Part shown: positions 1 through 64,000 of the stretch, one piece after another
Numbering within the stretch: the first letter of the stretch is position 1
Layout: each line of letters starts with the position of its first letter
NCBI RefSeq assembly: GCF_001180025.1
Contig: NZ_CVSK01000067.1
Location: 1 to 64,000 of the forward strand
DNA: 64,000 nt
Source: Candidatus Pelagibacter communis
GTDB taxonomy: Bacteria; Pseudomonadota; Alphaproteobacteria; Pelagibacterales; Pelagibacteraceae
Reading direction: 5' to 3'
The notes under the pieces: model-generated
What the model saw: the letters and a program-made list of their open reading frames with translations, nothing else
What the model was told of the DNA's origin: nothing
The model's database searches: none
Position numbers and translations under genes: made by a program

Positions 1-1
1 G

Positions 2-421
2 GATGAGAGAAATATTCTTTCGAATTTTAGCTACAAAAAAAATATAGCTTACATACACACAGATCAGCGGGCCATGCCAAAAAATAAAAAAGCTTGGTCT
101 TCTTGGAATTCATCAATAGATAACAAAAATTTAGAAAAAAATTCAATTACCTACTGGTTAAATTTATTACAAAATTTAAAATGTGATGAAAATATTTTCT
201 TAACACTAAATCCTTACTTCAATATTGATGATAAAAAAATATTGAGAAAAGTAAAATTTACACATCCATATTACGATCAAAAAGCATTAGATGCTCAATC
301 AGAGCTTATTAAAATACAAAATCAAAAAGATTTACTTTTTTGTGGCAGTTATTTTGGTTACGGATTTCATGAAGATGGAATAAAATCATCTATTGAAATG
401 CTGAAAAACCTTAATGATTAG
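2..421 (+). CDS. FAD/NAD-binding amine-oxidase-like protein, C-terminal end only (COG2907 type)
   Basis: The reading frame is open from base 2, so the gene starts upstream of the window and only its last ~139 residues are visible. The segment HTDQRAMPKNKKAWSSWN is the characteristic C-terminal block of the predicted NAD/FAD-binding amine-oxidase-like proteins that are encoded beside DUF1365 and cyclopropane fatty acid synthase genes. The first in-frame ATG (base 74) lies inside this conserved block, so it is not the true start. The end overlaps the DUF1365 gene by 8 bases, which suggests translational coupling. The flavin-binding N-terminus cannot be seen; the substrate is unknown, though the family is thought to act on membrane lipid acyl chains. 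Confidence 0.8.
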   Translation, partial: DERNILSNFSYKKNIAYIHTDQRAMPKNKKAWSSWNSSIDNKNLEKNSITYWLNLLQNLKCDENIFLTLNPYFNIDDKKILRKVKFTHPYYDQKALDAQSELIKIQNQKDLLFCGSYFGYGFHEDGIKSSIEMLKNLND

Positions 422-1178
422 TTCTTGTATATATAATGGAAATGTAATCCATAAGAGATTTAAACCAAAAGAACATTTTTTTAAATATAAAGTATTTTCA
501 TTATTTATAGATCTATCAGAGCTAAATGAGCTTAATGATAAATTAAAATTTTTTTCATTAAATAAATTTAATCTTATTAGTTTTTATGAGAAAGATCATG
601 GTGATCGTGATGGGTCATCTCTTTTTGACTGGGTAAAAAAAAATCTAATTAATAACAAAATTAGTTCAGAAAACATAAAAGTTAAACTTTTATGCTATCC
701 AAGAATATTTGGTTATGTTTTTAATCCACTAAGTATTTTTTTTGTATATGATAGAGATAATAATTTAATTTCTATTTTATATGAGGTTAAGAATACATTT
801 GGTGAGCAACACACATATGTTTTTAAAGTAGAGGGACAAAATAAATTAATTCAAAATAATTGCTCAAAAAAATTTCATGTTTCACCATTTATTGAAATGG
901 ATTGTAATTATTTTTTTAGAATATTAAATCCAGAGCAGAAGTTGTCAGTTGTAATTGATCAATATGATCAAGAAGGAAAAATTCTTTTTGCATCTCAAGA
1001 TGGTGAAAGATCTGATTTGACAAGCAAAAACTTAATGAATTCTTATCTTAAACACCCTTTAATGACATTTAAAATTATCTCTGCGATACATTTTGAAGCG
1101 TTTAAATTGTGGATTAAAGGAATTAAATTTATTAAAAAAAAATTTAAAATTAAAAATAATATAACAGTAGAAAATTAA
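414..1178 (+). CDS. DUF1365 family protein
   Basis: A 254-residue protein matching the DUF1365 (COG3496) family in length and motifs: an N-terminal YNGNVIHKRFKPKEHFFKYK block, the central CYPRIFGYVFNPLSIFFVYD block and HVSPFIEMDCNYFF. The biochemical activity is unknown. Family members are almost always encoded between an amine-oxidase-like gene and a CFA synthase, as here, implying a role in making or processing modified fatty acids in membrane phospholipids. It overlaps the upstream gene by 8 bases and shares one base (TAATG) with cfa, so the three genes form one transcript. Confidence 0.85.
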   Translation: MISSCIYNGNVIHKRFKPKEHFFKYKVFSLFIDLSELNELNDKLKFFSLNKFNLISFYEKDHGDRDGSSLFDWVKKNLINNKISSENIKVKLLCYPRIFGYVFNPLSIFFVYDRDNNLISILYEVKNTFGEQHTYVFKVEGQNKLIQNNCSKKFHVSPFIEMDCNYFFRILNPEQKLSVVIDQYDQEGKILFASQDGERSDLTSKNLMNSYLKHPLMTFKIISAIHFEAFKLWIKGIKFIKKKFKIKNNITVEN

Positions 1179-2356
1179 TGTTTTTAAATAACGCCGCAGA
1201 TAAATTAGTTTTTAAACTTCTTAATAAAATAAATAATGGTTATCTAGAGCTTACTACACATGACAGAAAAGTTTTAAAGTTTGGAAATCCAAATGAAAAA
1301 TTGCATGCAAATATTTCAATCAAAAAACCAGATTTTAATTATAATTTAATTAAAGGTGGTAGTATTGGATTTGCTGAAAGCTACATGAGAGGTGAATTTG
1401 AAACTGATAATTTATCAAATTTAATTGAATTAACTGCAAGAAATATAGAAGTTATATATAAATTCTCAGGCCTTCTTGATTTTCCAATAATTAATTTTGT
1501 AAAAAATAAAATAATAAAAAATACAAAAAGTAGGAGCAAAGAAAATATTGCTAAACATTATGATCTTGGGAATGATTTTTTTTCTCTTTGGTTAGATGAC
1601 ACACTTACTTACTCTAGTGCTATTTTTGATGATAAATCGAAAAATCTTTCTGACGCTCAAAATAATAAATATCAAAAATTAATTGACTTAATTAAACCAA
1701 ATAATGGCGACAAAGTTTTAGAAATAGGATGTGGTTGGGGAGGTTTTGCTGAGTACTTAGGTAAAAAATACGATGTTAAACTAGACTGTATAACAATATC
1801 AAAAAAACAATTTGAATACACAAAAGAAAGAATTTTTAATTGTGGTTTAAACGAAAAAGTAAATATTGAAATAAAAGATTACAGAGATCTTAAAGGCAAA
1901 TACAATTCAATTGCCTCTATAGAGATGATTGAGGCAGTTGGTCAAAATTATTTAGAGGGTTATTTTAAAACTATTAAAACTAACTTATCTGATGGTGGTA
2001 AAGCAGCTATTCAAGCAATTACTATCGATGATAGGTTGTTTGATAGATACAAAAACAAACAAGATTTTATTCAAAAATATATTTTTCCTGGAGGTTTTTT
2101 ACCAAATAAAAATAGTATTAATCGTTATGTTTCTGATAATGGCTTAACTATAAATTCATACATTTCTTATGCTGACCATTATGCAAATACATTGGCTATA
2201 TGGAGAAATGAGTTTTTAAAAAAATGGGATTTAATAAAAAATCAAGGTTTTGATTTAACATTTAAAAGAATGTGGGAGTTTTACCTTTCTTATTGTGAAG
2301 CTGGATTTAAGTCAAAAAATATTGATCTGATACAATTTTCAATGCAAAACAAATAA
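1178..2356 (+). CDS. cfa: Cyclopropane-fatty-acyl-phospholipid synthase family methyltransferase
   Basis: A 392-residue SAM-dependent methyltransferase of the CFA/mycolic-acid cyclopropane synthase family, which transfers a methylene from S-adenosylmethionine to double bonds of phospholipid acyl chains at the inner membrane. Visible are NIAKHYDLGNDFFSLWLD (about residue 121), the SAM-binding loop VLEIGCGWGGFAEYLG (about 180), the SIEMIEAVGQNY active-site block (about 247) and a C-terminal YCEAGF segment. The N-terminal ~110 residues form the usual lipid-binding domain. The start codon overlaps the DUF1365 stop. Some family members make furan or other branched lipids rather than cyclopropane, so the product is inferred. 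Confidence 0.9.
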   Translation: MFLNNAADKLVFKLLNKINNGYLELTTHDRKVLKFGNPNEKLHANISIKKPDFNYNLIKGGSIGFAESYMRGEFETDNLSNLIELTARNIEVIYKFSGLLDFPIINFVKNKIIKNTKSRSKENIAKHYDLGNDFFSLWLDDTLTYSSAIFDDKSKNLSDAQNNKYQKLIDLIKPNNGDKVLEIGCGWGGFAEYLGKKYDVKLDCITISKKQFEYTKERIFNCGLNEKVNIEIKDYRDLKGKYNSIASIEMIEAVGQNYLEGYFKTIKTNLSDGGKAAIQAITIDDRLFDRYKNKQDFIQKYIFPGGFLPNKNSINRYVSDNGLTINSYISYADHYANTLAIWRNEFLKKWDLIKNQGFDLTFKRMWEFYLSYCEAGFKSKNIDLIQFSMQNK

Positions 2357-2373
2357 AAATAATGGAAATAATT

Positions 2374-2922
2374 ATGCGACATATAAAAATAATTAAGTCA
2401 ATTTCATTGATAATTTCATTATTCTTAATTACAAGTTGCTCAAATAATAGCGCTATGAAACCAGAAGACTTTAAAAACAAAGAACCAAGATTAATTATTG
2501 AGGAATACTTATCTGGAAATGTTAAGGCTTGGGGTGTTCTGCAAAATAGATCAGGAAAAGTTACAAGACAATTTTCTGCAGATTTAAATGGAACCTGGGA
2601 TGGAAAGCAATTAATTCTTAAAGAAAAATTTAATTGGGATGATGGAGAAGTTCAAGACCGAGAATGGACAATAAATAAAATTGATGAACATAATTACGAA
2701 GGAACAGCAGGAGATGTTGTGGGTAAAGCAATAGGATATTCTTACGGACCAGCGTTTAAATTTGAATATGTTTTATTAGTTCCAGTTAAAGGTAAAGAAT
2801 TAAAAATAACTTTCGATGATTGGATTTTTAAACAAGATGATAGAGTTGCAATTAATAGAGCAACAATGACTAAATTTGGTTTTAAAGTAGCTGAATTGAC
2901 AGTTGTATTTGTAAAAGATTAA
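2374..2922 (+). CDS. DUF3833 family lipoprotein
   Basis: Small exported protein with a lipoprotein signal: a basic start (MRHIKIIK), a hydrophobic run and the lipobox LITSC, after which Cys would be lipidated. The mature part contains FSADLNGTWDGKQLILKE and DDWIFKQDD, typical of DUF3833, a family of unknown function found with cfa and SDR genes. An in-frame ATG 12 bases upstream (2362) is possible, but 2374 gives the cleaner signal peptide. It follows cfa by only a few bases, so it belongs to the same operon. Its stop codon abuts that of the convergent SDR gene with no bases between. Confidence 0.8.
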   Translation: MRHIKIIKSISLIISLFLITSCSNNSAMKPEDFKNKEPRLIIEEYLSGNVKAWGVLQNRSGKVTRQFSADLNGTWDGKQLILKEKFNWDDGEVQDREWTINKIDEHNYEGTAGDVVGKAIGYSYGPAFKFEYVLLVPVKGKELKITFDDWIFKQDDRVAINRATMTKFGFKVAELTVVFVKD

Positions 2923-3681
2923 TTATTTTTTTTGATATTTCGTTAGTTTTCCAACTAAACCAAAATAAATTTTACTTGGTAAAAAACTCAATAGTTTTAA
3001 TGTAATTGTAAGTGATTTTGGAAAATGTATTTCAAATATATTTTTCTTAACTAAACCTTCATAAATTTGATTTGCGGCATACTCAGGAGTTTTCAAAAAA
3101 GGCATTTTAAAATCATTTTTATCTGTCATTGGTGTTTTAATAAATCCAGGAGATACTAAACAAACACGCACATTGTACCTTTTAAAATCAAAGTACAAAC
3201 TCTCAGCGAGATTATTTAATGCAGATTTAGATGGTCCATATCCAGTTGAATTAGGTAACCCTCTATATCCTGCAATTGATGAAACAATAGTAATTATACC
3301 ATTTTTTTTATCTCTAAAATACTGTTCAACTGCTTTGATGCTATTCACTGTTCCAAAAAAATTCACTCTAAAAACATCTTCCATTTGTTCTACATCAATA
3401 TCTTTTTCTTTTTTTGGATCCCATGTTCCGGTTGAAAAAAAACAAATATCTATATTTTCATATTTGTTTTTAATTTCATTAAATACTTCTTTGCACTTTT
3501 CTTTATCTGTTACGTCTAAAGGAAAACCTGAAATATTTTCATAAGAACTTGAAAGCTCATTTAGTAATTCAGCTCTTCTTGCAGATATAGCAACATTCCA
3601 TCCCTTAGTTGCAAACTTAATTGCTAAAGCTTTACCAATTCCAGTACTGCCGCCTGTAATCCAAATAGTTTTTTTACTCAT
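2923..3681 (-). CDS. Short-chain dehydrogenase/reductase
   Basis: Classical SDR of 252 residues: the Rossmann TGGSTGIGKALA motif at the N-terminus, a catalytic Ser in IVSSIAG and the YGPSKSALNNLAES segment with the Tyr-x3-Lys pair, followed by VSPGFIKTPMT. It probably reduces or oxidises a hydroxyl/keto group with NAD(P)(H); the substrate is not evident. SDRs of this type sit in the same conserved cluster as cfa, DUF1365 and DUF3833 genes in other alphaproteobacteria. It is convergent with DUF3833 and divergent from tspO, with only 8 bases between the two start codons. Confidence 0.85.
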   Translation of the reverse strand: MSKKTIWITGGSTGIGKALAIKFATKGWNVAISARRAELLNELSSSYENISGFPLDVTDKEKCKEVFNEIKNKYENIDICFFSTGTWDPKKEKDIDVEQMEDVFRVNFFGTVNSIKAVEQYFRDKKNGIITIVSSIAGYRGLPNSTGYGPSKSALNNLAESLYFDFKRYNVRVCLVSPGFIKTPMTDKNDFKMPFLKTPEYAANQIYEGLVKKNIFEIHFPKSLTITLKLLSFLPSKIYFGLVGKLTKYQKK

Positions 3682-3689
3682 TTTTTGTT

Positions 3690-4172
3690 ATGAATATACT
3701 TAACATGTTTAAAAATAAATTTTTAACATTTATATTGTTTCTTTCTATTACATTCTCTGCTTCATTAATTGGTGGTTTAGCTACCATTACATTTAAAGAG
3801 CCATGGTACTCATTACTAAATAAACCATCATTTAATCCACCAGATTGGATATTTGGACCTGTTTGGACTACCTTGTATACATTGATGACAATTTCAATAT
3901 GGCTTTACTGGCATACAAAAAACAGAGATATGAATACTGTTTATATTTATTTTATTCATTTAGCATTTAATACAACTTGGAGTGTAGTTTTCTTTGTTTT
4001 CCATAATATGGTTTTGGCTCTTTTAGTATTAATCATATTAATAACGTTGATAATCAATCTTATTTTAAGGTTTAAACGCGTCAAGATGTTGAGTGCTTAC
4101 CTAATGATTCCATATTTACTTTGGTGTAGCTTTGCACTAATTCTGAACACAAGCTTAATTATATTAAATTAG
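3690..4172 (+). CDS. tspO: TspO/MBR family tryptophan-rich sensory protein
   Basis: A 160-residue five-helix membrane protein of the TspO/peripheral benzodiazepine receptor family. Diagnostic residues are PWYSLLNKPSFNPPDWIFG followed by VWTTLYTLM and the later FNTTWSVVFF and LLWCSFALILN. TspO proteins bind porphyrins and take part in light and oxygen stress responses in alphaproteobacteria (established for Rhodobacter). That fits the neighbouring membrane-lipid stress genes. The next gene begins 2 bases after the stop. Confidence 0.92.
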   Translation: MNILNMFKNKFLTFILFLSITFSASLIGGLATITFKEPWYSLLNKPSFNPPDWIFGPVWTTLYTLMTISIWLYWHTKNRDMNTVYIYFIHLAFNTTWSVVFFVFHNMVLALLVLIILITLIINLILRFKRVKMLSAYLMIPYLLWCSFALILNTSLIILN

Positions 4173-4174
4173 AT

Positions 4175-5278
4175 ATGGATGATGTTGTAGTAATTGGTGG
4201 TGGAATAATTGGGACGGCAACAGCTTATTTTTTATCCAAAGAAGGTAGAAAAGTTAAGGTTATTGAAAGAGATCCTACTTATAAAACAGCTTCATTCCCA
4301 TTATCTCTAGGTGGTTTTAGAAGACAATTTTTCCAAAAAGAAAATATTTTATTAGGAAAATTTGCAAGAGAATTTATTTTTCAAATACCAGACTTATTAA
4401 AAACAGAAAAAAATCCTAATCCAACAGCTAGCATGGTAACCAATGGATATCTTTTAATGTTTGGTCCTGAACATGCTGAAGAACAATATAGAGCACTAGA
4501 AAATCATAAAGAATGTGATGCTGGAACAAAAAATATTAAAGGATCAGAATTATCCAAGGTTTTCCCTTATGTGAATAGTGAGGGGATAGAGACAGCAACT
4601 TATACAGATAATCAAAGTGAAGGATGGATTGATCCATTTATGTTTCACAGCGCTCTAAAGAGCAAAGCAATAGAGCTTGGAGCAGAATTTATTAAAGGTG
4701 AAGTAAAAAGTATTTCTGAAATAAATGCCAACACAATTGTTTCTGCGGCTGGTTGCTGGACAAAAGAATTGTTAAAAGACATTCCTGTTGTTCCTCAAAA
4801 GCATACTGTTTTTAGGGTTAAATGCCCAACATATATAAAAGAGATGCCTCTAAGCGGAGACTTAACAACAGGTGTGTATTGGAGACCAGAAGGAGGAGAA
4901 TATTTAGCAGGATCACCTATTTCTGTATTTGATGCAGAGGATTTAGAGCCAGCTTGGAATGATTTTGAGGAGTTAGTGTGGCCAGCTCTTGCTAAAAGAA
5001 TACCTGCTTTTGAAGAACTCAAATTAACTGGTGGATGGGCAGGTTACTATGATTGCAATAGATTAGATAACAATGCAGTTGTTGGTAAGCATCCAAAATT
5101 TGAAAATGTTTATATGGCATCTGGATTTACTGGTAGAGGATTAATGCAGGCACCAGGTATCGGTAGAGCCTTAACTGAATTAATCACAACAGGATCATAC
5201 CAAACAATTGATATAAGTGATTTTGCTGTAGAAAGAGTTTTAGGTAAAACAGCTAGGCCAGAGCCTTACGTTTTATAA
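4175..5278 (+). CDS. FAD-dependent oxidoreductase of the DAO (D-amino acid/sarcosine oxidase) family
   Basis: A 367-residue flavoprotein with an N-terminal dinucleotide-binding motif VVIGGGIIGTATAYFLSKEG, then an SLGGFRRQF block and a C-terminal ASGFTGRGLMQAPGIG block where the flavin is held. This is the DadA/sarcosine oxidase/FOXRED1-like superfamily, which oxidises secondary or primary amines such as glycine derivatives. The exact substrate cannot be read from the sequence. A creatinase, whose product would be sarcosine, is encoded 12 kb downstream, so sarcosine is one possible substrate, but that is speculation. The gene is 2 bases after tspO and 12 bases before the next. Confidence 0.82.
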   Translation: MDDVVVIGGGIIGTATAYFLSKEGRKVKVIERDPTYKTASFPLSLGGFRRQFFQKENILLGKFAREFIFQIPDLLKTEKNPNPTASMVTNGYLLMFGPEHAEEQYRALENHKECDAGTKNIKGSELSKVFPYVNSEGIETATYTDNQSEGWIDPFMFHSALKSKAIELGAEFIKGEVKSISEINANTIVSAAGCWTKELLKDIPVVPQKHTVFRVKCPTYIKEMPLSGDLTTGVYWRPEGGEYLAGSPISVFDAEDLEPAWNDFEELVWPALAKRIPAFEELKLTGGWAGYYDCNRLDNNAVVGKHPKFENVYMASGFTGRGLMQAPGIGRALTELITTGSYQTIDISDFAVERVLGKTARPEPYVL

Positions 5279-5290
5279 CTATTGAAAAAA

Positions 5291-6454
5291 ATGGATGGTA
5301 TTAATAAAAATTTAATGTCTGAAACGGACATAGTAAAACTTATAGAAAAAAAAGATTATTTAGGAGCTGAAAAAGAACTTAATAAAATTATAAAATTTAA
5401 AAAAGATAATCACCACACGTATTTTTTATTAGCAAATATTTATGCTCTACTTAATAATTCTCAAAAAGCTGCAGAGCAATTAAAAAAATCGCTTAACCTG
5501 AATTCAGATAACAAAATTGCCCACTACAATTTGGGTGTTATGCTTCACCAACTAGGTCAGTTAGATGAAGCTCAAAAGTCATATAAAAACGCATTAAAAA
5601 TAGACCCAGAATATTTACATGCAAATCTAGCTTTAGCTCTTAATTTTGAAAAACAAAATAATCTTAAAGAGGCAAAAAATTTTTTTCTAAAAACACTTTC
5701 GATTAATAAAGATTTTATTTTAGGAAATAAAATGTATGGAAAATTCTTAATGAAAAATGGTGAAATCACTCAAGGACAGTATCATGATTATAAATCTTCG
5801 GGTATAATCAGATTTAAAGAAAAATTAAATAAAAATACAAAAATAAAAAGATTAAACATCTCTCACGATACAAACTTTATAGGTTGCTGGAACATAAATA
5901 ATGATGATTTATGCAAAGGAATAATTCGTTTATTTGAGGATAGAAAAGATCTACATAAAATAGGAGAATCTAGTCTTGGGAAAGATGAAAAAGTAAAAAA
6001 ATCTACAGATATTACTTTAGATCCAAGAAATATTCTTAATGAAGGATTTGAAGATATTAAATCTTATATCGATTGTTTAAACGAATGTTTTCAAGATTAC
6101 AAAAATCAATGGCCGTTTCTAAAAGAAAATATAAATAATTTAGATATTCCATCTTTTAATTTACAAAAATATGAAATAGGTGGTCATTTTAATATGATGC
6201 ACTGCGAAAGATCTAATATTCATAGTATGCATAGAGTATTTGCATGGATGACTTATTTAAACGATGTTGAGGATGGTGGGGAAACATATTTTGAACATTT
6301 TAATTTGAGAATAAAGCCTAGTATTGGTAAAACATTAATTTGGCCAGCAGAATGGACACATGCACATAGAGGGGAAATATTGAATAAGGGATATAAATAC
6401 ATTATTACAGGATGGATGCATTTCCCTTTTAGTTTTAAATTTGATAATAATTAG
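5291..6454 (+). CDS. TPR repeat protein fused to a 2-oxoglutarate/Fe(II)-type oxygenase domain
   Basis: Two-part protein of about 387 residues. Residues ~10-160 hold several tetratricopeptide repeats (for example AHYNLGVMLHQLGQLDEAQ). The C-terminal ~100 residues resemble a prolyl-hydroxylase-like double-stranded beta helix: GGHFNMMHCERS, then YLNDVEDGGETYF, then WTHAHRGEILNKGYKYIITG. The likely metal ligands are His and Glu of HCE plus the His of HAHRG, and the following Lys would hold 2-oxoglutarate. The ATG at 5291 is preferred to the TTG at 5282 because it is the stronger codon. TPR fusion suggests a protein or peptide substrate; the target is unknown. Confidence 0.75.
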   Translation: MDGINKNLMSETDIVKLIEKKDYLGAEKELNKIIKFKKDNHHTYFLLANIYALLNNSQKAAEQLKKSLNLNSDNKIAHYNLGVMLHQLGQLDEAQKSYKNALKIDPEYLHANLALALNFEKQNNLKEAKNFFLKTLSINKDFILGNKMYGKFLMKNGEITQGQYHDYKSSGIIRFKEKLNKNTKIKRLNISHDTNFIGCWNINNDDLCKGIIRLFEDRKDLHKIGESSLGKDEKVKKSTDITLDPRNILNEGFEDIKSYIDCLNECFQDYKNQWPFLKENINNLDIPSFNLQKYEIGGHFNMMHCERSNIHSMHRVFAWMTYLNDVEDGGETYFEHFNLRIKPSIGKTLIWPAEWTHAHRGEILNKGYKYIITGWMHFPFSFKFDNN

Positions 6455-6459
6455 AACAA

Positions 6460-6619
6460 ATGAAATTACACATAGGTGGAAAAGAAATAAAAGAAGGTTG
6501 GAGTATTTTAAATATACAAAAAAATTGAAAGTGTAAAAAGTTTTTCATTTTTTAATGATACAAGCGATTATGCAACTTATGGCGCTCCAATTAGTTTTAA
6601 TTTGATTGCTTATAAGTAG
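6460..6619 (+). pseudogene. Internally deleted SAM-methyltransferase-like gene remnant
   Basis: Two fragments of one gene remain. From the ATG at 6460 the frame reads MKLHIGGKEIKEGWSILNIQ and stops at 6526. In the +1 frame from 6524 an open stretch reads FFNDTSDYATYGAPISFNLI and ends at the TAG at 6617-6619. From memory of the family, the first matches the start and the second the end of a ~170-200-residue predicted methyltransferase common in SAR11 (MKLHIGG...FNDTSDY...PISLN). The intervening SAM-binding core is gone, so this is a deletion pseudogene. It lies between the oxygenase gene and selO, ending 4 bases before the selO stop. Confidence 0.7.
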
Positions 6620-6623
6620 TACT

Positions 6624-8069
6624 TTAGGTTCCACAGAAAGTTTGGTATTTTTCATTATTTAATGAAGCTGGCAATTGATATTCTTTAATATTGTTCTGAT
6701 TGGCGTAAGGATTTTTTAAAATATCTAATAACTTTTTCATTTTATCTAAACTACCTTCGTCTGCTTGTGCTAAAGCTTCCTCTACTTTATGATTTCTAGG
6801 GATTACAATTGGATTATTTGATTTCATAAGTTTACTTTGTTTTTCCTTAGTTGAATTATTAAACTCAGATCTTTTTTTCCATTTATTTTTCCAATCGATA
6901 AACTCATTATTTTTGTAAAGTTCATTAGAATTGATATCCATTAAATTACAAAAAGTATTTGTGTAATCTGCTTTATTTTTTTCCATCCAATTAAATAAAT
7001 CATTAATTAATTTTTTATCATCTTTATCCTCACCAAATAGACCAAGCTTGTCTCTCATCATATTCAGCCATTTATCTTCATAAATATTTTGAAAGTTATC
7101 TATTAAATCAGTTGCTAATTTAATTGCAGTATCTTCATTTTTATCAATTAAAGGAATTAAACATTCTGCAAATCTTGCTAAATTCCATTTTGTAATTGGT
7201 GGTTGATTAGAAAAGGCATATCTTCCAAATTTATCGATTGAGCTAAATACAGTTTTTGGATCATAATGATCCATAAATGCGCAAGGACCATAATCTATTG
7301 TTTCACCTGAAATTGCCATGTTATCAGTATTCATAACCCCATGAATAAATCCAACTCGCATCCAATTGATTACCAACTGGCATTGTTTTTCCATTACAAG
7401 ATTTAACAAGTCTAATGCTTTTGAATTCGATGTTTTAATTTCTGGATAATGTCTGTTTATTGTGTAGTCGACTAAAGTATTTAAATTTTCAATATTTTGA
7501 GTAGCAGCAATATACTGAAATGTTCCAACCCGAATATGACTTGATGCAACTCTTGTTAATATTGCACCCTGTAAAAGATTTTCTCTTACAATTTTTTCTC
7601 CAGTTTTAACAACAGCAAGGCTTCTAGTAGTTGGAATATTTAATGAATGTATCGCTTCACTAATAATATATTCTCTAAGCATAGGTCCTAGTGCTGCTCT
7701 TCCATCACCACCTCTAGAAAAAGAGGTTCTTCCTGAACCTTTAAACTGAATGTCAAAACGATTGTCATTGTTAACTAAATGCTCACCCAATAAAACTGCT
7801 CTACCATCTCCTAACATAGTAAAGTGTCCAAATTGATGACCTGCATATGCTTGCGCAATGGTATTAGTTTCTTCCGGTATGGAGTTTCCAGAAAATATTT
7901 CTGCTAATTTTTTTTTGTCTGTTTTTGAAAAATCTAAATTTAAAGTAGACGCTAGTTCCTCATTTAAAATTATTAATTCAGGGTCATGAACAGGAGTTGG
8001 TTTAATATTTTCTTTGAAAGTATTTGATAATTTTGAATAGGTATTATCAAAATGCCAACCAATGGTCAT
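6624..8069 (-). CDS. selO: Protein adenylyltransferase SelO (YdiU/UPF0061)
   Basis: A 481-residue pseudokinase-fold enzyme that transfers AMP from ATP to protein Ser/Thr/Tyr residues (established for SelO). Visible are GHQFGHFTMLGDGRAVLLGE, the GSGRTSFSRGGDGRAALGP nucleotide-binding region, HGVMNTDNMAISGE with the catalytic Asn/Asp and DYGPCAFMD with the metal-binding Asp. The C-terminus ends in FCGT; no selenocysteine codon context is seen. Length matches bacterial members. It starts 5 bases after the formate dehydrogenase alpha gene on the same strand, so it is probably the last gene of that operon. Confidence 0.92.
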   Translation of the reverse strand: MTIGWHFDNTYSKLSNTFKENIKPTPVHDPELIILNEELASTLNLDFSKTDKKKLAEIFSGNSIPEETNTIAQAYAGHQFGHFTMLGDGRAVLLGEHLVNNDNRFDIQFKGSGRTSFSRGGDGRAALGPMLREYIISEAIHSLNIPTTRSLAVVKTGEKIVRENLLQGAILTRVASSHIRVGTFQYIAATQNIENLNTLVDYTINRHYPEIKTSNSKALDLLNLVMEKQCQLVINWMRVGFIHGVMNTDNMAISGETIDYGPCAFMDHYDPKTVFSSIDKFGRYAFSNQPPITKWNLARFAECLIPLIDKNEDTAIKLATDLIDNFQNIYEDKWLNMMRDKLGLFGEDKDDKKLINDLFNWMEKNKADYTNTFCNLMDINSNELYKNNEFIDWKNKWKKRSEFNNSTKEKQSKLMKSNNPIVIPRNHKVEEALAQADEGSLDKMKKLLDILKNPYANQNNIKEYQLPASLNNEKYQTFCGT

Positions 8070-8074
8070 TTTAA

Positions 8075-10843
8075 TTAACTAACTTCAGCTTGATTTTCTT
8101 TTGGTTTAACTTCTGTTTTAAATTGATTAGAGATTTTTTGTACTTCAACAGAAGATACTTTGTATTCAGCACACATTGTTTCTTCATCTTTACCATGACC
8201 TGTAACCATATTGACCATATGCTCTGGGAAATGGAACGTGGTAAATACAATTCCTTCTTTAACTTTATCTGTAACCTCAACTTTAAGTGCAACCTCGCCT
8301 CTACCTGAATAAAGTCTTCCAATATCACCAGTATTTAGATCTCTATGAGCCGCATCTTTAGGATGAATTAACAAAACATCTTCATCAACAATATTTATGT
8401 TTTTTGTTCTTCTAGTCATTGTTGCTGCGTTGTAATGTTGCAAAACTCTACTTGTTGTTAAAATCAAAGGATAGTCTTTTTGATTAGCTTGAATTTCTGA
8501 TGATTCTTTCCAATCAAAGTTTTTTAGTCGGCCTTTACCTAATTTAAATGTTTCTGTATGTAAAATTTTTGTATCAGTTCCATCTTCTTGAACTGGCCAT
8601 TGTAATCCAAATTTTCCAAGTCTCTCTCTAGTAACTCCCTTAAAGAAAGGAACGATATCAGCAATTTCTGCTAGAACTTGATCTGCATCATAAGTCGGCT
8701 GATCGAAGCCTAATTTCTGCATCATCTCAGTTACAATTAATCCATCAGGTTTGGTGCCTGTTAGAGGAGGCACAGCTCTGTTTACTCTTTGAATTCTTCT
8801 TTCGGTATTTGTAAATGTTCCATCCTTTTCTAAGAAAGTTGTGCCTGGGAGCACAACAGTTGCTAATTTTGCTGTTTCACTCATAAATATTTCTTGAACG
8901 ACTAAAAGCTCTAAAGAGTTCATAGCTTCAATAACATGAGCACTATTAGGATCTGTTTGAACAATATCTTCTCCAATGATCCATAAACCTTTTAATTCCT
9001 TGTTTATCGCAGCTTCAAACATTTGAGGAATTTTTAATCCTGGCTTAGTTGGGTGAGTTACTCCATATTTTTGTGTGTAGAATTCTTGATGCTTTTCATC
9101 AGCTACAGGAAAATAACCAGCACCTTGGTGAGGCTGACACCCCATATCTGCTGCACCTTGAACATTGTTTTGACCTCTTAAAGGATTAACCCCTACACCA
9201 TTTCGTCCAATGTTTCCAGTGATCATTGCTAAATCTGCAATTAACATTACAGTTTTAGATCCCTGTTCGTGTTCAGTAACTCCTAAACCATGGAACTCCA
9301 TTGAATTTCTTGCAGTAGCATATGCAATCGCTGCTTCTTTAACTAATTGTTTATCTACACCAGCTACTTTTGCTAAATGATCAACATCTTGTCTTTCAAT
9401 TTCTTTTAAGAAATTATCAAAACCTTCAGTTCTATCTCTAATAAAATCTGCATTATAAAGTTTTGATTTAATAATAAAGTACAACATCATATTTAGAACT
9501 GCAACGTTAGTTCCTGGTCTTAGTTTAATATGATAATCAGCAAGTTTCGCAAGTTCAGTTGTAACTGGATCAAGTACAATTAATTTTTTACCTTTCATAA
9601 CTTGCTGTTTTATTTTTGCACCTGTTACAGGATGAGCATTTGTTGGATTAGCTCCAATTACCAAAAATAAATCCGCATGATAAATATCTTCTGTAGAGTT
9701 AGTTGCTGCCCCAGTCCCAAAAGTTTGTTGCATTCCCCAAGCTGTTGGTGAATGACAAATTCTTGCACAACAATCTACACTGTTAGTTCCCACAGCCGCT
9801 CTAATCATTTTTTGAAAAACATAATTTTCTTCATTTGTACATCTTGCAGAAGAAATTCCAGCAAAGGCATCAGGACCGTTACCTTTTGTAATTCTGTTCA
9901 TTTCTTTTTTAATAAAATCATAAGCTTCATCCCACGAAGCTTCTTCAAACTTTCCATTTCTTTTAATTAAAGGTGTTTTTAATCTGTCTGGATGATCATA
10001 AAAACTAAATGCATATCTTCCTTTAATACAAGTATGACCAGCATTTACCTCTGTTTGTTTTGGAGTATCTATTGCAATAACTTTATCATCTTTTATTGAT
10101 GCTTCTAAATTACATCCAACACCACAGTATGAACAAGTTGTCCTAACTTTTTTATCTACAGCTGCAGATTTAGATTGAAAAACATCTGAAATTGCATCAG
10201 TTGGACATGTATGCGCACATGCTCCACAAGATACACATGAACTATCTCCAAACATCATATCATTATCAGTTGTTATTCTAGACTCAAAACCTCTTCCGCT
10301 CATTGTAAGTACAAATGAACCTTGAATTTCATCACAAGCCCTGACACATCTTCCACAATTAATACAGTTGTCTAAATTCATTCTCATGTAATCATGAGAA
10401 GTGTCTCTTGGTATACCTTTGTGCTGTTTAGGACTGTTGTATCTATGATCAGCAACTCCTAAATCGTTTGCAACTGTTTGTAATTCACAATTATTATTTA
10501 CCTCACAAGTATCACATTCCATTGGATGGTCTGTTAAAACTAATTCAACAATATTTTTTCTTAGACTTGTTAAAGCTTCATTTGAAGTAAAGATATGTTG
10601 GTTTTCAGCAACTGGAGTATGACAAGATGCGACCACTCTTGTTGGACCATCTTTTTCTAAAGCAACTTCAACAGAGCAAACTCTGCAAGCACCATAAGGA
10701 GCTAGGTTTGGATCATCACATAAAGTAGGTACTTTTTTTTCACCTACATAGCTCTTTACAAATTTTAGAATAGATGTGTGTTTAGGACCAATTTCGTATG
10801 GTTTTCCATCAATATAAGCAATTTTTCTTTTTTCTGAGCTCAT
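8075..10843 (-). CDS. fdhF: NAD-linked formate dehydrogenase, molybdenum catalytic (alpha) subunit
   Basis: A 922-residue cytosolic Fds-type subunit oxidising formate to CO2. In order: an N-terminal [2Fe-2S] ferredoxin domain (Cys42, 53, 56, 74), a HPMECDTCEVNNNC cluster motif (about 106-119), two [4Fe-4S] ferredoxin motifs (NCINCGRCVRAC about 159-170; CVSCGACAHTCP about 203-214), a [4Fe-4S] motif TTCSYCGVGCN (about 236), then the bis-MGD molybdopterin domain. The metal ligand is Cys363 followed by His364 (ARICHSPT), so this is the cysteine, not selenocysteine, form. It overlaps the beta gene by one base. Electrons pass to the diaphorase subunit and NAD. Confidence 0.95.
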   Translation of the reverse strand: MSSEKRKIAYIDGKPYEIGPKHTSILKFVKSYVGEKKVPTLCDDPNLAPYGACRVCSVEVALEKDGPTRVVASCHTPVAENQHIFTSNEALTSLRKNIVELVLTDHPMECDTCEVNNNCELQTVANDLGVADHRYNSPKQHKGIPRDTSHDYMRMNLDNCINCGRCVRACDEIQGSFVLTMSGRGFESRITTDNDMMFGDSSCVSCGACAHTCPTDAISDVFQSKSAAVDKKVRTTCSYCGVGCNLEASIKDDKVIAIDTPKQTEVNAGHTCIKGRYAFSFYDHPDRLKTPLIKRNGKFEEASWDEAYDFIKKEMNRITKGNGPDAFAGISSARCTNEENYVFQKMIRAAVGTNSVDCCARICHSPTAWGMQQTFGTGAATNSTEDIYHADLFLVIGANPTNAHPVTGAKIKQQVMKGKKLIVLDPVTTELAKLADYHIKLRPGTNVAVLNMMLYFIIKSKLYNADFIRDRTEGFDNFLKEIERQDVDHLAKVAGVDKQLVKEAAIAYATARNSMEFHGLGVTEHEQGSKTVMLIADLAMITGNIGRNGVGVNPLRGQNNVQGAADMGCQPHQGAGYFPVADEKHQEFYTQKYGVTHPTKPGLKIPQMFEAAINKELKGLWIIGEDIVQTDPNSAHVIEAMNSLELLVVQEIFMSETAKLATVVLPGTTFLEKDGTFTNTERRIQRVNRAVPPLTGTKPDGLIVTEMMQKLGFDQPTYDADQVLAEIADIVPFFKGVTRERLGKFGLQWPVQEDGTDTKILHTETFKLGKGRLKNFDWKESSEIQANQKDYPLILTTSRVLQHYNAATMTRRTKNINIVDEDVLLIHPKDAAHRDLNTGDIGRLYSGRGEVALKVEVTDKVKEGIVFTTFHFPEHMVNMVTGHGKDEETMCAEYKVSSVEVQKISNQFKTEVKPKENQAEVS

Positions 10844-12498
10844 TAATTATCTTTCACCATATCATTTTTCATTTCATCACCAAAGTATTTTAGGATGTTC
10901 TGAATTGGAGTTGGGATTGCTCCACAAAGAGCACATAGGCATCCTTTTTGCATGGTAACCAACAATTCTTCTAGTAATTTTAACGGAATTTTAGCTGTTT
11001 TCTTCTTAGCTTGGTCAAACATCTCCTTACCTCTGTAAGATCCAAGTCTTCCTGGGAAACATTTCCCGCATGATTCTTCTGCTGAGAATTCAAACAAGTG
11101 ATGAATGTATTCAGCCATTGGAAAATCTTTTGGAATACTAACTACACTGGCGTGACCTAACATAAAACCTTTTGCTGTAAATTCTTGAAAATCTAAATTT
11201 AAATTTTCTATTTCACTTAAAGGAACAACTCCACCTAATGGACCTCCTATTTGAAAAGCTTTAACAGGCTCTTTATATCCACCACCAATTTCATTAAATA
11301 TTTTTTTCATTGGTGTACCCATATCAATTTCATAAACACCTGGGTTGTTAAAGAAACTATCTAAGCAAACTAATTTTGTTCCAGCTGATTTTTTATTTCC
11401 AACTGAAGAAAATTTTTCTGATCCATTTAATAAAATTCCAGTTGCAGCAGCCAATGTTTCAACATTATTAACCACAGTTGGTTTTTTATATAACCCTTCG
11501 GTAACAGGGAAAGGAGGTCTTACATCTACCTCAGCTCTTCTTCCTTCAATAGATGCAATCAAAGCTGTTTCTTCTCCACAAATATAAGCACCTTGACCAA
11601 TACAAATTCCAAGATCAAAAGAAAAATTGGTTCCTAAAATATTTTCACCTAGTAAATTTAATTTTTTAAGTTCATTGATGCAGCCATTAATTGCTTCAAT
11701 AGATTTAGGATATTCACCTCTAATGTATAAAACTCCTTCATTGCTTCCTATCACATAACCACAAATTACCATTCCAAAAATAACTTTTAAAGGTTGATCC
11801 TCTAATAAATATCTATCTGAGAAAGCACCAGAGTCGCCTTCATCTGCATTACAGATAACATATTTTTTATCTCCTTTTGCTTTACTACAAAAATCCCATT
11901 TCATTCCAGTTGGAAAACCAGCACCGCCTCTTCCTGTTAAATTTGAATCTAATAATGATTTTACTATTTCTTTTTTATCTGTTTTTAAAAATTTACTTAA
12001 TTGCTCTATGAATTGATCTGTTGAAGATAACTTGTCATCCATTAAAAAACTTGTTGTTGCATAACTTTTAGAGAAAAACTTATCTTGTTTAATTTCTTCA
12101 CCTTTAATTATTTGGTCAATTTTTTCTATATCTTTACCAGCATAATTTTCTCCATCATAATGAAATGCATGGTTTTCATAACAATGACCTAAGCAGAACA
12201 TTTCTCCAACTTTGTCGTCACCCAGTTTTTCTTTTAGTTTATCTTTTAACTTGTCTTGAGTGCCCGCACACATGCATGCACTACCGTTACAAACAAAAGC
12301 TTTCTTTTCTCTATGAGAGGGTCTTAAAAATTCATAAAAGGATTCTGCACCATGGAGAGTTGAAACGCCTAGGTTATGTTTTTTGGCAATTTCTTTAATA
12401 TCTTGTGGATTATCGCTTAAGGTATTTTCTGAGATTTGCTTAAACAGGTTATCTTTTAAGCCTATTCTGCCTGATAAATTACTTATATTTTTTGACAC
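10843..12498 (-). CDS. Formate dehydrogenase beta (NADH-binding) subunit, fused gamma-beta type
   Basis: A 551-residue fusion. Residues ~1-110 are a NuoE/FdsG-like thioredoxin-fold [2Fe-2S] domain (Cys70, Cys75, Cys102, Cys106). The rest is NuoF/FdsB-like: GRGGAGFPTGMKW (NAD/FMN site), YICGEETALIASIEGRR, and a C-terminal [4Fe-4S] region. That region is odd: the usual C-x2-C-x2-C reads CGKCFPG, with Gly as third residue, while the distal site reads CLCALCG with extra Cys. It transfers electrons from the molybdenum subunit to NAD+. It lies between fdhD (18-base gap) and fdhF (1-base overlap). Confidence 0.92.
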   Translation of the reverse strand: MSKNISNLSGRIGLKDNLFKQISENTLSDNPQDIKEIAKKHNLGVSTLHGAESFYEFLRPSHREKKAFVCNGSACMCAGTQDKLKDKLKEKLGDDKVGEMFCLGHCYENHAFHYDGENYAGKDIEKIDQIIKGEEIKQDKFFSKSYATTSFLMDDKLSSTDQFIEQLSKFLKTDKKEIVKSLLDSNLTGRGGAGFPTGMKWDFCSKAKGDKKYVICNADEGDSGAFSDRYLLEDQPLKVIFGMVICGYVIGSNEGVLYIRGEYPKSIEAINGCINELKKLNLLGENILGTNFSFDLGICIGQGAYICGEETALIASIEGRRAEVDVRPPFPVTEGLYKKPTVVNNVETLAAATGILLNGSEKFSSVGNKKSAGTKLVCLDSFFNNPGVYEIDMGTPMKKIFNEIGGGYKEPVKAFQIGGPLGGVVPLSEIENLNLDFQEFTAKGFMLGHASVVSIPKDFPMAEYIHHLFEFSAEESCGKCFPGRLGSYRGKEMFDQAKKKTAKIPLKLLEELLVTMQKGCLCALCGAIPTPIQNILKYFGDEMKNDMVKDN

Positions 12499-12516
12499 AA
12501 ATACCCTTTTATTAAT

Positions 12517-13356
12517 TTAGCCCACAATAACTTTTTTGTTATTTGTGTAAATATTAAAACTGTCCCTCTTTACGAAACCAACAAGGGTGATGTCAAATTT
12601 ATTCGCTAAATCGATAGCAAGACTAGTTGGCGCACCAACACCTATCATTATACCTATATCCGTCATCAAGACCTTTTGAACCAATTCAAAATTTAGTCTA
12701 CCTGAGCATGTTATAAATTGGTTTTTCGGATCAATTTGATTGTTCTTTAATGCACAACCAATAAGTTTATCTAGAGCATTATGTCTTCCTACATCCTCTC
12801 TGACAGCAACCAATTCTCCATTGCTATTAAAAAGACCACTTGCATGAATTCCACCTGTTTTACTGAATTCTGATTGGCCTTCTCTCAATATATCTGGTGA
12901 ATTAACAATTACCTCTTTTTTGATTTTAGGTTCTGATGGATTTGTTTTATCTTTTTTAATTATTTCTAGAGCATCAAGTGAAGATTTTCCACATACACCA
13001 CATGAGGAATTAGTTAAGAAGTCTCTTTTTATTTTTGAAATATTTATATTTTTAGAATTATTTAAAGTTGCTAAAATTTTGTTTTGAATATTGTATTTAC
13101 CAACTTTATCTCCATAACTTTCTATTGAATCAATATCATCAATATTTGCTATAATTTGTTCATTATATAAAAATCCTCTTACAAGATCCTCATCATCGCC
13201 AGGAGTTCTCATTGTTATAGATAAACTTTGATTTATCCATTTATCAGTTTCTTTATACTTTAATGAAATCTCCAATGGTTCTTCAATTGAAATTAAGTCA
13301 TCTATATTTTCAAACTTATTAGATGAATATTTTAAAACTTTGTATTTGGAGTTCAT
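12517..13356 (-). CDS. fdhD: Formate dehydrogenase accessory sulfurtransferase FdhD
   Basis: A 279-residue protein that passes sulfur to the molybdenum cofactor of formate dehydrogenase before insertion. The essential CGVCGK motif is present (Cys119 and Cys122), followed by GGIHASGLFN, REDVGRHNALDKLIG and the SGRLNFELVQK block typical of FdhD. It is 4 bases from the HPP gene and 18 bases upstream of the beta subunit gene, consistent with co-expression with the enzyme it activates. Confidence 0.93.
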   Translation of the reverse strand: MNSKYKVLKYSSNKFENIDDLISIEEPLEISLKYKETDKWINQSLSITMRTPGDDEDLVRGFLYNEQIIANIDDIDSIESYGDKVGKYNIQNKILATLNNSKNINISKIKRDFLTNSSCGVCGKSSLDALEIIKKDKTNPSEPKIKKEVIVNSPDILREGQSEFSKTGGIHASGLFNSNGELVAVREDVGRHNALDKLIGCALKNNQIDPKNQFITCSGRLNFELVQKVLMTDIGIMIGVGAPTSLAIDLANKFDITLVGFVKRDSFNIYTNNKKVIVG

Positions 13357-13360
13357 AAAA

Positions 13361-13837
13361 TTATTTTAGTGGATAGTTCTTTTTTAATAAATATTTGTTA
13401 ATTATAATTGCTAATAGCAATATAATTATACAACCAAAAATTATTGGATTAATTAAATAATCATAAGAGGCACTTCCAATAATAACTATAATTGGATTTC
13501 CACCAGCAGGCGGGTGAACAATATTAAATAAAATCATTAAAAAAACTCCTGCTCCTACTGCAATTGCAATACTGATATAAATCGGAAGCGGAATGTAGTT
13601 TACAAAAATTACTCCTACTAAAGCAGTTACCAAATGTCCAAAAAAAACATTCTTTGGTTGTGCAAATGGGCTTTCAGGAAAACCAAATAGTAAAACCATT
13701 GAAGAACCGAAAGAGGCCGCAATAAAATATCCGAGTGTACTTTTATAAGTAAGGACTGTTAGCACACCAATTGTAAATGCTGAAAAAAAACCTGCAATTA
13801 GTGCTTTTTGCAATAATGGTTTTGTAATTTTAATCAT
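13361..13837 (-). CDS. HPP family integral membrane protein
   Basis: A 158-residue protein with about four membrane segments and the family signature: GFPESPFAQPKNVFFGH near residue 52 and NIVHPPAGGNPIIV near residue 107, the latter including the HPP tripeptide that names the family. Some plant and cyanobacterial members transport nitrite; the bacterial role is generally unknown. Its position inside the formate dehydrogenase operon hints at a link to formate or anion transport, which is inference. Its start abuts the NifU-like gene's stop. Confidence 0.85.
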   Translation of the reverse strand: MIKITKPLLQKALIAGFFSAFTIGVLTVLTYKSTLGYFIAASFGSSMVLLFGFPESPFAQPKNVFFGHLVTALVGVIFVNYIPLPIYISIAIAVGAGVFLMILFNIVHPPAGGNPIIVIIGSASYDYLINPIIFGCIIILLLAIIINKYLLKKNYPLK

Positions 13838-14236
13838 TTATATTTTTAATGCTTTTGCAATAGTTCTTAAAGGTAAAAGCAAACACTCTTTCCTTGAAAG
13901 ATTTTTTTTATCTAAAATTTCTTTAAAATCTTTCCAATGTTTTTCCATACTTACTTTTGCATCCTCAAAAAGTTGCTCACCAACTTTTATAAATTTTTTA
14001 ACATCATCAACTCTTTTTTCCTTAACTTTTCTTGATAATAGACTGACTGATGCCTGACAATAAACACACGATTTACACTGATAACCCATATCTTTTACAA
14101 CATCTTCTTTGACGATTAAGCTTATTTCCATCTCATCACCACATAATGGATTTTTGTGTTTTGACTTATGAGTATAGTTTTCAACAACTTTATTATTTTC
14201 AGTATGTGCTGCTATTTCTAAAATTCTTAAATCCAT
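13838..14236 (-). CDS. NifU/SufU-like Fe-S cluster scaffold protein
   Basis: A 132-residue protein resembling the NifU N-terminal/IscU fold. The three conserved cysteine sites are visible: NPLCGDEMEI (about residue 32), QCKSCVYCQASVSLLS (about 56-63) and RKECLLLPLRTIAKAL (about 117). In this family they hold a transient Fe-S cluster. As first gene of the formate dehydrogenase operon it may supply the numerous clusters of the enzyme; that is inference from context. The divergent mobA starts 42 bases away, so the promoters of the two operons share this gap. Confidence 0.8.
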   Translation of the reverse strand: MDLRILEIAAHTENNKVVENYTHKSKHKNPLCGDEMEISLIVKEDVVKDMGYQCKSCVYCQASVSLLSRKVKEKRVDDVKKFIKVGEQLFEDAKVSMEKHWKDFKEILDKKNLSRKECLLLPLRTIAKALKI

Positions 14237-14278
14237 TTAATTTCTTTAATTCAACTTTCAATGCTTTATATTTTATAG

Positions 14279-14887
14279 ATGGATCATAACAATATTTTAG
14301 GCACTGTGCTAGCAGGCGGTAAGTCACAAAGGTTTGGAGAAGATAAATCCCAAGTAAAGTTAGCTGGTAAATTGTTAATTGATCACATGTTGACTGAAAT
14401 TATTGATGAATTCAAAGAACTCTTAATAGTATCAAATAATAAAATTAGTTTTTATAACTCAGAAAAAATTTCAATAATCGAAGATTATGAAAAAGGTCTT
14501 GGTCCGTTAGGTGGAGTTTTATCAGCTATGAAATGGATAAAAGAAAATCAAAAAGACTACAAATGGATAGCAACTTTCCCTGTTGATACACCTTTTTTTA
14601 AGAGACAAATGCTTAAAGACTTTATTCAAAATATTAATTTCAATGAAAGCGATTTATTTTTTATTAAGTCAAACAATACACGACACAATATATTTGGCTT
14701 ATGGTCGATTAATTTACTAGATAAGTTAGAGACGGATTTAAACAATGGAGAAAGAAAAGTAGAGTTGTGGGCTAATAATACTGGGGTAAAAATAATTAAT
14801 ATGGAGTTTTCAAATAATGATCCTTTCTTTAATATAAATACAAAAGAAGATTTAAAAAAAGCTGAAGAAATACTCAAAAATGATTAG
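14279..14887 (+). CDS. mobA: Molybdenum cofactor guanylyltransferase MobA
   Basis: A 202-residue nucleotidyltransferase that joins GMP from GTP to molybdopterin, making the MGD form used by the adjacent formate dehydrogenase. The N-terminal GTP-binding loop LAGGKSQRFGEDKS is clear, as are GLGPLGGVLSAMKW and TFPVDTPFF with the metal-binding Asp. Length fits the family. Its 3' end overlaps moeA by 8 bases, suggesting coupled translation, and it is transcribed away from the formate dehydrogenase operon. Confidence 0.92.
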   Translation: MDHNNILGTVLAGGKSQRFGEDKSQVKLAGKLLIDHMLTEIIDEFKELLIVSNNKISFYNSEKISIIEDYEKGLGPLGGVLSAMKWIKENQKDYKWIATFPVDTPFFKRQMLKDFIQNINFNESDLFFIKSNNTRHNIFGLWSINLLDKLETDLNNGERKVELWANNTGVKIINMEFSNNDPFFNINTKEDLKKAEEILKND

Positions 14888-16124
14888 TTACGAAAAATCA
14901 AAGAGAATTTTAAAAAAAGCAAAAATTAAAATTAAAGATGAAAATATAAAGAGTATAAATTCTCTAAATAGAGTAGTTTCTACCAATATTTATTCTAAAA
15001 TAAATTATCCAGCAGGGAATAATGCTGCATTTGATGGGTATGCAATTAATTCAAAAGATACTAATGGATTAAAAAAAAAATTTCCAAAAAAATTTAAAAT
15101 TATTGGATCAATTGTAGCAGGAATGAAACCATTCAAAAAAAAGATAAAAAAATTTGATACGGCAGAAATAATGACTGGAGGAATTATTCCAAAGGGTTTT
15201 GATACAATTATTCCTATAGAACAAATAATTTTTGCTCCTAATAAAAAATATATTTTAATTGACCAAAAAATAAAAAAATTTGATCACGTTAGGTTTGCAG
15301 GCTCAGATTATAGAAAAGAGGAAGTTGTAATAAAAAAAAATACAATTGTTCACCCAAACCATATTTTAGCTTTTAAAAGTTTAGGTATTAAAAAAATTAA
15401 AGTAAAAAAAAAGATTAATATATTATTTTTTTCAACCGGAAACGAAATATCAAACAAAGATAATATTCCAAATTGGATGGTAAGAAATTCCAACACACAC
15501 TATATTAGAAACTTAAATCAAAATTTTTTATTTAATTTTAAAAGCGGAAGTATATTAAGAGATAATCATCAAAATATTTTTAAACAAAAAATAAATAAAT
15601 TAATTAAATCTAAAGATGATATTATTATTACGTCAGGCGCTGTGTCTGCAGGTAAGTTTGATTTCATACCTGATGTTGTTAAAAAATTTAAGTTATCAAG
15701 CTATTTCAAAAGTGCTGCAATAAGGCCCGGTAAACCAATAATGTTTGCAAAAATCAAAGGAAAAGAAAAGGCAATATTTGGACTCCCTGGAAATCCAATT
15801 TCTTCAGCTGCATGTTTTAGATTTTTTGTAATTCCATATATTTTAAATGCTTTAGGATTATCAGAAGAAAAATCAATAAAAGCTATTTTGACAAATGGAT
15901 TTGTTAAAAAAAAGAATTTCACAAGATTTGTAAAAAGCCAATTAAGCACAACTAAAAATGGAAAACTAAATGTTGAAATTTTAAAAGGTCAAGAGTCTTT
16001 TAGAATTAAATCATTTGTAAAATCAAATATTTGGGTTTTGTTACCAGCTGGTAAATCAAAATTTAAAAAAGGAGATATTGTTGATTGCTTTTTCCCCAAC
16101 CTTTCAAATCAAAATTTAGTTTAG
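14880..16124 (+). CDS. moeA: Molybdopterin molybdenumtransferase (MoeA/Glp)
   Basis: A 414-residue enzyme inserting molybdate into adenylylated molybdopterin. Visible family blocks are NNAAFDGYAIN (about residue 46), AEIMTGGIIPKGFDTII (about 98), ITSGAVSAGKFDF (about 248) and the C-terminal AIFGLPGNPISSA (about 300) that recognises the cofactor. The protein is markedly lysine-rich, as is common in this AT-rich genome. It overlaps mobA by 8 bases and completes a two-gene cofactor operon serving formate dehydrogenase. Confidence 0.92.
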   Translation: MISYEKSKRILKKAKIKIKDENIKSINSLNRVVSTNIYSKINYPAGNNAAFDGYAINSKDTNGLKKKFPKKFKIIGSIVAGMKPFKKKIKKFDTAEIMTGGIIPKGFDTIIPIEQIIFAPNKKYILIDQKIKKFDHVRFAGSDYRKEEVVIKKNTIVHPNHILAFKSLGIKKIKVKKKINILFFSTGNEISNKDNIPNWMVRNSNTHYIRNLNQNFLFNFKSGSILRDNHQNIFKQKINKLIKSKDDIIITSGAVSAGKFDFIPDVVKKFKLSSYFKSAAIRPGKPIMFAKIKGKEKAIFGLPGNPISSAACFRFFVIPYILNALGLSEEKSIKAILTNGFVKKKNFTRFVKSQLSTTKNGKLNVEILKGQESFRIKSFVKSNIWVLLPAGKSKFKKGDIVDCFFPNLSNQNLV

Positions 16125-16173
16125 AAACGTATTTTTGTTGTAGAAAATTCTATTTACAATTAGATTTCTCATT

Positions 16174-17079
16174 ATGTTAGAGTTGAGAAATCCAAGGATA
16201 GCCATTCCCGTTGTACTTTTTGCTGGTCTATTGTGGTCGTTTGGCCCATTAGTGGTTCGATACATGGATAATCCGCAATTGGTACCTTGGCAGTATATTT
16301 TTGGCAGAGGTTTAACAATTTTCATTCTATTAAATCTTTATTTATTTTTCGAGGAAGGAAAAAATTTTTACAAAAACTATTATAAAATAGGTTTATCTGG
16401 CGTAATCGGCGGATCTGGATTGGGGATCGCTATGATTACATTTATTTATTCAATTACAAATACTAGTGCTGCTGTTACTTTGCTTTGTTTGGCAGCAATG
16501 CCTTTTTTTACAGCATTATTGGCATTTTTATTTTTAAGAGAAAAAATTTCTCTTAATGTTTGGATATCAATCATAATTGCAACAGTTGGTATCATTATTA
16601 TGGCACTTGGAAATACTGGTGAAAAATCATTAATTGGTTTTGTATTTGGTTTAACTTCCTCAATTGGTTTCTCAGTTTTTTCTGTAACGCTTAGATGGAG
16701 AAAAGAAACACCAAAATTCACAACAGTAGCTTTTGCAGGTTTCTTTTGTTTTGTGTTTGCAACAATTATGATTTTATCTAAAGACTTAGTTTTCTTTTCA
16801 TCTAGCTATAACGGAGCTTTATTTTCTTTACATGGGACATTAGTTTGTTTTGGTTTAATTTTATATTCAATTGGATCTAAAGCGATACCAGCAGCAGAAT
16901 TGACTTTATTATCTTTAACTGAAGTTGTAGGAGGAATTTTTTGGGTTTGGTTGCCATTATTTGGTATTAATGAAGTACCATCTACAAACACTATAATTGG
17001 TGGCTTTTTTCTTTTTGTATCTATATTTTATTACAGTTTAATAATGAGATGGAACAAAAGATATATAGCATTAAATTAA
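16174..17079 (+). CDS. EamA/DMT superfamily transporter
   Basis: A 301-residue membrane protein with about ten hydrophobic segments arranged as two EamA repeats (first ending near FLFLREKISLNVW, second near AAELTLLSLTEVVGGIFW). DMT proteins move small organic molecules or metabolites across the inner membrane, often as exporters. The substrate is unknown. The creatinase gene starts one base after its stop, so the transporter is likely co-transcribed with the guanidino-compound enzymes and may move a related metabolite; this is inference. Confidence 0.85.
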   Translation: MLELRNPRIAIPVVLFAGLLWSFGPLVVRYMDNPQLVPWQYIFGRGLTIFILLNLYLFFEEGKNFYKNYYKIGLSGVIGGSGLGIAMITFIYSITNTSAAVTLLCLAAMPFFTALLAFLFLREKISLNVWISIIIATVGIIIMALGNTGEKSLIGFVFGLTSSIGFSVFSVTLRWRKETPKFTTVAFAGFFCFVFATIMILSKDLVFFSSSYNGALFSLHGTLVCFGLILYSIGSKAIPAAELTLLSLTEVVGGIFWVWLPLFGINEVPSTNTIIGGFFLFVSIFYYSLIMRWNKRYIALN

Positions 17080-17080
17080 T

Positions 17081-18298
17081 ATGGAACGACCAGATTTTTT
17101 TGAACTTAAAAATGGTGAAAAAGTAAAATTACCATTTACAGATAAAGAGTATAACGATCGAGTAAGCAAACTTAGATCAGTGATGGATCAAAATGGTCTT
17201 GATATGATCATCTTAACCTCAATGCATAACGTTGCATATTACACAGGCTTTATTTATTGTTCTTTTGGTAGACCTTACGGATGTGTGATCACTCAAAATA
17301 AAATTTCAACAATTTCAGCTAACATTGATGCAAGTCAACCATGGCGTAGATCCCATTGTGATAACGTTATTTATACTGATTGGAAAAGAGATAATTTTTT
17401 AAGAGCCATTGTTTCAATTATTGGAAGGGATGAACCTCCAAAAAATATTGGAATTGAATATGATCATGTCACTTTAGATATTAGAGAAAAAATAGGATCT
17501 ATATTCACTTTCTCTGTATTTAGCGATGTTTCAAAAGATCTAATGAAACTTAGAATGATTAAATCTGACGAAGAAATTGAGATCATTAGAAATGGTGCAA
17601 GAATTGCAGACATTGGTGGTGAAGAAATAGTTAAAAATATAAGAGAAGATAATACGGAGATCGAAGTAGCAATTGCAGCTAGAGATAGAATGGAAAGAGA
17701 GATTGTTAAAAGCTATCCTGGTGCTGAGTATATGGACACTTGGGTATGGTTTCAATCGGGTATCAATACAGACGGAGCTCACAATCCAAAGACTAATAGA
17801 AAATTAGTCAAAGGAGATATTTTATCTTTAAATACTTTTCCAATGATCTCAGGTTACTACACTGCACTAGAGAGAACTTTATTTTTAAATCATGTCGATG
17901 ATGCTTCTCTTAAAGCTTGGGAGGCAAATGTTAAAGTTCATAAAAGAGGATTAGAATTAATTAAACCAGGTGTTAAATGTTCTGATATTTGTCATGAGCT
18001 TAACGAACTTTTTGCTGAGCTTGGTTACCTTCAGTATCGAACATTTGGTTACGGACATTCATTTGGTATGCTTTCACACTTTTATGGAAGAGAATCAGGT
18101 TTAGAATTAAGAGAAGACATTGATACTGTTCTTGAGGAAAATATGGTGGTTTCTATGGAGCCAATGATAATGATTCCAGAAGGTAATCCTGGTGCAGGTG
18201 GATATAGAGAACACGATATTTTAGTGATTGGTAAAGATGGAGTAGAAAATATTACAAAATTTCCTTTCGGCCCTGAGCATAATATTATAAAAAACTAA
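17081..18298 (+). CDS. Creatinase (creatine amidinohydrolase), M24 fold
   Basis: A 405-residue protein of the pita-bread M24 fold. It is much closer to Pseudomonas putida creatinase than to generic Xaa-Pro peptidases, judged from recalled sequence: shared blocks include YCSFGRPYG, SANIDASQPWRR, NVIYTDWKRDN, MDTWVWFQSGINTDGAHNP, GYYTALERTLFL and FGYGHSFGMLSH, and the length is almost identical (403 in P. putida). His234 in INTDGAHNP corresponds to the catalytic His232. Creatinase hydrolyses creatine to sarcosine and urea in the cytoplasm. It sits between a DMT transporter and an amidinotransferase. A related guanidino substrate cannot be excluded. Confidence 0.85.
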   Translation: MERPDFFELKNGEKVKLPFTDKEYNDRVSKLRSVMDQNGLDMIILTSMHNVAYYTGFIYCSFGRPYGCVITQNKISTISANIDASQPWRRSHCDNVIYTDWKRDNFLRAIVSIIGRDEPPKNIGIEYDHVTLDIREKIGSIFTFSVFSDVSKDLMKLRMIKSDEEIEIIRNGARIADIGGEEIVKNIREDNTEIEVAIAARDRMEREIVKSYPGAEYMDTWVWFQSGINTDGAHNPKTNRKLVKGDILSLNTFPMISGYYTALERTLFLNHVDDASLKAWEANVKVHKRGLELIKPGVKCSDICHELNELFAELGYLQYRTFGYGHSFGMLSHFYGRESGLELREDIDTVLEENMVVSMEPMIMIPEGNPGAGGYREHDILVIGKDGVENITKFPFGPEHNIIKN

Positions 18299-18303
18299 TC
18301 TTT

Positions 18304-19419
18304 ATGAGTGATAACAAAACTATTGTTAATAGTTGGAACGAATGGGATCCGTTAAAACATGTAATTGTTGGTAGAGCGGATGGAACTTGTATTCCTGCAC
18401 CAGAGCCTGCTTTGGATGCAAAAGTTCCAGAAGACAGCGATATGCGAGGTCAGTTTGGACCAAGAACAAAAGATACTGTCGATAAAGCAAATGAATTATT
18501 AGATAATTTTTCAAATATGCTTGAAAAAAGAGGCATTAAAGTTGATAGACCGACACCAATAGATTTTAATCAAAAAACATCTACACCTGATTGGGAAGCT
18601 GAAACCATGTTTGGCTGCATGCCTCCAAGGGATGTTTTGTTAACTGTGGGAAACGAAATTTTGGAAGCTACAATGAGTTATAGATGTCGTTGGTTTGAAT
18701 ATTTATGTTACCGACCACTTCTAAAAGATTATTATAATCAAGATCCTAACATGAGACACGAGTCTGCTCCAAAGCCAAGGTTAACTGATGCAGATTATAG
18801 AAAAGATTATCTATCAGATAAAATTGGTGTTCAAAAAAGATTAGAGTGGACTGAAAAAAAATATTTTGTAACCACTGAAGAAGAACCATTATTTGATGCA
18901 GCGGACGTATTAAGATTTGGTAAAGACTTGGTTGTACAACATGGATTTACAACAAATTTAAAAGGAATTGATTGGCTTAAAAGACATTATAAAGATCACA
19001 GAGTTCATGCAGTTAACTTCCCAGGTGATCCTTATCCAATTCATATTGATGCAACTTTTACCCCAATTAAAGAGGGTTTAATTATCAATAACCCACAAAG
19101 AAGACTTCCCAAGGAACAAAGAAAACTTTTTGAAGATAATGGTTGGGAAATTGTAGACAGCGCGCAACCAGCACATAACGAACCACCTCCCTTATGCTAT
19201 TCATCAACTTGGCTATCAATGAATGTTTTAGTTTTGGATCCTAAAACTGTATGTGTTGAAAAAAGCGAAAAATATCAAGCTGAACAATTGGATAAATTAG
19301 GAATGGAAGTTATACCAGTAGAACTTAGAGATGCATATGCTTTTGGCGGAGGCTTACATTGTTGTACTGCAGATGTTTACCGAGAGGGTGAACTTAAAGA
19401 TTACTTTCCAAAACAATAA
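18304..19419 (+). CDS. Glycine amidinotransferase (AGAT)-family enzyme
   Basis: A 371-residue pentein-fold amidinotransferase resembling vertebrate L-arginine:glycine amidinotransferase. The triad is present with nearly the human spacing: Asp198 in FDAADVLRFGKD (human Asp254), His247 in IHIDATF (His303) and nucleophile Cys353 in GGGLHCCTADV (Cys407). Such enzymes move an amidino group from arginine to an amine such as glycine, giving guanidinoacetate and ornithine, or run in reverse. The acceptor cannot be read from sequence. The neighbours, creatinase and threonine aldolase (a glycine source), support guanidinoacetate/glycine chemistry. Confidence 0.85.
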   Translation: MSDNKTIVNSWNEWDPLKHVIVGRADGTCIPAPEPALDAKVPEDSDMRGQFGPRTKDTVDKANELLDNFSNMLEKRGIKVDRPTPIDFNQKTSTPDWEAETMFGCMPPRDVLLTVGNEILEATMSYRCRWFEYLCYRPLLKDYYNQDPNMRHESAPKPRLTDADYRKDYLSDKIGVQKRLEWTEKKYFVTTEEEPLFDAADVLRFGKDLVVQHGFTTNLKGIDWLKRHYKDHRVHAVNFPGDPYPIHIDATFTPIKEGLIINNPQRRLPKEQRKLFEDNGWEIVDSAQPAHNEPPPLCYSSTWLSMNVLVLDPKTVCVEKSEKYQAEQLDKLGMEVIPVELRDAYAFGGGLHCCTADVYREGELKDYFPKQ

Positions 19420-19421
19420 TT

Positions 19422-20471
19422 ATGGCAAAAATTAAAATTAAAAGAGAGCGAGTTAAATTCGCTTCTGATAATGTTGCTGGTGCCTGTCCCGAGGTATTAG
19501 ATGCAATTTTAAAAGCCAATGAGGGAGATAGCACTCCTTATGGGAATGATCCAATATCAACTGAATTACAAGATAAGTTTTCAGAAATCTTTGAAAAAGA
19601 GGTAATTATTTTTCCTACTGCCTCAGGTACTGCAGCTAATGCTTTAGCATTATCGACAATGACACCTTCTTATGGAAATATTTATTGTCATAAGATGTCC
19701 CATATAAATACAGATGAATGTGGTGCACCTGAATTTTATACAGGAGGGGGAAAGTTAGTTACTTTAAATGGAGTGATGGGAAAAATAACAGCAGAGGAGT
19801 TGGATCAATCGATAGGTGGAAAAGGGATTGTTCATCATACACAACCTTCATCAGTTAGTATTACTCAGGTTTGTGAAACAGGTGAAGTTTATCAATTAGA
19901 GGAAATTAAAAAAATTGCAGAAATCACTCATAAACATAATTTAAATTTACATATGGATGGAGCCAGATTTGCTAATGCATTGGTTTCTTTAGACGCAACT
20001 CCTGCTGAAATGACATGGAGATCTGGGGTTGATGTTTTGTCATTTGGAGCAACTAAAAATGGATGTCTAGCAGCTGAAGCAATTATATTTTTTAAGAAAG
20101 AATTAGTTGGAGACATTGCTTTTTTAATGAAAAGAGCAGGGCATTTATTATCTAAAATGCGTTTTGTCTCTGCACAATTAGATGCGTACATTTCAAATGA
20201 TGTTTGGTTGAGAAATGCAAAACACGCTAATTTAATGGGTAAAAAATTAAGCGATGGCTTAAGCAAGCATAATGATATTGAAATTGCTTATCCAACAGAA
20301 GCAAATGAAGTATTTGCAAAATTTCCAAGAGAAAAAATAGAACATCTAAATTCTGAGGGTTACAAAATGAATGAAGAAGAATTAGATGGAAAAGCGGTAA
20401 GGTTAGTTGCTGCTTGGAATACTAAAGATAGTGATGTTGATGAATTATTAAATACAATTAAAGCTAATTAG
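19422..20471 (+). CDS. ltaE: Low-specificity L-threonine aldolase
   Basis: A 349-residue PLP fold-type I enzyme of the beta-eliminating lyase family that cleaves L-threonine or allo-threonine to glycine and acetaldehyde. Visible are FPTASGTAANALAL (about residue 65), HMDGARFANALVSL with the PLP-contacting Asp and LSFGATKNGCLAAEAII with the Schiff-base Lys. It begins 2 bases after the amidinotransferase stop, so the two are co-transcribed. Glycine it forms could be the acceptor for the amidinotransferase. The 3' end overlaps the convergent small gene by 8 bases. Confidence 0.9.
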   Translation: MAKIKIKRERVKFASDNVAGACPEVLDAILKANEGDSTPYGNDPISTELQDKFSEIFEKEVIIFPTASGTAANALALSTMTPSYGNIYCHKMSHINTDECGAPEFYTGGGKLVTLNGVMGKITAEELDQSIGGKGIVHHTQPSSVSITQVCETGEVYQLEEIKKIAEITHKHNLNLHMDGARFANALVSLDATPAEMTWRSGVDVLSFGATKNGCLAAEAIIFFKKELVGDIAFLMKRAGHLLSKMRFVSAQLDAYISNDVWLRNAKHANLMGKKLSDGLSKHNDIEIAYPTEANEVFAKFPREKIEHLNSEGYKMNEEELDGKAVRLVAAWNTKDSDVDELLNTIKAN

Positions 20472-20691
20472 GATTTTCTTTTAAAAAATTAATATACTTT
20501 ATAACTTCATCATACTGTTCATCAGGAATATCTTTATAACTTGCATTAAATTTGCTTTTCACACATATAGCAACATGAGCGTATGGGTTTCTTCCTTTAG
20601 GGTGATTTGGATGGTCAGGTAATTGCCCCACCAAATAATCGCCAGCATCCTGAATAATTTTCCAGAGTTTCTGCGAGTTTTCTGGCGTCAT
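20464..20691 (-). CDS. Conserved small hypothetical protein at the island edge
   Basis: A 75-residue protein beginning MTPENSQKLWKIIQDAGDYL, with central PDHPNHPKGRNPYAHVA and a C-terminal SYKDIPDEQYDEVIKYINFL. The last part resembles the short phage ORF6C-type segment, but weakly. Function unknown. Its first ~20 codons are duplicated, in diverged and truncated form, at 25601-25669, so the gene marks one edge of an accessory region. It is convergent with ltaE with an 8-base overlap, which argues that it is a real, settled gene. Confidence 0.6.
   Translation of the reverse strand: MTPENSQKLWKIIQDAGDYLVGQLPDHPNHPKGRNPYAHVAICVKSKFNASYKDIPDEQYDEVIKYINFLKENPN
20631..20670. repeat. Repeat A, left copy (40 bases)
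   Basis: A 40-base sequence inside the 5' part of the small gene at 20464-20691 recurs in the same orientation at 25609-25648 with a single mismatch (A for T). Weaker similarity extends to the start codon, giving equal 61-base segments (20631-20691 and 25609-25669). Confidence 0.85.
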
Positions 20692-20709
20692 ACTACTCTA
20701 AACCTTGTT

Positions 20710-20742
20710 TTATCTAAAAAAGATCTAGTTTTGTGTCTAGTT
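20710..20742. repeat. Repeat B, left copy (33 bases)
   Basis: A 33-base direct repeat starting TTATCTAAAAAAGATCTAG and ending CTAGTT, found again at 25461-25493 with one mismatch (T for C). It lies just upstream of the small gene's start and contains two CTAGTT words 12 bases apart. It may be an attachment or recombination site of the 20.7-25.5 kb island. Confidence 0.85.
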
Positions 20743-20767
20743 ATATAATGAAATCTTTTAAACAAAC

Positions 20768-20968
20768 TTATCTTCTTTTAGCTCTGTATTTTTCGTTAAT
20801 ACTATCGATATAAACCCTTATTTTTTCTCTTTCCGTAACACGTCTAGATTCTACTAATTTATCCTGTAATTTTTTTCTTTTACTTTTTTCTAAGTAAGAA
20901 TAATAAATTGGAATTAAAATTGTTAATCCAACTATTACTATAGCTAATAATATTTGCCAATTATTCAT
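20768..20968 (-). CDS. Small single-span membrane protein, unknown function
   Basis: A 66-residue protein with one N-terminal hydrophobic helix (LLAIVIVGLTILIPIYYSYL) followed by a strongly charged tail rich in Lys, Arg and Glu. No family is recognised. It is probably a membrane-anchored protein with a cytoplasmic basic tail. It lies between repeat B and a 193-base noncoding stretch and is divergent from the gene at 21162. Confidence 0.5.
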   Translation of the reverse strand: MNNWQILLAIVIVGLTILIPIYYSYLEKSKRKKLQDKLVESRRVTEREKIRVYIDSINEKYRAKRR

Positions 20969-21161
20969 AAAAAATATTTGTATATTATTATTGATAAAAA
21001 TTCTACCTGAGTTGATGATTATTTAGATTTTAAAGGGATTAATTTAGATATGATTAACCATATATCATTAATATACTTTTGTCTATGAAAAAGTGAAATT
21101 GAAAAAAAAAAATTTTAAAAAGTAAAAAAATTTTTACACCATAGGTGTATCAAAATTATTT
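20969..21161. promoter_or_regulatory. Divergent intergenic region with likely promoters
   Basis: A 193-base noncoding gap between two divergent genes. It is extremely AT-rich, with no ORF of note, and contains the palindrome at 21135-21149 close to the right-hand start. By its position it must hold promoters for both sides, but no confident -35/-10 pair can be assigned against this base composition. Confidence 0.4.
21135..21149. promoter_or_regulatory. Palindromic operator-like site
   Basis: TACACC-ATA-GGTGTA is a perfect inverted repeat of six bases with a three-base centre, ending 12 bases upstream of the ATG at 21162. It is GC-richer than its surroundings, and such sites commonly bind a dimeric HTH repressor. 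The HTH-like protein at 21680-21955 in the same gene run is a candidate binder (inference). Confidence 0.5.
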
Positions 21162-21668
21162 ATGAATGAAAAAGAGAGAATAGAATATATTAAAAAGGAA
21201 TGGAAAAAATTCTTAGAAAAAAATTCTAAGAGAGATATAGATATTTCTAAAATTAAATCCATAGATGAAGTTAAACAAGCATTAAAAATACGAGAAGCTG
21301 TAGAATATATTTCCGAAGAATTTAATGTTGGCTTATCTGATGAACAAGTTGTTCTGTTATCTGATGCTTTAATTGAAAAAACAGTAATAGATGAAAAAGG
21401 AGAAATTAAAGAATTAAAATCTCGTGAGGGCAGGCCATATTTTTTTTCTCAAAACGTATTCCTGATGATAACCAGATTAGAGTTTGCTGTACTTGTAAGA
21501 GAGTTACAGAGATTAGATAGACCAGAAATATCAGAGATTTTTGAAGATATTCGTGAGCCAGATGCAATTAAGCTAAATAATATTTTAGAAAAAGATAATA
21601 TAAAAATTGAAAATAACAATGATTATCCTAGAATAAGAGGATATCATCTAACTGATATAAATAAATAA
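21162..21668 (+). CDS. Hypothetical protein, first gene of the HTH-HNH-helicase run
   Basis: A 168-residue soluble, charged protein with no recognised family. It is largely helical in character (KERIEYIKKEWKKFLEKN at the start) with a central EGRPYFFSQNVFLMITRLEF segment and no cysteine pairs, signal peptide or membrane segment. It is preceded by the palindrome at 21135-21149 and followed 11 bases later by the HTH-like gene. It may be a regulatory or accessory part of the module; function unknown. Confidence 0.6.
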   Translation: MNEKERIEYIKKEWKKFLEKNSKRDIDISKIKSIDEVKQALKIREAVEYISEEFNVGLSDEQVVLLSDALIEKTVIDEKGEIKELKSREGRPYFFSQNVFLMITRLEFAVLVRELQRLDRPEISEIFEDIREPDAIKLNNILEKDNIKIENNNDYPRIRGYHLTDINK

Positions 21669-21679
21669 AGATTTAAGAT

Positions 21680-21955
21680 ATGGCTGATAAAATAAAATAT
21701 GGAAATACCTCAGCTTTAACTGAATATATGATTGAAGGTAACAGAGTATCAAGACTCGAATCGTTGCTATTATTCGGGGTACAAAATTTTACAGCTGTTC
21801 TTACAATCATCAAAAGAAAAGGATTTATTGTAAAAAAAACACCCGTTTCTATGGCCAAAATTTTAAGGCGAATAAATAAAGATCTTAAGTGCGAGCCACC
21901 AAAAAATTTACCCATAAGAGATATAATAATGAGTGAATGGTGGATAAGTAAATGA
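21680..21955 (+). CDS. Small helix-turn-helix-like protein
   Basis: A 91-residue protein. The segment SRLESLLLFGVQNFTAVLTIIKRKGFIVKK resembles, in recalled pattern, the small phage-type HTH family (PF14090-like) in which a helix pair is followed by a basic KRKG turn and a strand. It would bind DNA. The gene overlaps the HNH gene by 4 bases (ATGA), so the two are translationally coupled. Assignment of the HTH family is tentative. Confidence 0.55.
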   Translation: MADKIKYGNTSALTEYMIEGNRVSRLESLLLFGVQNFTAVLTIIKRKGFIVKKTPVSMAKILRRINKDLKCEPPKNLPIRDIIMSEWWISK

Positions 21956-22149
21956 GCAGATCTTTTAGTCAAAGACAAAGAAAAATTTTAGAGATAGTTG
22001 GTGGAAACACTTGTGCTTCTTGTGGCAAAAATCTTAAGGATGGATTCCATGCCGATCATGTAATACCTTACTCTAAAAAAGGTAAGACAATATTAAACAA
22101 TGGGCAAGCTTTATGTCCAAAGTGTAATTTAAAAAAGGGTGCAAAGTAA
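21952..22149 (+). CDS. Small HNH endonuclease
   Basis: A 65-residue protein that is essentially a bare HNH domain: zinc knuckle CASC (Cys21, Cys24), FHADHVIPYSKKG (Asp35, His36), ILNNGQAL with the central Asn and CPKCNLKKG (Cys55, Cys58). HNH domains cut DNA in restriction, homing and phage packaging proteins. It overlaps the HTH-like gene and ends directly before the helicase ATG with no gap, so nuclease and helicase are probably made together. Confidence 0.8.
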   Translation: MSRSFSQRQRKILEIVGGNTCASCGKNLKDGFHADHVIPYSKKGKTILNNGQALCPKCNLKKGAK

Positions 22150-23826
22150 ATGTCATTGTCTTTAAGATCTTGGCAAGACCAAGCAGTAAATAAGTCTTTA
22201 AATTGGTATTTTAGCCAGGAACAAGCAAATAATAAATTTTTAATTAATGCTGCACCTGGTGCTGGAAAAACTATTTGTGCTGCTGTAATCGCAAAAAAAC
22301 TTATTGAAAAAGAGGCTGTAAAAAGAGTTATTGTTATAGCACCAAGAAAGGAAGTTGTAAGACAATGGAAAGATGAGTTTAAAGCTGTAACTGGCAGAAC
22401 TATGCTTGTTGTAGTAGGTAAAAACGAGGATCAGGGATTAGATGTTTGTGCAACCTGGAACTCAGTAAATGATCAAAAAGATTTATTCCAAACAATTTGT
22501 GAAACAGATAACACTTTAGTTATATGCGATGAACATCATCATGCGGCGGTTAAAGCTGCTTGGGGAGAAAGTGCTGATAGCGCATTTTTAAAAGCAAAAT
22601 ATGTTTTAATTTTAACTGGAACACCAATACGTAGTGATGGCGAAAGACCTGTTTGGTTTGAATATTCTGGTGGGGAGATTACGCATCCTGAAGAAGGCCA
22701 GTATACACTTACATATGGTGAAGCAGTAGATTTAAAATATTGTAGACCAGCATTTTTTCATCGACATGAAGGTAAATTCACTGTTGTTCTTAAAGATGAA
22801 AATGATCCAATATTTGTATCAGGGACAACAGGCATAGAAATAGATGAAAAAAAGCATACTAAAAAATTTATTGGAGCAATTCAAAAATCTTGCGATTTTT
22901 ACACATTAGCCAGGTCACCAAAATATAAAAAGGACGGAAAAACACCTGATTTAAATTCTTATCAAGCATCAATGTTAGAGTGGGGGATATCTAAACTTGA
23001 AGATATCAAAGAAAGATTACCAAATGCTGGAGGGTTAGTTATTGCACCTAATATTAAGGTTGCTGAGTACATGGCTGATACTCTTAAAGAATTAACAGGC
23101 GAAAAACCAATGTTGGTTCATAGCAATATGTCCAATGCAGATAGTTTAATTGAAGCATTTAGAGAGAGTAACAAGGATTGGATCGTATCTGTTGCAATGA
23201 TCAGTGAAGGTGTAGATATAAAAAGATTAAGAGTTCTTGTTTATCTTCCAAATGCACAAACTGAATTATCTTTTAGACAAGCATTGGGAAGAGTTGTTAG
23301 ATCTGCAGGAAAAAACGATGACTCTAGCGCATATGTGGTAATGCCTACTCATAATATTTTTGAAGATTATGCTCGTAGAGTAGAAAGAGAGATGAAATTA
23401 ATCAAAATAAAAGAATCCTCAAAAAATACAAAAATTTGTCCTAAGTGTGAGGAGGAAAATGACAAAAGTAACGTTGAATGTAAATTTTGTGGATATGAAT
23501 TTCCTCAAAGATCAACAAGATTTAAAGTGTGCGAAAACGATGGTTGTGGTCATCAAAACCCAGTAAATCTAGATGAATGCCAAAAATGTGGTGAGAAGTT
23601 TGGTCATGATTTTGTTATTACATTAGATAATGCTTTGAGAATGGGTGGAATTGCAAGAGAAATGGATGTAGATGAGGCCGATGTTCAAGAGGCTGAAAAA
23701 TATTATAAGAATATTAGAAAAGAAATTTTAGAAAGTGGTGATGCACGAGTGATTGAGGTTTTAAGCTTGTTTCCAGATGAAGCGCTAGTTAAATTAAAAA
23801 GAATACTAGATAAAGCATCAAAATAA
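22150..23826 (+). CDS. SF2 DEAD/DEAH-type helicase with C-terminal zinc ribbons
   Basis: A 558-residue superfamily 2 ATPase. Motif I APGAGKT is near residue 35, motif II DEHH near 127, motif III LTGTPIRSDG near 155, and the C-terminal RecA domain ends with RQALGRVVRSAG (motif VI). After it come zinc-binding pairs: CPKCEEEN...CKFCGYEFP and CENDGCGH...CQKCGEKFG, then a helical tail. The layout resembles helicases of restriction or phage/plasmid origin rather than housekeeping ones. It follows the HNH gene without a gap. Whether it unwinds DNA or translocates is not known. Confidence 0.85.
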   Translation: MSLSLRSWQDQAVNKSLNWYFSQEQANNKFLINAAPGAGKTICAAVIAKKLIEKEAVKRVIVIAPRKEVVRQWKDEFKAVTGRTMLVVVGKNEDQGLDVCATWNSVNDQKDLFQTICETDNTLVICDEHHHAAVKAAWGESADSAFLKAKYVLILTGTPIRSDGERPVWFEYSGGEITHPEEGQYTLTYGEAVDLKYCRPAFFHRHEGKFTVVLKDENDPIFVSGTTGIEIDEKKHTKKFIGAIQKSCDFYTLARSPKYKKDGKTPDLNSYQASMLEWGISKLEDIKERLPNAGGLVIAPNIKVAEYMADTLKELTGEKPMLVHSNMSNADSLIEAFRESNKDWIVSVAMISEGVDIKRLRVLVYLPNAQTELSFRQALGRVVRSAGKNDDSSAYVVMPTHNIFEDYARRVEREMKLIKIKESSKNTKICPKCEEENDKSNVECKFCGYEFPQRSTRFKVCENDGCGHQNPVNLDECQKCGEKFGHDFVITLDNALRMGGIAREMDVDEADVQEAEKYYKNIRKEILESGDARVIEVLSLFPDEALVKLKRILDKASK

Positions 23827-23891
23827 TTTATATCAATTTTAAGACAAAATTCAGTCTAATTATTAACATCAGAAAATGTTTTTATTAATTA

Positions 23892-24200
23892 TTGAAAATC
23901 TCAGAACTTAATAAAATAACAAAAATAATTACAGGAGAATTAAGGCTCTTCCCAGATCCAGTAAGGCTTTTAGCTCCAAAATTGTTAAATTATACAAAAA
24001 ATTATAGAGATTTTTTAATATTATTTGAACTGTCAAAATTTCAATCAAACAGAAGTCAAATTTTAAAGATAATTCAAAATAATCAATTTATTTCTGAAAA
24101 ACTAAGCGAACTTATAAAAAGAAAATCTAATAAAAAAATAAATAACAAAATTAATAACATGCTTGAAAAAATACATAACAATGAGGAAATTAACTTATGA
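23892..24200 (+). CDS. Small hypothetical protein
   Basis: A 102-residue basic, helical protein read from a TTG start (no ATG is available in frame). It contains ELRLFPDPVRLLAPKLLNY and a Lys/Asn-rich C-terminus. No family is recognised. It overlaps the next small membrane-protein gene by 4 bases (ATGA), which supports translation. It lies 65 bases downstream of the helicase and may be co-transcribed with it. Confidence 0.45.
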   Translation: MKISELNKITKIITGELRLFPDPVRLLAPKLLNYTKNYRDFLILFELSKFQSNRSQILKIIQNNQFISEKLSELIKRKSNKKINNKINNMLEKIHNNEEINL

Positions 24201-24388
24201 TAGATTATCTATTTTATTTATGTGTCGATATTCTTGTTTGGATAGCAAATTTTACTGGAACAAGTTATGAGTTTGTTAATATAGTAATATTTGTTGTTGG
24301 TTATCCATTATTTGCAATAGCTTTGCTTTTAATAATTTATTTCCAATATAAAAAAATAAAAAAAATAGAGCATAAACTTGATTTATGA
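24197..24388 (+). CDS. Small membrane protein, two predicted spans
   Basis: A 63-residue protein with hydrophobic segments LFYLCVDILVWIANF and IVIFVVGYPLFAIALLLIIY, then a short basic tail. No family is recognised. Its start overlaps the upstream gene's stop (ATGA). Small membrane proteins next to a nuclease/helicase set could be effectors, but there is no direct evidence of that here. Confidence 0.45.
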   Translation: MIDYLFYLCVDILVWIANFTGTSYEFVNIVIFVVGYPLFAIALLLIIYFQYKKIKKIEHKLDL

Positions 24389-24548
24389 ATTTCTAATAGT
24401 AATTTTAATCAAAAAATTTATTGGTTTTGTTAATTTAATCTTAGAGATTTTTTTGTTAGGTTATTTACCTCTTTGGTCTATTAAAAAAATTAATCTTTTT
24501 AAAAACATAATTAAGTCAAAAATAAAACATCTAAGAATGATTTGCTAG
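24378..24548 (+). CDS. Possible tiny membrane protein (TTG start)
   Basis: An open frame of 56 codons from a TTG at 24378 to the TAG at 24546-24548, overlapping the preceding gene by 11 bases. The product would have a hydrophobic stretch (FLIVILIKKFIGFVNLILEI) and a basic C-terminus. The hydrophobic composition and overlap resemble the neighbour, but AT-rich noncoding DNA often yields such frames, so this is a weak call. Confidence 0.25.
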   Translation: MIYEFLIVILIKKFIGFVNLILEIFLLGYLPLWSIKKINLFKNIIKSKIKHLRMIC

Positions 24549-24704
24549 GCATATGCATTGGATTTCAATCCTTTTCTATCGTATTCCGCTTTTTTTATTA
24601 TCTCCCTTGTTGCGTAATTCGAACCAAACGAAAAGGATTGAGACCATTACAAATTACAAACTTTTAACTCTCAAAAAATCAATCAACAATAGGAGTTCCA
24701 ATAT
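24549..24704. other. Noncoding stretch with a long-range inverted repeat
   Basis: A 156-base gap. CAATCCTTTTC (24566-24576) is perfectly complementary to GAAAAGGATTG (24630-24640), giving an 11-bp stem with a ~53-base loop that includes CGTATTCCGC and TTGCGTAATTCGAACC. GC content rises locally. It could be a structured RNA, an mRNA leader for the gene at 24705, or a recombination site. It does not fold as a tRNA by eye. An AGGAG ribosome binding site lies at 24691-24695. Confidence 0.35.
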
Positions 24705-24890
24705 ATGGAAATAGGCCGTGTCTGTAAGTACTGTCACGTGAGTGCTTACGTTGCGTATGATAACTGCGATCCCGTTTATAAACAAACTTTCAAATTTGAA
24801 ATATTACCAGGTGAACACAACAGTTTAGTCTGGGATAAAATCATAAAAATATTTAAGAAAAATGGATACAAAGTGGAGCTCAAATCATGA
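24705..24890 (+). CDS. Small cysteine-containing hypothetical protein
   Basis: A 61-residue protein starting MEIGRVCKYCHVSAYVAYDNC; CxxC and a nearby Cys could bind zinc. The rest is FEILPGEHNSLVWDKIIKIF. No family is recognised. A good AGGAG ribosome binding site lies 9 bases before the ATG, unusual in this gene-packed genome and supportive of real translation. Its stop overlaps the next gene's ATG by 4 bases. Confidence 0.5.
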   Translation: MEIGRVCKYCHVSAYVAYDNCDPVYKQTFKFEILPGEHNSLVWDKIIKIFKKNGYKVELKS

Positions 24891-25456
24891 AAAGAGTTTT
24901 ACTTATTATTTTATTACATCTATCTCTTTTTTTTATTATTTTTGCCTATCACACTCAAGCTGAAGAATTAGAAGAAGAATGGAGCATTGAAAGATTTGAA
25001 AACTTGATATTTGCACGGGTTTATGGAGAGGTAATTCATGGAGATAGTTTAAATTTTTTTATTAGAGCTTCAGATAATTGTGAAAAGGTTTGGCACAATT
25101 TTACATTTTATACATATGAACAACCTGGAGATATAAAACAACTACTTCACAAACATATTCCAATAAAGATTAATAATGAGGAAGTGACAGCATACGTCGA
25201 TCATATTATGCCATTTTTACAAGGATATAGAGTTTTATTTTCCTTAGGATCATTTCCTATCAAAGAATATATTTACAAGTTAAATAATTTTTATATCGAA
25301 GAAAAAAAATTTGAAATTAAAATAATTGATGGACTTGATTTTAAAACTAGTAAATATTTTGATATATCTATCAATAGCTGGAAATTAGATAAACTTGTTC
25401 CATCTGTACTTGAAGCTCACAGAAAATGTAAAGAAATTAGCAATTTAAATAGTTAA
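24887..25456 (+). CDS. Exported hypothetical protein
   Basis: A 189-residue protein with an N-terminal signal peptide (MKRVLLIILLHLSLFFII, with likely cleavage after HTQA). The mature region has two cysteines (DNCEKVW and HRKCKEI) that could form a disulfide in the periplasm. A beta-rich segment RVYGEVIHGDSLNFFIRA follows the signal. No family is recognised. It is coupled by a 4-base overlap to the small Cys protein upstream and ends 4 bases before repeat B. Confidence 0.55.
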   Translation: MKRVLLIILLHLSLFFIIFAYHTQAEELEEEWSIERFENLIFARVYGEVIHGDSLNFFIRASDNCEKVWHNFTFYTYEQPGDIKQLLHKHIPIKINNEEVTAYVDHIMPFLQGYRVLFSLGSFPIKEYIYKLNNFYIEEKKFEIKIIDGLDFKTSKYFDISINSWKLDKLVPSVLEAHRKCKEISNLNS

Positions 25457-25460
25457 TGAT

Positions 25461-25493
25461 TTATCTAAAAAAGATCTAGTTCTGTGTCTAGTT
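25461..25493. repeat. Repeat B, right copy (33 bases)
   Basis: Direct copy of 20710-20742 with one mismatch. A partial third copy of its first half (ttttatctaaaaaa) occurs at 25679-25692, after repeat A, overlapping the end of the gene at 25681-26148. The right boundary thus reads B - A - partial B, while the left reads A - B. Confidence 0.85.
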
Positions 25494-25557
25494 TGTTGCT
25501 TAAATTGATGAGTCTTAATGCGAATTATTTTCAATTAAAATTTAATTATCCGCGTAA

Positions 25558-25597
25558 CTAGTGTGGAGTAGTGTGAGGTAGTGTGAGCTAGTGTGTA
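25558..25597. repeat. 10-base tandem repeat, four units
   Basis: Four consecutive 10-base units: ctagtgtgga, gtagtgtgag, gtagtgtgag and ctagtgtgta, all sharing TAGTGTG. A 10-base period equals about one DNA helical turn, so a protein binding each unit would sit on one face of the helix. It lies between repeat B and the truncated gene copy at the right island edge. Confidence 0.75.
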
Positions 25598-25600
25598 CCT

Positions 25601-25669
25601 CTAGCACCCCAAATAATCGCCAGCTTCCTGAATAATTTTCCAGAGTTTACTTGCGTTTTCTTTATTCAT
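25601..25669 (-). pseudogene. Truncated copy of the 75-residue island-edge gene
   Basis: The minus strand reads MNKENASKLWKIIQEAGDYL followed by GC and a stop at 25601. This matches the first 20 residues of the gene at 20464-20691 (KLWKIIQDAGDYL core), after which similarity ends at the tandem repeat. The 40-base repeat A lies within it. It looks like the stump of a paralogous gene cut by the event that created the island boundary. Confidence 0.65.
25609..25648. repeat. Repeat A, right copy (40 bases)
   Basis: Direct copy of 20631-20670 with one mismatch, inside the truncated gene remnant. Confidence 0.85.
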
Positions 25670-25680
25670 ATTGATGAATT

Positions 25681-26148
25681 TTATCTAAAAAATAAACTTT
25701 TTCTAATATCTATAACTTCTCTGATCTGTTTGTCTTTAATAGCATTCCAAGAAACAAATAAAGTACATAATTGATATAAGGCAAAAATCTCATTTTTTTG
25801 ATTTTGAGATAAATCACTATCTGCCTCTACATAGTTTTCAAAATAAGAAATATTATTTCTTGCACAGTTTAAATAATATTTACAAGCATCTGTAACTGTA
25901 GCTGTTGACCACCAGTTTGAATCTCTGAAAAGATTAGATATTTCTTGATAGAAAGAACTTGTTTCAGAAATAGCCAAATCCTTTTGAACATTTTCAGAAA
26001 ATTGATCTAATTCAAATTGAATTAAAGCTAGTATTTTTTTTTCACTACTTCTCTTTACAAGTAGCTCAATGACATTTTTATATGACATTGATTGGATTTT
26101 ATTCCAATTATCAAAAAAATCGTTTGGTGCTTTATTTGAATCTCCCAT
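25681..26148 (-). CDS. Hypothetical helical protein
   Basis: A 155-residue soluble protein without signal peptide or membrane segments, mainly helical and acidic, with aromatic patches such as RDSNWWSTATV and FENYVEADSDL. No family is recognised. It lies directly upstream (2 bases) of the repeat-free metabolic genes, after the Gfo/Idh pair on the same strand, and its stop codon lies in the partial copy of repeat B. It may be cut short or extended by the island junction. Confidence 0.5.
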   Translation of the reverse strand: MGDSNKAPNDFFDNWNKIQSMSYKNVIELLVKRSSEKKILALIQFELDQFSENVQKDLAISETSSFYQEISNLFRDSNWWSTATVTDACKYYLNCARNNISYFENYVEADSDLSQNQKNEIFALYQLCTLFVSWNAIKDKQIREVIDIRKSLFFR

Positions 26149-26150
26149 AT

Positions 26151-27230
26151 TTAATTATTTAAAGGTAACCAAGAATTATATAAAGGGTTATCTTTATTAA
26201 TTGGAAGTTTAATATTCTTATTTTGTCTAGAAGAATCATACACAGCGGTTACAAATTCTAGAGATTTTCTAGCATCTGATAAAGTTACTTCATCACTACT
26301 AGATCCATCTAGTTTATTTGCAACTTCTTCAAACATACCTGCATACCATGATTTTGGTTCTTTAACTTTTGATAGTACTTCATCTATTTGAGCTTGAGTT
26401 ATAGGAGCTCTTGGTAAAAAGTCCCATTTATCATCAGCTGGACTATATGGTTTATCTGGTGATGCACCAGACTCAGCTGTTAACCCTTCAAAACAAAATC
26501 GAAGTCTACTCGTATCATTTGCTGCACCCAATGTAATTGAACTTGTAACCAATGTGCCGTTTTCCATTTCAATAGAAAGAGCTGCACAATCTTCAACTTC
26601 AATATCATTTACTCTAGTTGTTAATTTTGCAAAAACATTTGAAACAGGCCCCAAGATCATACTCACTAAATCATGAATATGGATGGAATGACTTAATATT
26701 GCGCCGCCTTGTTCACCTTCCCAAGTTCCTCTCCAAGGTTTTGAATAATAATCTTTACCTCTATTCCAATGAGTTTCTAAAGAAGCAACCAAAGGGCTTC
26801 CTGCTAAACCAGATTTGATTAATGCTTTTAATTTTGAAAACCCTAGACCATATCGATATTGAAATACTGGAAAAATAATCTTACCAGTTGCTTTACTGAT
26901 CTTTTCTAACTGATCTACTTCTTTAAGACTTGAAACTAATGGTTTTTCACAAATCACATGCTTTCCAGCTTCCATAGCTTTTTTACAAGCAGAAAAATGT
27001 AAATGGGGTGGGAGACAAATATCAATAATATCAATTTCTTTAACTTTTAATACATCATCAAAATTTAGAGAAACTTTTGTCTCAGTATTTGATTGTAATA
27101 TTTTATCAATAACTTCACGAGTTAAACCACATAATGTGTGAACATTAAATCTCTCAGATACTTTTTTAAAATCCTCAAAATGCTTTGCTCCTATATTGGT
27201 TCCAATTATTGCTACTTGATATTTTTTCAT
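26151..27230 (-). CDS. Gfo/Idh/MocA family oxidoreductase
   Basis: A 359-residue NAD(P)-dependent dehydrogenase. The N-terminal Rossmann fold starts VAIIGTNIGAKHF, followed by IDICLPPHLHFSACKKAMEAG and the diagnostic HVICEKPLVSS motif with the catalytic Lys-Pro. The C-terminal part (SHSIHIHDLVSMILGP) is the alpha/beta substrate domain. Family members act on sugars, inositols and their derivatives; the substrate is unknown. It overlaps the second Gfo/Idh gene by 4 bases, so the two are made together. Confidence 0.85.
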   Translation of the reverse strand: MKKYQVAIIGTNIGAKHFEDFKKVSERFNVHTLCGLTREVIDKILQSNTETKVSLNFDDVLKVKEIDIIDICLPPHLHFSACKKAMEAGKHVICEKPLVSSLKEVDQLEKISKATGKIIFPVFQYRYGLGFSKLKALIKSGLAGSPLVASLETHWNRGKDYYSKPWRGTWEGEQGGAILSHSIHIHDLVSMILGPVSNVFAKLTTRVNDIEVEDCAALSIEMENGTLVTSSITLGAANDTSRLRFCFEGLTAESGASPDKPYSPADDKWDFLPRAPITQAQIDEVLSKVKEPKSWYAGMFEEVANKLDGSSSDEVTLSDARKSLEFVTAVYDSSRQNKNIKLPINKDNPLYNSWLPLNN

Positions 27231-28237
27231 TTTTTTTCACCTTGCTCTTGAGCTCTAATAGCAAGTTCCATTGAAAGATAAGTAAGATCCTGAGGACATG
27301 CAGTTTCTGTTCTGTTTAAAATATCATTAATTAAATTTCTAAAGTAGGGCAGCTTAACATTAGAACAATCAATATGTTTCACTTCATCATTATTTGCTAA
27401 AAATAAATGATTACCTTTTTCTGATTTTGCTAAATCTGTATATTTTCTTACTTCAATAAAACCTTTGTCTCCAAGGATTAGCAATCTTCCATCTCCCCAG
27501 GTTGGAAGGGCATCTGGAGTAAACCAATCCAGACGAATATAGCCATGCCCACCATTACCAGTAAGATTCACTTCACCAAAATCTTGAAAACCAGGCATAT
27601 CTTTCTTTGTCGTATTTTCTACTAATGCATGGTTGATTTTTGCTTGATTTGAATTTGTAAAAACCAAAAATTGATGAATTTGGTGGGAACCAATATCAGT
27701 AATAATTCCTCCATAACTTTGACGATTATAAAACCAATCAGGTCTTTCATAATTACCCTGTCTATGGGGACCCGTACCAATCGTTTGCTTTACTTTACCA
27801 ATTTTTCCCTCATTGACTAATTCTTCAGCTTTAGCAACTGCAGCAACGTGAAATCTTTCAGAAAAATTTACAGACCATATTTTTCCAGTTTCTTTAACAG
27901 TGTTTTTCAAATTATTTAACTGATCTAACGTAGTACAGCCTGGTTTATCTACCATAACATCTTTCCCAGCTTTTAATGCATCTATTGAATGACCAGCTCT
28001 ATCTACAGGGATCGAAGATATTAAAATCATATCAATAGATGAGTCATTTAATATTTCCTCTTTATTTTCTTTTCTTTTAATATTTGGATATTTTTTATTA
28101 AATTCTTGAAGAGTTAAAGGATCCCCATCTGTCCAAAAGTAATTACAGCTACAACCTTCTTTGATCATTTCATTTAGCATATCGAAAATATGACCATGAT
28201 CTATTCCGATTACTCCAAGGTTAAGTGCTTTTTTCAT
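27227..28237 (-). CDS. Gfo/Idh/MocA family oxidoreductase (second paralogue)
   Basis: A 336-residue dehydrogenase of the same superfamily as its neighbour but clearly different in sequence. It shows LGVIGIDHGHIFDMLNEM at the N-terminus (a variant nucleotide loop), ISSIPVDRAGHSIDALKAG, KDVMVDKPGCTTL with the conserved Lys-Pro, and GGIITDIGSHQIHQFL in the substrate domain. The substrate is unknown. It lies between the other Gfo/Idh gene (4-base overlap) and the dioxygenase gene (3-base gap), which suggests one catabolic pathway. Confidence 0.83.
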   Translation of the reverse strand: MKKALNLGVIGIDHGHIFDMLNEMIKEGCSCNYFWTDGDPLTLQEFNKKYPNIKRKENKEEILNDSSIDMILISSIPVDRAGHSIDALKAGKDVMVDKPGCTTLDQLNNLKNTVKETGKIWSVNFSERFHVAAVAKAEELVNEGKIGKVKQTIGTGPHRQGNYERPDWFYNRQSYGGIITDIGSHQIHQFLVFTNSNQAKINHALVENTTKKDMPGFQDFGEVNLTGNGGHGYIRLDWFTPDALPTWGDGRLLILGDKGFIEVRKYTDLAKSEKGNHLFLANNDEVKHIDCSNVKLPYFRNLINDILNRTETACPQDLTYLSMELAIRAQEQGEKK

Positions 28238-28240
28238 AAA

Positions 28241-29065
28241 TTAATAAGATCCTTTTTGTTTTGCACCCTTATAAAAAATTTCTTGCAAGTAATCATTTTC
28301 TTTTTTGCGAAGTAAAATACCTTCTTCACTCATTAAAGCATTAGTTCTGTTTATAATTTCATGATGATGATATTTATCCTCTCCTCTTGCAATTTGGACG
28401 CTATTTTTACCTAAGGTTTGTTTTACGTTTGTCCCTATATAACTTTGAATAACAAATCCTATTCTTCTGTGATTACTCTTATTTATTCCTGAACCATGCA
28501 CTACTCTTGGGTGATGCAAAGACATTTGACCAGCTTTTAGTTCTATAGATTTAACTTCGTTTTCAGGTACATTTTCTACTGTTTGTCCCCTGGTAAGTAA
28601 ATTTCCTTCATTGAATTTCTCATTGTGATCTTTAATATTCAAATGTGATTTAGGCCACATTTTCATACATCCGTTATTTTCATTTGAATCTGTTAATGCT
28701 ACCCATGCTGTAATCCAATTGTGTGGTTCTAATCCTATATACTTTGCATCTTGGTGATAGCTTACAAAACCTTGTTCGTTAGGGTTTTTAATAAACAAAG
28801 TAGTGCTGCAAACTAAGATGTTTTTTCCAATAATACTTTCTACTGCATCTAAAATTTTTGAATTATGAACGATCGAATCAAGTTTTGGTGAAATTAAATG
28901 AACATTATATCTTCCCGATTTATCTATTTCGTTTGGCATTTTCTTTTCAATTAATTCGATTTCTTCTCTTGCCTCTAATGCTTCACTACTAGACAAAACT
29001 TCAATAGGGGATATGTATCCTTGATCTTCATACTGTTTAAGTTGATTTGATGATAGATAAGTCAT
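28241..29065 (-). CDS. Phytanoyl-CoA dioxygenase family protein
   Basis: A 274-residue 2-oxoglutarate/Fe(II) oxygenase of the PhyH type. Iron ligands are visible as VSYHQDAKYIG (His-x-Asp) and the distal His in HHPRVVHGSGINKS; the Arg in HRRIGFVIQSY would hold 2-oxoglutarate. Members hydroxylate diverse small molecules (ectoine, phosphonates, fatty acyl-CoA), so the substrate cannot be named. Being first in an operon with two Gfo/Idh dehydrogenases, it may hydroxylate a compound that they then oxidise (inference). Confidence 0.85.
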   Translation of the reverse strand: MTYLSSNQLKQYEDQGYISPIEVLSSSEALEAREEIELIEKKMPNEIDKSGRYNVHLISPKLDSIVHNSKILDAVESIIGKNILVCSTTLFIKNPNEQGFVSYHQDAKYIGLEPHNWITAWVALTDSNENNGCMKMWPKSHLNIKDHNEKFNEGNLLTRGQTVENVPENEVKSIELKAGQMSLHHPRVVHGSGINKSNHRRIGFVIQSYIGTNVKQTLGKNSVQIARGEDKYHHHEIINRTNALMSEEGILLRKKENDYLQEIFYKGAKQKGSY

Positions 29066-29112
29066 ATTATTTTAAAAAGATTATATGAGCTCAACTATTT
29101 CTTCAATAATTT

Positions 29113-29562
29113 ATGGCCGAAGTATTTAAATTAGGAATTACCGCTAACAACAATCAACCAATCAAGGAAGTAAATTCAATTGAGGTTTTAGTTAATAAAG
29201 GAATAGTAGGTGATCGACATTTTCATGATTTTAATGATCCTTACAATCAATTATCTTTAATAGAGGCTGAAAATATTGATGAATATAATATTAAATTTGG
29301 GCTCGATATACCTTACATCAATTTTAGAAGGAATGTTGTTACAAAAGGCATTCAATTAAATAATTTAATTGGAAAAAAATTAAAGGTAGGAAATGTTGAA
29401 TTGGAGGGGGTAGAATTATGTCGTCCGTGTCGACATTTGACTGAAATGCTTGATCAAAAAAATATCCTTAAAGAATTTATGAGAAAAGGAGGCCTTAGAT
29501 GCCAAATTCTCTCATCTTCCAAAATTAATGTCGGTGATAAAATAGAAATTATTAATATTTAA
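29113..29562 (+). CDS. MOSC domain-containing protein
   Basis: A 149-residue stand-alone MOSC domain. Features are NKGIVGDRHFHDFND, NQLSLIEAENIDEY, FRRNVVTKGIQLNNLIGK and the conserved ELCRPCRHLTE with the Cys thought to carry persulfide or bind molybdopterin. MOSC proteins act in sulfur transfer or molybdenum-cofactor chemistry, so it may relate to the molybdoenzyme genes upstream. It shares the TTAA tetranucleotide with the convergent MFS gene as the stop codon of both. Confidence 0.85.
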   Translation: MAEVFKLGITANNNQPIKEVNSIEVLVNKGIVGDRHFHDFNDPYNQLSLIEAENIDEYNIKFGLDIPYINFRRNVVTKGIQLNNLIGKKLKVGNVELEGVELCRPCRHLTEMLDQKNILKEFMRKGGLRCQILSSSKINVGDKIEIINI

Positions 29563-30863
29563 GGTTTTACAGTTTCATTAACTGGATTTTCATCAAGTGT
29601 TGCGGGTGTATCTGGATCTAGTTCTAGTCCAGCAGGTGTAATTGTTGCTGGTATAGGTGTAAAAGTTGAGTCTGGGTTTTCAACAGTTTCTCTAACTTTC
29701 ATCCTATATAAACCAAATCCACCAATTATCGCATGAGCAATAATTAAAAAAATAAATAAACCATTTAAACCAAACCATTCCATAAATATAGAACACAAAA
29801 TAGGACCACTAATTGCACCCACACCAAAGATAAACTGCAAACCACCTCCAGCTGCTACGAATTTTGATTTAGGAACAAAGTCATTTGTGTGGGCAAGGTT
29901 AAGTGAAAACAAAGGAAGACATAAACTTGAATACAATCCTACAGCAATAAAAAATATAATTTTTCTAAAAGCAAATTCATCCATGTAATAAATATTTTGA
30001 ATAGGATCATTTGAAGTTAGAATTGAAATAAACGCTAAAAAACAACTTCCAAAAGTTGTCATAACAATTACTTTTCTTCTATCAAATGTATCTGAAAAAT
30101 AACCTATTGGTCCTTGCCCAATGACTCCTGCAATTGTTGCAATAAATAAAAGTATTGATGTTTCAACCAAAGAAAATTTCGCAAGTGTTGCGTAAACAGA
30201 TATTAAAGAAAAGAATGCTGCGTGAATGATACCAGTAAAGAATGAGCTCAATGAACCAAGCGGTGAAATCTTATACAATTCTTTTATACTTATTGTTTCT
30301 ATCTTTTTAAATTTAGGGGCAGGTCTTTTAGTTAATAAAATAGGAACAAGCGCAAGAGAAAGTAAAATAGAAACTAAAATAAATGGTTCGTAGTCTTCTG
30401 GTTTGCTAACATTAAGTAGCAACATACCTATAGCTAATCCAAAATAGATTACCATCATATAAGCAGACAATAGTTGTCCTCTATTTTTATTGGTTGCCCT
30501 GTCATTTAACCAGCTTTCAGTAACCACATAACAACTAACTAAACTTATACCTGTTATAAATCTACTAATTGTCCACATAAATGGATTTACATAAACAACA
30601 GCAATTAAAGCACTTAAAGATGCAAGTGAAGCGAATGCAGCAAAAACTCTTATATGACCAACTTTTTGAACAAAGTTAGGTGTTGTTCTTGAGCCTACAA
30701 AGTAACCAACATAATATCCGGACATAAAGATACCAGTTGTAAAAACACTAAAATCTTCAAGTACTGATCGAATACCCATAACTTGCATTTGCAAACCATG
30801 AGCAATCATCATCACCCCTATCCCTATAAATAGAGCCCAAGACTTTTTTACTTCTTTTTGCAT
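29559..30863 (-). CDS. MFS transporter
   Basis: A 434-residue major facilitator with about 12 hydrophobic segments. Typical pieces are GYYVGYFVGSRTTPNFVQKVG after helix 2 and FSDTFDRRKVIV between helices 8 and 9. The last ~40 residues form an unusual Pro/Thr/Asp-rich tail (for example TPIPATITPAGLELDPDTP) that is probably cytoplasmic and unstructured. The substrate is unknown. The family (YcaD-like) usually exports small molecules. It is 29 bases downstream of the DMT transporter gene on the same strand. Confidence 0.85.
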   Translation of the reverse strand: MQKEVKKSWALFIGIGVMMIAHGLQMQVMGIRSVLEDFSVFTTGIFMSGYYVGYFVGSRTTPNFVQKVGHIRVFAAFASLASLSALIAVVYVNPFMWTISRFITGISLVSCYVVTESWLNDRATNKNRGQLLSAYMMVIYFGLAIGMLLLNVSKPEDYEPFILVSILLSLALVPILLTKRPAPKFKKIETISIKELYKISPLGSLSSFFTGIIHAAFFSLISVYATLAKFSLVETSILLFIATIAGVIGQGPIGYFSDTFDRRKVIVMTTFGSCFLAFISILTSNDPIQNIYYMDEFAFRKIIFFIAVGLYSSLCLPLFSLNLAHTNDFVPKSKFVAAGGGLQFIFGVGAISGPILCSIFMEWFGLNGLFIFLIIAHAIIGGFGLYRMKVRETVENPDSTFTPIPATITPAGLELDPDTPATLDENPVNETVKP

Positions 30864-30892
30864 ATATAGTTTTTAAGTTTAATATTTTCTGG

Positions 30893-31768
30893 CTACGTAG
30901 TTTTGGTTTGTGTTTTTTTTATGGCCAGTAAAGAATGAATTGCTATCGTAATAATGATAACGATACCTCCATAGATAGTCTCGTTAGAGGGCTGTTCTTT
31001 AATAACCATCCAAACCCATATCGGCCCAAGTATGGTTTCTAGAAGGAAAAATAGATTAACTTCAGCTGCAGTTATAAATCTTGGTGCTATGGTGACTAAA
31101 ACAAATGGTATGGCTACACACATTACACACATTAAAGGTATATAAAAAAGATCATTTCCAACTAATGCAAAGTCTTTAACAAAGAAAAAGGCAAATATAG
31201 CAACGCACGATTTTCCAATTACAGCAGCAGGCACTAAATCAATAGTTTTAGCGTATCTTGCAATGTTAGCATTACAAGCTAATCCAAAAGAAGTGATTAA
31301 ACCGAACATATCACCATAAAAATTGCCAAGACTTAAAGAGTCATAAAAAATATAAACACAAGCAATAAAGGTAATTATTATAGCAAGCCAAGTTTTATTA
31401 TCTGGTTTTTCTTTTAAGAAAATAGCCCCTAATATTGCTGAGAGCATTGGTGCAAGAGCTACCATCAACAAAGTGTTTGCTACATTAGTATTTTGAATTG
31501 AAATAATAAAAGTAATATTACAAATAGAAAAACTAATTATATAAAAAATGCCTGGGTAACCAATTTTAAACAAAGCTTTTAAGAAATTATTTTTATAAAA
31601 CAAAAGAAGACCAATTAAAACCACTACAAATGGTATTGCTCCTCGGTAAAAAAGCATCCCCCAAGTTTCAATATTTGATAATCTAATTAGTAAAGAGTCA
31701 GGAGTTATAAACATAACTCCAATAAAAGCCATCAATGAACCTTTTTGCTGATTAGTTAAATTGCTCAC
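30893..31768 (-). CDS. EamA/DMT superfamily transporter
   Basis: A 291-residue protein with about ten membrane segments forming two EamA repeats (FLKEKPDNKTW ends the first, NLFFLLETILGPIWVW lies in the second). The substrate is unknown. Its start overlaps the end of gshB by 4 bases, so it is co-expressed with glutathione synthesis genes. Export of a thiol or amino acid is possible but unproven. Confidence 0.85.
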   Translation of the reverse strand: MSNLTNQQKGSLMAFIGVMFITPDSLLIRLSNIETWGMLFYRGAIPFVVVLIGLLLFYKNNFLKALFKIGYPGIFYIISFSICNITFIISIQNTNVANTLLMVALAPMLSAILGAIFLKEKPDNKTWLAIIITFIACVYIFYDSLSLGNFYGDMFGLITSFGLACNANIARYAKTIDLVPAAVIGKSCVAIFAFFFVKDFALVGNDLFYIPLMCVMCVAIPFVLVTIAPRFITAAEVNLFFLLETILGPIWVWMVIKEQPSNETIYGGIVIIITIAIHSLLAIKKTQTKTT

Positions 31769-32691
31769 ACTTTAAGTTCTTTCCAAAAAATTTTAGCTAA
31801 ATTTTTTCCCGATAGATCATAAAGTGTTTTAAGTCCAGTTGGAGAAGTAACATTTATATCTCCATTGAGTTTTTGATCTATAAAATCAATCCCTGCAAAA
31901 AAAATATTTTCTTTTTTTAAATCTTTTGCAATTAGTTTTGAAATTTTAATTTCTTTACTTGTTAATTTTATATTAGTGGGTTTTGCTCCTTTACTCATAT
32001 TACTTAAAATTGAACCTTTCTTTGGAACTCTTGAAATTGCACCACATACTTTCCCATTAATAATAAAAACCCTTTTGTCTCCCTTACTTATTTTAGGAAG
32101 AAATTTTTGGCACATGATATGATCATGTTTTTTTATAAATTTATTAACTAATTTTGAATTAAATTTAGTTAGTAAATAAATATCATTTCCGCTGAAACTG
32201 TGGATGGGTTTTAAAATAACTTTTTTGTTTCTTTTGAAAAATTTTTTAATTTCATTCATATTTTGAGTAAAAATAGTAGCTGGCATGTATTTTTGATATT
32301 TAGATGAATACAATTTTTCAGAAATATTCCTTACAGAGGTAGGGTTGTTAATTATTTTAACTTTAGTCTTAATTGTATCCAAAATGTGTGTTGTTGAAAT
32401 ATACTCAAGATTAAAAGGTGGATCTTGGCGAATAAGAATAAATTTACATTTTGTTAAATCTAGATTTTGTTTTTTTTTGATTTTATAGAATTTTTTATTG
32501 TTATAGTTAAATTTAATAAAAAAACCTTTAGCTGTAACTTTTGAATTAATAACTGATAAGTCTTTTGGATCATAATAGAATATTTTATATTTTTTGTTCT
32601 GAATTTCGTTTGCTAAAAAAACACTTGTATCCGTTAAAGGATTTAGTTTAGAAGGATGATTCCCTTGAATAGCAATAATTTTATTTATCAT
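31765..32691 (-). CDS. gshB: Glutathione synthase
   Basis: A 308-residue ATP-grasp ligase joining gamma-glutamylcysteine and glycine. Family blocks are visible: LIRQDPPFNLEYISTTHIL, INNPTSVRNISEKLY, VILKPIHSFSGNDIYLL (ATP-grasp), GDKRVFIINGKV and FFAGIDFIDQKLNGDINVTS. It is very Lys-rich. The start overlaps gshA by 11 bases; the end overlaps the DMT gene. Glycine needed here is the product of the threonine aldolase encoded at 19.4 kb. Confidence 0.9.
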   Translation of the reverse strand: MINKIIAIQGNHPSKLNPLTDTSVFLANEIQNKKYKIFYYDPKDLSVINSKVTAKGFFIKFNYNNKKFYKIKKKQNLDLTKCKFILIRQDPPFNLEYISTTHILDTIKTKVKIINNPTSVRNISEKLYSSKYQKYMPATIFTQNMNEIKKFFKRNKKVILKPIHSFSGNDIYLLTKFNSKLVNKFIKKHDHIMCQKFLPKISKGDKRVFIINGKVCGAISRVPKKGSILSNMSKGAKPTNIKLTSKEIKISKLIAKDLKKENIFFAGIDFIDQKLNGDINVTSPTGLKTLYDLSGKNLAKIFWKELKV

Positions 32692-33976
32692 ACAATTCGT
32701 CTAAATTTTCGTTTTTTGAAAATTTACTAATCATATGATCTGCGTTTGTTGTCTTATTATCAATTACTTTTTGTAGATGGTTTAGGAATACTGTCTCGTT
32801 ATTACCTTTCTTGCTTAAAACATCTCTATTCTCCAACCCTTTTCTTGAAAGATCTAAAAGTGTAGATGACCAATAAAGAAGATCTTTACCCATTAATTGA
32901 GTATTAAATCCTTTTTTTGGTGCCTCTAAATAAGCATTAATTATTTTATCGTTTTCCCATTTCAAAATTAGTTCATGCACTTCATCTAAATTTCCATAAA
33001 GCATACCTATATTGAAAGCTGGTCCTGCACACAAACAATCCCAGCCACAGGTATCCATTGATCTTAATTCAATATATTTCTTAACCCTGTTTTCTGTAAA
33101 TATTGTGCTTAAGTGAGTTGTTAGGTCTGTTTCAGTTGGAATCCTATTTTCTATTTCTTGAATTTTTCCTTCCATAAAATCCTTAAAAATATATTTCCTA
33201 CCCGAAATATACTGATCTTCATTTTGTATAAATAATATGGGAAAATTAATTACAAAATTTGCATATTTTTCAAAATCCATATCTTCGAAAAATAATTTAG
33301 GCAATCCACCTCTAGAAGTGCTTTGCCACACTCTAGATCTATAAGATAAATAGTTACTATTTTTTTTCTCCACGATTGAGGAATTAGCAAACAAAGCAAT
33401 TGCAATGGGTACAATTGAGTTTGCTACTCTAAACTTTTTAATAAAATCTTTTTCTGAGCTATAATCTATATTTAACTGAGTGCCACATGTTCTATACATC
33501 ATATCTAAACTAAGTTCACCACCTAAAGGCATATCCTTAGTCATCAATTCATATCTTTGTTTAGGATTGTTTGGTATTTCATTTAATTTAGATATTGGAT
33601 CGAATCCTGAACTAACAATTTTTATATCTAATTTTTTAGTAACTTGTTTTAATTCAAACAAATAGTCTTGTGACTCCGCACAAGCTTCATGCATGTGATT
33701 TAATTTATCTCCTGATAATTCTATTTGGTTACCTGGTTCAAGAGTTATATTTTTTCCACCTTTGTTAAGAGCAATGATATTTTCTTTTTCAAAAACTGGG
33801 TTCCAGCCAAATTCAAGTAAGGCTGTAAACATTTCTTTTATTTTTGGATAATCAACCCTTTTATTGTCTGAATTATTAAATAAAAACTTTTCATGCTCGA
33901 TCCCGATTTTGAAATTTTTGGACTCTTTAATACCTGATTTAAAATAATTTATAATTTTTTCTTTTGAATCAATCAT
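32681..33976 (-). CDS. gshA: Glutamate-cysteine ligase, plant/alphaproteobacterial type
   Basis: A 431-residue GCS2-type ligase making gamma-glutamylcysteine, the first step of glutathione synthesis. Features are FKIGIEHEKFLF near residue 23, NITLEPGNQIELSG near 75, MYRTCGTQLNIDYSSE near 160 and YIELRSMDTCGWDCLC near 297. This is the class found in alphaproteobacteria and plants, distinct from the E. coli form. It precedes gshB with an 11-base overlap. Confidence 0.9.
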   Translation of the reverse strand: MIDSKEKIINYFKSGIKESKNFKIGIEHEKFLFNNSDNKRVDYPKIKEMFTALLEFGWNPVFEKENIIALNKGGKNITLEPGNQIELSGDKLNHMHEACAESQDYLFELKQVTKKLDIKIVSSGFDPISKLNEIPNNPKQRYELMTKDMPLGGELSLDMMYRTCGTQLNIDYSSEKDFIKKFRVANSIVPIAIALFANSSIVEKKNSNYLSYRSRVWQSTSRGGLPKLFFEDMDFEKYANFVINFPILFIQNEDQYISGRKYIFKDFMEGKIQEIENRIPTETDLTTHLSTIFTENRVKKYIELRSMDTCGWDCLCAGPAFNIGMLYGNLDEVHELILKWENDKIINAYLEAPKKGFNTQLMGKDLLYWSSTLLDLSRKGLENRDVLSKKGNNETVFLNHLQKVIDNKTTNADHMISKFSKNENLDELYDK

Positions 33977-34005
33977 GCGCTGTAAGTAGTGATTTATAGC
34001 TAAAT

Positions 34006-34563
34006 TTAAAGATAATAATAAGGCTCTTTTGCGAATATTTTTTTAACTAATGGCTTAAAATCTTCCAAAGTCATACTTTTGTAATTAGGGTCAAAAGAGC
34101 ATTGGTCATATTTTTCACAAAAATCTATAGTGTCTTGATAATACTTGTGGTCTTTAAATTTATCTCTTGCATTTCTGTCACCACCTAAATGATGGGCGCT
34201 GTAGTAAGTTTGAAAAAGACCATGGTGTAGGATAATCCAATAAGTTCTTTCTGAAACATAAGGTCTTAGTATAGATGCGGCATATTGAGAATGGTTCATT
34301 GGTGCTAAATCATCTCCAATATCATGTAGTAAAGTTGCAACAACCATTTCATCACTTTCTTTATTTTTAAAAGCTCTTGTTGCAGCTTGTAAGGAGTGTT
34401 CTAGTCTTGTGATTTTGTAACCTTCTAAAGTAGTAGTTTGTTTAGATAAATAATTTAAAACTCTCTCAGCTGTTTGTCTTTCAAAGTTTTTCTCGAATTT
34501 TTCAAGAAGCTCATAATCTTCCTTAGTTCCATTTTTCATTTCAGTAAAATTTACTGTTTTCAT
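34006..34563 (-). CDS. HD-domain protein resembling PhnZ-type oxygenases/phosphohydrolases
   Basis: A 185-residue HD-fold protein with ITRLEHSLQAATRAF, ATLLHDIGDDLAP (the HD pair), NHSQYAASILRPYVSE and WIILHHGLFQTYY. The order and spacing recall the PhnZ/COG4341 family, in which the same residues bind two irons and cleave hydroxy-phosphonates. Other HD proteins are plain phosphohydrolases, so the activity is open. It lies 29 bases downstream of purF's neighbour block and 30 bases upstream of gshA on the same strand, with only 3 bases to purF. Confidence 0.7.
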   Translation of the reverse strand: MKTVNFTEMKNGTKEDYELLEKFEKNFERQTAERVLNYLSKQTTTLEGYKITRLEHSLQAATRAFKNKESDEMVVATLLHDIGDDLAPMNHSQYAASILRPYVSERTYWIILHHGLFQTYYSAHHLGGDRNARDKFKDHKYYQDTIDFCEKYDQCSFDPNYKSMTLEDFKPLVKKIFAKEPYYYL

Positions 34564-34566
34564 AAC

Positions 34567-36048
34567 TTAATTGTTTGATCCAGTACTTAATAAAGATAAT
34601 TGAGTTATTTTATTATCTCCTAATTCATCTACTAATTTAACAGGATATTCCCCTGTGAAGTAATGATCTGTTAATTGTGGATATGTTTCGTTTCTTTTTT
34701 GAAAACCAATAGCTTTATACAAACCTTCTATTGATAAAAATCTTAAAGATTTAGCTCCAATATATTCACAAATTTCATCATTAGTTTTATTTGCTGCTAA
34801 CAATTCTTTTTTTGTAGGTGTATCTACACCATAGAAATCTGGGTATCTTATTTCAGGGCACGCAATTTTCACATGAACTTCTTTTGCACCAGCATCATAA
34901 AGCATTTTAACAATTTTATAGGACGTTGTTCCTCGAACAAGAGAGTCATCAATTAGAATTATTTTTTTATTTTTAATTGTTGTTTGATTAGCATTTAATT
35001 TTAATTTTACACCCAAGCTTCTAATTTTCTGGCTTGGCTCTATGAAAGTTCTTCCAACATAATGATTTCTAATTAACCCATGTTCAAAGTTCATTTTTAG
35101 CTCTTGAGCAAAACCCATAGCAGCAGCATTTCCAGAATCTGGGACCGGAACCACTATATCAGCATCAGTATCATTTTCTTTTGCAAGTTCTTTACCAATG
35201 TTTTTTCTATGCTCATATGCTGTTTTTCCTCCAATCAGACTGTCTGGTCTTGAAAAATAAATATATTCAAATACACAAGGTCTAACTTTTTTAGCAGGGA
35301 AGGGTTTAATACTTTTCAGCTCTTTATTTTCAATTAAAACTATTTCACCATTTTCAACTTCTCTAACAAATTTTGCACCAATAATGTCAAATGCACAAGT
35401 TTCAGATGCTAAGACATAACTGTTGCCGAGTTTGCCGATTACTAATGGTCTAATTCCGTAAGGATCTCTTACCCCAATTAATGAGTTTTGCGTTAGCATC
35501 ACTAATGCATAGCCACCTTGAATTTGAAAAATTGCATCAATTACTTTGTCAATTGTTTTTGGTCTTTTTGATTTAGCAATTAATTGAACAATCGTTTCAG
35601 TGTCTGAAGTAGTGTAAAATATAGCTCCATCTTCTACTAGTTTATTTCTCAAAGCTATTGAATTAGTAAGATTTCCATTATGTGCAACTCCAATTCCACC
35701 TGCATTAGTGTCAGCAAAAAAGGGCTGAATGTTTCTTAATATATTGTTACCAGTTGTACTATATCTGTTATGACCAATTGCATAATTTCCCTTAAGATTA
35801 TTAAGCACCTTTTCTTTATTGAAATTATCACCAACTAAACCAAATCTTTTTTCAGAATAATATTTTTCTCCATCAAAAGTAACTATTCCACAACCTTCTT
35901 GACCTCTGTGTTGTAAAGCGTGTAGTCCAAGTGCTGTTAGAGCTGAAGCATCTTTTGCATTGCTAATACCAAAAACTCCACATTCTTCCTTAAGTCTTGG
36001 ATTATAGTTCTGTAATTTTTTCTTTAGAATCTTGATATGTTTTTTCAT
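34567..36048 (-). CDS. purF: Amidophosphoribosyltransferase
   Basis: A 493-residue enzyme of the first committed step of purine synthesis (PRPP plus glutamine to phosphoribosylamine). A 22-residue leader precedes the catalytic Cys23 in EECGVFGISN, which becomes N-terminal after processing. GHNRYSTTGNN and VAHNGNLTNS lie in the glutaminase domain, and IILIDDSLVRGTTSYKIV is the PRPP-binding loop. The only usable start (ATG at 36048) makes it overlap cvpA by 47 bases. The cvpA-purF order is conserved in many proteobacteria. Confidence 0.95.
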   Translation of the reverse strand: MKKHIKILKKKLQNYNPRLKEECGVFGISNAKDASALTALGLHALQHRGQEGCGIVTFDGEKYYSEKRFGLVGDNFNKEKVLNNLKGNYAIGHNRYSTTGNNILRNIQPFFADTNAGGIGVAHNGNLTNSIALRNKLVEDGAIFYTTSDTETIVQLIAKSKRPKTIDKVIDAIFQIQGGYALVMLTQNSLIGVRDPYGIRPLVIGKLGNSYVLASETCAFDIIGAKFVREVENGEIVLIENKELKSIKPFPAKKVRPCVFEYIYFSRPDSLIGGKTAYEHRKNIGKELAKENDTDADIVVPVPDSGNAAAMGFAQELKMNFEHGLIRNHYVGRTFIEPSQKIRSLGVKLKLNANQTTIKNKKIILIDDSLVRGTTSYKIVKMLYDAGAKEVHVKIACPEIRYPDFYGVDTPTKKELLAANKTNDEICEYIGAKSLRFLSIEGLYKAIGFQKRNETYPQLTDHYFTGEYPVKLVDELGDNKITQLSLLSTGSNN

Positions 36049-36547
36049 TAGGAAATTCTTTTATCAGATAACTACTACCTTTTTCTAAATATGGAAAGAC
36101 GTATGATTTGTCAAAATTTATTGGCCATTTATCATAATTATAAACGATATGAACACCTGAAAAGATACATACAGAAATAATATAAGCTCTTATAAAACCA
36201 AAAAAGAATCCAAATGTTGTATCTAAGCCACCGATTCCTGTATATCTGACTGCTTTACTGATTCCTTTATTAACTAATAGAACCAAAAAGATAACAACAA
36301 CAAATATTATTATTCCCAAACCAACATCGAGCACATATTCATTATCAATTATGTCTTTTACATAGGGTTTAATTTTGGGAAATAGAATTAATGTAATAAT
36401 GTAAGCCAGCAACCATTTAGCCATTGAGAGAATACTTAAAATGAAACCCTTTTTGTAACAATTTATCAAAGAAAGAATTGTTAAAATTAAATAAATTAAA
36501 TCAATTATTGATATTGCTTTATAAAAATCTTGTATGATTTCTAACAT
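36002..36547 (-). CDS. cvpA: CvpA family membrane protein
   Basis: A 181-residue protein with four membrane segments (IDLIYLILTILSLINCYKKG at the start, GIIIFVVVIFLVLLVNKGIS in the middle). CvpA proteins are encoded directly before purF and were linked to colicin V production and stress tolerance in E. coli. It overlaps purF by 47 bases and abuts the RND gene by one shared base. Confidence 0.85.
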   Translation of the reverse strand: MLEIIQDFYKAISIIDLIYLILTILSLINCYKKGFILSILSMAKWLLAYIITLILFPKIKPYVKDIIDNEYVLDVGLGIIIFVVVIFLVLLVNKGISKAVRYTGIGGLDTTFGFFFGFIRAYIISVCIFSGVHIVYNYDKWPINFDKSYVFPYLEKGSSYLIKEFPNEKTYQDSKEKITEL

Positions 36548-38943
36548 TAAGATGATTTGCCAAAAGGTTTAATAATTAAAATTAATGCAGGAAGTAGTGT
36601 TAATACCGATATCATAGCTAATAACATAGCCAGACCTGTAAACACACCAAAATAAATTGTTGGGATAAACTTTGATAGCACCAAAATTGAAAATCCAAAA
36701 ACAATCGTAATTGAAGTGTTTAGTATAGCAACTCCAACAGTTGAATGACACGTTTTTAATGTTTTGTTATAATCCTTTATTTTATTAAACTCTTCTTTAA
36801 ATCTGTAGATATAGTGAATGCTGTTATCTACTGCGATACCTATCGTGATTGCTGCAATTGTTATCGTCATCATGTCCAAAGGTATTCCTAACAATCCAAT
36901 TATTCCTAGTATAAAAAAGGCTGCAATAAAATTTGGAACAACGCCAATCAATGAAAGTTTAATATTTCTAAATAAGATTATGAACATTGAAAATATTCCA
37001 ATCATAACCAATCCTAATGTTAAAATTTGAGATTTAAACAAGCTTTGTAATAAGTTATTAAATAATATTAATACTCCTGCTAATTTGTAATCTTTTTCTT
37101 CTAAACCAAATTTATCTTTAAGGTCAAAATTGATTTTGTTAATTAAATCATTTCTTCTTAAATCTTCCTGCGAGTCTATAATTCTTAAACTAATTCGAGC
37201 CTCATTATCTTTAATTGAAAGATAGGGATCAATGATTTCAGTTTTAATACTCTCAGGAATTTTAGAATAAAGCACTCCCATTTCTAAAGTACCTAAAGGC
37301 TTATTGTTATTTAATTGAGTAGCAACTTCAATAATAGATGAAAAAGATAGAACTTTGCCAATTTCAGGTAAGCTATCTAAGTAATTATGAACAGATGAAA
37401 TTAGATCAATTTTATCTTTGGTAAACCAGTATTTTTCATCACTAGCATCTTCTTCATCACCCCAATCGTCAAATTCATCATCTTCTTCAGATTTTTTTAC
37501 CTTTTCTTTCTCAGGAAATTTTATAATAACTTCTAAAGGAGTGGTTCCACCTAGCTCTTCATCTATAAGTTTCATACCCTTATAAATTTCAGTATTCTTA
37601 TCAAAGTAATTTATAAAACTATTTTCAACTTCAAGCTTACTTATTCCAACAATACTAAAAATTACAACTACTCCAGTTACTAAGAAGATAGAGTTTTTAT
37701 TATTTATAGAAATTAAACTAAGTAAATTTGTGATTTTAGATTTTTGTTCTTTCTTCACTGAAATATTAATTGCGGGTGCAAAGTTTAAAAGGGTAGGTAG
37801 CAAAGTAAAAGTGATGATAAATGATGTAATTAAACCAAAAGTCATCATCCAACCAAAATCAATAATAGGTTTTATTTCACTAAAAATTAAAGATAAGAAT
37901 GCAAAAATTGTCGTTAGAACAGTATAAAAAATTGGCCAAAACATTTTCGAAGTAGTTAAAAAAATAATTTCAAAATTATTTTTTGATGGAAAATCTTTTT
38001 TAAGTTGAAGAAACCTTGTACTCATATGAATATTCATTGCCATTGTTAGAATTAACATCAGTGCAATAAAATTGGATGAGATGACTGTAACTTTCCATCC
38101 TAGCAATCCAAGTAATCCCATCATTATTATCACAGAAAAAAGACAACTACTTATAGGAACCACAATCCAAAGTAGGTTTCTAAAAACAAACCATAAAGTA
38201 GCAATTATAAATAACAGAACTCCCAAACCAAAAACAATTATATCGCTTTTGATAAAAGTCATCATATCATCGGCAATCATTGGTATTCCTCCAAGATATA
38301 TTTTTCCAACATCACCGTAACTTTGAATAACTTGTCTTATTTCTAAAATATTCTGATGGTTTTGTTTTTTGATTTGATCTTTAATTAATTCAACTTCTTC
38401 TTTTGATTTATTTTTTATATCTTCTAATTTTTGAGACTGTTTAATATTAACAATAATGCCACTAGTTTTACCATTTTCGCTAATTACAAAATTTCTAAAA
38501 ACAGGACTATTTAAAATCTCTTTAAAACCTCGATTTCTATCAACATCTTCATCTTTTAATGTTTTAAAGCTCTCTAGTCTTTCCTGAAGTGGTGCATCAG
38601 AATTATTTAAAAGTGGAATGTCTAATAATGTAATTACACTATGGACCCAGTTTAAACTCTGAATTTTATATTTTAAACTTAATAAATTATTAATTGATGA
38701 GTCACTTACCATTCCCTCATTTGGTGTATAGGTAAGAATTAAAAATTCTTTAGACCCATATCTTTGAGAAACTTCTTTTAAATATGCTAAATCCGGGTCA
38801 CCCTCTATTAATAAGGTTTCTGATGAAGCATCTAGCCTAAAATTTTTTGAATAGTATCCAAAACTTATAATAGCAATAATTAACAAAACAAATATTGCTT
38901 TGGGATTTTTAAGGATAACGTTTTGGTAAAAATGAGCTATCAT
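36547..38943 (-). CDS. RND/MMPL-family membrane transporter
   Basis: A 798-residue protein with the RND two-fold plan: one membrane helix, a large periplasmic domain, a five-helix bundle, then the same again (second periplasmic domain starts after GISKLEVENSFINYF). IAVDNSIHYIYRFKEEF in the second bundle is typical of COG1033 proteins, some of which move hopanoids or other lipids. A strikingly acidic insertion (about residues 485-505) lies in the second periplasmic loop. The substrate is unknown. It lies between dnaB (21-base gap) and cvpA. Confidence 0.85.
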   Translation of the reverse strand: MIAHFYQNVILKNPKAIFVLLIIAIISFGYYSKNFRLDASSETLLIEGDPDLAYLKEVSQRYGSKEFLILTYTPNEGMVSDSSINNLLSLKYKIQSLNWVHSVITLLDIPLLNNSDAPLQERLESFKTLKDEDVDRNRGFKEILNSPVFRNFVISENGKTSGIIVNIKQSQKLEDIKNKSKEEVELIKDQIKKQNHQNILEIRQVIQSYGDVGKIYLGGIPMIADDMMTFIKSDIIVFGLGVLLFIIATLWFVFRNLLWIVVPISSCLFSVIIMMGLLGLLGWKVTVISSNFIALMLILTMAMNIHMSTRFLQLKKDFPSKNNFEIIFLTTSKMFWPIFYTVLTTIFAFLSLIFSEIKPIIDFGWMMTFGLITSFIITFTLLPTLLNFAPAINISVKKEQKSKITNLLSLISINNKNSIFLVTGVVVIFSIVGISKLEVENSFINYFDKNTEIYKGMKLIDEELGGTTPLEVIIKFPEKEKVKKSEEDDEFDDWGDEEDASDEKYWFTKDKIDLISSVHNYLDSLPEIGKVLSFSSIIEVATQLNNNKPLGTLEMGVLYSKIPESIKTEIIDPYLSIKDNEARISLRIIDSQEDLRRNDLINKINFDLKDKFGLEEKDYKLAGVLILFNNLLQSLFKSQILTLGLVMIGIFSMFIILFRNIKLSLIGVVPNFIAAFFILGIIGLLGIPLDMMTITIAAITIGIAVDNSIHYIYRFKEEFNKIKDYNKTLKTCHSTVGVAILNTSITIVFGFSILVLSKFIPTIYFGVFTGLAMLLAMISVLTLLPALILIIKPFGKSS

Positions 38944-38964
38944 TCAAGCTCTTTATATTGGAAT

Positions 38965-40383
38965 TTAACTTAATTGAGTATCCTTAAATTTTGTAAATCT
39001 TTCTTCAAATTCAAGAGTTACATTACCAATAGGACCATGTCTTTGTTTTCCAATTATAATTTGAGCTAAATGTGCAACTTCATTCATTTTTGCTTGCCAC
39101 TCTGCATGCTCAACAGTTGCTTCTCTTGGCTCTTTTCTCTGTAAATAATACCCTTCTCTATAAACAAACATTACAACATCAGCATCTTGTTCAATGGAGC
39201 CAGACTCTCTTAAATCTGCCAATTGAGGCTTATGATCATCTCTTTGTTCTACTTGTCTAGATAGCTGTGAAAGAGCTACTACTGGAACAGATAGTTCCTT
39301 GGCTATTGCTTTAAGTCCTTGAGTAATTTGTGATATTTCTTGAACTCTTCCATCTTTGTTAAATGTAGTTCCTCTCATTAACTGGATGTAATCAACTACG
39401 ATCATATCGAGACCAAAAAGCCTTTTAATACGTCGTGCTCTATTACTCAAAGCAGCAATACTTATTGCTGGAGTTTCATCAATATAAAGAGGCAGTTCAG
39501 AAATATTTTTTGATGTTTCTAAAAATTTATCAAATTGGTCGTCAGATATTCTTCCTCTTCTAATATCATTAGAGCTAATTCTAGCTTGTTCAGAAATAAT
39601 TCTTGTAGATAATTGCTCTGAAGACATTTCAAGAGAAAAGAAAGCTATAGATGATTTCTTACCACTTTCTTGTAATTTTTGAGCTGCGTTAAAAGCTATA
39701 TTTGTTGCAAGTGATGTTTTACCCATTGATGGTCGACCAGCAATAATAATTAAATCTGATTGATGTAAACCACCAAGCTTGTCATCTAAATCTCTTAAAC
39801 CAGTTGGAACACCTACGATTCCCTCTTCATTTTTATAAGCAGCTGAAGCCATTTCAATTGTTTGTTTCATTGCTTCATCAAATTTTACTAAAGAAGAATT
39901 GAAAGAACCTTTTTCAGCTAAATCAAATAATAATCTTTCAGAACTCTCTATTATAGATTGTCCGTTAGTATCAAGATCATTTAATTTCGCACTATCAATA
40001 GTTTGTTCAGAAATTTTTATTAACTCTCTTCTAACAAACATATCGTAAATTATTTTTGAGTATTCTATTGCTTGCCTAACTGATGTGGAAAACTTTGTGA
40101 TTTTTACCAAATATTCTGGAACATTTAGATCATCTTTTTCATCTTCAAAATAATTTTTTAAAGTTATTGGGTTAGCTAACATTCCTTTGTAGATAAGACT
40201 TTCAACTGCCTCAAATATTTTTTGATGCATAGGATCATAAAAGTTAATACTGGAAATTATTGTATTTATTTCATCAAAAATATCATTGCTTACTAGAATA
40301 GATCCTATAACAGCTTGCTCTGCCTCAATGTTATTTGGTAACTCTTTAAATTGATCTTTGACTATACTTAAATTATTTTCCAT
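38965..40383 (-). CDS. dnaB: Replicative DNA helicase
   Basis: A 472-residue hexameric helicase that unwinds DNA at the replication fork. The N-terminal domain starts LPNNIEAEQAVIGSILVSND; the RecA-like core has Walker A AGRPSMGKTSLATN (about residue 217), MIVVDYIQLM (Walker B), and LSQLSRQVEQRDDHKPQLADL. No intein or insertion is present. It follows rplI after a 67-base gap, the conserved rpsF-rpsR-rplI-dnaB order. Confidence 0.96.
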   Translation of the reverse strand: MENNLSIVKDQFKELPNNIEAEQAVIGSILVSNDIFDEINTIISSINFYDPMHQKIFEAVESLIYKGMLANPITLKNYFEDEKDDLNVPEYLVKITKFSTSVRQAIEYSKIIYDMFVRRELIKISEQTIDSAKLNDLDTNGQSIIESSERLLFDLAEKGSFNSSLVKFDEAMKQTIEMASAAYKNEEGIVGVPTGLRDLDDKLGGLHQSDLIIIAGRPSMGKTSLATNIAFNAAQKLQESGKKSSIAFFSLEMSSEQLSTRIISEQARISSNDIRRGRISDDQFDKFLETSKNISELPLYIDETPAISIAALSNRARRIKRLFGLDMIVVDYIQLMRGTTFNKDGRVQEISQITQGLKAIAKELSVPVVALSQLSRQVEQRDDHKPQLADLRESGSIEQDADVVMFVYREGYYLQRKEPREATVEHAEWQAKMNEVAHLAQIIIGKQRHGPIGNVTLEFEERFTKFKDTQLS

Positions 40384-40450
40384 GAAAATAATTTATATGA
40401 AATAGAATTAAATCAAATTGTATATTTCCACTGGGGAAAAGAATGTATAA

Positions 40451-40909
40451 TTATTGAATTGTATCAGCTGAAGAAACATTGATTGTAATTTCAGCATCAA
40501 CTTCTGAGTGTAAAGAAATTTTAACTTTAAATTTTCCTAAAGCTTTTATTTCTTCAACTGGTTGTATCATTGAAGGCTTAACATCGATTTTGTTTTCTTC
40601 TTGAATAAGTTTTGAAATTTCAGTCGGTTTAACAGAACCATACAATTCATTATTTTCTGTACTTAGTTTATTTACAGAATACTCTTTACCATTTATTTGT
40701 TCAGCGATTTGAGAGGCTTCTTTTTTCTTTTCGTTGTCTTTTTTAGATAACTCAGCTTTAATTTTTTCAACCTCTTTTATATTCTCTTTTGATGCATAGA
40801 GAGCTTTTTTATTTGCAATTAAGAAGTTTCTAGCAAAACCTCTTTTTACATCTATTACTTCACCAATAGATCCAATTCTTTTTACGTTTTCTAATAATAT
40901 TACTTTCAT
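40451..40909 (-). CDS. rplI: 50S ribosomal protein L9
   Basis: A 152-residue ribosomal protein. The N-terminal signature VILLENVKRIGSIGEVIDVK and GFARNFLIANKKAL is diagnostic. A charged connecting helix (ELSKKDNEKKKEASQIAEQI) and the C-terminal domain ending AEITINVSS follow. It begins one base after rpsR. Confidence 0.97.
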   Translation of the reverse strand: MKVILLENVKRIGSIGEVIDVKRGFARNFLIANKKALYASKENIKEVEKIKAELSKKDNEKKKEASQIAEQINGKEYSVNKLSTENNELYGSVKPTEISKLIQEENKIDVKPSMIQPVEEIKALGKFKVKISLHSEVDAEITINVSSADTIQ

Positions 40910-40910
40910 T

Positions 40911-41183
40911 TTATATTAGGGCTAAGTTTCTCGCTCTTTTGATTGAGAGAGAAAGTTCTCTTTGCTTCTTTTGAGAAACATTTGTTATTCTTGATGGTAA
41001 AATTTTACCATTCTCCGATACATATTTTTTTAAAAGCTTTATATTTTTATAATTTACCTCAGGAGCACCTTTTACAGATAATGGACAGCTTTTTTTAAAT
41101 TTATATTTATTTGGTTGAAAAATACTTAATTTTGCAAAGTTACTCTGTTTACCTTTTTTATTTCCACTTTGTCTTTTTGGCAT
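40911..41183 (-). CDS. rpsR: 30S ribosomal protein S18
   Basis: A 90-residue ribosomal protein, with a basic N-terminal extension before the S18 core. The core reads [19 protein letters not shown] followed by [19 protein letters not shown] and RARNLALI. It shares one base with rpsF and is followed directly by rplI. Confidence 0.96.
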
Positions 41184-41536
41184 TAGTTTTTAGTGCTTTC
41201 TTTTTTTTCACTATCTTCTTTTTTTCCAAAATAGTTTGTTTCTAAGTCAAATTTTTTGACTCTAACTGTTAAATATCTCAGTAATTTTTTATCTATAGAT
41301 TCATTTTTTTCTAATTCATCAATAACGTTACCTTTAGCTTTGATTTTGAAGTGTATGTAACTTCCTTTTTTATTTTTTTTAATTAGATAAGATAAGTTTA
41401 GCAATCCCCAGTTTTCAGTTTTAACAACTTCACCATCATTTTTTTCAACAATTTTAGAATATTTCTCTGTTAATTGCTTTAATTCACTTGGTGAAGTATC
41501 TTGCCTAGCTATAATAGTGTGTTCGTATAAATTCAT
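41183..41536 (-). CDS. rpsF: 30S ribosomal protein S6
   Basis: A 117-residue protein with [19 protein letters not shown] at the N-terminus, [20 protein letters not shown] in the middle and LLRYLTVRV near the end, then a charged Lys/Glu tail. It heads the rpsF-rpsR-rplI-dnaB transcript and is divergent from fabD across an 87-base gap with a TATAAT-like element on its strand. Confidence 0.96.
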
Positions 41537-41568
41537 TTAAGTTCTTTAATAAAAAGTGAGGATATACT

Positions 41569-41574
41569 ATTATA
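41569..41574 (-). promoter_or_regulatory. Candidate -10 element for the rpsF operon
   Basis: A perfect TATAAT on the minus strand lies 33 bases before the rpsF start in the divergent rpsF/fabD gap. A TTTAAC about 17 bases further upstream could be a weak -35. Position and context support it, but chance matches are frequent in DNA this AT-rich. Confidence 0.4.
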
Positions 41575-41623
41575 AAAGTTCAATTACAATAGTTAAAAAG
41601 GCAAAAATATTAGTTTTTTTTAT

Positions 41624-42550
41624 ATGTTTTCAGTAATTTTTCCAGGTCAAGGATCTCAAATAGTGGGAATGGGAAAGGAGCTTTATGATAAATTTAATAT
41701 AGTAAAAGACCTTTTTAAACTGGCAGATGATACGCTAAATTTTTCTATTTCTAAACTTATTCTAGAGGGACCAAAAGAAGAGTTAGATTTAACTGCAAAT
41801 ACGCAGCCGGCCATATATCTAATAAGTTACTCAATATTTAATTTAGCAAAACATGAATTCAATATAGATTTGAATAAAGCAAAATACTTTGCTGGACACT
41901 CTTTAGGTGAATATTCAGCTTTATCGTGTGCAGGATATCTAGATTTTTCTGATACCTTAAGAATTTTAAGAATCAGAGGGGATGCTATGCAAAACTCTGT
42001 ACCTAAAGGACAGGGAGGAATGGTTGCGGTATTGGGCTCAACAGTTGATATGATTGAAAAAATTTTGAAAGAAAATAAAGGAAATTTAAAAGCACAAATT
42101 GCAAATGACAATTCTGAAGGTCAAATTGTTTTAAGTGGAGAAACAGGGGATTTAGAAAATTTAATTCAAATTTTAAAAGATAATTCAATAAAAAACATTA
42201 AGCTTCCGGTAAGTGCACCCTTCCACTGTAATTTGATGAATAATGCAACAAAAATTATGTCAGAGGAGTTAAATAAACTTAATTTTAAAAATGGACAAAA
42301 TAAATTAATTTCAAACGTAACTGCTAACGAAATTAAAGATCTAGATGAGCTAAAAAATCTATTGATTAAGCAAATAGAAAATAGAGTTAGATGGAGAGAG
42401 AGTGTAATTAGTATGATAGAAAATAATGTAGACCATTTTATAGAAATTGGACCTGGGAAAGTTTTGTCAGGTTTGGTAAAAAGAATTAATAGAGATGTAA
42501 AAATTGATACAATAAATAGTCAAAGTGATATTGAGGGTTTAAAAATATGA
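41624..42550 (+). CDS. fabD: Malonyl-CoA:ACP transacylase
   Basis: A 308-residue enzyme loading malonate onto acyl carrier protein for fatty acid synthesis. Visible are VIFPGQGSQIVGMGK, the nucleophile elbow AGHSLGEYSALS, the His of PVSAPFHCNLM and FIEIGPGKVLSGL. It overlaps fabG by 4 bases and starts a fabD-fabG-acpP-gmk run. Confidence 0.95.
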   Translation: MFSVIFPGQGSQIVGMGKELYDKFNIVKDLFKLADDTLNFSISKLILEGPKEELDLTANTQPAIYLISYSIFNLAKHEFNIDLNKAKYFAGHSLGEYSALSCAGYLDFSDTLRILRIRGDAMQNSVPKGQGGMVAVLGSTVDMIEKILKENKGNLKAQIANDNSEGQIVLSGETGDLENLIQILKDNSIKNIKLPVSAPFHCNLMNNATKIMSEELNKLNFKNGQNKLISNVTANEIKDLDELKNLLIKQIENRVRWRESVISMIENNVDHFIEIGPGKVLSGLVKRINRDVKIDTINSQSDIEGLKI

Positions 42551-43284
42551 TAGATTTAAAAGGTAAAAATATTATCGTTACAGGTGCTTCAGGTGGGATC
42601 GGAAATTCAATAATTGAAAAATTAAGTCAATCAGGAGCAAATATTTTAGCTTCAGGTACAAGAATAGAAAAACTTGAGGAACTAAAAGGTAAATATGGAA
42701 ATATTAAAACATTAAAGTTTGATATTTCTCAAAGCGATAAAATTGAGGAGTTTGTTGAAAACGCAACCAAAGAACTTGGCGGCAGTTTAGATTGTATAGT
42801 TAATAATGCAGGCATTACCCAAGATAATTTAGCAATAAGGATGAGCCTAGATGAATGGAAAAAAGTAATCGATGTAAATTTAACATCAACTTTTTTAATG
42901 AGCAAATCAGCAATTAAAAAAATGCTTAAAAACAAATCTGGAAAGATTATTAATATTACCTCAGTTGTTGGACATACAGGTAATTTAGGACAGGCTAATT
43001 ACACCGCTTCTAAAGCAGGTATAATTGCTATGTCTAAGAGTTTGGCAATAGAATATGCTAAGAAAAATATAAATATAAATTGTATTTCACCTGGTTTTAT
43101 CAAAACAGCTATGACAGATAAATTAGATGACAAATTTAAAGAGGCAATAATATCAAAAATTCCTTCTGCCCGACTAGGAGAGCCAGATGATATTGCAAAT
43201 GCTGTACTTTTTTTATGTTCTAGTCACTCAAGTTATATAAACGGAGAAACCTTGCATGTTAATGGAGGCATGTATATGGCTTGA
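42547..43284 (+). CDS. fabG: 3-oxoacyl-ACP reductase
   Basis: A 245-residue SDR with NADPH-binding VTGASGGIGNSIIEKL, VNNAGITQDNLAIRM, catalytic Ser in ITSVVGHTG and the Tyr-x3-Lys of NYTASKAGIIAMSKSLA. INGETLHVNGGMYMA ends the protein as in typical FabG. The position between fabD and acpP fixes its role in fatty acid elongation. Confidence 0.95.
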   Translation: MIDLKGKNIIVTGASGGIGNSIIEKLSQSGANILASGTRIEKLEELKGKYGNIKTLKFDISQSDKIEEFVENATKELGGSLDCIVNNAGITQDNLAIRMSLDEWKKVIDVNLTSTFLMSKSAIKKMLKNKSGKIINITSVVGHTGNLGQANYTASKAGIIAMSKSLAIEYAKKNININCISPGFIKTAMTDKLDDKFKEAIISKIPSARLGEPDDIANAVLFLCSSHSSYINGETLHVNGGMYMA

Positions 43285-43332
43285 CAAAATAGGTTTTTAA
43301 ACTATTAAGAATTTATAACAAAAAGGATCAAT

Positions 43333-43572
43333 ATGTCAGAAGACGTTTCAAGTAAGGTAAAAAAAATTGTAGCAGATCACTTAGGTATCGATGAAGCCAA
43401 AGTTACTGAAGAGTCTAGTTTTATAGATGATTTAGGGGCTGACAGTTTAGATACAGTAGAATTAGTGATGGCTTTTGAAGAAGAATTTGGATCTGAAATT
43501 TCAGACAGTGAAGCTGAGAAAATTTTAACTGTAGGTGATGCAGTCAAATTTATCGAAGGAAAAGCTAACTAG
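43333..43572 (+). CDS. acpP: Acyl carrier protein
   Basis: A 79-residue acidic carrier protein. The phosphopantetheine is attached to the Ser of [20 protein letters not shown] good AGGA ribosome binding site precedes the ATG, consistent with high expression. It lies 48 bases after fabG and 8 before gmk. Confidence 0.97.
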
Positions 43573-43580
43573 AAATTTTA

Positions 43581-44213
43581 ATGCCATCAAAAAAAGATGG
43601 GATAATGATTATATTATCCTCTCCTTCAGGAGCAGGTAAAACTACTCTTGTAAAAAAATTATCAGAAAAAAATAATTTTGAAATCTCTATATCTCACACA
43701 ACCAGACAACCACGACCAAACGAAAGTCAAAACGAAGACTATTTCTTTGTTTATGAAACAGAGTTCAAAAGACTTATTAAAAATGAAGAGTTTCTTGAGT
43801 ATGCAAAAGTTTTCAATAATTTTTATGGCACAACAAGAACACCTGTCATAGACAAATTAAATAAAGGAAAAAATGTTCTTTTTGATATTGATTGGCAGGG
43901 AGCTGATCAAATTAAAAATAAAAAATTAGATTATAAATTAATTACTTTCTTTATACTTCCCCCTAGTAAGGAGGTTTTGTTTGAAAGATTATCCAAAAGA
44001 CACGCAAATGATAAATTAATAGCTCAAGAAAGAATGAAGCAATTTGAAAGAGATGTATTGCATTGGATAAACTATGATTATGTTGTGATAAATAATGACT
44101 TAGATGAATGTTATATTAAAATATCAAACTTAATTGATGCAGTAATAAATGATGGCTCTAAAGATTACGATCTAGATTATATTAGAAATCACGTTGATAA
44201 ACTAACGAACTAA
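43581..44213 (+). CDS. gmk: Guanylate kinase
   Basis: A 210-residue nucleoside monophosphate kinase converting GMP to GDP. Walker [16 protein letters not shown], the GMP-binding [12 protein letters not shown] and EDYFFV, and [12 protein letters not shown] are all present. The stop overlaps that of the convergent rsmA gene in a shared CTAA. Confidence 0.95.
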
Positions 44214-44995
44214 CTTCTCAAGTCCTCATATTCACAAGCTAGTTTGTAGTAAGTATCTAAATTTATATTTTGTGGCCTCATAGTTAAATTTATATTAAGT
44301 TTATCTATAATTTTTTTATTTCCATTAAAAAGTTGATTGAAGGGTTTCTTAATCATTTTTCTTCTTTGATTAAAAAAAACTCTTGTAATTTTTTGCAAGT
44401 TAGCTGGATCTTTAATTTTAACAAATTTTTTTTTTGGATAAAAAAAAAGTAAAGAACTATCTATTTTTGGTTTTGGAGAAAACGCATTTGGTTTTATATC
44501 AAATAATTTTTTTATATTCAGTTTCCAATTACAAATAATTGACAACCTTCCATAACTTGAAGTATTGAGGTTAGCAATTATTCTGTCTGCGACTTCTTTC
44601 TGAAACATTAAAATTAGACATTCAAACCAAAAATTCTGTTTTAAGTTTAATATCCATTTACTTATAATTTCTGTAGAAATATTATATGGCAAATTACCAA
44701 AAACAATGACTTTATCATTGAAAAGTTTAGTTTCATCAATCTTTAAAACATCATCATTTATAATTATTAATTTATCATTAAATTTATTTCTTAGATCACT
44801 TACTAATTCATTATCTTTTTCAACTACAAACACTTTTCTTGGATTTTTATTTAAAATGAATGATGTTAAATTTCCAGTTCCTGGCCCAACCTCAAGAATA
44901 GTTTTATTTTGAAAATCTACTACATTTACAATCTTCTCTAAGATATTTTTATCAATTAAAAAATTCTGACCTAAACTTTTTTTAGCTCTATTCAA
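44210..44995 (-). CDS. rsmA: 16S rRNA dimethyladenosine transferase (RsmA/KsgA)
   Basis: A 261-residue methyltransferase dimethylating two adjacent adenosines near the 3' end of 16S rRNA. Visible are [14 protein letters not shown], the SAM loop [16 protein letters not shown], the active-site [12 protein letters not shown] and [14 protein letters not shown]. It overlaps pdxA by 4 bases, the conserved surA-pdxA-rsmA order. Confidence 0.95.
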
Positions 44996-45960
44996 TTGTT
45001 ATCCAAAAATTTAATTGCTTTGATTAAACTCAAAGGGTTAGAAATATTTTTTCCAATCATTTTTTCATTTGGACCATGATCCGGCGAGACCCTTAGCATA
45101 GGTAATCCAAGAGTTATATTAATCGCATCATAATTAAAAAGTGTTTTAATTGGAGTAAGCACTTGGTCGTGATACATCCCAATTACAACTTTGAAATTTT
45201 CCATATTACCTTTTAAAAAAAATGTATCAGCTGAATAAGGTCCTGAGACTTTATACTTAAATTTTCTTAAGTATTTTATCGCAGGTTTTATAATTTTTTC
45301 ATCTTCATTAAATTTATCTATACTTTCACCATGAGGGTTTAGACTTAAAATTGCTATTTTTGGCTTTAATTTGAATTTATTTACATAAAATTTATTTATT
45401 AATTTTACTTTTTCTATAATTAACTTTTTATTTATTTTTTTCGAAACTTTCTTTAATGGCAAGTGAGTGGTTAAAGGACATACTGATAATTTTTTGTTAT
45501 ATATAAGCATTGCATTTTTTTTTATTTTAAAATTATCTGAAATATATTCAGTTAATCCTAAGTATTTTTTATTCAAGAAAGTTTTTTTTGAAATAGGACC
45601 GGTAATTAAATTTTTAATTTTATTTTCTTTTAAAATATTAAACCCGATTTCAAAACTTTTTTGTATATAATTATTTGATTTTGAAGTTATTTTTTCAAAA
45701 GCTTTGCTTTGTTTATAATCCACATCAATTATATTTAAGTAGTTGTTATCTAATTTATAGTTTAAAATTTCATCAGGGTTTATGATTTTTATTTTTCTTT
45801 TGAATTTCAATTTTTTCATTTGAAGTTTAATTAATTTTAAAGATACAATTAAAATCAAAGGTTTTTTAATTTTCAATTTTTTTAATGATTTAAAATAAAT
45901 TTCTAAAAAAACACTGTTTGGCTCGCCCGCTATTACTAAAATTGAATATCTAGAATTCAT
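44992..45960 (-). CDS. pdxA: 4-hydroxythreonine-4-phosphate dehydrogenase
   Basis: A 322-residue NAD-dependent enzyme of the DXP-dependent vitamin B6 pathway. Diagnostic pieces are ILVIAGEPNS at the start, LITGPISKKTF, TTHLPLKKVSKKI, LSLNPHGES and the metal-binding GMYHDQVLTPIKTL and RVSPDHGPNEKM. It is very Lys-rich and lies between surA (11-base overlap) and rsmA. Confidence 0.93.
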   Translation of the reverse strand: MNSRYSILVIAGEPNSVFLEIYFKSLKKLKIKKPLILIVSLKLIKLQMKKLKFKRKIKIINPDEILNYKLDNNYLNIIDVDYKQSKAFEKITSKSNNYIQKSFEIGFNILKENKIKNLITGPISKKTFLNKKYLGLTEYISDNFKIKKNAMLIYNKKLSVCPLTTHLPLKKVSKKINKKLIIEKVKLINKFYVNKFKLKPKIAILSLNPHGESIDKFNEDEKIIKPAIKYLRKFKYKVSGPYSADTFFLKGNMENFKVVIGMYHDQVLTPIKTLFNYDAINITLGLPMLRVSPDHGPNEKMIGKNISNPLSLIKAIKFLDNN

Positions 45961-46876
45961 TTATTTCAATTTCTTTTTTTATTTTATTAAAGTAAATAAT
46001 TGAATGCTGATTTAATTGTTTGTTGCTAACTTCTCTCACTACTAGCTCAACTTCCTTGTCAATGTTATCAACTATTTTTGTTTTTCTAACATCATTAATT
46101 TTTAAAATAATAAAACCTCCTGGTATTACTATTGGTTCCGTAATTCCATTCACTTTTGTTTTTAATATTTGATTTTTTATTTTTGAATTTAATGAATTAA
46201 GTTTGATCCATCCAAGTCTTCCTCCATTATTTGACGAATTTGAAATACTGTGCATTAATGCGGCACTAGAGAAACTATTATCTTTTATTTCTGATTTTAT
46301 TAAATTTAATTTAGTATTTAGCTGCTGTCCTTTATCAAGATTAAAAACTATTTCTGAAATCAAATATTCATTTTGTAAATTATTTTTAAGAATTTCTTCT
46401 TTTATTTTTTCTTTATTAATTTTTATATCTTTTGAGAATTTACTAAATATTAATTGATTCCATAATAATTCAACTTTTATTTTTTGTTGAATATTTTCAA
46501 TTTTAATTCCTTTTTCTAAAATTAATCTTTCAAAATCTTCTAATGAGCTTACATTAAGATTCTTAATATAATCATTTAAAAATAATTTATAGTATTTTTG
46601 TTCAACCTCAATTTTATCAAGGTATCTTGATAACTCAATAATTTTAATTTTTTCTTTAATTATTGAATTTTTAGCAATTTCAAAAATATTTTCTTTTTTT
46701 AAGTTAGAAAGATTTTTATTTAATAAAGATAAATATTGGATCTCATTTAGAATATCTATAGAAGTAATAATTTCATTATCTACTTTAAAAAGAATTTTAT
46801 TTTCTAAAGCATAAATTTTATTATTAAAAAATAGTGTTAATAAGAAAAAGATTACAATTTTTATTTTAAAATTCAT
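45950..46876 (-). CDS. surA: SurA-type periplasmic peptidyl-prolyl isomerase/chaperone
   Basis: A 308-residue exported protein with an N-terminal signal segment (IKIVIFFLLTLFFNNKIYA), a SurA N-terminal helical region and one parvulin-type domain (AALMHSISNSSNNGGRLGWI). It escorts outer-membrane proteins such as LptD, encoded just upstream, to the BAM complex. E. coli SurA has two parvulin domains; this short form has one. Confidence 0.85.
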   Translation of the reverse strand: MNFKIKIVIFFLLTLFFNNKIYALENKILFKVDNEIITSIDILNEIQYLSLLNKNLSNLKKENIFEIAKNSIIKEKIKIIELSRYLDKIEVEQKYYKLFLNDYIKNLNVSSLEDFERLILEKGIKIENIQQKIKVELLWNQLIFSKFSKDIKINKEKIKEEILKNNLQNEYLISEIVFNLDKGQQLNTKLNLIKSEIKDNSFSSAALMHSISNSSNNGGRLGWIKLNSLNSKIKNQILKTKVNGITEPIVIPGGFIILKINDVRKTKIVDNIDKEVELVVREVSNKQLNQHSIIYFNKIKKEIEINEF

Positions 46877-46884
46877 TTAAAAAT

Positions 46885-49491
46885 TTATTGATCAATTTTT
46901 TGTTCATATGTTGTTAATGGAAATAATGTAAGACTAAAAAACAAATTTTCTGTTGGTTTTAAATCTCTATCTTCATAATAAGTTTTATTATATTTAATTC
47001 CAGCTGTTAGGCAGTCATTTTTATATTCATAGATTAAGTCATAGTATTCAGTCAAATCTAGCTTTCTATTTCTTCTAGTATTAAAAGATAAGTAGTTATT
47101 TTCATCTACCTTGAAAGAAGTTCTATTTTCAATTAAATTTTGATCACCCATTTCATTAATTTCTTTTATAAAATTAAATGAAGTAACAAAATTATTTATT
47201 GTTAACGTAGTTTTAATATCATTGTATTGTATTTCGTTGAGATTATTATCTATAGCAAAGTTATAATCTAATTTTAAATTTTCTGAAAAGTTATTGGACA
47301 GTGAACCATAAATATTTGAGGTTTTTTTATTCAATGTAGTATTTTCGGGTATAAAGTTTTCTTCCTTATCTCTTAAAACTGAAGCTAATTTTAACTCAAA
47401 ATATTTATTCATATTTTCTAATTTTTCTTTTCTATAATCAAAACCAATGGTTAGAGATTTACCAGACTCAAGGGAGTCATCTAGACCTAGACGATTAAGT
47501 GAAAAAATATTTTCAGGAGTTATGGTTCTTGAATCGGTTTTATAATTTTTCATATCGCCTGGATTCGCTCTTAAAGATAATTTAGGAGATAATAAACTTA
47601 TATAATCATTATCAATTTTCTTTAATGGAAGAGTTGAGTTAAATTCAACTAATGATGAAATTTCTATTTCAGGGCTTGACTTATATTCGGAGATGTTTTT
47701 TCCAACAGAATTTAGATTTTTCAATTTAATATTAAAGTTATTTTTAACACCAATTTCTGACACATAGTCTAAACTTGAATAGTCCAAGTTATTTGTTATT
47801 TGAGATTTTAACTGATTTGTATTATTTAAATTATTACTTCCACTCGAGCTAAATCTAAGTGAACCAGCATATTTACTGGGAAATAGAGTTGTATTAAAAT
47901 TATAATAAGGAAGAATATATTGATATCTATCATTATTTGATAATTGTAAATTTTCAAACGATTGAAATCCAGTTGTTAAATTAAATTCTTCTTTATCCAG
48001 AGTAAATTTAAATTCACTTGATAAGCTATCTTTATTCTGTGGTTTTAAAGATGTTGTGTCATCAATTAAATTTGAGTCAAATACTTTTAGAAAAGTGTCA
48101 TTAGTTATTTTTTCAATATTAATATAAAATTTACTTGTTTCAAAATCATCAAATTCTAAATCATATTTTAAATTTGAAAATATATAACTAATATTTTTAT
48201 TTTTATTTTGTAATGATGATTCATATTTTCTAGTGTGACCAAAATTTCCCTTAAAACTATACTTTTCTCCAACTGATCTAAACTCATTTTGAATCATTTT
48301 AGTTTTGCTATCAAAAAATAATGGAGCAGTGGTTAAGTCGCTATGTTCAGATAACACAGAATAATATGGTACTGTAAATGAACTTCCCAATACATTAGAA
48401 TTATTTAAAATTGGTTTTAAAAAACCTGACTGTCTTTTAACTGTGGGATCTGGATGAAAAAATTTAGGGAAGTAAAGAATTGGAAAATCATACAATCTAA
48501 CAATTGCATTTTTATAATTTAATTGTTTTTTATTTTTATCATGTTTAATTTCATCTGCTTGGATTGACCATGGAGGACAGGTATCTGTCTCTTTACAGCT
48601 CGTAAAAACACCTTTGTTAATAGTTACTATATTTTCATTTTTAATTGAGGATACCCCATTAAGTCTTGGATCATTTTCAGAATTATCAAATAAACTTTTG
48701 TGCAAATTGATTTTTGTATCTTTTGCAATAAAATTTTGCGTTTTTAAATCTACAATACCACTAGAGAAATAGAATTTATCATTTTTTGGTGATTTAAAGT
48801 TTGTAGAGATAAGTATATCTTCACCAAATAGTTTTTCCTCATTAATTAAATATTTAAACTTTTTTAAGTTGTATAAATTTTTTTTATCTTTTACTGACGT
48901 AAATTTTTTTGAACTCAATTCCATCGAATTCTTTAGGAATAAAACATCTTTAGAATTAAAGTCATACTTTGATTTTATAATTGCACTTGTTTTTCCTTTT
49001 GTAATAATTTTTTCTTCATTTCTTAAATAAGTAATTTGATCTGCAAAAATTTTATAATCTTCTTTCTGGTCTATTATCTTGACATCATTCTTTGCAATAA
49101 TTTTATTTAATGACTTATTATACTCAAATTTCTCAGCAGTTATTGTTATGTCATCATTTAAACTAAATGCTTTTGATTTTATTTTTGTTTTAATTAATTC
49201 TTTTTCTTTGTCGTAAATTATTTCGTCTGTAAATATAATATATTTATTTATAGTATCAGTTATTTTAACTTTTCCTTTTGCATTCAAAATATTTAATTTT
49301 TTATTGTATTCAAAGTTTTCTGCATCTATAATTATTCCACTATCTGATTTAGCTGTTCCGTTTTTATTTCCAATAAATTTGTTTCCATCATCGGTTATTT
49401 CAATTTCAGTTACATTAAAAATGAATTGTTCAGAAGCAAATGAATTTGATGAAAGTAAAAAAAATATAAATATTAAGATTATTTTTTTCAT
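46885..49491 (-). CDS. lptD: LPS-assembly protein LptD
   Basis: An 868-residue outer-membrane protein that inserts lipopolysaccharide into the outer leaflet. It has a signal peptide, an N-terminal OstA/jellyroll region of repeats such as ADSGIIIDAENFEYNKKL and ITAEKFEYNKSLNKIIAKND, then a conserved turn VRLYDFPILYFPKFFHPDP and the C-terminal beta-barrel. It is Asn/Lys-rich. Upstream are lptG and lptF, the inner-membrane part of the same Lpt bridge. Confidence 0.93.
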   Translation of the reverse strand: MKKIILIFIFFLLSSNSFASEQFIFNVTEIEITDDGNKFIGNKNGTAKSDSGIIIDAENFEYNKKLNILNAKGKVKITDTINKYIIFTDEIIYDKEKELIKTKIKSKAFSLNDDITITAEKFEYNKSLNKIIAKNDVKIIDQKEDYKIFADQITYLRNEEKIITKGKTSAIIKSKYDFNSKDVLFLKNSMELSSKKFTSVKDKKNLYNLKKFKYLINEEKLFGEDILISTNFKSPKNDKFYFSSGIVDLKTQNFIAKDTKINLHKSLFDNSENDPRLNGVSSIKNENIVTINKGVFTSCKETDTCPPWSIQADEIKHDKNKKQLNYKNAIVRLYDFPILYFPKFFHPDPTVKRQSGFLKPILNNSNVLGSSFTVPYYSVLSEHSDLTTAPLFFDSKTKMIQNEFRSVGEKYSFKGNFGHTRKYESSLQNKNKNISYIFSNLKYDLEFDDFETSKFYINIEKITNDTFLKVFDSNLIDDTTSLKPQNKDSLSSEFKFTLDKEEFNLTTGFQSFENLQLSNNDRYQYILPYYNFNTTLFPSKYAGSLRFSSSGSNNLNNTNQLKSQITNNLDYSSLDYVSEIGVKNNFNIKLKNLNSVGKNISEYKSSPEIEISSLVEFNSTLPLKKIDNDYISLLSPKLSLRANPGDMKNYKTDSRTITPENIFSLNRLGLDDSLESGKSLTIGFDYRKEKLENMNKYFELKLASVLRDKEENFIPENTTLNKKTSNIYGSLSNNFSENLKLDYNFAIDNNLNEIQYNDIKTTLTINNFVTSFNFIKEINEMGDQNLIENRTSFKVDENNYLSFNTRRNRKLDLTEYYDLIYEYKNDCLTAGIKYNKTYYEDRDLKPTENLFFSLTLFPLTTYEQKIDQ

Positions 49492-49492
49492 A

Positions 49493-50566
49493 TTATTTTA
49501 CGTTTACCTTATAAAGCAATAAAGCATTAATAGTTCCTAAAATTACGAGGGGTAAAAAAATTGATAATAATAACGATATTCTCTCAGTACTTCCCAAGAT
49601 ATATGAAAAATTATTTAAATAATAAATTATCACTGAGAAAAATAGTCCTATCGAAATTTTAAATGTAGAGCTTTTAACTTGCTTAATGTTTAACATAATC
49701 AACGCTGAAAAAATTGTTATTAACAACAAATATATAGGATTAGATATGAGTTTTAGTAAGTGCAAATTAACATCTGTAATTGAATAGTTTAATTTTACGT
49801 AATTTTTTTTTAATTCATATAGCTCATATAAATTTAATGAAGATAAATTTGAATATAAGGTTTGAATTCTCTCAGAGTTAAAATTTGTATTTAGGTATAC
49901 TATATCTTTGTCCTCATAATTATTTTGCTTATAAATTGTTGGTTTTAAAATCTTCCATTCTTTTTTTGATATATCAATTTCATTACTTTGTATATTTCGA
50001 ATGACGTTATAATTTTCATCAAATTCAGTAATAAAGTTTTTAACTAAATATTTTCCATCTATGGAGGAGGAATTTGTTATAATGATTTTTTCATCTACTT
50101 TATCTTTTATCCAAAGTCCATTTTTTGTGACAACAGCAAGGTATTTTCCATCATTAGTATAGTTTGACTTAAGTTCTAAATAAATATTTTTTAAATTAGA
50201 TGATAAATTATAAAATATTAAAATTACTAATATTCCTGTAATAAAAGATAATGAGCCAAGTATAATTATAATTTTTGAATTTTTTAGGCCAGAATATTTA
50301 AAAATTTCTATTTCTTTGTATTCAAAAAATTTAATAAAAAAAAGTTGAATTGTTATTAACATAATAAATGGGAACATCTCAAAAATCTGGGATGGAGAAT
50401 TTATTAATGATAAAAATATTGTAAATCCAATTGATATATTTTCATTTTTAAAAAACTCAAGTTCACTAAGTAGATTTAAAATAAATACTAAACTAATCAT
50501 TATAGAGAATACAAAAAATAGAGATCTAAAAAAAACAGAAGTTATGAATTTAATATATACTTTCAT
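49493..50566 (-). CDS. lptG: LPS export permease LptG
   Basis: A 357-residue YjgP/YjgQ-family permease with three N-terminal and three C-terminal membrane helices around a periplasmic beta-jellyroll domain (ATG start, IKFITSVFFRSLFFVFSIMI). With LptF and LptB it extracts LPS from the inner membrane. It overlaps lptF by 4 bases and precedes lptD by one. Confidence 0.88.
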   Translation of the reverse strand: MKVYIKFITSVFFRSLFFVFSIMISLVFILNLLSELEFFKNENISIGFTIFLSLINSPSQIFEMFPFIMLITIQLFFIKFFEYKEIEIFKYSGLKNSKIIIILGSLSFITGILVILIFYNLSSNLKNIYLELKSNYTNDGKYLAVVTKNGLWIKDKVDEKIIITNSSSIDGKYLVKNFITEFDENYNVIRNIQSNEIDISKKEWKILKPTIYKQNNYEDKDIVYLNTNFNSERIQTLYSNLSSLNLYELYELKKNYVKLNYSITDVNLHLLKLISNPIYLLLITIFSALIMLNIKQVKSSTFKISIGLFFSVIIYYLNNFSYILGSTERISLLLSIFLPLVILGTINALLLYKVNVK

Positions 50567-51711
50567 GATTGTATATTTTTATAATTAAAAGTGAATTTAA
50601 AAATAAAATATAAATATAAAAATAAACCCAAAAGAAAGGGAATTAAAATTATAAACATATTTTGTAAAAAGTTATTTGAAATAAATCTTATTGTTGTTTC
50701 TGAAAAAATTATTATAAAAAGACCAATTAAAAAAGTAGTGAACTTTAATTTTTGATATCTATTATTTTCTTTTGATAAAACTAAAAGTAAAAAAGGAATA
50801 ATTGATAAAATTGGAATATAGATTGGGATAATAAATCTTTTATAAAACTCTTTAAAAATATTATCAATATTAGCTAGAGAGCAATTTTCAATATTTTTAG
50901 ATTTTTCATCAAATTTTTTTTTTTTTAAATTAAAGAAATTATTTATACATTGTAGTATTTTAAATGAGGAAATTTCTTGAGTTTTTTTATAAGTTGTAGT
51001 GTTTGTTTCAATATTAGATAATGAAAAATCTGATTTTGAAAATGAAATATTAGTAATTTTATTATTTCTAGAAGTTAAAGTTGCACCTTGATACAGAACT
51101 AATACAGGCGCATTTCCTTTTTCTATAAATTCGCCTTTTTTAGCATATGTTATTTGAAATTGATTATTTTCAAATTCTCTTTTCAGATATAAGTTATCTA
51201 AATTTCCTTTATCATCTTTTTTATCTGCATATATAGTAACTCCTTTAATTGTATCATTAAATCTTTGTGGTTTTATAAAGTTACCAAAAAAATTAATAGT
51301 TGAGGTTCTTAAGAAAGATCTGGCTTGATCTTGGGATTTAGGAACAAAGTGGCTTGTTAAAATCATTTGTAACAACATTAATAAAATTGAAACTCTAAAT
51401 ATAAAATTAATTATTTCTATTTTCTGAACCCCAAAGCTCCAAAATATAATTAATTCGTTATTTAATTCATACTTAGAAGTTATATAAAAAAGGCTAAAAA
51501 ATAATACAAACGGAAAAATTCGACTTAAAATTTTAGGAAAATTTAATAATGAATAATTTATATAAACTAGATAGTCTCGCCCATCTTCAATCATAATATC
51601 CAGAAAGTTAACTGCTTGGAAAACCCAAATAACTATAGTAGTACTTATTAAAGTTAGAAAAAAAAATGTTAGATAATCTGATAATAATTTTCTAAATAAA
51701 ATTTTTTTCAT
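50563..51711 (-). CDS. lptF: LPS export permease LptF
   Basis: A 382-residue partner permease of LptG: RKLLSDYLTFFFLTLIST at the start, FPKILSRIFPFVLFFSLFY (helices 2-3), HFVPKSQDQARSFLR and a C-terminal three-helix bundle. It is the first gene of the lptF-lptG-lptD-surA-pdxA-rsmA run and divergent from pepA. Confidence 0.87.
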   Translation of the reverse strand: MKKILFRKLLSDYLTFFFLTLISTTIVIWVFQAVNFLDIMIEDGRDYLVYINYSLLNFPKILSRIFPFVLFFSLFYITSKYELNNELIIFWSFGVQKIEIINFIFRVSILLMLLQMILTSHFVPKSQDQARSFLRTSTINFFGNFIKPQRFNDTIKGVTIYADKKDDKGNLDNLYLKREFENNQFQITYAKKGEFIEKGNAPVLVLYQGATLTSRNNKITNISFSKSDFSLSNIETNTTTYKKTQEISSFKILQCINNFFNLKKKKFDEKSKNIENCSLANIDNIFKEFYKRFIIPIYIPILSIIPFLLLVLSKENNRYQKLKFTTFLIGLFIIIFSETTIRFISNNFLQNMFIILIPFLLGLFLYLYFIFKFTFNYKNIQS

Positions 51712-51772
51712 TGAAATATGCTAATTTTATTCATATATAGCATTCATCTCGTGTAGATTGTATTTAAAATTT

Positions 51773-53227
51773 ATGACAGTTCAAATATCTTATAAAAACA
51801 AAAAAACAAAAAATAATGCTCAAAATTTAGTTTTATTTATTGATGAAAAGTTCAATGTTTCCAGCTTAAAAAAACACATTTCAGGCTCAGATTATGAATT
51901 TATTGCTGACTTAATCAAAAAAAGGGACGAAAAAAAGAAAATATTATCATTCGATATTAGCTCAAAAAAGAAAATAATATTAGTTTCATTAAAAAAAAAT
52001 ATTACAAATTCTGATCTAGAAAATTTAGGTGCAAGTTTTTATGATCAATTTAAAAATAGTAAAATAAGTGAATTCAACTTGAATTCAGATTCTTTATCGA
52101 CTCAACAAAAAAATATTATGGGTTACTTTGCACATGGTATAAAATTAAAATCTTACACATTTGATAAATACAAAACAAAAATAAATAGTAAAAATATTTC
52201 AGTAATTATAACAGGTAAAAATCAACCATCTACTAAAGATCAAATTAAATTTAGAGCAATAGAAAACGGAACTTTTTATACTAGAGATTTAGTTTCTGAG
52301 CCTGGTAATATTCTGCATCCTGACGAATATGCAAAAAGATTAAACTCACTAAGAAAATACGGTTTAAAAGTAACGATATATGATGAAAAAAAATTAAAAA
52401 AACTTGGAATGAACACTCTACTTGGTGTAGGTCAGGGCAGTATTAGAGGATCATACCTTGTTACAATCGAATGGAATGGTTTGAATAAAAAATCAAAACC
52501 TTTAGCATTTGTGGGTAAAGGAGTATGTTTTGATACAGGCGGAATATCTTTAAAGCCCGCAAAGTTTATGGAAGATATGACTTACGATATGGCAGGATCA
52601 GCAGTAGTTGTTGGATTAATGAAAAGTTTAGCTTTAAGAAAAGCAAAAGTAAATGCAGTTGGTGTAGTTGGTTTGGTAGAAAATATGCCTGGAGGAAATG
52701 CACAAAGACCAGGAGATATTGTTAAGTCTTACAGTGGAAAGACAGTTGAAATTTTAAACACTGACGCAGAAGGAAGATTGGTATTAGCTGATGCATTAAC
52801 TTATACAGAAGAAAAATTTAAACCAAAATTTATAGTGGATTTAGCAACTTTAACTGGAGCTATTATTGTTTCACTTGGATCTGAGTATGCGGGGCTATTT
52901 TCAAATGATGATAAATTATCTAAACAATTAATTGATGCAGGCGAAAATGTTGAGGAAAAAGTTTGGAGAATGCCATTAAATAAAAATTTTGATAAATTAA
53001 TCGACTCAAAAAATGCGGACATGCAGAATATTAATTATGTAGGTGGTGCTGGCTCAACTACAGCTGCGCAATTTTTACAAAGATTTATTTTAAACAAAAC
53101 TCCATGGGCACATTTAGATATAGCTGGAATGGCTTTTTCAAAATATGGTGGAGCATTAAATTCAGGTGGTGCTACAGGTTATGGAGTTAGATTATTAAAC
53201 AAACTAATAGAGGATCATTATGAGTAA
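51773..53227 (+). CDS. pepA: Leucyl aminopeptidase (M17)
   Basis: A cytosolic two-metal aminopeptidase of about 484 residues that releases N-terminal residues from peptides. The catalytic domain shows VGKGVCFDTGGISLKPAK, the metal-binding Lys/Asp, and the signature NTDAEGRLVLADALTY. The ATG at 51773 is chosen over an in-frame TTG at 51758. The pepA gene adjoining lptF on the opposite strand is a common alphaproteobacterial arrangement. Its stop overlaps the ndk start by 8 bases. Confidence 0.94.
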   Translation: MTVQISYKNKKTKNNAQNLVLFIDEKFNVSSLKKHISGSDYEFIADLIKKRDEKKKILSFDISSKKKIILVSLKKNITNSDLENLGASFYDQFKNSKISEFNLNSDSLSTQQKNIMGYFAHGIKLKSYTFDKYKTKINSKNISVIITGKNQPSTKDQIKFRAIENGTFYTRDLVSEPGNILHPDEYAKRLNSLRKYGLKVTIYDEKKLKKLGMNTLLGVGQGSIRGSYLVTIEWNGLNKKSKPLAFVGKGVCFDTGGISLKPAKFMEDMTYDMAGSAVVVGLMKSLALRKAKVNAVGVVGLVENMPGGNAQRPGDIVKSYSGKTVEILNTDAEGRLVLADALTYTEEKFKPKFIVDLATLTGAIIVSLGSEYAGLFSNDDKLSKQLIDAGENVEEKVWRMPLNKNFDKLIDSKNADMQNINYVGGAGSTTAAQFLQRFILNKTPWAHLDIAGMAFSKYGGALNSGGATGYGVRLLNKLIEDHYE

Positions 53228-53630
53228 TTTAGAACAAACTTTGTCAATTATTAAACCAGATGCAGTTGAGAGAAATCTTGAAAACGAAATTAAAGAAATG
53301 TTTAAGAGCAATGGTTTTTCAATTTTAAAAGAAAAAAAAATTCAAATTGAAAAATCTGAGGCAGAAAAATTTTATAAAGTGCACGAAACTAAGCCATTTT
53401 ATAACGATTTATGTGATTATCTTTCTTCTGGTCCAATTGTGGTTATGGTTCTTGAGAAAGAAAATGCAGTATTAGGTAATAGAGAGCTAATGGGAGCCAC
53501 AAATCCAAAAGATGCTAAAGAAGGCACAATTAGAAAAAAATATGGAATTTCGATTGATAAGAATTCCGTACACGGATCTGATAGTGTCGAAAATGCTAAA
53601 ATTGAAATACATTTTTTCTTTAAAGATTAA
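53220..53630 (+). CDS. ndk: Nucleoside diphosphate kinase
   Basis: A 136-residue kinase moving the gamma-phosphate between NTPs and NDPs. LSIIKPDAVERNL at the start and the phospho-His motif NSVHGSDSVENAKIEI near the end are diagnostic. It overlaps pepA by 8 bases and overlaps the convergent purN by 11. Confidence 0.96.
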   Translation: MSNLEQTLSIIKPDAVERNLENEIKEMFKSNGFSILKEKKIQIEKSEAEKFYKVHETKPFYNDLCDYLSSGPIVVMVLEKENAVLGNRELMGATNPKDAKEGTIRKKYGISIDKNSVHGSDSVENAKIEIHFFFKD

Positions 53631-54201
53631 AAACTTTTAGTATAGCTCTTGGGTAAAGCTTATGCTCTTGAACTAAAATTTTTTTAGCAAGAGATATTTC
53701 AGTTTCTTTTTTTGTAATTTTGACTTTCTTTTGTAGAATGATTTTTCCAGAATCTAATTTAGAATTTACAAAATGAACAGTGCATCCTGAGTATTTTTCC
53801 TTATTATTTAATGCTCTTTGGTGAGTATTTAAGCCTTTATATTTAGGTAGTAAAGAGGGGTGTATATTTAAAATTTTTCCTTTAAATTTTTTTATAAAAT
53901 TTTTTGACAAAATTTTCATAAATCCAGCTAGACAAATCATTTCTATATTATTTTTTTTTAAGATAGAAAGTAGATTATTTTCGCTTAATTTTTTGTTTTT
54001 AAAATTTAAAACTTTTTTTTTAATTTTAAATTTTTTGGCATAATTTAAACCTTTTGCCTTAGAGTTATTTGAAACGATAAAGTCAATTGATATAGGAGAT
54101 AATTTAGTTTTAGAAAATTTGATTAAAGATTTTAAATTACTTCCTGTTCCTGAAATAAACACAGCTGTTCTAATTCTATTGATACCAGTTGATAGAATCA
54201 T
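53620..54201 (-). CDS. purN: Phosphoribosylglycinamide formyltransferase (PurN)
   Basis: A 193-residue enzyme using 10-formyltetrahydrofolate to formylate GAR in purine synthesis. Visible are AVFISGTGSNLKSLI, MICLAGFMKILS, LNIHPSLLPKYKGLN (catalytic His) and GCTVHFVNSKLDSG with the catalytic Asp. It overlaps purM by 26 bases. Formate-derived one-carbon units would feed this step. Confidence 0.94.
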   Translation of the reverse strand: MILSTGINRIRTAVFISGTGSNLKSLIKFSKTKLSPISIDFIVSNNSKAKGLNYAKKFKIKKKVLNFKNKKLSENNLLSILKKNNIEMICLAGFMKILSKNFIKKFKGKILNIHPSLLPKYKGLNTHQRALNNKEKYSGCTVHFVNSKLDSGKIILQKKVKITKKETEISLAKKILVQEHKLYPRAILKVFNL

Positions 54202-55207
54202 TTAACTTAACTTTGTTTTTACCATTTAAAATTCTTCCAATAACATATGGCTTGTATTCTTTTGAAAAAAATTTACTTATTTTTTTTAAATTTTTACTTT
54301 CAACAATAAGGCAAAAACCAACCCCACAATTAAATGTTTTCAGCATTTCTTTATCAGAAATTCCATTATTTTTAAGCCAATTAAATATTTTAGACGTTTT
54401 AATTTTATCTAAACTTATATGTGCAGAGAGCTTATCTGGTATAATTCTTTTAATATTATCAGACAAACCTCCCCCAGTTATATTTGCACAGCCATTGATT
54501 AATTTGTTGTTTATCAAATTCATTATTTCTTTAACATATATTTTAGTTGGTTTTAGAAGCTCAGATTTTAAAAATTTATTTTTTTTAATATTTATTTTTT
54601 TTTGTTTTAATAAATATCTTACAAGAGAATATCCATTAGAATGTAAACCACTTGAAGGAATTGCAACTATAAGATTATTTTTTTTTATTTTATTTTTATT
54701 TAAAATTCTATTCTTTCCTACAACTCCTACAGCAAAACCTGCGATATCAAATTTACCTTTTTCATACGTACCTGGCATTTCAGCAGTTTCTCCTCCGACG
54801 AGCTCACATTCTGATTGATTACAGCCTTTGTTAATCCCTTTTATTATTGCTTTAAGTTTTTTAAGATCAATTTTATTTATTGATATATAATCTAAAAAAA
54901 GCAAAGGCTTAGCTCCTTGTACGATTAAATCATTTACACTCATAGCAACCAAGTCAATTCCAATGGTATCGAATTTATTTAACATATTAGCGATTTCAAT
55001 TTTGGTTCCCACACCATCTGTACAAGCTACGATTTTAGGTTGTTTAATATTACCTGGTATATTTGTTATTGAGCCAAACCCACCTATATTTGAAAACTTT
55101 TTTTTGCCTCTTTTTTTTGCTGAAACTGTAGAAATGAAATCAACAAATTTGTCTGCAGCTTTGATATTAACTCCACTTTTTTTATAGGTAAATTTTTTTT
55201 TATTCAT
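54176..55207 (-). CDS. purM: Phosphoribosylformylglycinamidine cyclo-ligase
   Basis: A 343-residue AIR synthetase. Key pieces are TYKKSGVNIKAADKFV at the start, VACTDGVGTKIEIA, ELVGGETAEMPGTY and ITGGGLSDNIKRI. It is translationally coupled to purN through a 26-base overlap, and its start lies only 11 bases from that of the divergent DUF2066 gene. Confidence 0.95.
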   Translation of the reverse strand: MNKKKFTYKKSGVNIKAADKFVDFISTVSAKKRGKKKFSNIGGFGSITNIPGNIKQPKIVACTDGVGTKIEIANMLNKFDTIGIDLVAMSVNDLIVQGAKPLLFLDYISINKIDLKKLKAIIKGINKGCNQSECELVGGETAEMPGTYEKGKFDIAGFAVGVVGKNRILNKNKIKKNNLIVAIPSSGLHSNGYSLVRYLLKQKKINIKKNKFLKSELLKPTKIYVKEIMNLINNKLINGCANITGGGLSDNIKRIIPDKLSAHISLDKIKTSKIFNWLKNNGISDKEMLKTFNCGVGFCLIVESKNLKKISKFFSKEYKPYVIGRILNGKNKVKLNDSINWYQ

Positions 55208-55218
55208 TAATATGTTTT

Positions 55219-56307
55219 ATGAAATTTATTTCTCAACTTTATAAATTAAGGCTTTTATATAATTTTTTTTTATTTCTTGCTTTAATAAATATTTTCTTTT
55301 CCACAGAAAATAGTCATGCAAAGACATTTTCTATAAATGATATTGAAATATCAACACCTTTTGAAATAAATTTTAATAAAAATGAAATTATTGATAAAGG
55401 ATTTTTAAAGGCATTTAATGAACTAATTTTTTCAATTGTCCAAAGTAAAGATCAAATAAAATTAAAAAAAACACCAATTAATAAAATAAAAGGAATGATA
55501 GAAACTTTCTCTATTAAGGAAGAAAAGTTCATAGATGAAATTTATTATCTTGTTTTGAATGTTTCATTTAATAAAAAAAATATATTTGATTTACTAGAGT
55601 CAAAAAATGTATTTCCGTCTTTACCTGTAAAAAAAGATTTCTTATTCATTCCAGTTTTTGTTGATCAGAATAAAAATCAAGTTTCAATGTTCTCTGAGGA
55701 TAAATTATTTTCTAGCTGGAATGTAAACAACAAAAAATATAGTCTTTTAAATTATATCTTACCCACTCAAGATTTAGATGATTTTAGATTGATAAAACAA
55801 AATATTAATATTTTAGAAACTTACGACTTCAAAGAAATTATAAATAAATACAATATAAATGATCACATAATTATGATTGTATTTAAAGATGATAACAAAA
55901 TAAGAGTATTTAATAAAATTTTTTTCAATCAAAAAAAAAATATAAAAAATTTAAATTATACAGAAGTTAATTTTGATGAAGAAGAAGAGTTATTTGAATT
56001 TATTGATAATTTAAAATTAGTCTACGAAGATTATTGGAAATCACAAAATCAAATCAATACTTCAGTAAAGTTATCTTTAAATATTTCTATTGATAACTCT
56101 AATAATATAAAAATTAATAAATTTGAAAAAATTTTATCTGATATGGATTTCATATATAATTTTTCAATTTATAAATTCGATAATCGAAATAATTTTTATA
56201 AAGTTATTTTTAATGGAACACCTGATAAGTTTTTAGAAGTTATGAGTGATCAAAATTATAATTTTGAAATTAAAAATAAAATTTGGGTTTTAAATGACAA
56301 ATCTTAA
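55219..56307 (+). CDS. DUF2066 family exported protein
   Basis: A 362-residue protein with an N-terminal signal/anchor (LYNFFLFLALINIFFS, cleavage near SHA) and an Asn/Lys-rich body of low complexity. The position between purM and hda is typical of alphaproteobacterial DUF2066 proteins, as is the core YYLVLNVSFNKKNIFDLL. Function is unknown. The end overlaps hda by 14 bases. Confidence 0.7.
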   Translation: MKFISQLYKLRLLYNFFLFLALINIFFSTENSHAKTFSINDIEISTPFEINFNKNEIIDKGFLKAFNELIFSIVQSKDQIKLKKTPINKIKGMIETFSIKEEKFIDEIYYLVLNVSFNKKNIFDLLESKNVFPSLPVKKDFLFIPVFVDQNKNQVSMFSEDKLFSSWNVNNKKYSLLNYILPTQDLDDFRLIKQNINILETYDFKEIINKYNINDHIIMIVFKDDNKIRVFNKIFFNQKKNIKNLNYTEVNFDEEEELFEFIDNLKLVYEDYWKSQNQINTSVKLSLNISIDNSNNIKINKFEKILSDMDFIYNFSIYKFDNRNNFYKVIFNGTPDKFLEVMSDQNYNFEIKNKIWVLNDKS

Positions 56308-56956
56308 TCAGCAAATACTCAAATTTGATTATGATCAAAATTTTAAAGATCAGGATTTTTATGTTTCAAACAGCAACGAACACTCTTTTAGCCTTTTAAA
56401 TAGTTGGCCAAAATGGGATAAAAATTTTATAAACTTAATAGGTGAAAAGTTTTCAGGAAAAAGTCATTTAATAAATATATTTTTAGAAAAGCACAGAGGA
56501 ATTAAAATTAATGCAGAAGATATTAATAATGACTTTCTTCAACAAATTAAAATATATGAAAATATTATTGTTGAGGATTTAACTGAAAAAATAAATGAAA
56601 ATTTGTTATTTACACTTATAAATATAATAGATCAGGATAATAAGTACTTAATAGTAACCTCAAAAATACCAATAGTTGACTTTAATTTTAAATTAAATGA
56701 TCTTAATTCAAGATCTAATAATTTTATTTTATCTCAAATTGAAAAACCTAGTGACGATTTAATTTATGCACTAATATTAAAAAATCTTTCTGATCGTCAA
56801 ATATCAATAGACCAAAAACTTATTGAATTTATAATTAAGAGAATTGATAGAACTTATGGCAAAATTTCCGATTTCATATATAAAATCGACGAAATTAGTT
56901 TAAAAAGAAAAAAACCAATCGATTTTAAAATTATAAAAGAAGCATTAGAGGTTTAA
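56294..56956 (+). CDS. hda: DnaA-related regulatory protein (Hda/DnaA domain III type)
   Basis: A 220-residue AAA+ protein corresponding to the ATPase part of DnaA: FVSNSNEHSFSLLNSWPKW, a P-loop (LIGEKFSGKSHLINIF) and a C-terminal arginine-bearing helix region. Hda-type proteins act with the DNA clamp to switch off DnaA after initiation. The P-loop here is a G-x4-GKS variant. It lies between DUF2066 and aspS, with no gap to the latter. Confidence 0.8.
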   Translation: MTNLNQQILKFDYDQNFKDQDFYVSNSNEHSFSLLNSWPKWDKNFINLIGEKFSGKSHLINIFLEKHRGIKINAEDINNDFLQQIKIYENIIVEDLTEKINENLLFTLINIIDQDNKYLIVTSKIPIVDFNFKLNDLNSRSNNFILSQIEKPSDDLIYALILKNLSDRQISIDQKLIEFIIKRIDRTYGKISDFIYKIDEISLKRKKPIDFKIIKEALEV

Positions 56957-58741
56957 TTGAATAAATACAGAACACACAAGTGTAATGAATTAAGAAAAGA
57001 GGATGTAGACAAAAAAATTTCTCTTTCAGGCTGGATAAATAAAAAAAGAGACCATGGGAATTTATTATTTATTGATTTGAGAGATAATTATGGAATTACC
57101 CAATGTATAATTGATAAAGATAATAAATATTTTTCTGATTTAGAAAAAATGCAATTAGAAACAGTAATTAAAGTTGAGGGGAAAGTTGTTAACAGATCTA
57201 AAGAAACAATTAATTCTGAAATTGACACTGGTGAAATAGAGGTTGTTATTGAGCAGCATGAAGTTTTAGGCACTTGTAAAGAACTTCCAATGCCAATCTT
57301 TAGTGATCAAGAATATGCAGAAGAAATAAGATTGAAATATAGATTCTTAGATTTAAGAAGAAAAAAAATCCATGAAAATATTATTTTAAGATCCAAGGTT
57401 ATTTCATACATCCGAAATGAAATGACTAAATTAGGTTTTTTAGAATTTCAAACACCAATTTTAACCTCATCTAGCCCAGAGGGTGCTAGAGATTTTTTAG
57501 TACCTAGTCGTTTAAATCCAGGAAAATTTTATGCACTACCACAAGCTCCTCAGCAATTTAAACAATTAATAATGGTTTCGGGCTTTGATAGATACTTTCA
57601 AATTGCACCTTGTTTCAGAGATGAAGATGCAAGAGCAGACAGAAGTCCTGGGGAATTTTATCAATTAGATTTGGAAATGTCATTTGTTGAACAAGAGGAT
57701 GTATTTAATGTTGTTGAAAAGTTAATGGTTAATACATTTAAAAATTTTTCAACTAAAAAATTGATGTTTGATAAATTTCCAAAGATTTCATACAAGGAAG
57801 CAATGCTTAAATATGGTACCGATAAACCAGATTTAAGAAACCCACTCATTGTAAACGATATAACTGAAATTTTTACAAGAGAAGATGTTTCATTTGAAAT
57901 ATTTAAAAAATTAGTAAAATCTGGATCTAAAGTAAGATGTATTGTTACAAAAAATACAAAAGATAAACCCAGAAGTTTTTTTGATAATATTGATAAATGG
58001 GCTAAAGAAGAAGGTGCTTCTGGTTTAGCTTATTTTACTTTTGAAAAAGATAAAGATATTTCAGCAAAAGGCCCTATAGGAAAATTCTTTTCTCAAGATG
58101 CATTGGTTGAAATCATGAATAAAACAAACTGCGAAATAGGGGATAGTGTTTTCATGGCTTGTGGAAAACAAGATGAATTAGAAAAAATTACTGCAATAGC
58201 AAGAGATAAAATTGCAAAAGATCTTGATTTAATTGATGAAAATATTTTCGCATTTTGTTGGATTGTAGATTATCCAATGTTCGAAAAAGATGAATCAACA
58301 AACAAGATTGAATTTAGTCATAATCCATTTTCAATGCCTCAAGGTGATTTAAGTGAAAAAGATTTTGAAAACCCATTAGATATACTTGCTTACCAATACG
58401 ACATAGTTTGTAATGGTATAGAATTATCTTCAGGAGCAATTAGAAATCATAAACCAGAACTTATGTATAAACTTTTCTCGATTGCAGGATATGATAAAAA
58501 TCAAGTAGATGAAAAATTTAGTGGTATGATTAATGCACTTAGTTATGGCGCACCTCCACACGGAGGAATAGCACCTGGTATTGATAGAATCGTAATGTTA
58601 CTAGCTAATGAGAAAAATATTAGGGAAGTTACTATGTTTCCAATGAACCAAAACGCACAAGATTTGATGATGAATGCACCATCTGAGGTAAATCCAGATC
58701 AATTGAAAGAATTAAATTTAGCTTTAAAAACAAAAAAATAA
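56957..58741 (+). CDS. aspS: Aspartyl-tRNA synthetase
   Basis: A 594-residue class II synthetase charging tRNA(Asp) (and perhaps tRNA(Asn)). The OB-fold anticodon-binding domain opens the protein (SLSGWINKKRDHGNLLFIDL); motif 2 is FRDEDARADRSPGEFYQLD, and motif 3 APPHGGIAPGIDRIVMLL. The start is TTG at 56957, immediately after the hda stop; MNKYRTHKCNELRKEDV agrees with the family N-terminus. The stop is one base from that of the convergent TSCPD gene. Confidence 0.96.
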   Translation: MNKYRTHKCNELRKEDVDKKISLSGWINKKRDHGNLLFIDLRDNYGITQCIIDKDNKYFSDLEKMQLETVIKVEGKVVNRSKETINSEIDTGEIEVVIEQHEVLGTCKELPMPIFSDQEYAEEIRLKYRFLDLRRKKIHENIILRSKVISYIRNEMTKLGFLEFQTPILTSSSPEGARDFLVPSRLNPGKFYALPQAPQQFKQLIMVSGFDRYFQIAPCFRDEDARADRSPGEFYQLDLEMSFVEQEDVFNVVEKLMVNTFKNFSTKKLMFDKFPKISYKEAMLKYGTDKPDLRNPLIVNDITEIFTREDVSFEIFKKLVKSGSKVRCIVTKNTKDKPRSFFDNIDKWAKEEGASGLAYFTFEKDKDISAKGPIGKFFSQDALVEIMNKTNCEIGDSVFMACGKQDELEKITAIARDKIAKDLDLIDENIFAFCWIVDYPMFEKDESTNKIEFSHNPFSMPQGDLSEKDFENPLDILAYQYDIVCNGIELSSGAIRNHKPELMYKLFSIAGYDKNQVDEKFSGMINALSYGAPPHGGIAPGIDRIVMLLANEKNIREVTMFPMNQNAQDLMMNAPSEVNPDQLKELNLALKTKK

Positions 58742-58742
58742 C

Positions 58743-59567
58743 TTATTTTTTACCTTTTAAACTTATTTTTACATCTGAAAGATCAACTAGATTTTTTTTA
58801 TAATTATTTCTAACAAAACCTTTACTGGTAATGTCTTTTACAATTTTCAATAATTGATTTTGATCCTCAGAGCTTTGATCTTCTGCATTGATGGCATCAT
58901 TTCCTCCAATAGCTGGAGTATGGGCCAGATCTTCTCTATTTTGATATGAAATAGCTAACTCTCTGAAAATATAATCCAAAATTGATGTAGCGCTTAAAAT
59001 TCTATCATTACCATGGACTTTGCCAGACGGTTCAAATTTTGTACCTACAAATGCACTTATAAACTCATCTAAAGGAACACCATATTGAAGACCTAGAGAT
59101 ACAGCAATTGCAAAATTATTCATTAAAGCTTTAACAAGCTCACCTTCTTTACTGGTATCAATAAATATTTCTCCAATTTTTCCGTCTTCATATTCTCCGG
59201 TATGTAAGTAAACTTTGTGGTCACCAATAGTAGCTTTTTGAATATATCCTTTTCTTCTGTCAGGCATGCTAAATCTTTTACCTGACCTCTCGTTAGCTGT
59301 GTTAATACTTGTTATTACACTTTCTTTATTTTTTGGGTTTTTTTGATCTGTTTCGGTAACTACTTCTACCTTGTTGTTTTCAAGGACTTTATTGTTTTTA
59401 GGGTCCAGACTTTTTGTTTTTCTATTATCAAGTTTTACGTCTAAAACCTCAAATTTACCATCATCTCTTTTTTCTAAATTTTTTAACTCTGCCTCATTAA
59501 TATCATCTAAATAATGATTTACTTTAAAGGTACAGGTATAATAAGTTTCAACTAAATACTTTGCCAT
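58743..59567 (-). CDS. Stand-alone TSCPD protein resembling the C-terminus of B12-dependent ribonucleotide reductase
   Basis: A 274-residue protein whose central block ([85 protein letters not shown]) matches the TSCPD region at the end of class II NrdJ. The catalytic barrel is absent, so it cannot be a complete reductase. The N-terminal [16 protein letters not shown] segment and a charged linker are specific to such separate subunits. It may partner a catalytic subunit encoded elsewhere, or have another role. Confidence 0.75.
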
Positions 59568-59590
59568 TTGACCTCAATTTAAATTTTAAT

Positions 59591-59618
59591 TTGAATAATG
59601 AATCAATTAATTTATATA
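59591..59618 (+). promoter_or_regulatory. Possible promoter for NDUFA12
   Basis: TTGAAT (59591-59596) and TATATA (59613-59618) are 16 bases apart in the 113-base gap between the divergent TSCPD and NDUFA12 genes. The gap is otherwise featureless AT-rich DNA. The match is plausible but low in information. Confidence 0.25.
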
Positions 59619-59680
59619 CATATTCATATTTTAGTCTAATTTAAATTTTACAATTTTTAATTGAAAAAAAAAAAAATATT

Positions 59681-60040
59681 ATGTTGACACTTTTAAGAAA
59701 AATTTTCACATGGTGGAATCAGGATACCTTTGGGACAAGACTAAAAACTATTTTTTTTGGAAAACTAGTTGGTACTGATGAGCTAGGTAATAAATACTAT
59801 GAGAGTAAAAACGGAAAAAGATGGGTTATTTATTCAAACACAATTGATGCATCAAAAATTCCTGTTGAATGGTATTCTTGGATACATTTTACACCAAATA
59901 AAATTGAGAAAAAACATACCTTAGAAAAATATGAATGGCAAAAACCACATCAAGAAAATTTAACTGGGACTGACGCAGCATATTATCCAAATAAAAATCA
60001 AGATGGTATTAAAAAGAAATACTCAAGTTGGAAAGAATAA
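59681..60040 (+). CDS. NADH:ubiquinone oxidoreductase subunit NDUFA12 homologue
   Basis: A 119-residue accessory subunit of complex I found in alphaproteobacteria and mitochondria. Typical residues are FGTRLKTIFFGKLVGTDELG, NKYYESKNGKRWVIYS and VPVEWYSWIH (here IPVEWYSW). It is probably on the cytoplasmic side of complex I. The next gene (DUF2155) overlaps its end, the usual alphaproteobacterial pairing. Confidence 0.9.
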   Translation: MLTLLRKIFTWWNQDTFGTRLKTIFFGKLVGTDELGNKYYESKNGKRWVIYSNTIDASKIPVEWYSWIHFTPNKIEKKHTLEKYEWQKPHQENLTGTDAAYYPNKNQDGIKKKYSSWKE

Positions 60041-60410
60041 TTTTAAATTAATCTATTTAGTTTTTTTATTTTATTTTTGTTTAGTTTTAAACTCAAACGC
60101 AAAAAGTAATTTAGAGGGAACTTTTACTGACATAAAAATCTTGGATAAAATAAGTTCTAAAAATACCTTGCTTAAACTTAAAAACGGAGAATTAATAAAG
60201 TTTAAAGATTTATCAATTAAAAGTCTGAAATGTAAAAATTCAGAATTTGATGATAATCCAGAAATAACTGCATATATACAAGTTCGAGATCTGACTAATA
60301 AAAATAATGATGAAGTTTTTGTTTTTAATGGTTGGATGTTTTCATCTAGTCCTTCAATCGAACCTTTTGATCACCCTGTCTATGATGTATGGTTGGTAAG
60401 CTGTTATTAA
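60003..60410 (+). CDS. DUF2155 family exported protein
   Basis: A 135-residue protein with a signal segment (FKLIYLVFLFYFCLVLNSNA). The mature part ends FVFNGWMFSSSPSIEPFDHP and VYDVWLVSC, the DUF2155 signature. Function is unknown. The start overlaps NDUFA12 by 38 bases; a later start would lose the basic N-region, so 60003 is kept. Its stop shares TTAA with accC. Confidence 0.8.
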   Translation: MVLKRNTQVGKNNFKLIYLVFLFYFCLVLNSNAKSNLEGTFTDIKILDKISSKNTLLKLKNGELIKFKDLSIKSLKCKNSEFDDNPEITAYIQVRDLTNKNNDEVFVFNGWMFSSSPSIEPFDHPVYDVWLVSCY

Positions 60411-61744
60411 ACAATTGAGTCTTTATCTAGCCAACTAACGTTAAAATCTGAATTGATAAATTTTTTGTGGTTTAGTAATTTTTTATGGAGAGGAATTGTT
60501 GTAGTTATTCCTTCAATAACAAATTCATCTAAAGATCTATTCATTCTTTGAATTGCTTCTGTTCTGTTTCTTCCATGACAAATTAACTTACAAACCATAC
60601 TATCGTAATAGGGTGTTACTTTGTATCCTTGAAATATTGAGCCATCTACTCTAGTTCTAAAACCAGATGGTTGATGACACATTGTAATAACTCCAGGCGA
60701 AGGCTGAAAGTTTTTACTAGCATCCTCAGCATTTATTCTACATTCAATTGCATGTCCTCTTGGATTTATATCGCTTTGTTTCAAAGCCGTTTCTCCTGAA
60801 AAAGCAATCCAAATTTGCTCTTTAATTATATCAACGCCTGTAACCATTTCAGTTACAGGATGTTCAACCTGAACTCTTGTATTCATTTCAAGGAAATAAA
60901 ATTTTCCATCTTCATATATAAACTCAACAGTCCCAGCTCCCATATAACCTATTTTAGCTACCATTTTTACTGTTCTTTCAAATAAATCTTTTCTTATTTC
61001 ATCATTTAAAACTGGACTTGGTGTTTCTTCTATCAGTTTTTGATGCCTTCTTTGAACCGAACAATCCCGCTCATGTAGGTGAACTGCTCTATTTTTTCCA
61101 GCTAATATTTGAACTTCAATATGTCTTGGATTTTGAAAAAATTTTTCAATATAAACTTCGTCATTACCAAAGTATTTTTGAGCTTCTGATTTTGCAGTTG
61201 AAAACAATGTCTCAAATTCCTCTTCCTTGTAAACTATTTTCATACCTTTACCTCCACCGCCACCTGAGGCTTTGATTAAGACAGGAAAACCAATTTTTTT
61301 ACAAAGTTCTTTTGCTTCAGAAACATCTCTTACTCCTCCTTCAGACCCTTCAATAATGGGCAATCCATTTTCTTTAGCTATTCTTTTTGCTTGGATTTTA
61401 TCACCCATCATTTCAATATGTTTTGATGAAGCTCCTATAAAATTAATTTTATTCTCTTCTAAAATTCTTGCAAAATTTGCATTTTCAGAAAGAAAACCAT
61501 ATCCAGGATGAACAGCATCAGCATTTGTAAGTTCTATTGCTGACATTAATGCTGGAATATTTAAATAACTATTTGCTGGTTGATGAGAACCAATACATAC
61601 GCTTTCATCAGCCATTCTTACATGCATGCTTTCTCTATCTACATCGGAATGAACAGCTACAGTAGGAATTCCCCATTCTTTACATGCTCTAATAATTCTA
61701 ACTGCAATTTCCCCACGGTTTGCAATTAAAATTTTTTTAAACAT
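60407..61744 (-). CDS. accC: Acetyl-CoA carboxylase, biotin carboxylase subunit
   Basis: A 445-residue ATP-grasp enzyme that carboxylates the biotin on AccB at the first step of fatty acid synthesis. Visible are ILIANRGEIAVRIIRAC, VHPGYGFLSENANFA, the ATP loop KASGGGGGKGMKIV and FLEMNTRVQVEHPVTEMVTG. Length is canonical. It follows accB by 3 bases. Confidence 0.96.
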   Translation of the reverse strand: MFKKILIANRGEIAVRIIRACKEWGIPTVAVHSDVDRESMHVRMADESVCIGSHQPANSYLNIPALMSAIELTNADAVHPGYGFLSENANFARILEENKINFIGASSKHIEMMGDKIQAKRIAKENGLPIIEGSEGGVRDVSEAKELCKKIGFPVLIKASGGGGGKGMKIVYKEEEFETLFSTAKSEAQKYFGNDEVYIEKFFQNPRHIEVQILAGKNRAVHLHERDCSVQRRHQKLIEETPSPVLNDEIRKDLFERTVKMVAKIGYMGAGTVEFIYEDGKFYFLEMNTRVQVEHPVTEMVTGVDIIKEQIWIAFSGETALKQSDINPRGHAIECRINAEDASKNFQPSPGVITMCHQPSGFRTRVDGSIFQGYKVTPYYDSMVCKLICHGRNRTEAIQRMNRSLDEFVIEGITTTIPLHKKLLNHKKFINSDFNVSWLDKDSIV

Positions 61745-61747
61745 TAT

Positions 61748-62182
61748 TTATTCTAGGATAATAATAGTTTGACCAAATTCTACAGCTTGGCCATCTTCAA
61801 CACAAATTTCTTTTACTACACCATCTGCTGTTGAAGGAACATGATTCATTGTTTTCATAGCCTCAACAATCATTATTGTATCACCTTTTTTAATTTTTTT
61901 TCCAATCTCAACAAACTTTTTAGCACCAGGTTCTGGAGCGTGATAAGCAGTTCCAATTATAGGTGAAGTAATTTCAGTTCCTGATTTAATATTTTGAGTT
62001 TGAGTAGGCCTTGAACTTGTTGCAGGTGATGAGGGTGAAATAGCTTGTGATTGATTACTAATTGAAACATTATTTTTTGATACTTTAATTTTTGTATCCT
62101 TTTCAGTTATCTCTATTTCAGTAAGATTAAATTCATTTAAATAATCGCTTAATTCTTTAATTATTTTTTTATCTATTTTCAT
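61748..62182 (-). CDS. accB: Acetyl-CoA carboxylase, biotin carboxyl carrier protein
   Basis: A 144-residue protein with a charged N-terminal helix region, a Ser/Pro/Thr-rich flexible linker (SPSSPATSSRPTQTQ) and the biotinyl domain, where the Lys of VEAMKTMNH is biotinylated. It overlaps aroQ by 14 bases and leads directly to accC: the aroQ-accB-accC order. Confidence 0.95.
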   Translation of the reverse strand: MKIDKKIIKELSDYLNEFNLTEIEITEKDTKIKVSKNNVSISNQSQAISPSSPATSSRPTQTQNIKSGTEITSPIIGTAYHAPEPGAKKFVEIGKKIKKGDTIMIVEAMKTMNHVPSTADGVVKEICVEDGQAVEFGQTIIILE

Positions 62183-62618
62183 TTTGCAAAGTCTTTTGTA
62201 ATGAAATTATGGCCAAAATATATCCTTCAGCACCTAATCCAAAAATTCCTCCAGTAACCACACCACTTATGAGTGATTTATGTCTAAATTCCTCTCTTTT
62301 ATAAATATTAGATAAATGTAACTCGATTATTGGTTTTTTAAATAAATCTAAAGCATCTCTTATAGCCACAGAAGTATGAGTAAATGCAGCGGCATTTATA
62401 ATTATACCATCAAATTTTTTTCTAGCATCTTGAATTATATTAACAAGCTCTCCTTCAACATTAGATTGGGCAAATTCAACATCAAGTCCAATTTCTTGCG
62501 CTTTTTTAGAACAATTCTCTTTAAGTTGGTCAAAAGTAGTTGATCCATATTGTGATTGTTCTCTTTCTCCTAATAGATTAAGATTTGGACCATTAATAAT
62601 AATTATTTTATTATTCAT
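62169..62618 (-). CDS. aroQ: Type II 3-dehydroquinate dehydratase
   Basis: A 149-residue dodecameric enzyme of the shikimate pathway. IIIINGPNLNLLGEREQSQYG at the start contains the catalytic Tyr; INAAAFTHTSVAIRDAL and ELHLSNIYKREEFRHKS follow, the latter with the catalytic His/Arg region. It is first in an operon with accB and accC and starts only 16 bases from divergent thiS. Confidence 0.95.
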   Translation of the reverse strand: MNNKIIIINGPNLNLLGEREQSQYGSTTFDQLKENCSKKAQEIGLDVEFAQSNVEGELVNIIQDARKKFDGIIINAAAFTHTSVAIRDALDLFKKPIIELHLSNIYKREEFRHKSLISGVVTGGIFGLGAEGYILAIISLQKTLQNENR

Positions 62619-62634
62619 TCAGCACTTATATACG

Positions 62635-62853
62635 ATGAAAAAAATAAAAAAAATAAAAATTAAAATAAATGGTAAATTTAAATCTATAACTCAAGATTCT
62701 AACCTCTCTGATGTGTTAAAAAATCTAAAAATACCATTAAATAAAGTAGCAATTGAGCTTAATGAAGAAATAATAGATAAGAAAAAAATTAATAAAATAA
62801 AATTAAATAAAAATGATAAAATTGAAATAGTTCATTTTATTGGAGGTGGTTAA
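62635..62853 (+). CDS. thiS: Sulfur carrier protein ThiS
   Basis: A 72-residue ubiquitin-like carrier, Lys-rich, ending in VHFIGGG; the C-terminal Gly is adenylylated and thiocarboxylated, delivering sulfur to ThiG for the thiazole of thiamine. The codons for its final Gly-Gly-Gly also contain the Shine-Dalgarno-like GGAGGTGG for thiG. Confidence 0.92.
   Translation: MKKIKKIKIKINGKFKSITQDSNLSDVLKNLKIPLNKVAIELNEEIIDKKKINKIKLNKNDKIEIVHFIGGG
62842..62850 (+). promoter_or_regulatory. Ribosome binding site of thiG inside the thiS C-terminus
   Basis: GGAGGTGGT encodes the last three Gly of ThiS and is also a near-perfect Shine-Dalgarno sequence about 6 bases before the TTG at 62855. It decides the thiG start and couples its translation to thiS. 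Confidence 0.7.
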
Positions 62854-62854
62854 T

Positions 62855-63628
62855 TTGAAAAAAGATAGTTTAATTATTGCAAATAAAAAGTTTAATTCCA
62901 GATTAATTGTTGGAACGGGAAAATATAAAAGTATGTCTGAGTGCGCAAAAGCAATTAAACTGTCTGGGGCAGAAATCGTAACAGTTGCTGTAAGAAGGGT
63001 CAATATTTCAGATAAAAATAAGCCTTTACTGATGGATTATATTGATCCAAAAAAAATTACATATTTACCCAATACTGCCGGATGTTTTAATTCAAAAGAA
63101 GCTTTGAGAACTTTAAGATTAGCTAGAGAAATAGGTGGTTGGAAGTTAGTTAAATTAGAAGTTTTAGGAGATAAAAAAAATTTATTTCCTGACATGATAG
63201 AAACTTTAAAATCAACAGAAGTTTTAGCTAAAGAGGGTTTTAAGGTTATGGTTTATTGTAATGACGATCCTTTAATGGCTAAGCGTTTAGAGAATTCAGG
63301 GGCTGACGCTATTATGCCATTGGCAGCACCTATCGGTTCAGGATTAGGCATACAAAATAAAATCAATATTCAAATAATTAGAAAACAAACCAAACTTCCA
63401 TTAATTATAGATGCTGGTTTAGGTCAAGCTTCTGATGCAACAATTGCGATGGAATTAGGTTGTGACGGAGTGCTGGTTAATACAGCGATTGCAAAAGCAA
63501 AAAAACCTTTTGAAATGGCACTTGCTTTTAAAAATGCAGTTATTGCAGGAAGACAATCGTACAAGTCAGGAAGAATAGATAAAATTTTAATGGGCAATCC
63601 ATCTTCTCCATCAGGAGGAATTATTTAG
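62855..63628 (+). CDS. thiG: Thiazole synthase ThiG
   Basis: A 257-residue TIM-barrel enzyme forming the thiamine thiazole from 1-deoxy-xylulose 5-phosphate, a glycine-derived imine and ThiS-bound sulfur. Visible are SRLIVGTGKYKSM, the TVAVRRVN block, PNTAGCFNSKEA, WKLVKLEVLGD (catalytic Lys) and IIDAGLGQASDAT. The TTG at 62855 is preferred over the TTG at 62840 because it follows the GGAGGTGG site. The end overlaps the convergent RNase E/G gene by 8 bases. Confidence 0.95.
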   Translation: MKKDSLIIANKKFNSRLIVGTGKYKSMSECAKAIKLSGAEIVTVAVRRVNISDKNKPLLMDYIDPKKITYLPNTAGCFNSKEALRTLRLAREIGGWKLVKLEVLGDKKNLFPDMIETLKSTEVLAKEGFKVMVYCNDDPLMAKRLENSGADAIMPLAAPIGSGLGIQNKINIQIIRKQTKLPLIIDAGLGQASDATIAMELGCDGVLVNTAIAKAKKPFEMALAFKNAVIAGRQSYKSGRIDKILMGNPSSPSGGII

Positions 63629-64000
63629 CTTTTTTATAATATCGTTTTTTTTTATAAATTTTTTTTTTTATTTTATTAATCCCTTTTTTTTCTTCAAATT
63701 TACTTTCTTTATTCTGTATTTCCAGATTTTTTAGTTTCTCGTAATATTCCACTAGCTCAATTGTTTTTTTTGATTTATTTTTAATATCTATAATATACTC
63801 AGGTATTATTAATGAATTATCGCTAATAATATCTATTTTTACTTTATTTTTTTTTTCAAAATAGGTTAAATCTTTAACAAAATTTTCTTTAAGAAAATCT
63901 GAAATTTTTTCGCAAACTTTTAATTCAACAAATTTAGCCTTATTAATTACAGCTTTTAATTCAACGATTTTTAAAAGTTTTTGAGCGAAAGACTCATCTG
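63621..64000 (-). CDS. Ribonuclease E/G family protein, C-terminal end only
   Basis: The minus strand is open from the window edge to the TAA at 63621, giving 125 residues of a gene that continues beyond 64000. The visible part begins DESFAQKLLKIVELKAV and includes NKAKFVELKVCEKISDFL and KNKVKIDIISDNSLIIPEY, which match the RNase E/G segment after the catalytic core (recalled pattern, in which a helix is followed by the vCp..va.y..n..r......e...g). The extreme C-terminus is a Lys/Tyr/Arg-rich tail (KKKIYKKKRYYKKAK) that could bind RNA. It is convergent with thiG. Confidence 0.7.
   Translation of the reverse strand, partial: DESFAQKLLKIVELKAVINKAKFVELKVCEKISDFLKENFVKDLTYFEKKNKVKIDIISDNSLIIPEYIIDIKNKSKKTIELVEYYEKLKNLEIQNKESKFEEKKGINKIKKKIYKKKRYYKKAK

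What the first reader, a model, noticed from the sequence alone, without database searches (positions are those of the whole stretch)
21162..23826. Coupled HTH - HNH nuclease - zinc-ribbon SF2 helicase module, candidate defence system
Four genes with no or overlapping spacing: an orphan 168-residue protein, a 91-residue HTH-like protein, a 65-residue bare HNH nuclease and a 558-residue SF2 helicase with C-terminal zinc ribbons. Small nucleases paired with helicases in accessory islands are a common theme of anti-phage systems (established generally). I do not recognise this exact combination. The orphan small membrane and exported proteins downstream could be effectors or unrelated cargo.
Basis: inference. 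Interest (0 to 1): 0.6.

Follow-up and report, generated by a model that had tools for sequence, protein, structure and literature searches.

The report
Helicase–nuclease cassette in swapped defence slots
A compact set of four bacterial genes, built around a DNA-repair-like motor and a small DNA-cutting enzyme, sits in genome positions where some close relatives carry known anti-virus restriction systems or nothing at all, so it is probably an undescribed defence system of an abundant kind of ocean bacterium, though nobody has tested it.

Summary
The four coupled genes are real and belong together. The window is SAR11-type (Pelagibacteraceae). Six distinct loci keep the order: small protein A, HTH_39-type winged helix, HNH nuclease, RadD-like SF2 helicase with two zinc ribbons. 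They span two families of the order plus a 5.3-Mb alphaproteobacterium in which HNH and helicase are fused. Two lines favour defence. (1) Position: the window's interval holds a methyltransferase/Z1/NERD-UvrD restriction cassette in sibling G022; the G047 site is empty in 5 of 7 siblings and holds a type I R-M system in another. The G113 site gave none (0 of 11). (2) Evolution: between two close strains the module is an exchanged allele; HNH has 0 amino-acid changes against 20 synonymous, the HTH 34 against 25. Against: distant HNH-helicase fusions (about 33% identity) occur in viral contigs, at least one beside a replication gene; the nearest characterised protein, RadD, is a repair factor; nothing has been tested. 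Likely mechanism (inferred): the translocase senses aberrant or invading DNA and licenses HNH cutting, with HTH and A as variable sensor or regulator. The downstream exported protein is not a constant part.

The parts
21162..21668 (+). Protein A (168 aa), fast-evolving small protein, role unknown; positional equivalent (93-168 aa) first in all six loci
   Evidence: no hit above cut-off in Pfam, none in PHROGs or NCBIfam; model unusable, pLDDT 55.9
21680..21955 (+). Winged-helix protein of HTH_39 type (91 aa); very variable between two close strains
   Evidence: alignment; homologues hit PF14090 and phrog_4973; 34 nonsynonymous against 25 synonymous codon differences to L003
21952..22149 (+). 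Bare HNH nuclease (65 aa); metal/active-site pattern C21 C24 H33 D35 H36 N50 C55 C58 N59 kept
   Evidence: PF01844 1.1e-13; 0 nonsynonymous/20 synonymous to L003
22150..23826 (+). RadD-like SF2 helicase/translocase (558 aa): Walker A 35-41, DEHH 127-130, TGTP 156-159, QALGRVVR 377-384, two C-terminal zinc ribbons
18304..20691 (.). Left flank of the variable slot: amidinotransferase-like gene, ltaE-like gene, 75-aa gene (names by eye); shared with G022 and L003
25681..26148 (-). 155-aa gene, right flank shared with G022 and L003
24887..25456 (+). Exported 189-aa protein; slot neighbour, not a constant part of the module
   Evidence: 99% in L003, 81% in G022 beside an R-M cassette and without the module

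Best explanation
A horizontally exchanged anti-phage / anti-mobile-element module without a methyltransferase. A RadD-like SF2 translocase with tandem zinc ribbons loads on abnormal DNA (ends, forks, branched or protein-stripped replication intermediates of an invader) and, by moving, licenses or positions the HNH subunit to nick or cut that DNA. The HTH_39 protein, with protein A, gives recognition or keeps the enzyme in check, and varies because invaders vary. SHOWN by computation: gene order, domain content, intact motifs, HNH-helicase fusion in one relative, transfer, occupancy of two of four slots by R-M systems in a sibling, strong constraint on HNH with variable HTH/A in one strain pair. 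INFERRED: that the four proteins form a complex, that HNH cuts DNA in an ATP-dependent way, that the target is foreign, and the roles of A and HTH.
For: Six of six distinct loci keep A-HTH-HNH-helicase, tightly spaced. HNH and helicase are fused in frame in G607. Patchy: 5 of 397 genomes of the order, of which G000 and G130 carry the same helicase; 2 of 289 of the class, own included. The window helicase groups with G607 rather than with the other SAR11 copies (95/99; the five copies together 100/100). Sibling G022 holds two C5 methyltransferases, MTaX1, Z1, HATPase and NERD-UvrD genes in the window's interval. At the G047 site 5 of 7 siblings read are empty with flanks 6 bp apart, and G048 has HsdM/HsdS/HsdR (5.4e-159, 7.6e-43, 6.5e-138). 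In G115 the island also has an AAA_15 ATPase related to NsnB/AriA models. Two strains whose flanks are 89-100% identical fall to 53% inside the module; HNH 0N/20S against HTH 34N/25S, Fisher p 2e-6. The fold matches RadD (VIA Z 27.2, 339 residues, 4.6 A) and XPB solved with its nuclease Bax1.
Against: No PADLOC model covers the module; the best helicase match is PbeA, 1.3e-20, over part of the helicase (25 of 61 matches shown). The slots also carry other genes: at the window slot 5 of 7 siblings read showed no recognisable defence gene by eye; at the G113 slot 11 of 11 siblings read had no match to nine reference proteins, seven of them R-M. Distant HNH-helicase fusions lie in viral contigs, at least one 1.4 kb from a replication initiator. 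RadD itself is a repair factor. The selection evidence rests on one pair of draft assemblies, one with a frame break in its helicase; the helicase ratio itself does not differ from that of the flanking ltaE (p 0.69), and HNH against helicase gives p 0.051; alignment in the most divergent part may inflate nonsynonymous counts. Base composition of the module (GC 0.320) lies between its flanks (0.345, 0.254), so it gives no foreign signal. Protein A is too divergent to prove homology in every locus.
Confidence: 0.57

Rival explanations
1. Phage-derived recombination/replication accessory: a branched-DNA helicase plus HNH resolvase/nickase taken from a mobile element and now carried as accessory cargo, with no immune role.
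For: A viral-contig scan with the fused form found 32 loci, 26 of them aligned from the HNH through the helicase core at 26-35% identity, 21 with a ~200-aa partner ORF. Of 72 neighbouring ORFs scanned, three matched replication initiators, three DnaB-like helicases and two RecE/exonuclease VIII models; in L066 the replication initiator lies 1.4 kb upstream. phrog_16 DNA helicase 3.8e-48 and an endonuclease VII-type HNH family match; UvsW is among the PDB matches.
Against: The four-gene form was not found in viral contigs (HTH scan; helicase scans, of which one search gave three partial relatives of 25-27% that I did not examine; each scan uses only a few peptide patterns). In phage records the best match is 29-32%. 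Its six loci lie among chromosomal genes by eye. It shares slots with R-M systems.
Confidence: 0.22
2. Accessory DNA-repair module: a RadD-like protein with a dedicated nuclease that processes stalled forks or cross-links in the host itself, comparable to eukaryotic ZRANB3.
For: RadD is the top fold match and has two zinc fingers in the same place (PMC9049331, passages). ZRANB3 couples an ATPase motor and HNH at stalled forks (PMC5481773, passages). L003 keeps all four genes at the same site.
Against: Very patchy distribution, transfer between distant lineages, exchange of alleles and the fast-evolving HTH/A do not fit housekeeping repair.
Confidence: 0.13
3. Selfish mobile cassette in which HNH serves spread of the cassette itself (homing-like).
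For: Clean insertion at the G047 site (empty flanks 6 bp apart in 5 of 7 siblings read); HNH nucleases are common in mobile elements (general knowledge).
Against: Different sites in different genomes; no integrase or transposase seen by eye among the ORFs beside the module (not searched for); no repeat of 12 nt or more of the neighbouring tRNA-Ala within the 16 kb read in G607; an ATP-driven helicase partner is not typical of homing (general knowledge).
Confidence: 0.06

Closest known systems
RadD (YejH) DNA repair protein
   Same: SF2 core fold (VIA Z 27.2 to 8h5y; Foldseek 1.5e-15 to 6jde), similar length (558 against 586 aa), two zinc-finger elements after the motor core.
   Different: About 20% identity; NCBIfam RadD score 60.8 against cut-off 720; RadD has no HNH partner gene (recalled) and is a repair factor.
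PbeA of CxC-ABC/DndE-linked systems (PbeABCD)
   Same: SF2 helicase of restriction type with an endonuclease, accompanied by a rapidly evolving small protein (PMC10853773 passages); PADLOC PbeA 1.3e-20.
   Different: PbeA carries a fused HKD nuclease, not HNH; no ABC ATPase or DndE was seen beside the window's module.
XPB-Bax1 of archaea
   Same: SF2 helicase solved in complex with a separate endonuclease; among the best fold matches (6p4o, 6p4f).
   Different: Bax1 is not an HNH nuclease (recalled); a repair pair without HTH_39 (recalled).
ZRANB3
   Same: A motor protein with an HNH nuclease, described as an ATP-dependent endonuclease (PMC5481773 passages).
   Different: Eukaryotic single polypeptide recruited by PCNA.
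Actinophage/actinobacterial-plasmid HNH-SF2 fusion plus ~200-aa partner (unnamed; found here)
   Same: HNH directly before the SF2 core, conserved NGQALC..CNL.KG.
   Different: About 30-35% identity, match ends near residue 471 of 612 so the C-terminal part is unlike, a different downstream partner; no HTH_39 or protein A recognised, but not systematically looked for.
Hachiman (HamAB)
   Same: Helicase-nuclease defence complex titled as sensing genome integrity (a reference title).
   Different: HamB is Ski2-like (passage) and HamA a DUF1837 nuclease (recalled); not among the 25 of 61 PADLOC helicase matches shown.

Membership tests
RadD equivalog | NCBIfam NF053632 score at or above 720 | tested here: not met
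   60.8 bits (window) and 43.2 bits (G607)
RadD equivalog | RadD core fold with two zinc fingers after the second RecA-like domain | tested here: met
   for the core; zinc ribbons by conserved cysteines only, since the model is below pLDDT 50 there
HNH endonuclease | PF01844 above gathering score with HNH residues | tested here: met
   51.6 against 21.4; residues kept in six sequences
HTH_39 winged helix | PF14090 above gathering score | tested here: inconclusive
   Window protein: no hit. Homologues L020 and L018: 31.0 and 24.5 against 21.3; 33% and 45% identity to the window protein
PbeABCD / Dnd-linked restriction | HKD nuclease fused to the helicase, with DndE and CxC ABC ATPase | tested here: not met
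   No HKD (PLD-type) match in the helicase at E<=1 in Pfam; no ATPase or DndE-like gene among the ten window proteins scanned
Classical restriction-modification | Cognate methyltransferase in the operon | tested here: not met
   None among the window proteins scanned; none seen by eye next to the module in the other five loci
Any PADLOC-DB 2.0 defence system | Match of system proteins over most of their length | tested here: not met
   Only partial helicase matches and generic HNH matches in the rows shown (25 of 61 for the helicase)
Anti-phage defence system (functional) | Reduces phage or plasmid success | not testable with these tools
   Needs bench work
Phage replication module | Located with phage replication or structural genes | tested here: not met
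   Six loci of the four-gene form lie among chromosomal genes by reading the ORF lists, not by a family scan of every neighbour; met in at least one distant fused cousin, L066

The most novel reading that the evidence does not exclude
An unnamed class of immune module: a RadD-like translocase is turned into an invader-DNA sensor and works with a dedicated HNH cutter, while a swappable winged-helix/protein-A pair carries specificity (like the specificity subunit of restriction systems) and is exchanged between strains. It is the four-gene chromosomal branch of a wider HNH-SF2 lineage whose other branch is used by actinophages themselves.
Probability: 0.33. Interest if true: 0.75.

Novelty: new variant of a known kind. 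Interest (0 to 1): 0.57.

Why it matters
SAR11 bacteria are among the most abundant cells in the sea and are heavily infected by phages (general knowledge), so a small, transferable defence cassette that alternates with restriction systems at fixed chromosomal slots would be a concrete, testable part of that interaction. It would also show how a repair translocase of the RadD type can be paired with a nuclease to act on foreign DNA, and the slots give a simple way to find more undescribed systems.

Tried and rejected
Helicase scans of viral contigs gave no close relative (one search gave three partial ones of 25-27%, not examined), nor did an HTH scan. PADLOC gave no system. I first took ExoI/RmuC in G115 as island cargo because PADLOC hits an SbcB model; sibling comparison showed ExoI next to this place in 8 of 8 siblings read and an RmuC-like gene in 7 of 8, without the module, so they are neighbours. 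Integration at the tRNA-Ala of G607 was dropped for lack of a repeat. The G113 site gave no R-M in 11 of 11 siblings read. Protein A fold: model at pLDDT 55.9, not searched. In the structural comparison the 50 rows listed by VIA-align were, by their titles, SF2-type motors; a family missing there proves nothing. Literature: the listings (15 of 635 papers shown; 10 of 13 shown), and passages of two papers, showed no description of this gene set; this covers only the open library held and those terms. (SAR11 defence) were seen as listings only. The effector role of the downstream exported protein was rejected as constant, since it occurs without the module in G022.

Rows left out before counts: six of 61 relatives matched, but only G000 and G047 over the full helicase; the other four (22-32%, partial) were not followed. 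L003 helicase is not in the tree (two frames); 16 of the 32 viral loci were in the tree and 20 in the structure alignment; L030 was left out of the tree. Viral neighbours: L080, L083 and L093-L096 were not used, and 72 of the 153 ORFs listed (helicases and partners among them) were scanned. L060 (short), L110 and L116 were fetched but not read; the G005, G010 and G011 slots were not fetched. Of the nine gamma loci only L022 was read for its partner, together with plasmid loci L031-L033. In the slot comparison only G022 and G024 inserts, G048, G102 and G085 inserts and part of G115 were scanned with family models; the rest was judged by eye or by blastp.
Full report
What is there. The window lies in a draft genome (G000: 872,902 bases, 60% complete). 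A record named Pelagibacteraceae bacterium AG-447-M05 has a 100%-identical helicase and AG-447-P18 a 94%-identical one, so the window is of SAR11 type (the equation of these names is general knowledge). Pfam gives HNH for the 65-aa protein and ResIII plus Helicase_C for the 558-aa protein, all above cut-off; the 168-aa protein has no hit above cut-off and the 91-aa protein none at all.

Conserved module. Helicase relatives of 45% identity or more were found at six distinct loci: window (the same as AG-447-M05/G130), L003 (AG-447-P18), G047, G113, G115 and G607 (identities 94, 45, 57, 46 and 53%). All six have the same order: A, HTH, HNH, helicase. G607 is a 5.3-Mb member of the same class; there the HNH reading frame runs on into the helicase without a stop, a natural fusion, and overlaps the HTH gene by 4 bp. 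The HTH protein is a HTH_39 winged helix by the homologues in L020 (G607) and L018 (G113). Protein A is the weak point: 16-20% identity outside L003, so for it homology rests mainly on position.

Distribution. Matches: 5 of 397 genomes of the order, two of them with the same helicase; 2 of 289 of the class, own included; 1 of 75 of the G607 family, G607 itself; 3 of 43 of the G115 genus. In the phylum sample 10 of 398 matched, but the nine others end at profile position 414-435 of 557 and are of another type; plasmid relatives of that type are about 30% identical. In the four examined loci of that type (L022, L031-L033) the gene before the helicase is a 174-225 aa protein without any HNH match.

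Transfer. In a 36-row tree the five module helicases form one group (100/100) and the window's sits with G607 (95/99) rather than with the other SAR11 copies. The tool warned of long branches between the groups, so the relation of the module group to the other two groups is not claimed.

The slot argument. (1) In the window the module lies between the ltaE-like/75-aa genes and an exported-protein gene followed by a 155-aa gene. The ltaE-like protein was found in 12 of 61 genomes and the 155-aa protein in 2 of 61, own included. I read the stretch beside ltaE in seven siblings. In G022 (amidinotransferase, ltaE, 75-aa and 155-aa proteins 89-99% identical, exported protein 81%) the interval holds a cassette of two C5 methyltransferases, MTaX1, Z1, HATPase and NERD-UvrD genes, placed on the other side of the exported gene. 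In G024 two DUF4379 proteins with weak DUF559/REase-type matches stand there. In the other five I saw no defence gene, by eye only. (2) In G047 the module-bearing insert (with two further genes upstream and the exported gene) lies between acs and a 138-aa gene; acs was found in 37 of 43 genomes. Of seven siblings read, five have these genes 6 bp apart, one (G048) has HsdM, HsdS and HsdR there plus an exported protein 32% identical to that of G047, and one has two small genes without a PADLOC hit. (3) In G115 the island lies between a 90-aa gene and ExoI; of eight siblings read, six have these genes overlapping by 4 bp, one has a 73-bp gap, and one has three other genes, two of them scanned without a PADLOC hit. 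The G115 island also carries an AAA_15 ATPase matching NsnB/AriA-type models. (4) In G113 the site gave no R-M in 11 of 11 siblings read. So the position evidence is strong at two sites, suggestive at one and absent at one. No such comparison was made for G607.

Evolution within the site. Window and L003 share the site. DNA identity per 100 bp is 89-99% from 18304 to 21303 and 96-100% from 23804 to 25403, but falls to 53% in the HTH gene and runs at 74-97% through the helicase: the module was exchanged as an allele. (A stretch of about 220 bp right of the exported gene is absent from L003.) Differing codons, nonsynonymous/synonymous: protein A 27/28, HTH 34/25, HNH 0/20, helicase 36/162. HTH differs from HNH at p 2e-6 and from the helicase at p 1e-8; protein A differs from the helicase at p 1e-5; HNH against helicase is p 0.051, helicase against ltaE p 0.69, helicase against the amidinotransferase p 0.011. 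So the cutter is held constant while the DNA-binding and small proteins vary. That pattern is expected if the latter meet changing opponents. It rests on one pair, and the L003 helicase reads in two frames. Base composition gives no foreign signal.

Fold and relatives. The window helicase, modelled with 20 viral relatives, has mean pLDDT 69.9; it is good over most of residues 1-420 except about 211-270, and poor in the zinc-ribbon and C-terminal part. The best solved matches by Foldseek are RadD and XPB solved with its nuclease Bax1; by VIA-align RadD is first at Z 27.2 (339 residues, 4.6 A), tied with a chain of a transcription pre-initiation complex at 26.9 (7egb; XPB by recall). RadD has two zinc fingers beyond its motor core (PMC9049331, passages). 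[quoted passage not shown] NCBIfam's RadD model scores far under its cut-off, so this is RadD-like, not RadD.

The wider HNH-SF2 lineage. With the fused form as query, actinobacterial plasmids and phage PIS 136 proved to carry open frames with HNH directly before the SF2 core (in L040 and L035 the annotated gene starts inside or after the HNH part). A viral-contig scan found 32 loci, 26 aligned from HNH through the helicase core, 21 with a recognisable ~200-aa partner. Of 72 neighbouring ORFs scanned against PHROGs, three matched DnaB-like helicase models, three replication initiators, two exonuclease VIII/RecE models, two integrases and three endolysins (25 of 106 families shown); in L066 the initiator lies 1.4 kb upstream of the fusion. 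So a distant branch is a phage gene, at least once in a replication region. This is the strongest evidence for the rival reading.

Mechanism. Inferred: the motor recognises abnormal or unprotected DNA, perhaps through its zinc ribbons, and its movement brings or licenses HNH for cutting, as in ZRANB3, an ATP-dependent endonuclease (PMC5481773, passages), or PbeA, an SF2-nuclease with a rapidly evolving small partner (PMC10853773, passages). HTH_39 and A are the likely recognition or restraint parts. No methyltransferase accompanies the module, so self/non-self discrimination must use something other than a cognate methyl mark made by this operon.

Verdict. The gene set was not described in the papers listed by my searches nor in PADLOC-DB 2.0. 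It is a new variant of a known kind, the helicase-nuclease defence module.

Noticed in passing
L065-L092 (viral contigs), L035, L040-L042: Recurrent HNH-SF2 helicase fusion with a ~200-aa partner gene directly downstream in actinobacterial phages and plasmids and in IMG/VR contigs (21 of 32 loci by my ORF choice); the partner has no Pfam match in the three tested.
   Followed up: partly
window 24887-25456; L057 12267-12833; L013 2584-3183; L106 3749-4372; L018 11916-12611: Exported ~190-230 aa proteins of one family keep appearing in variable SAR11 slots, beside the module or beside R-M systems (L018 by eye only). In L018 (12635-13225) and L106 (4447-5025) a second exported protein with a similar start, by eye, stands next to it.
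   Followed up: partly
L032 3898-9386: The distant HNH-less helicase type (divergent HTH regulator, 225-aa protein, helicase) lies 2-3 kb from a CBASS operon on an E. coli plasmid.
   Followed up: no
L003 5979-7655: The helicase of AG-447-P18 reads in two frames; either an assembly error or a decayed gene.
   Followed up: no
window 24197-24548; L018 4265-4660; L019 9369-9674: Small ORFs with 1-3 hydrophobic segments follow the helicase on the same strand within about 400 bp in three of the four SAR11 species loci (window, G113, G115; not G047), without obvious sequence similarity.
   Followed up: partly
L019 2397-5908: AAA_15 ATPase (711 aa) plus an unknown 458-aa protein in the G115 island, resembling ATPase-partner defence pairs.
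   Followed up: partly
L059 2178-5307: Two DUF4379 (treble clef) proteins with weak DUF559/REase-type matches occupy the window's slot in G024; possibly another nuclease system.
   Followed up: partly
L019 10340-12864: ExoI and RmuC next to the G115 island are 63-66% and 25-27% identical to those of siblings whose other neighbours here are mostly 94-100% identical, as if replaced together with the island.
   Followed up: no
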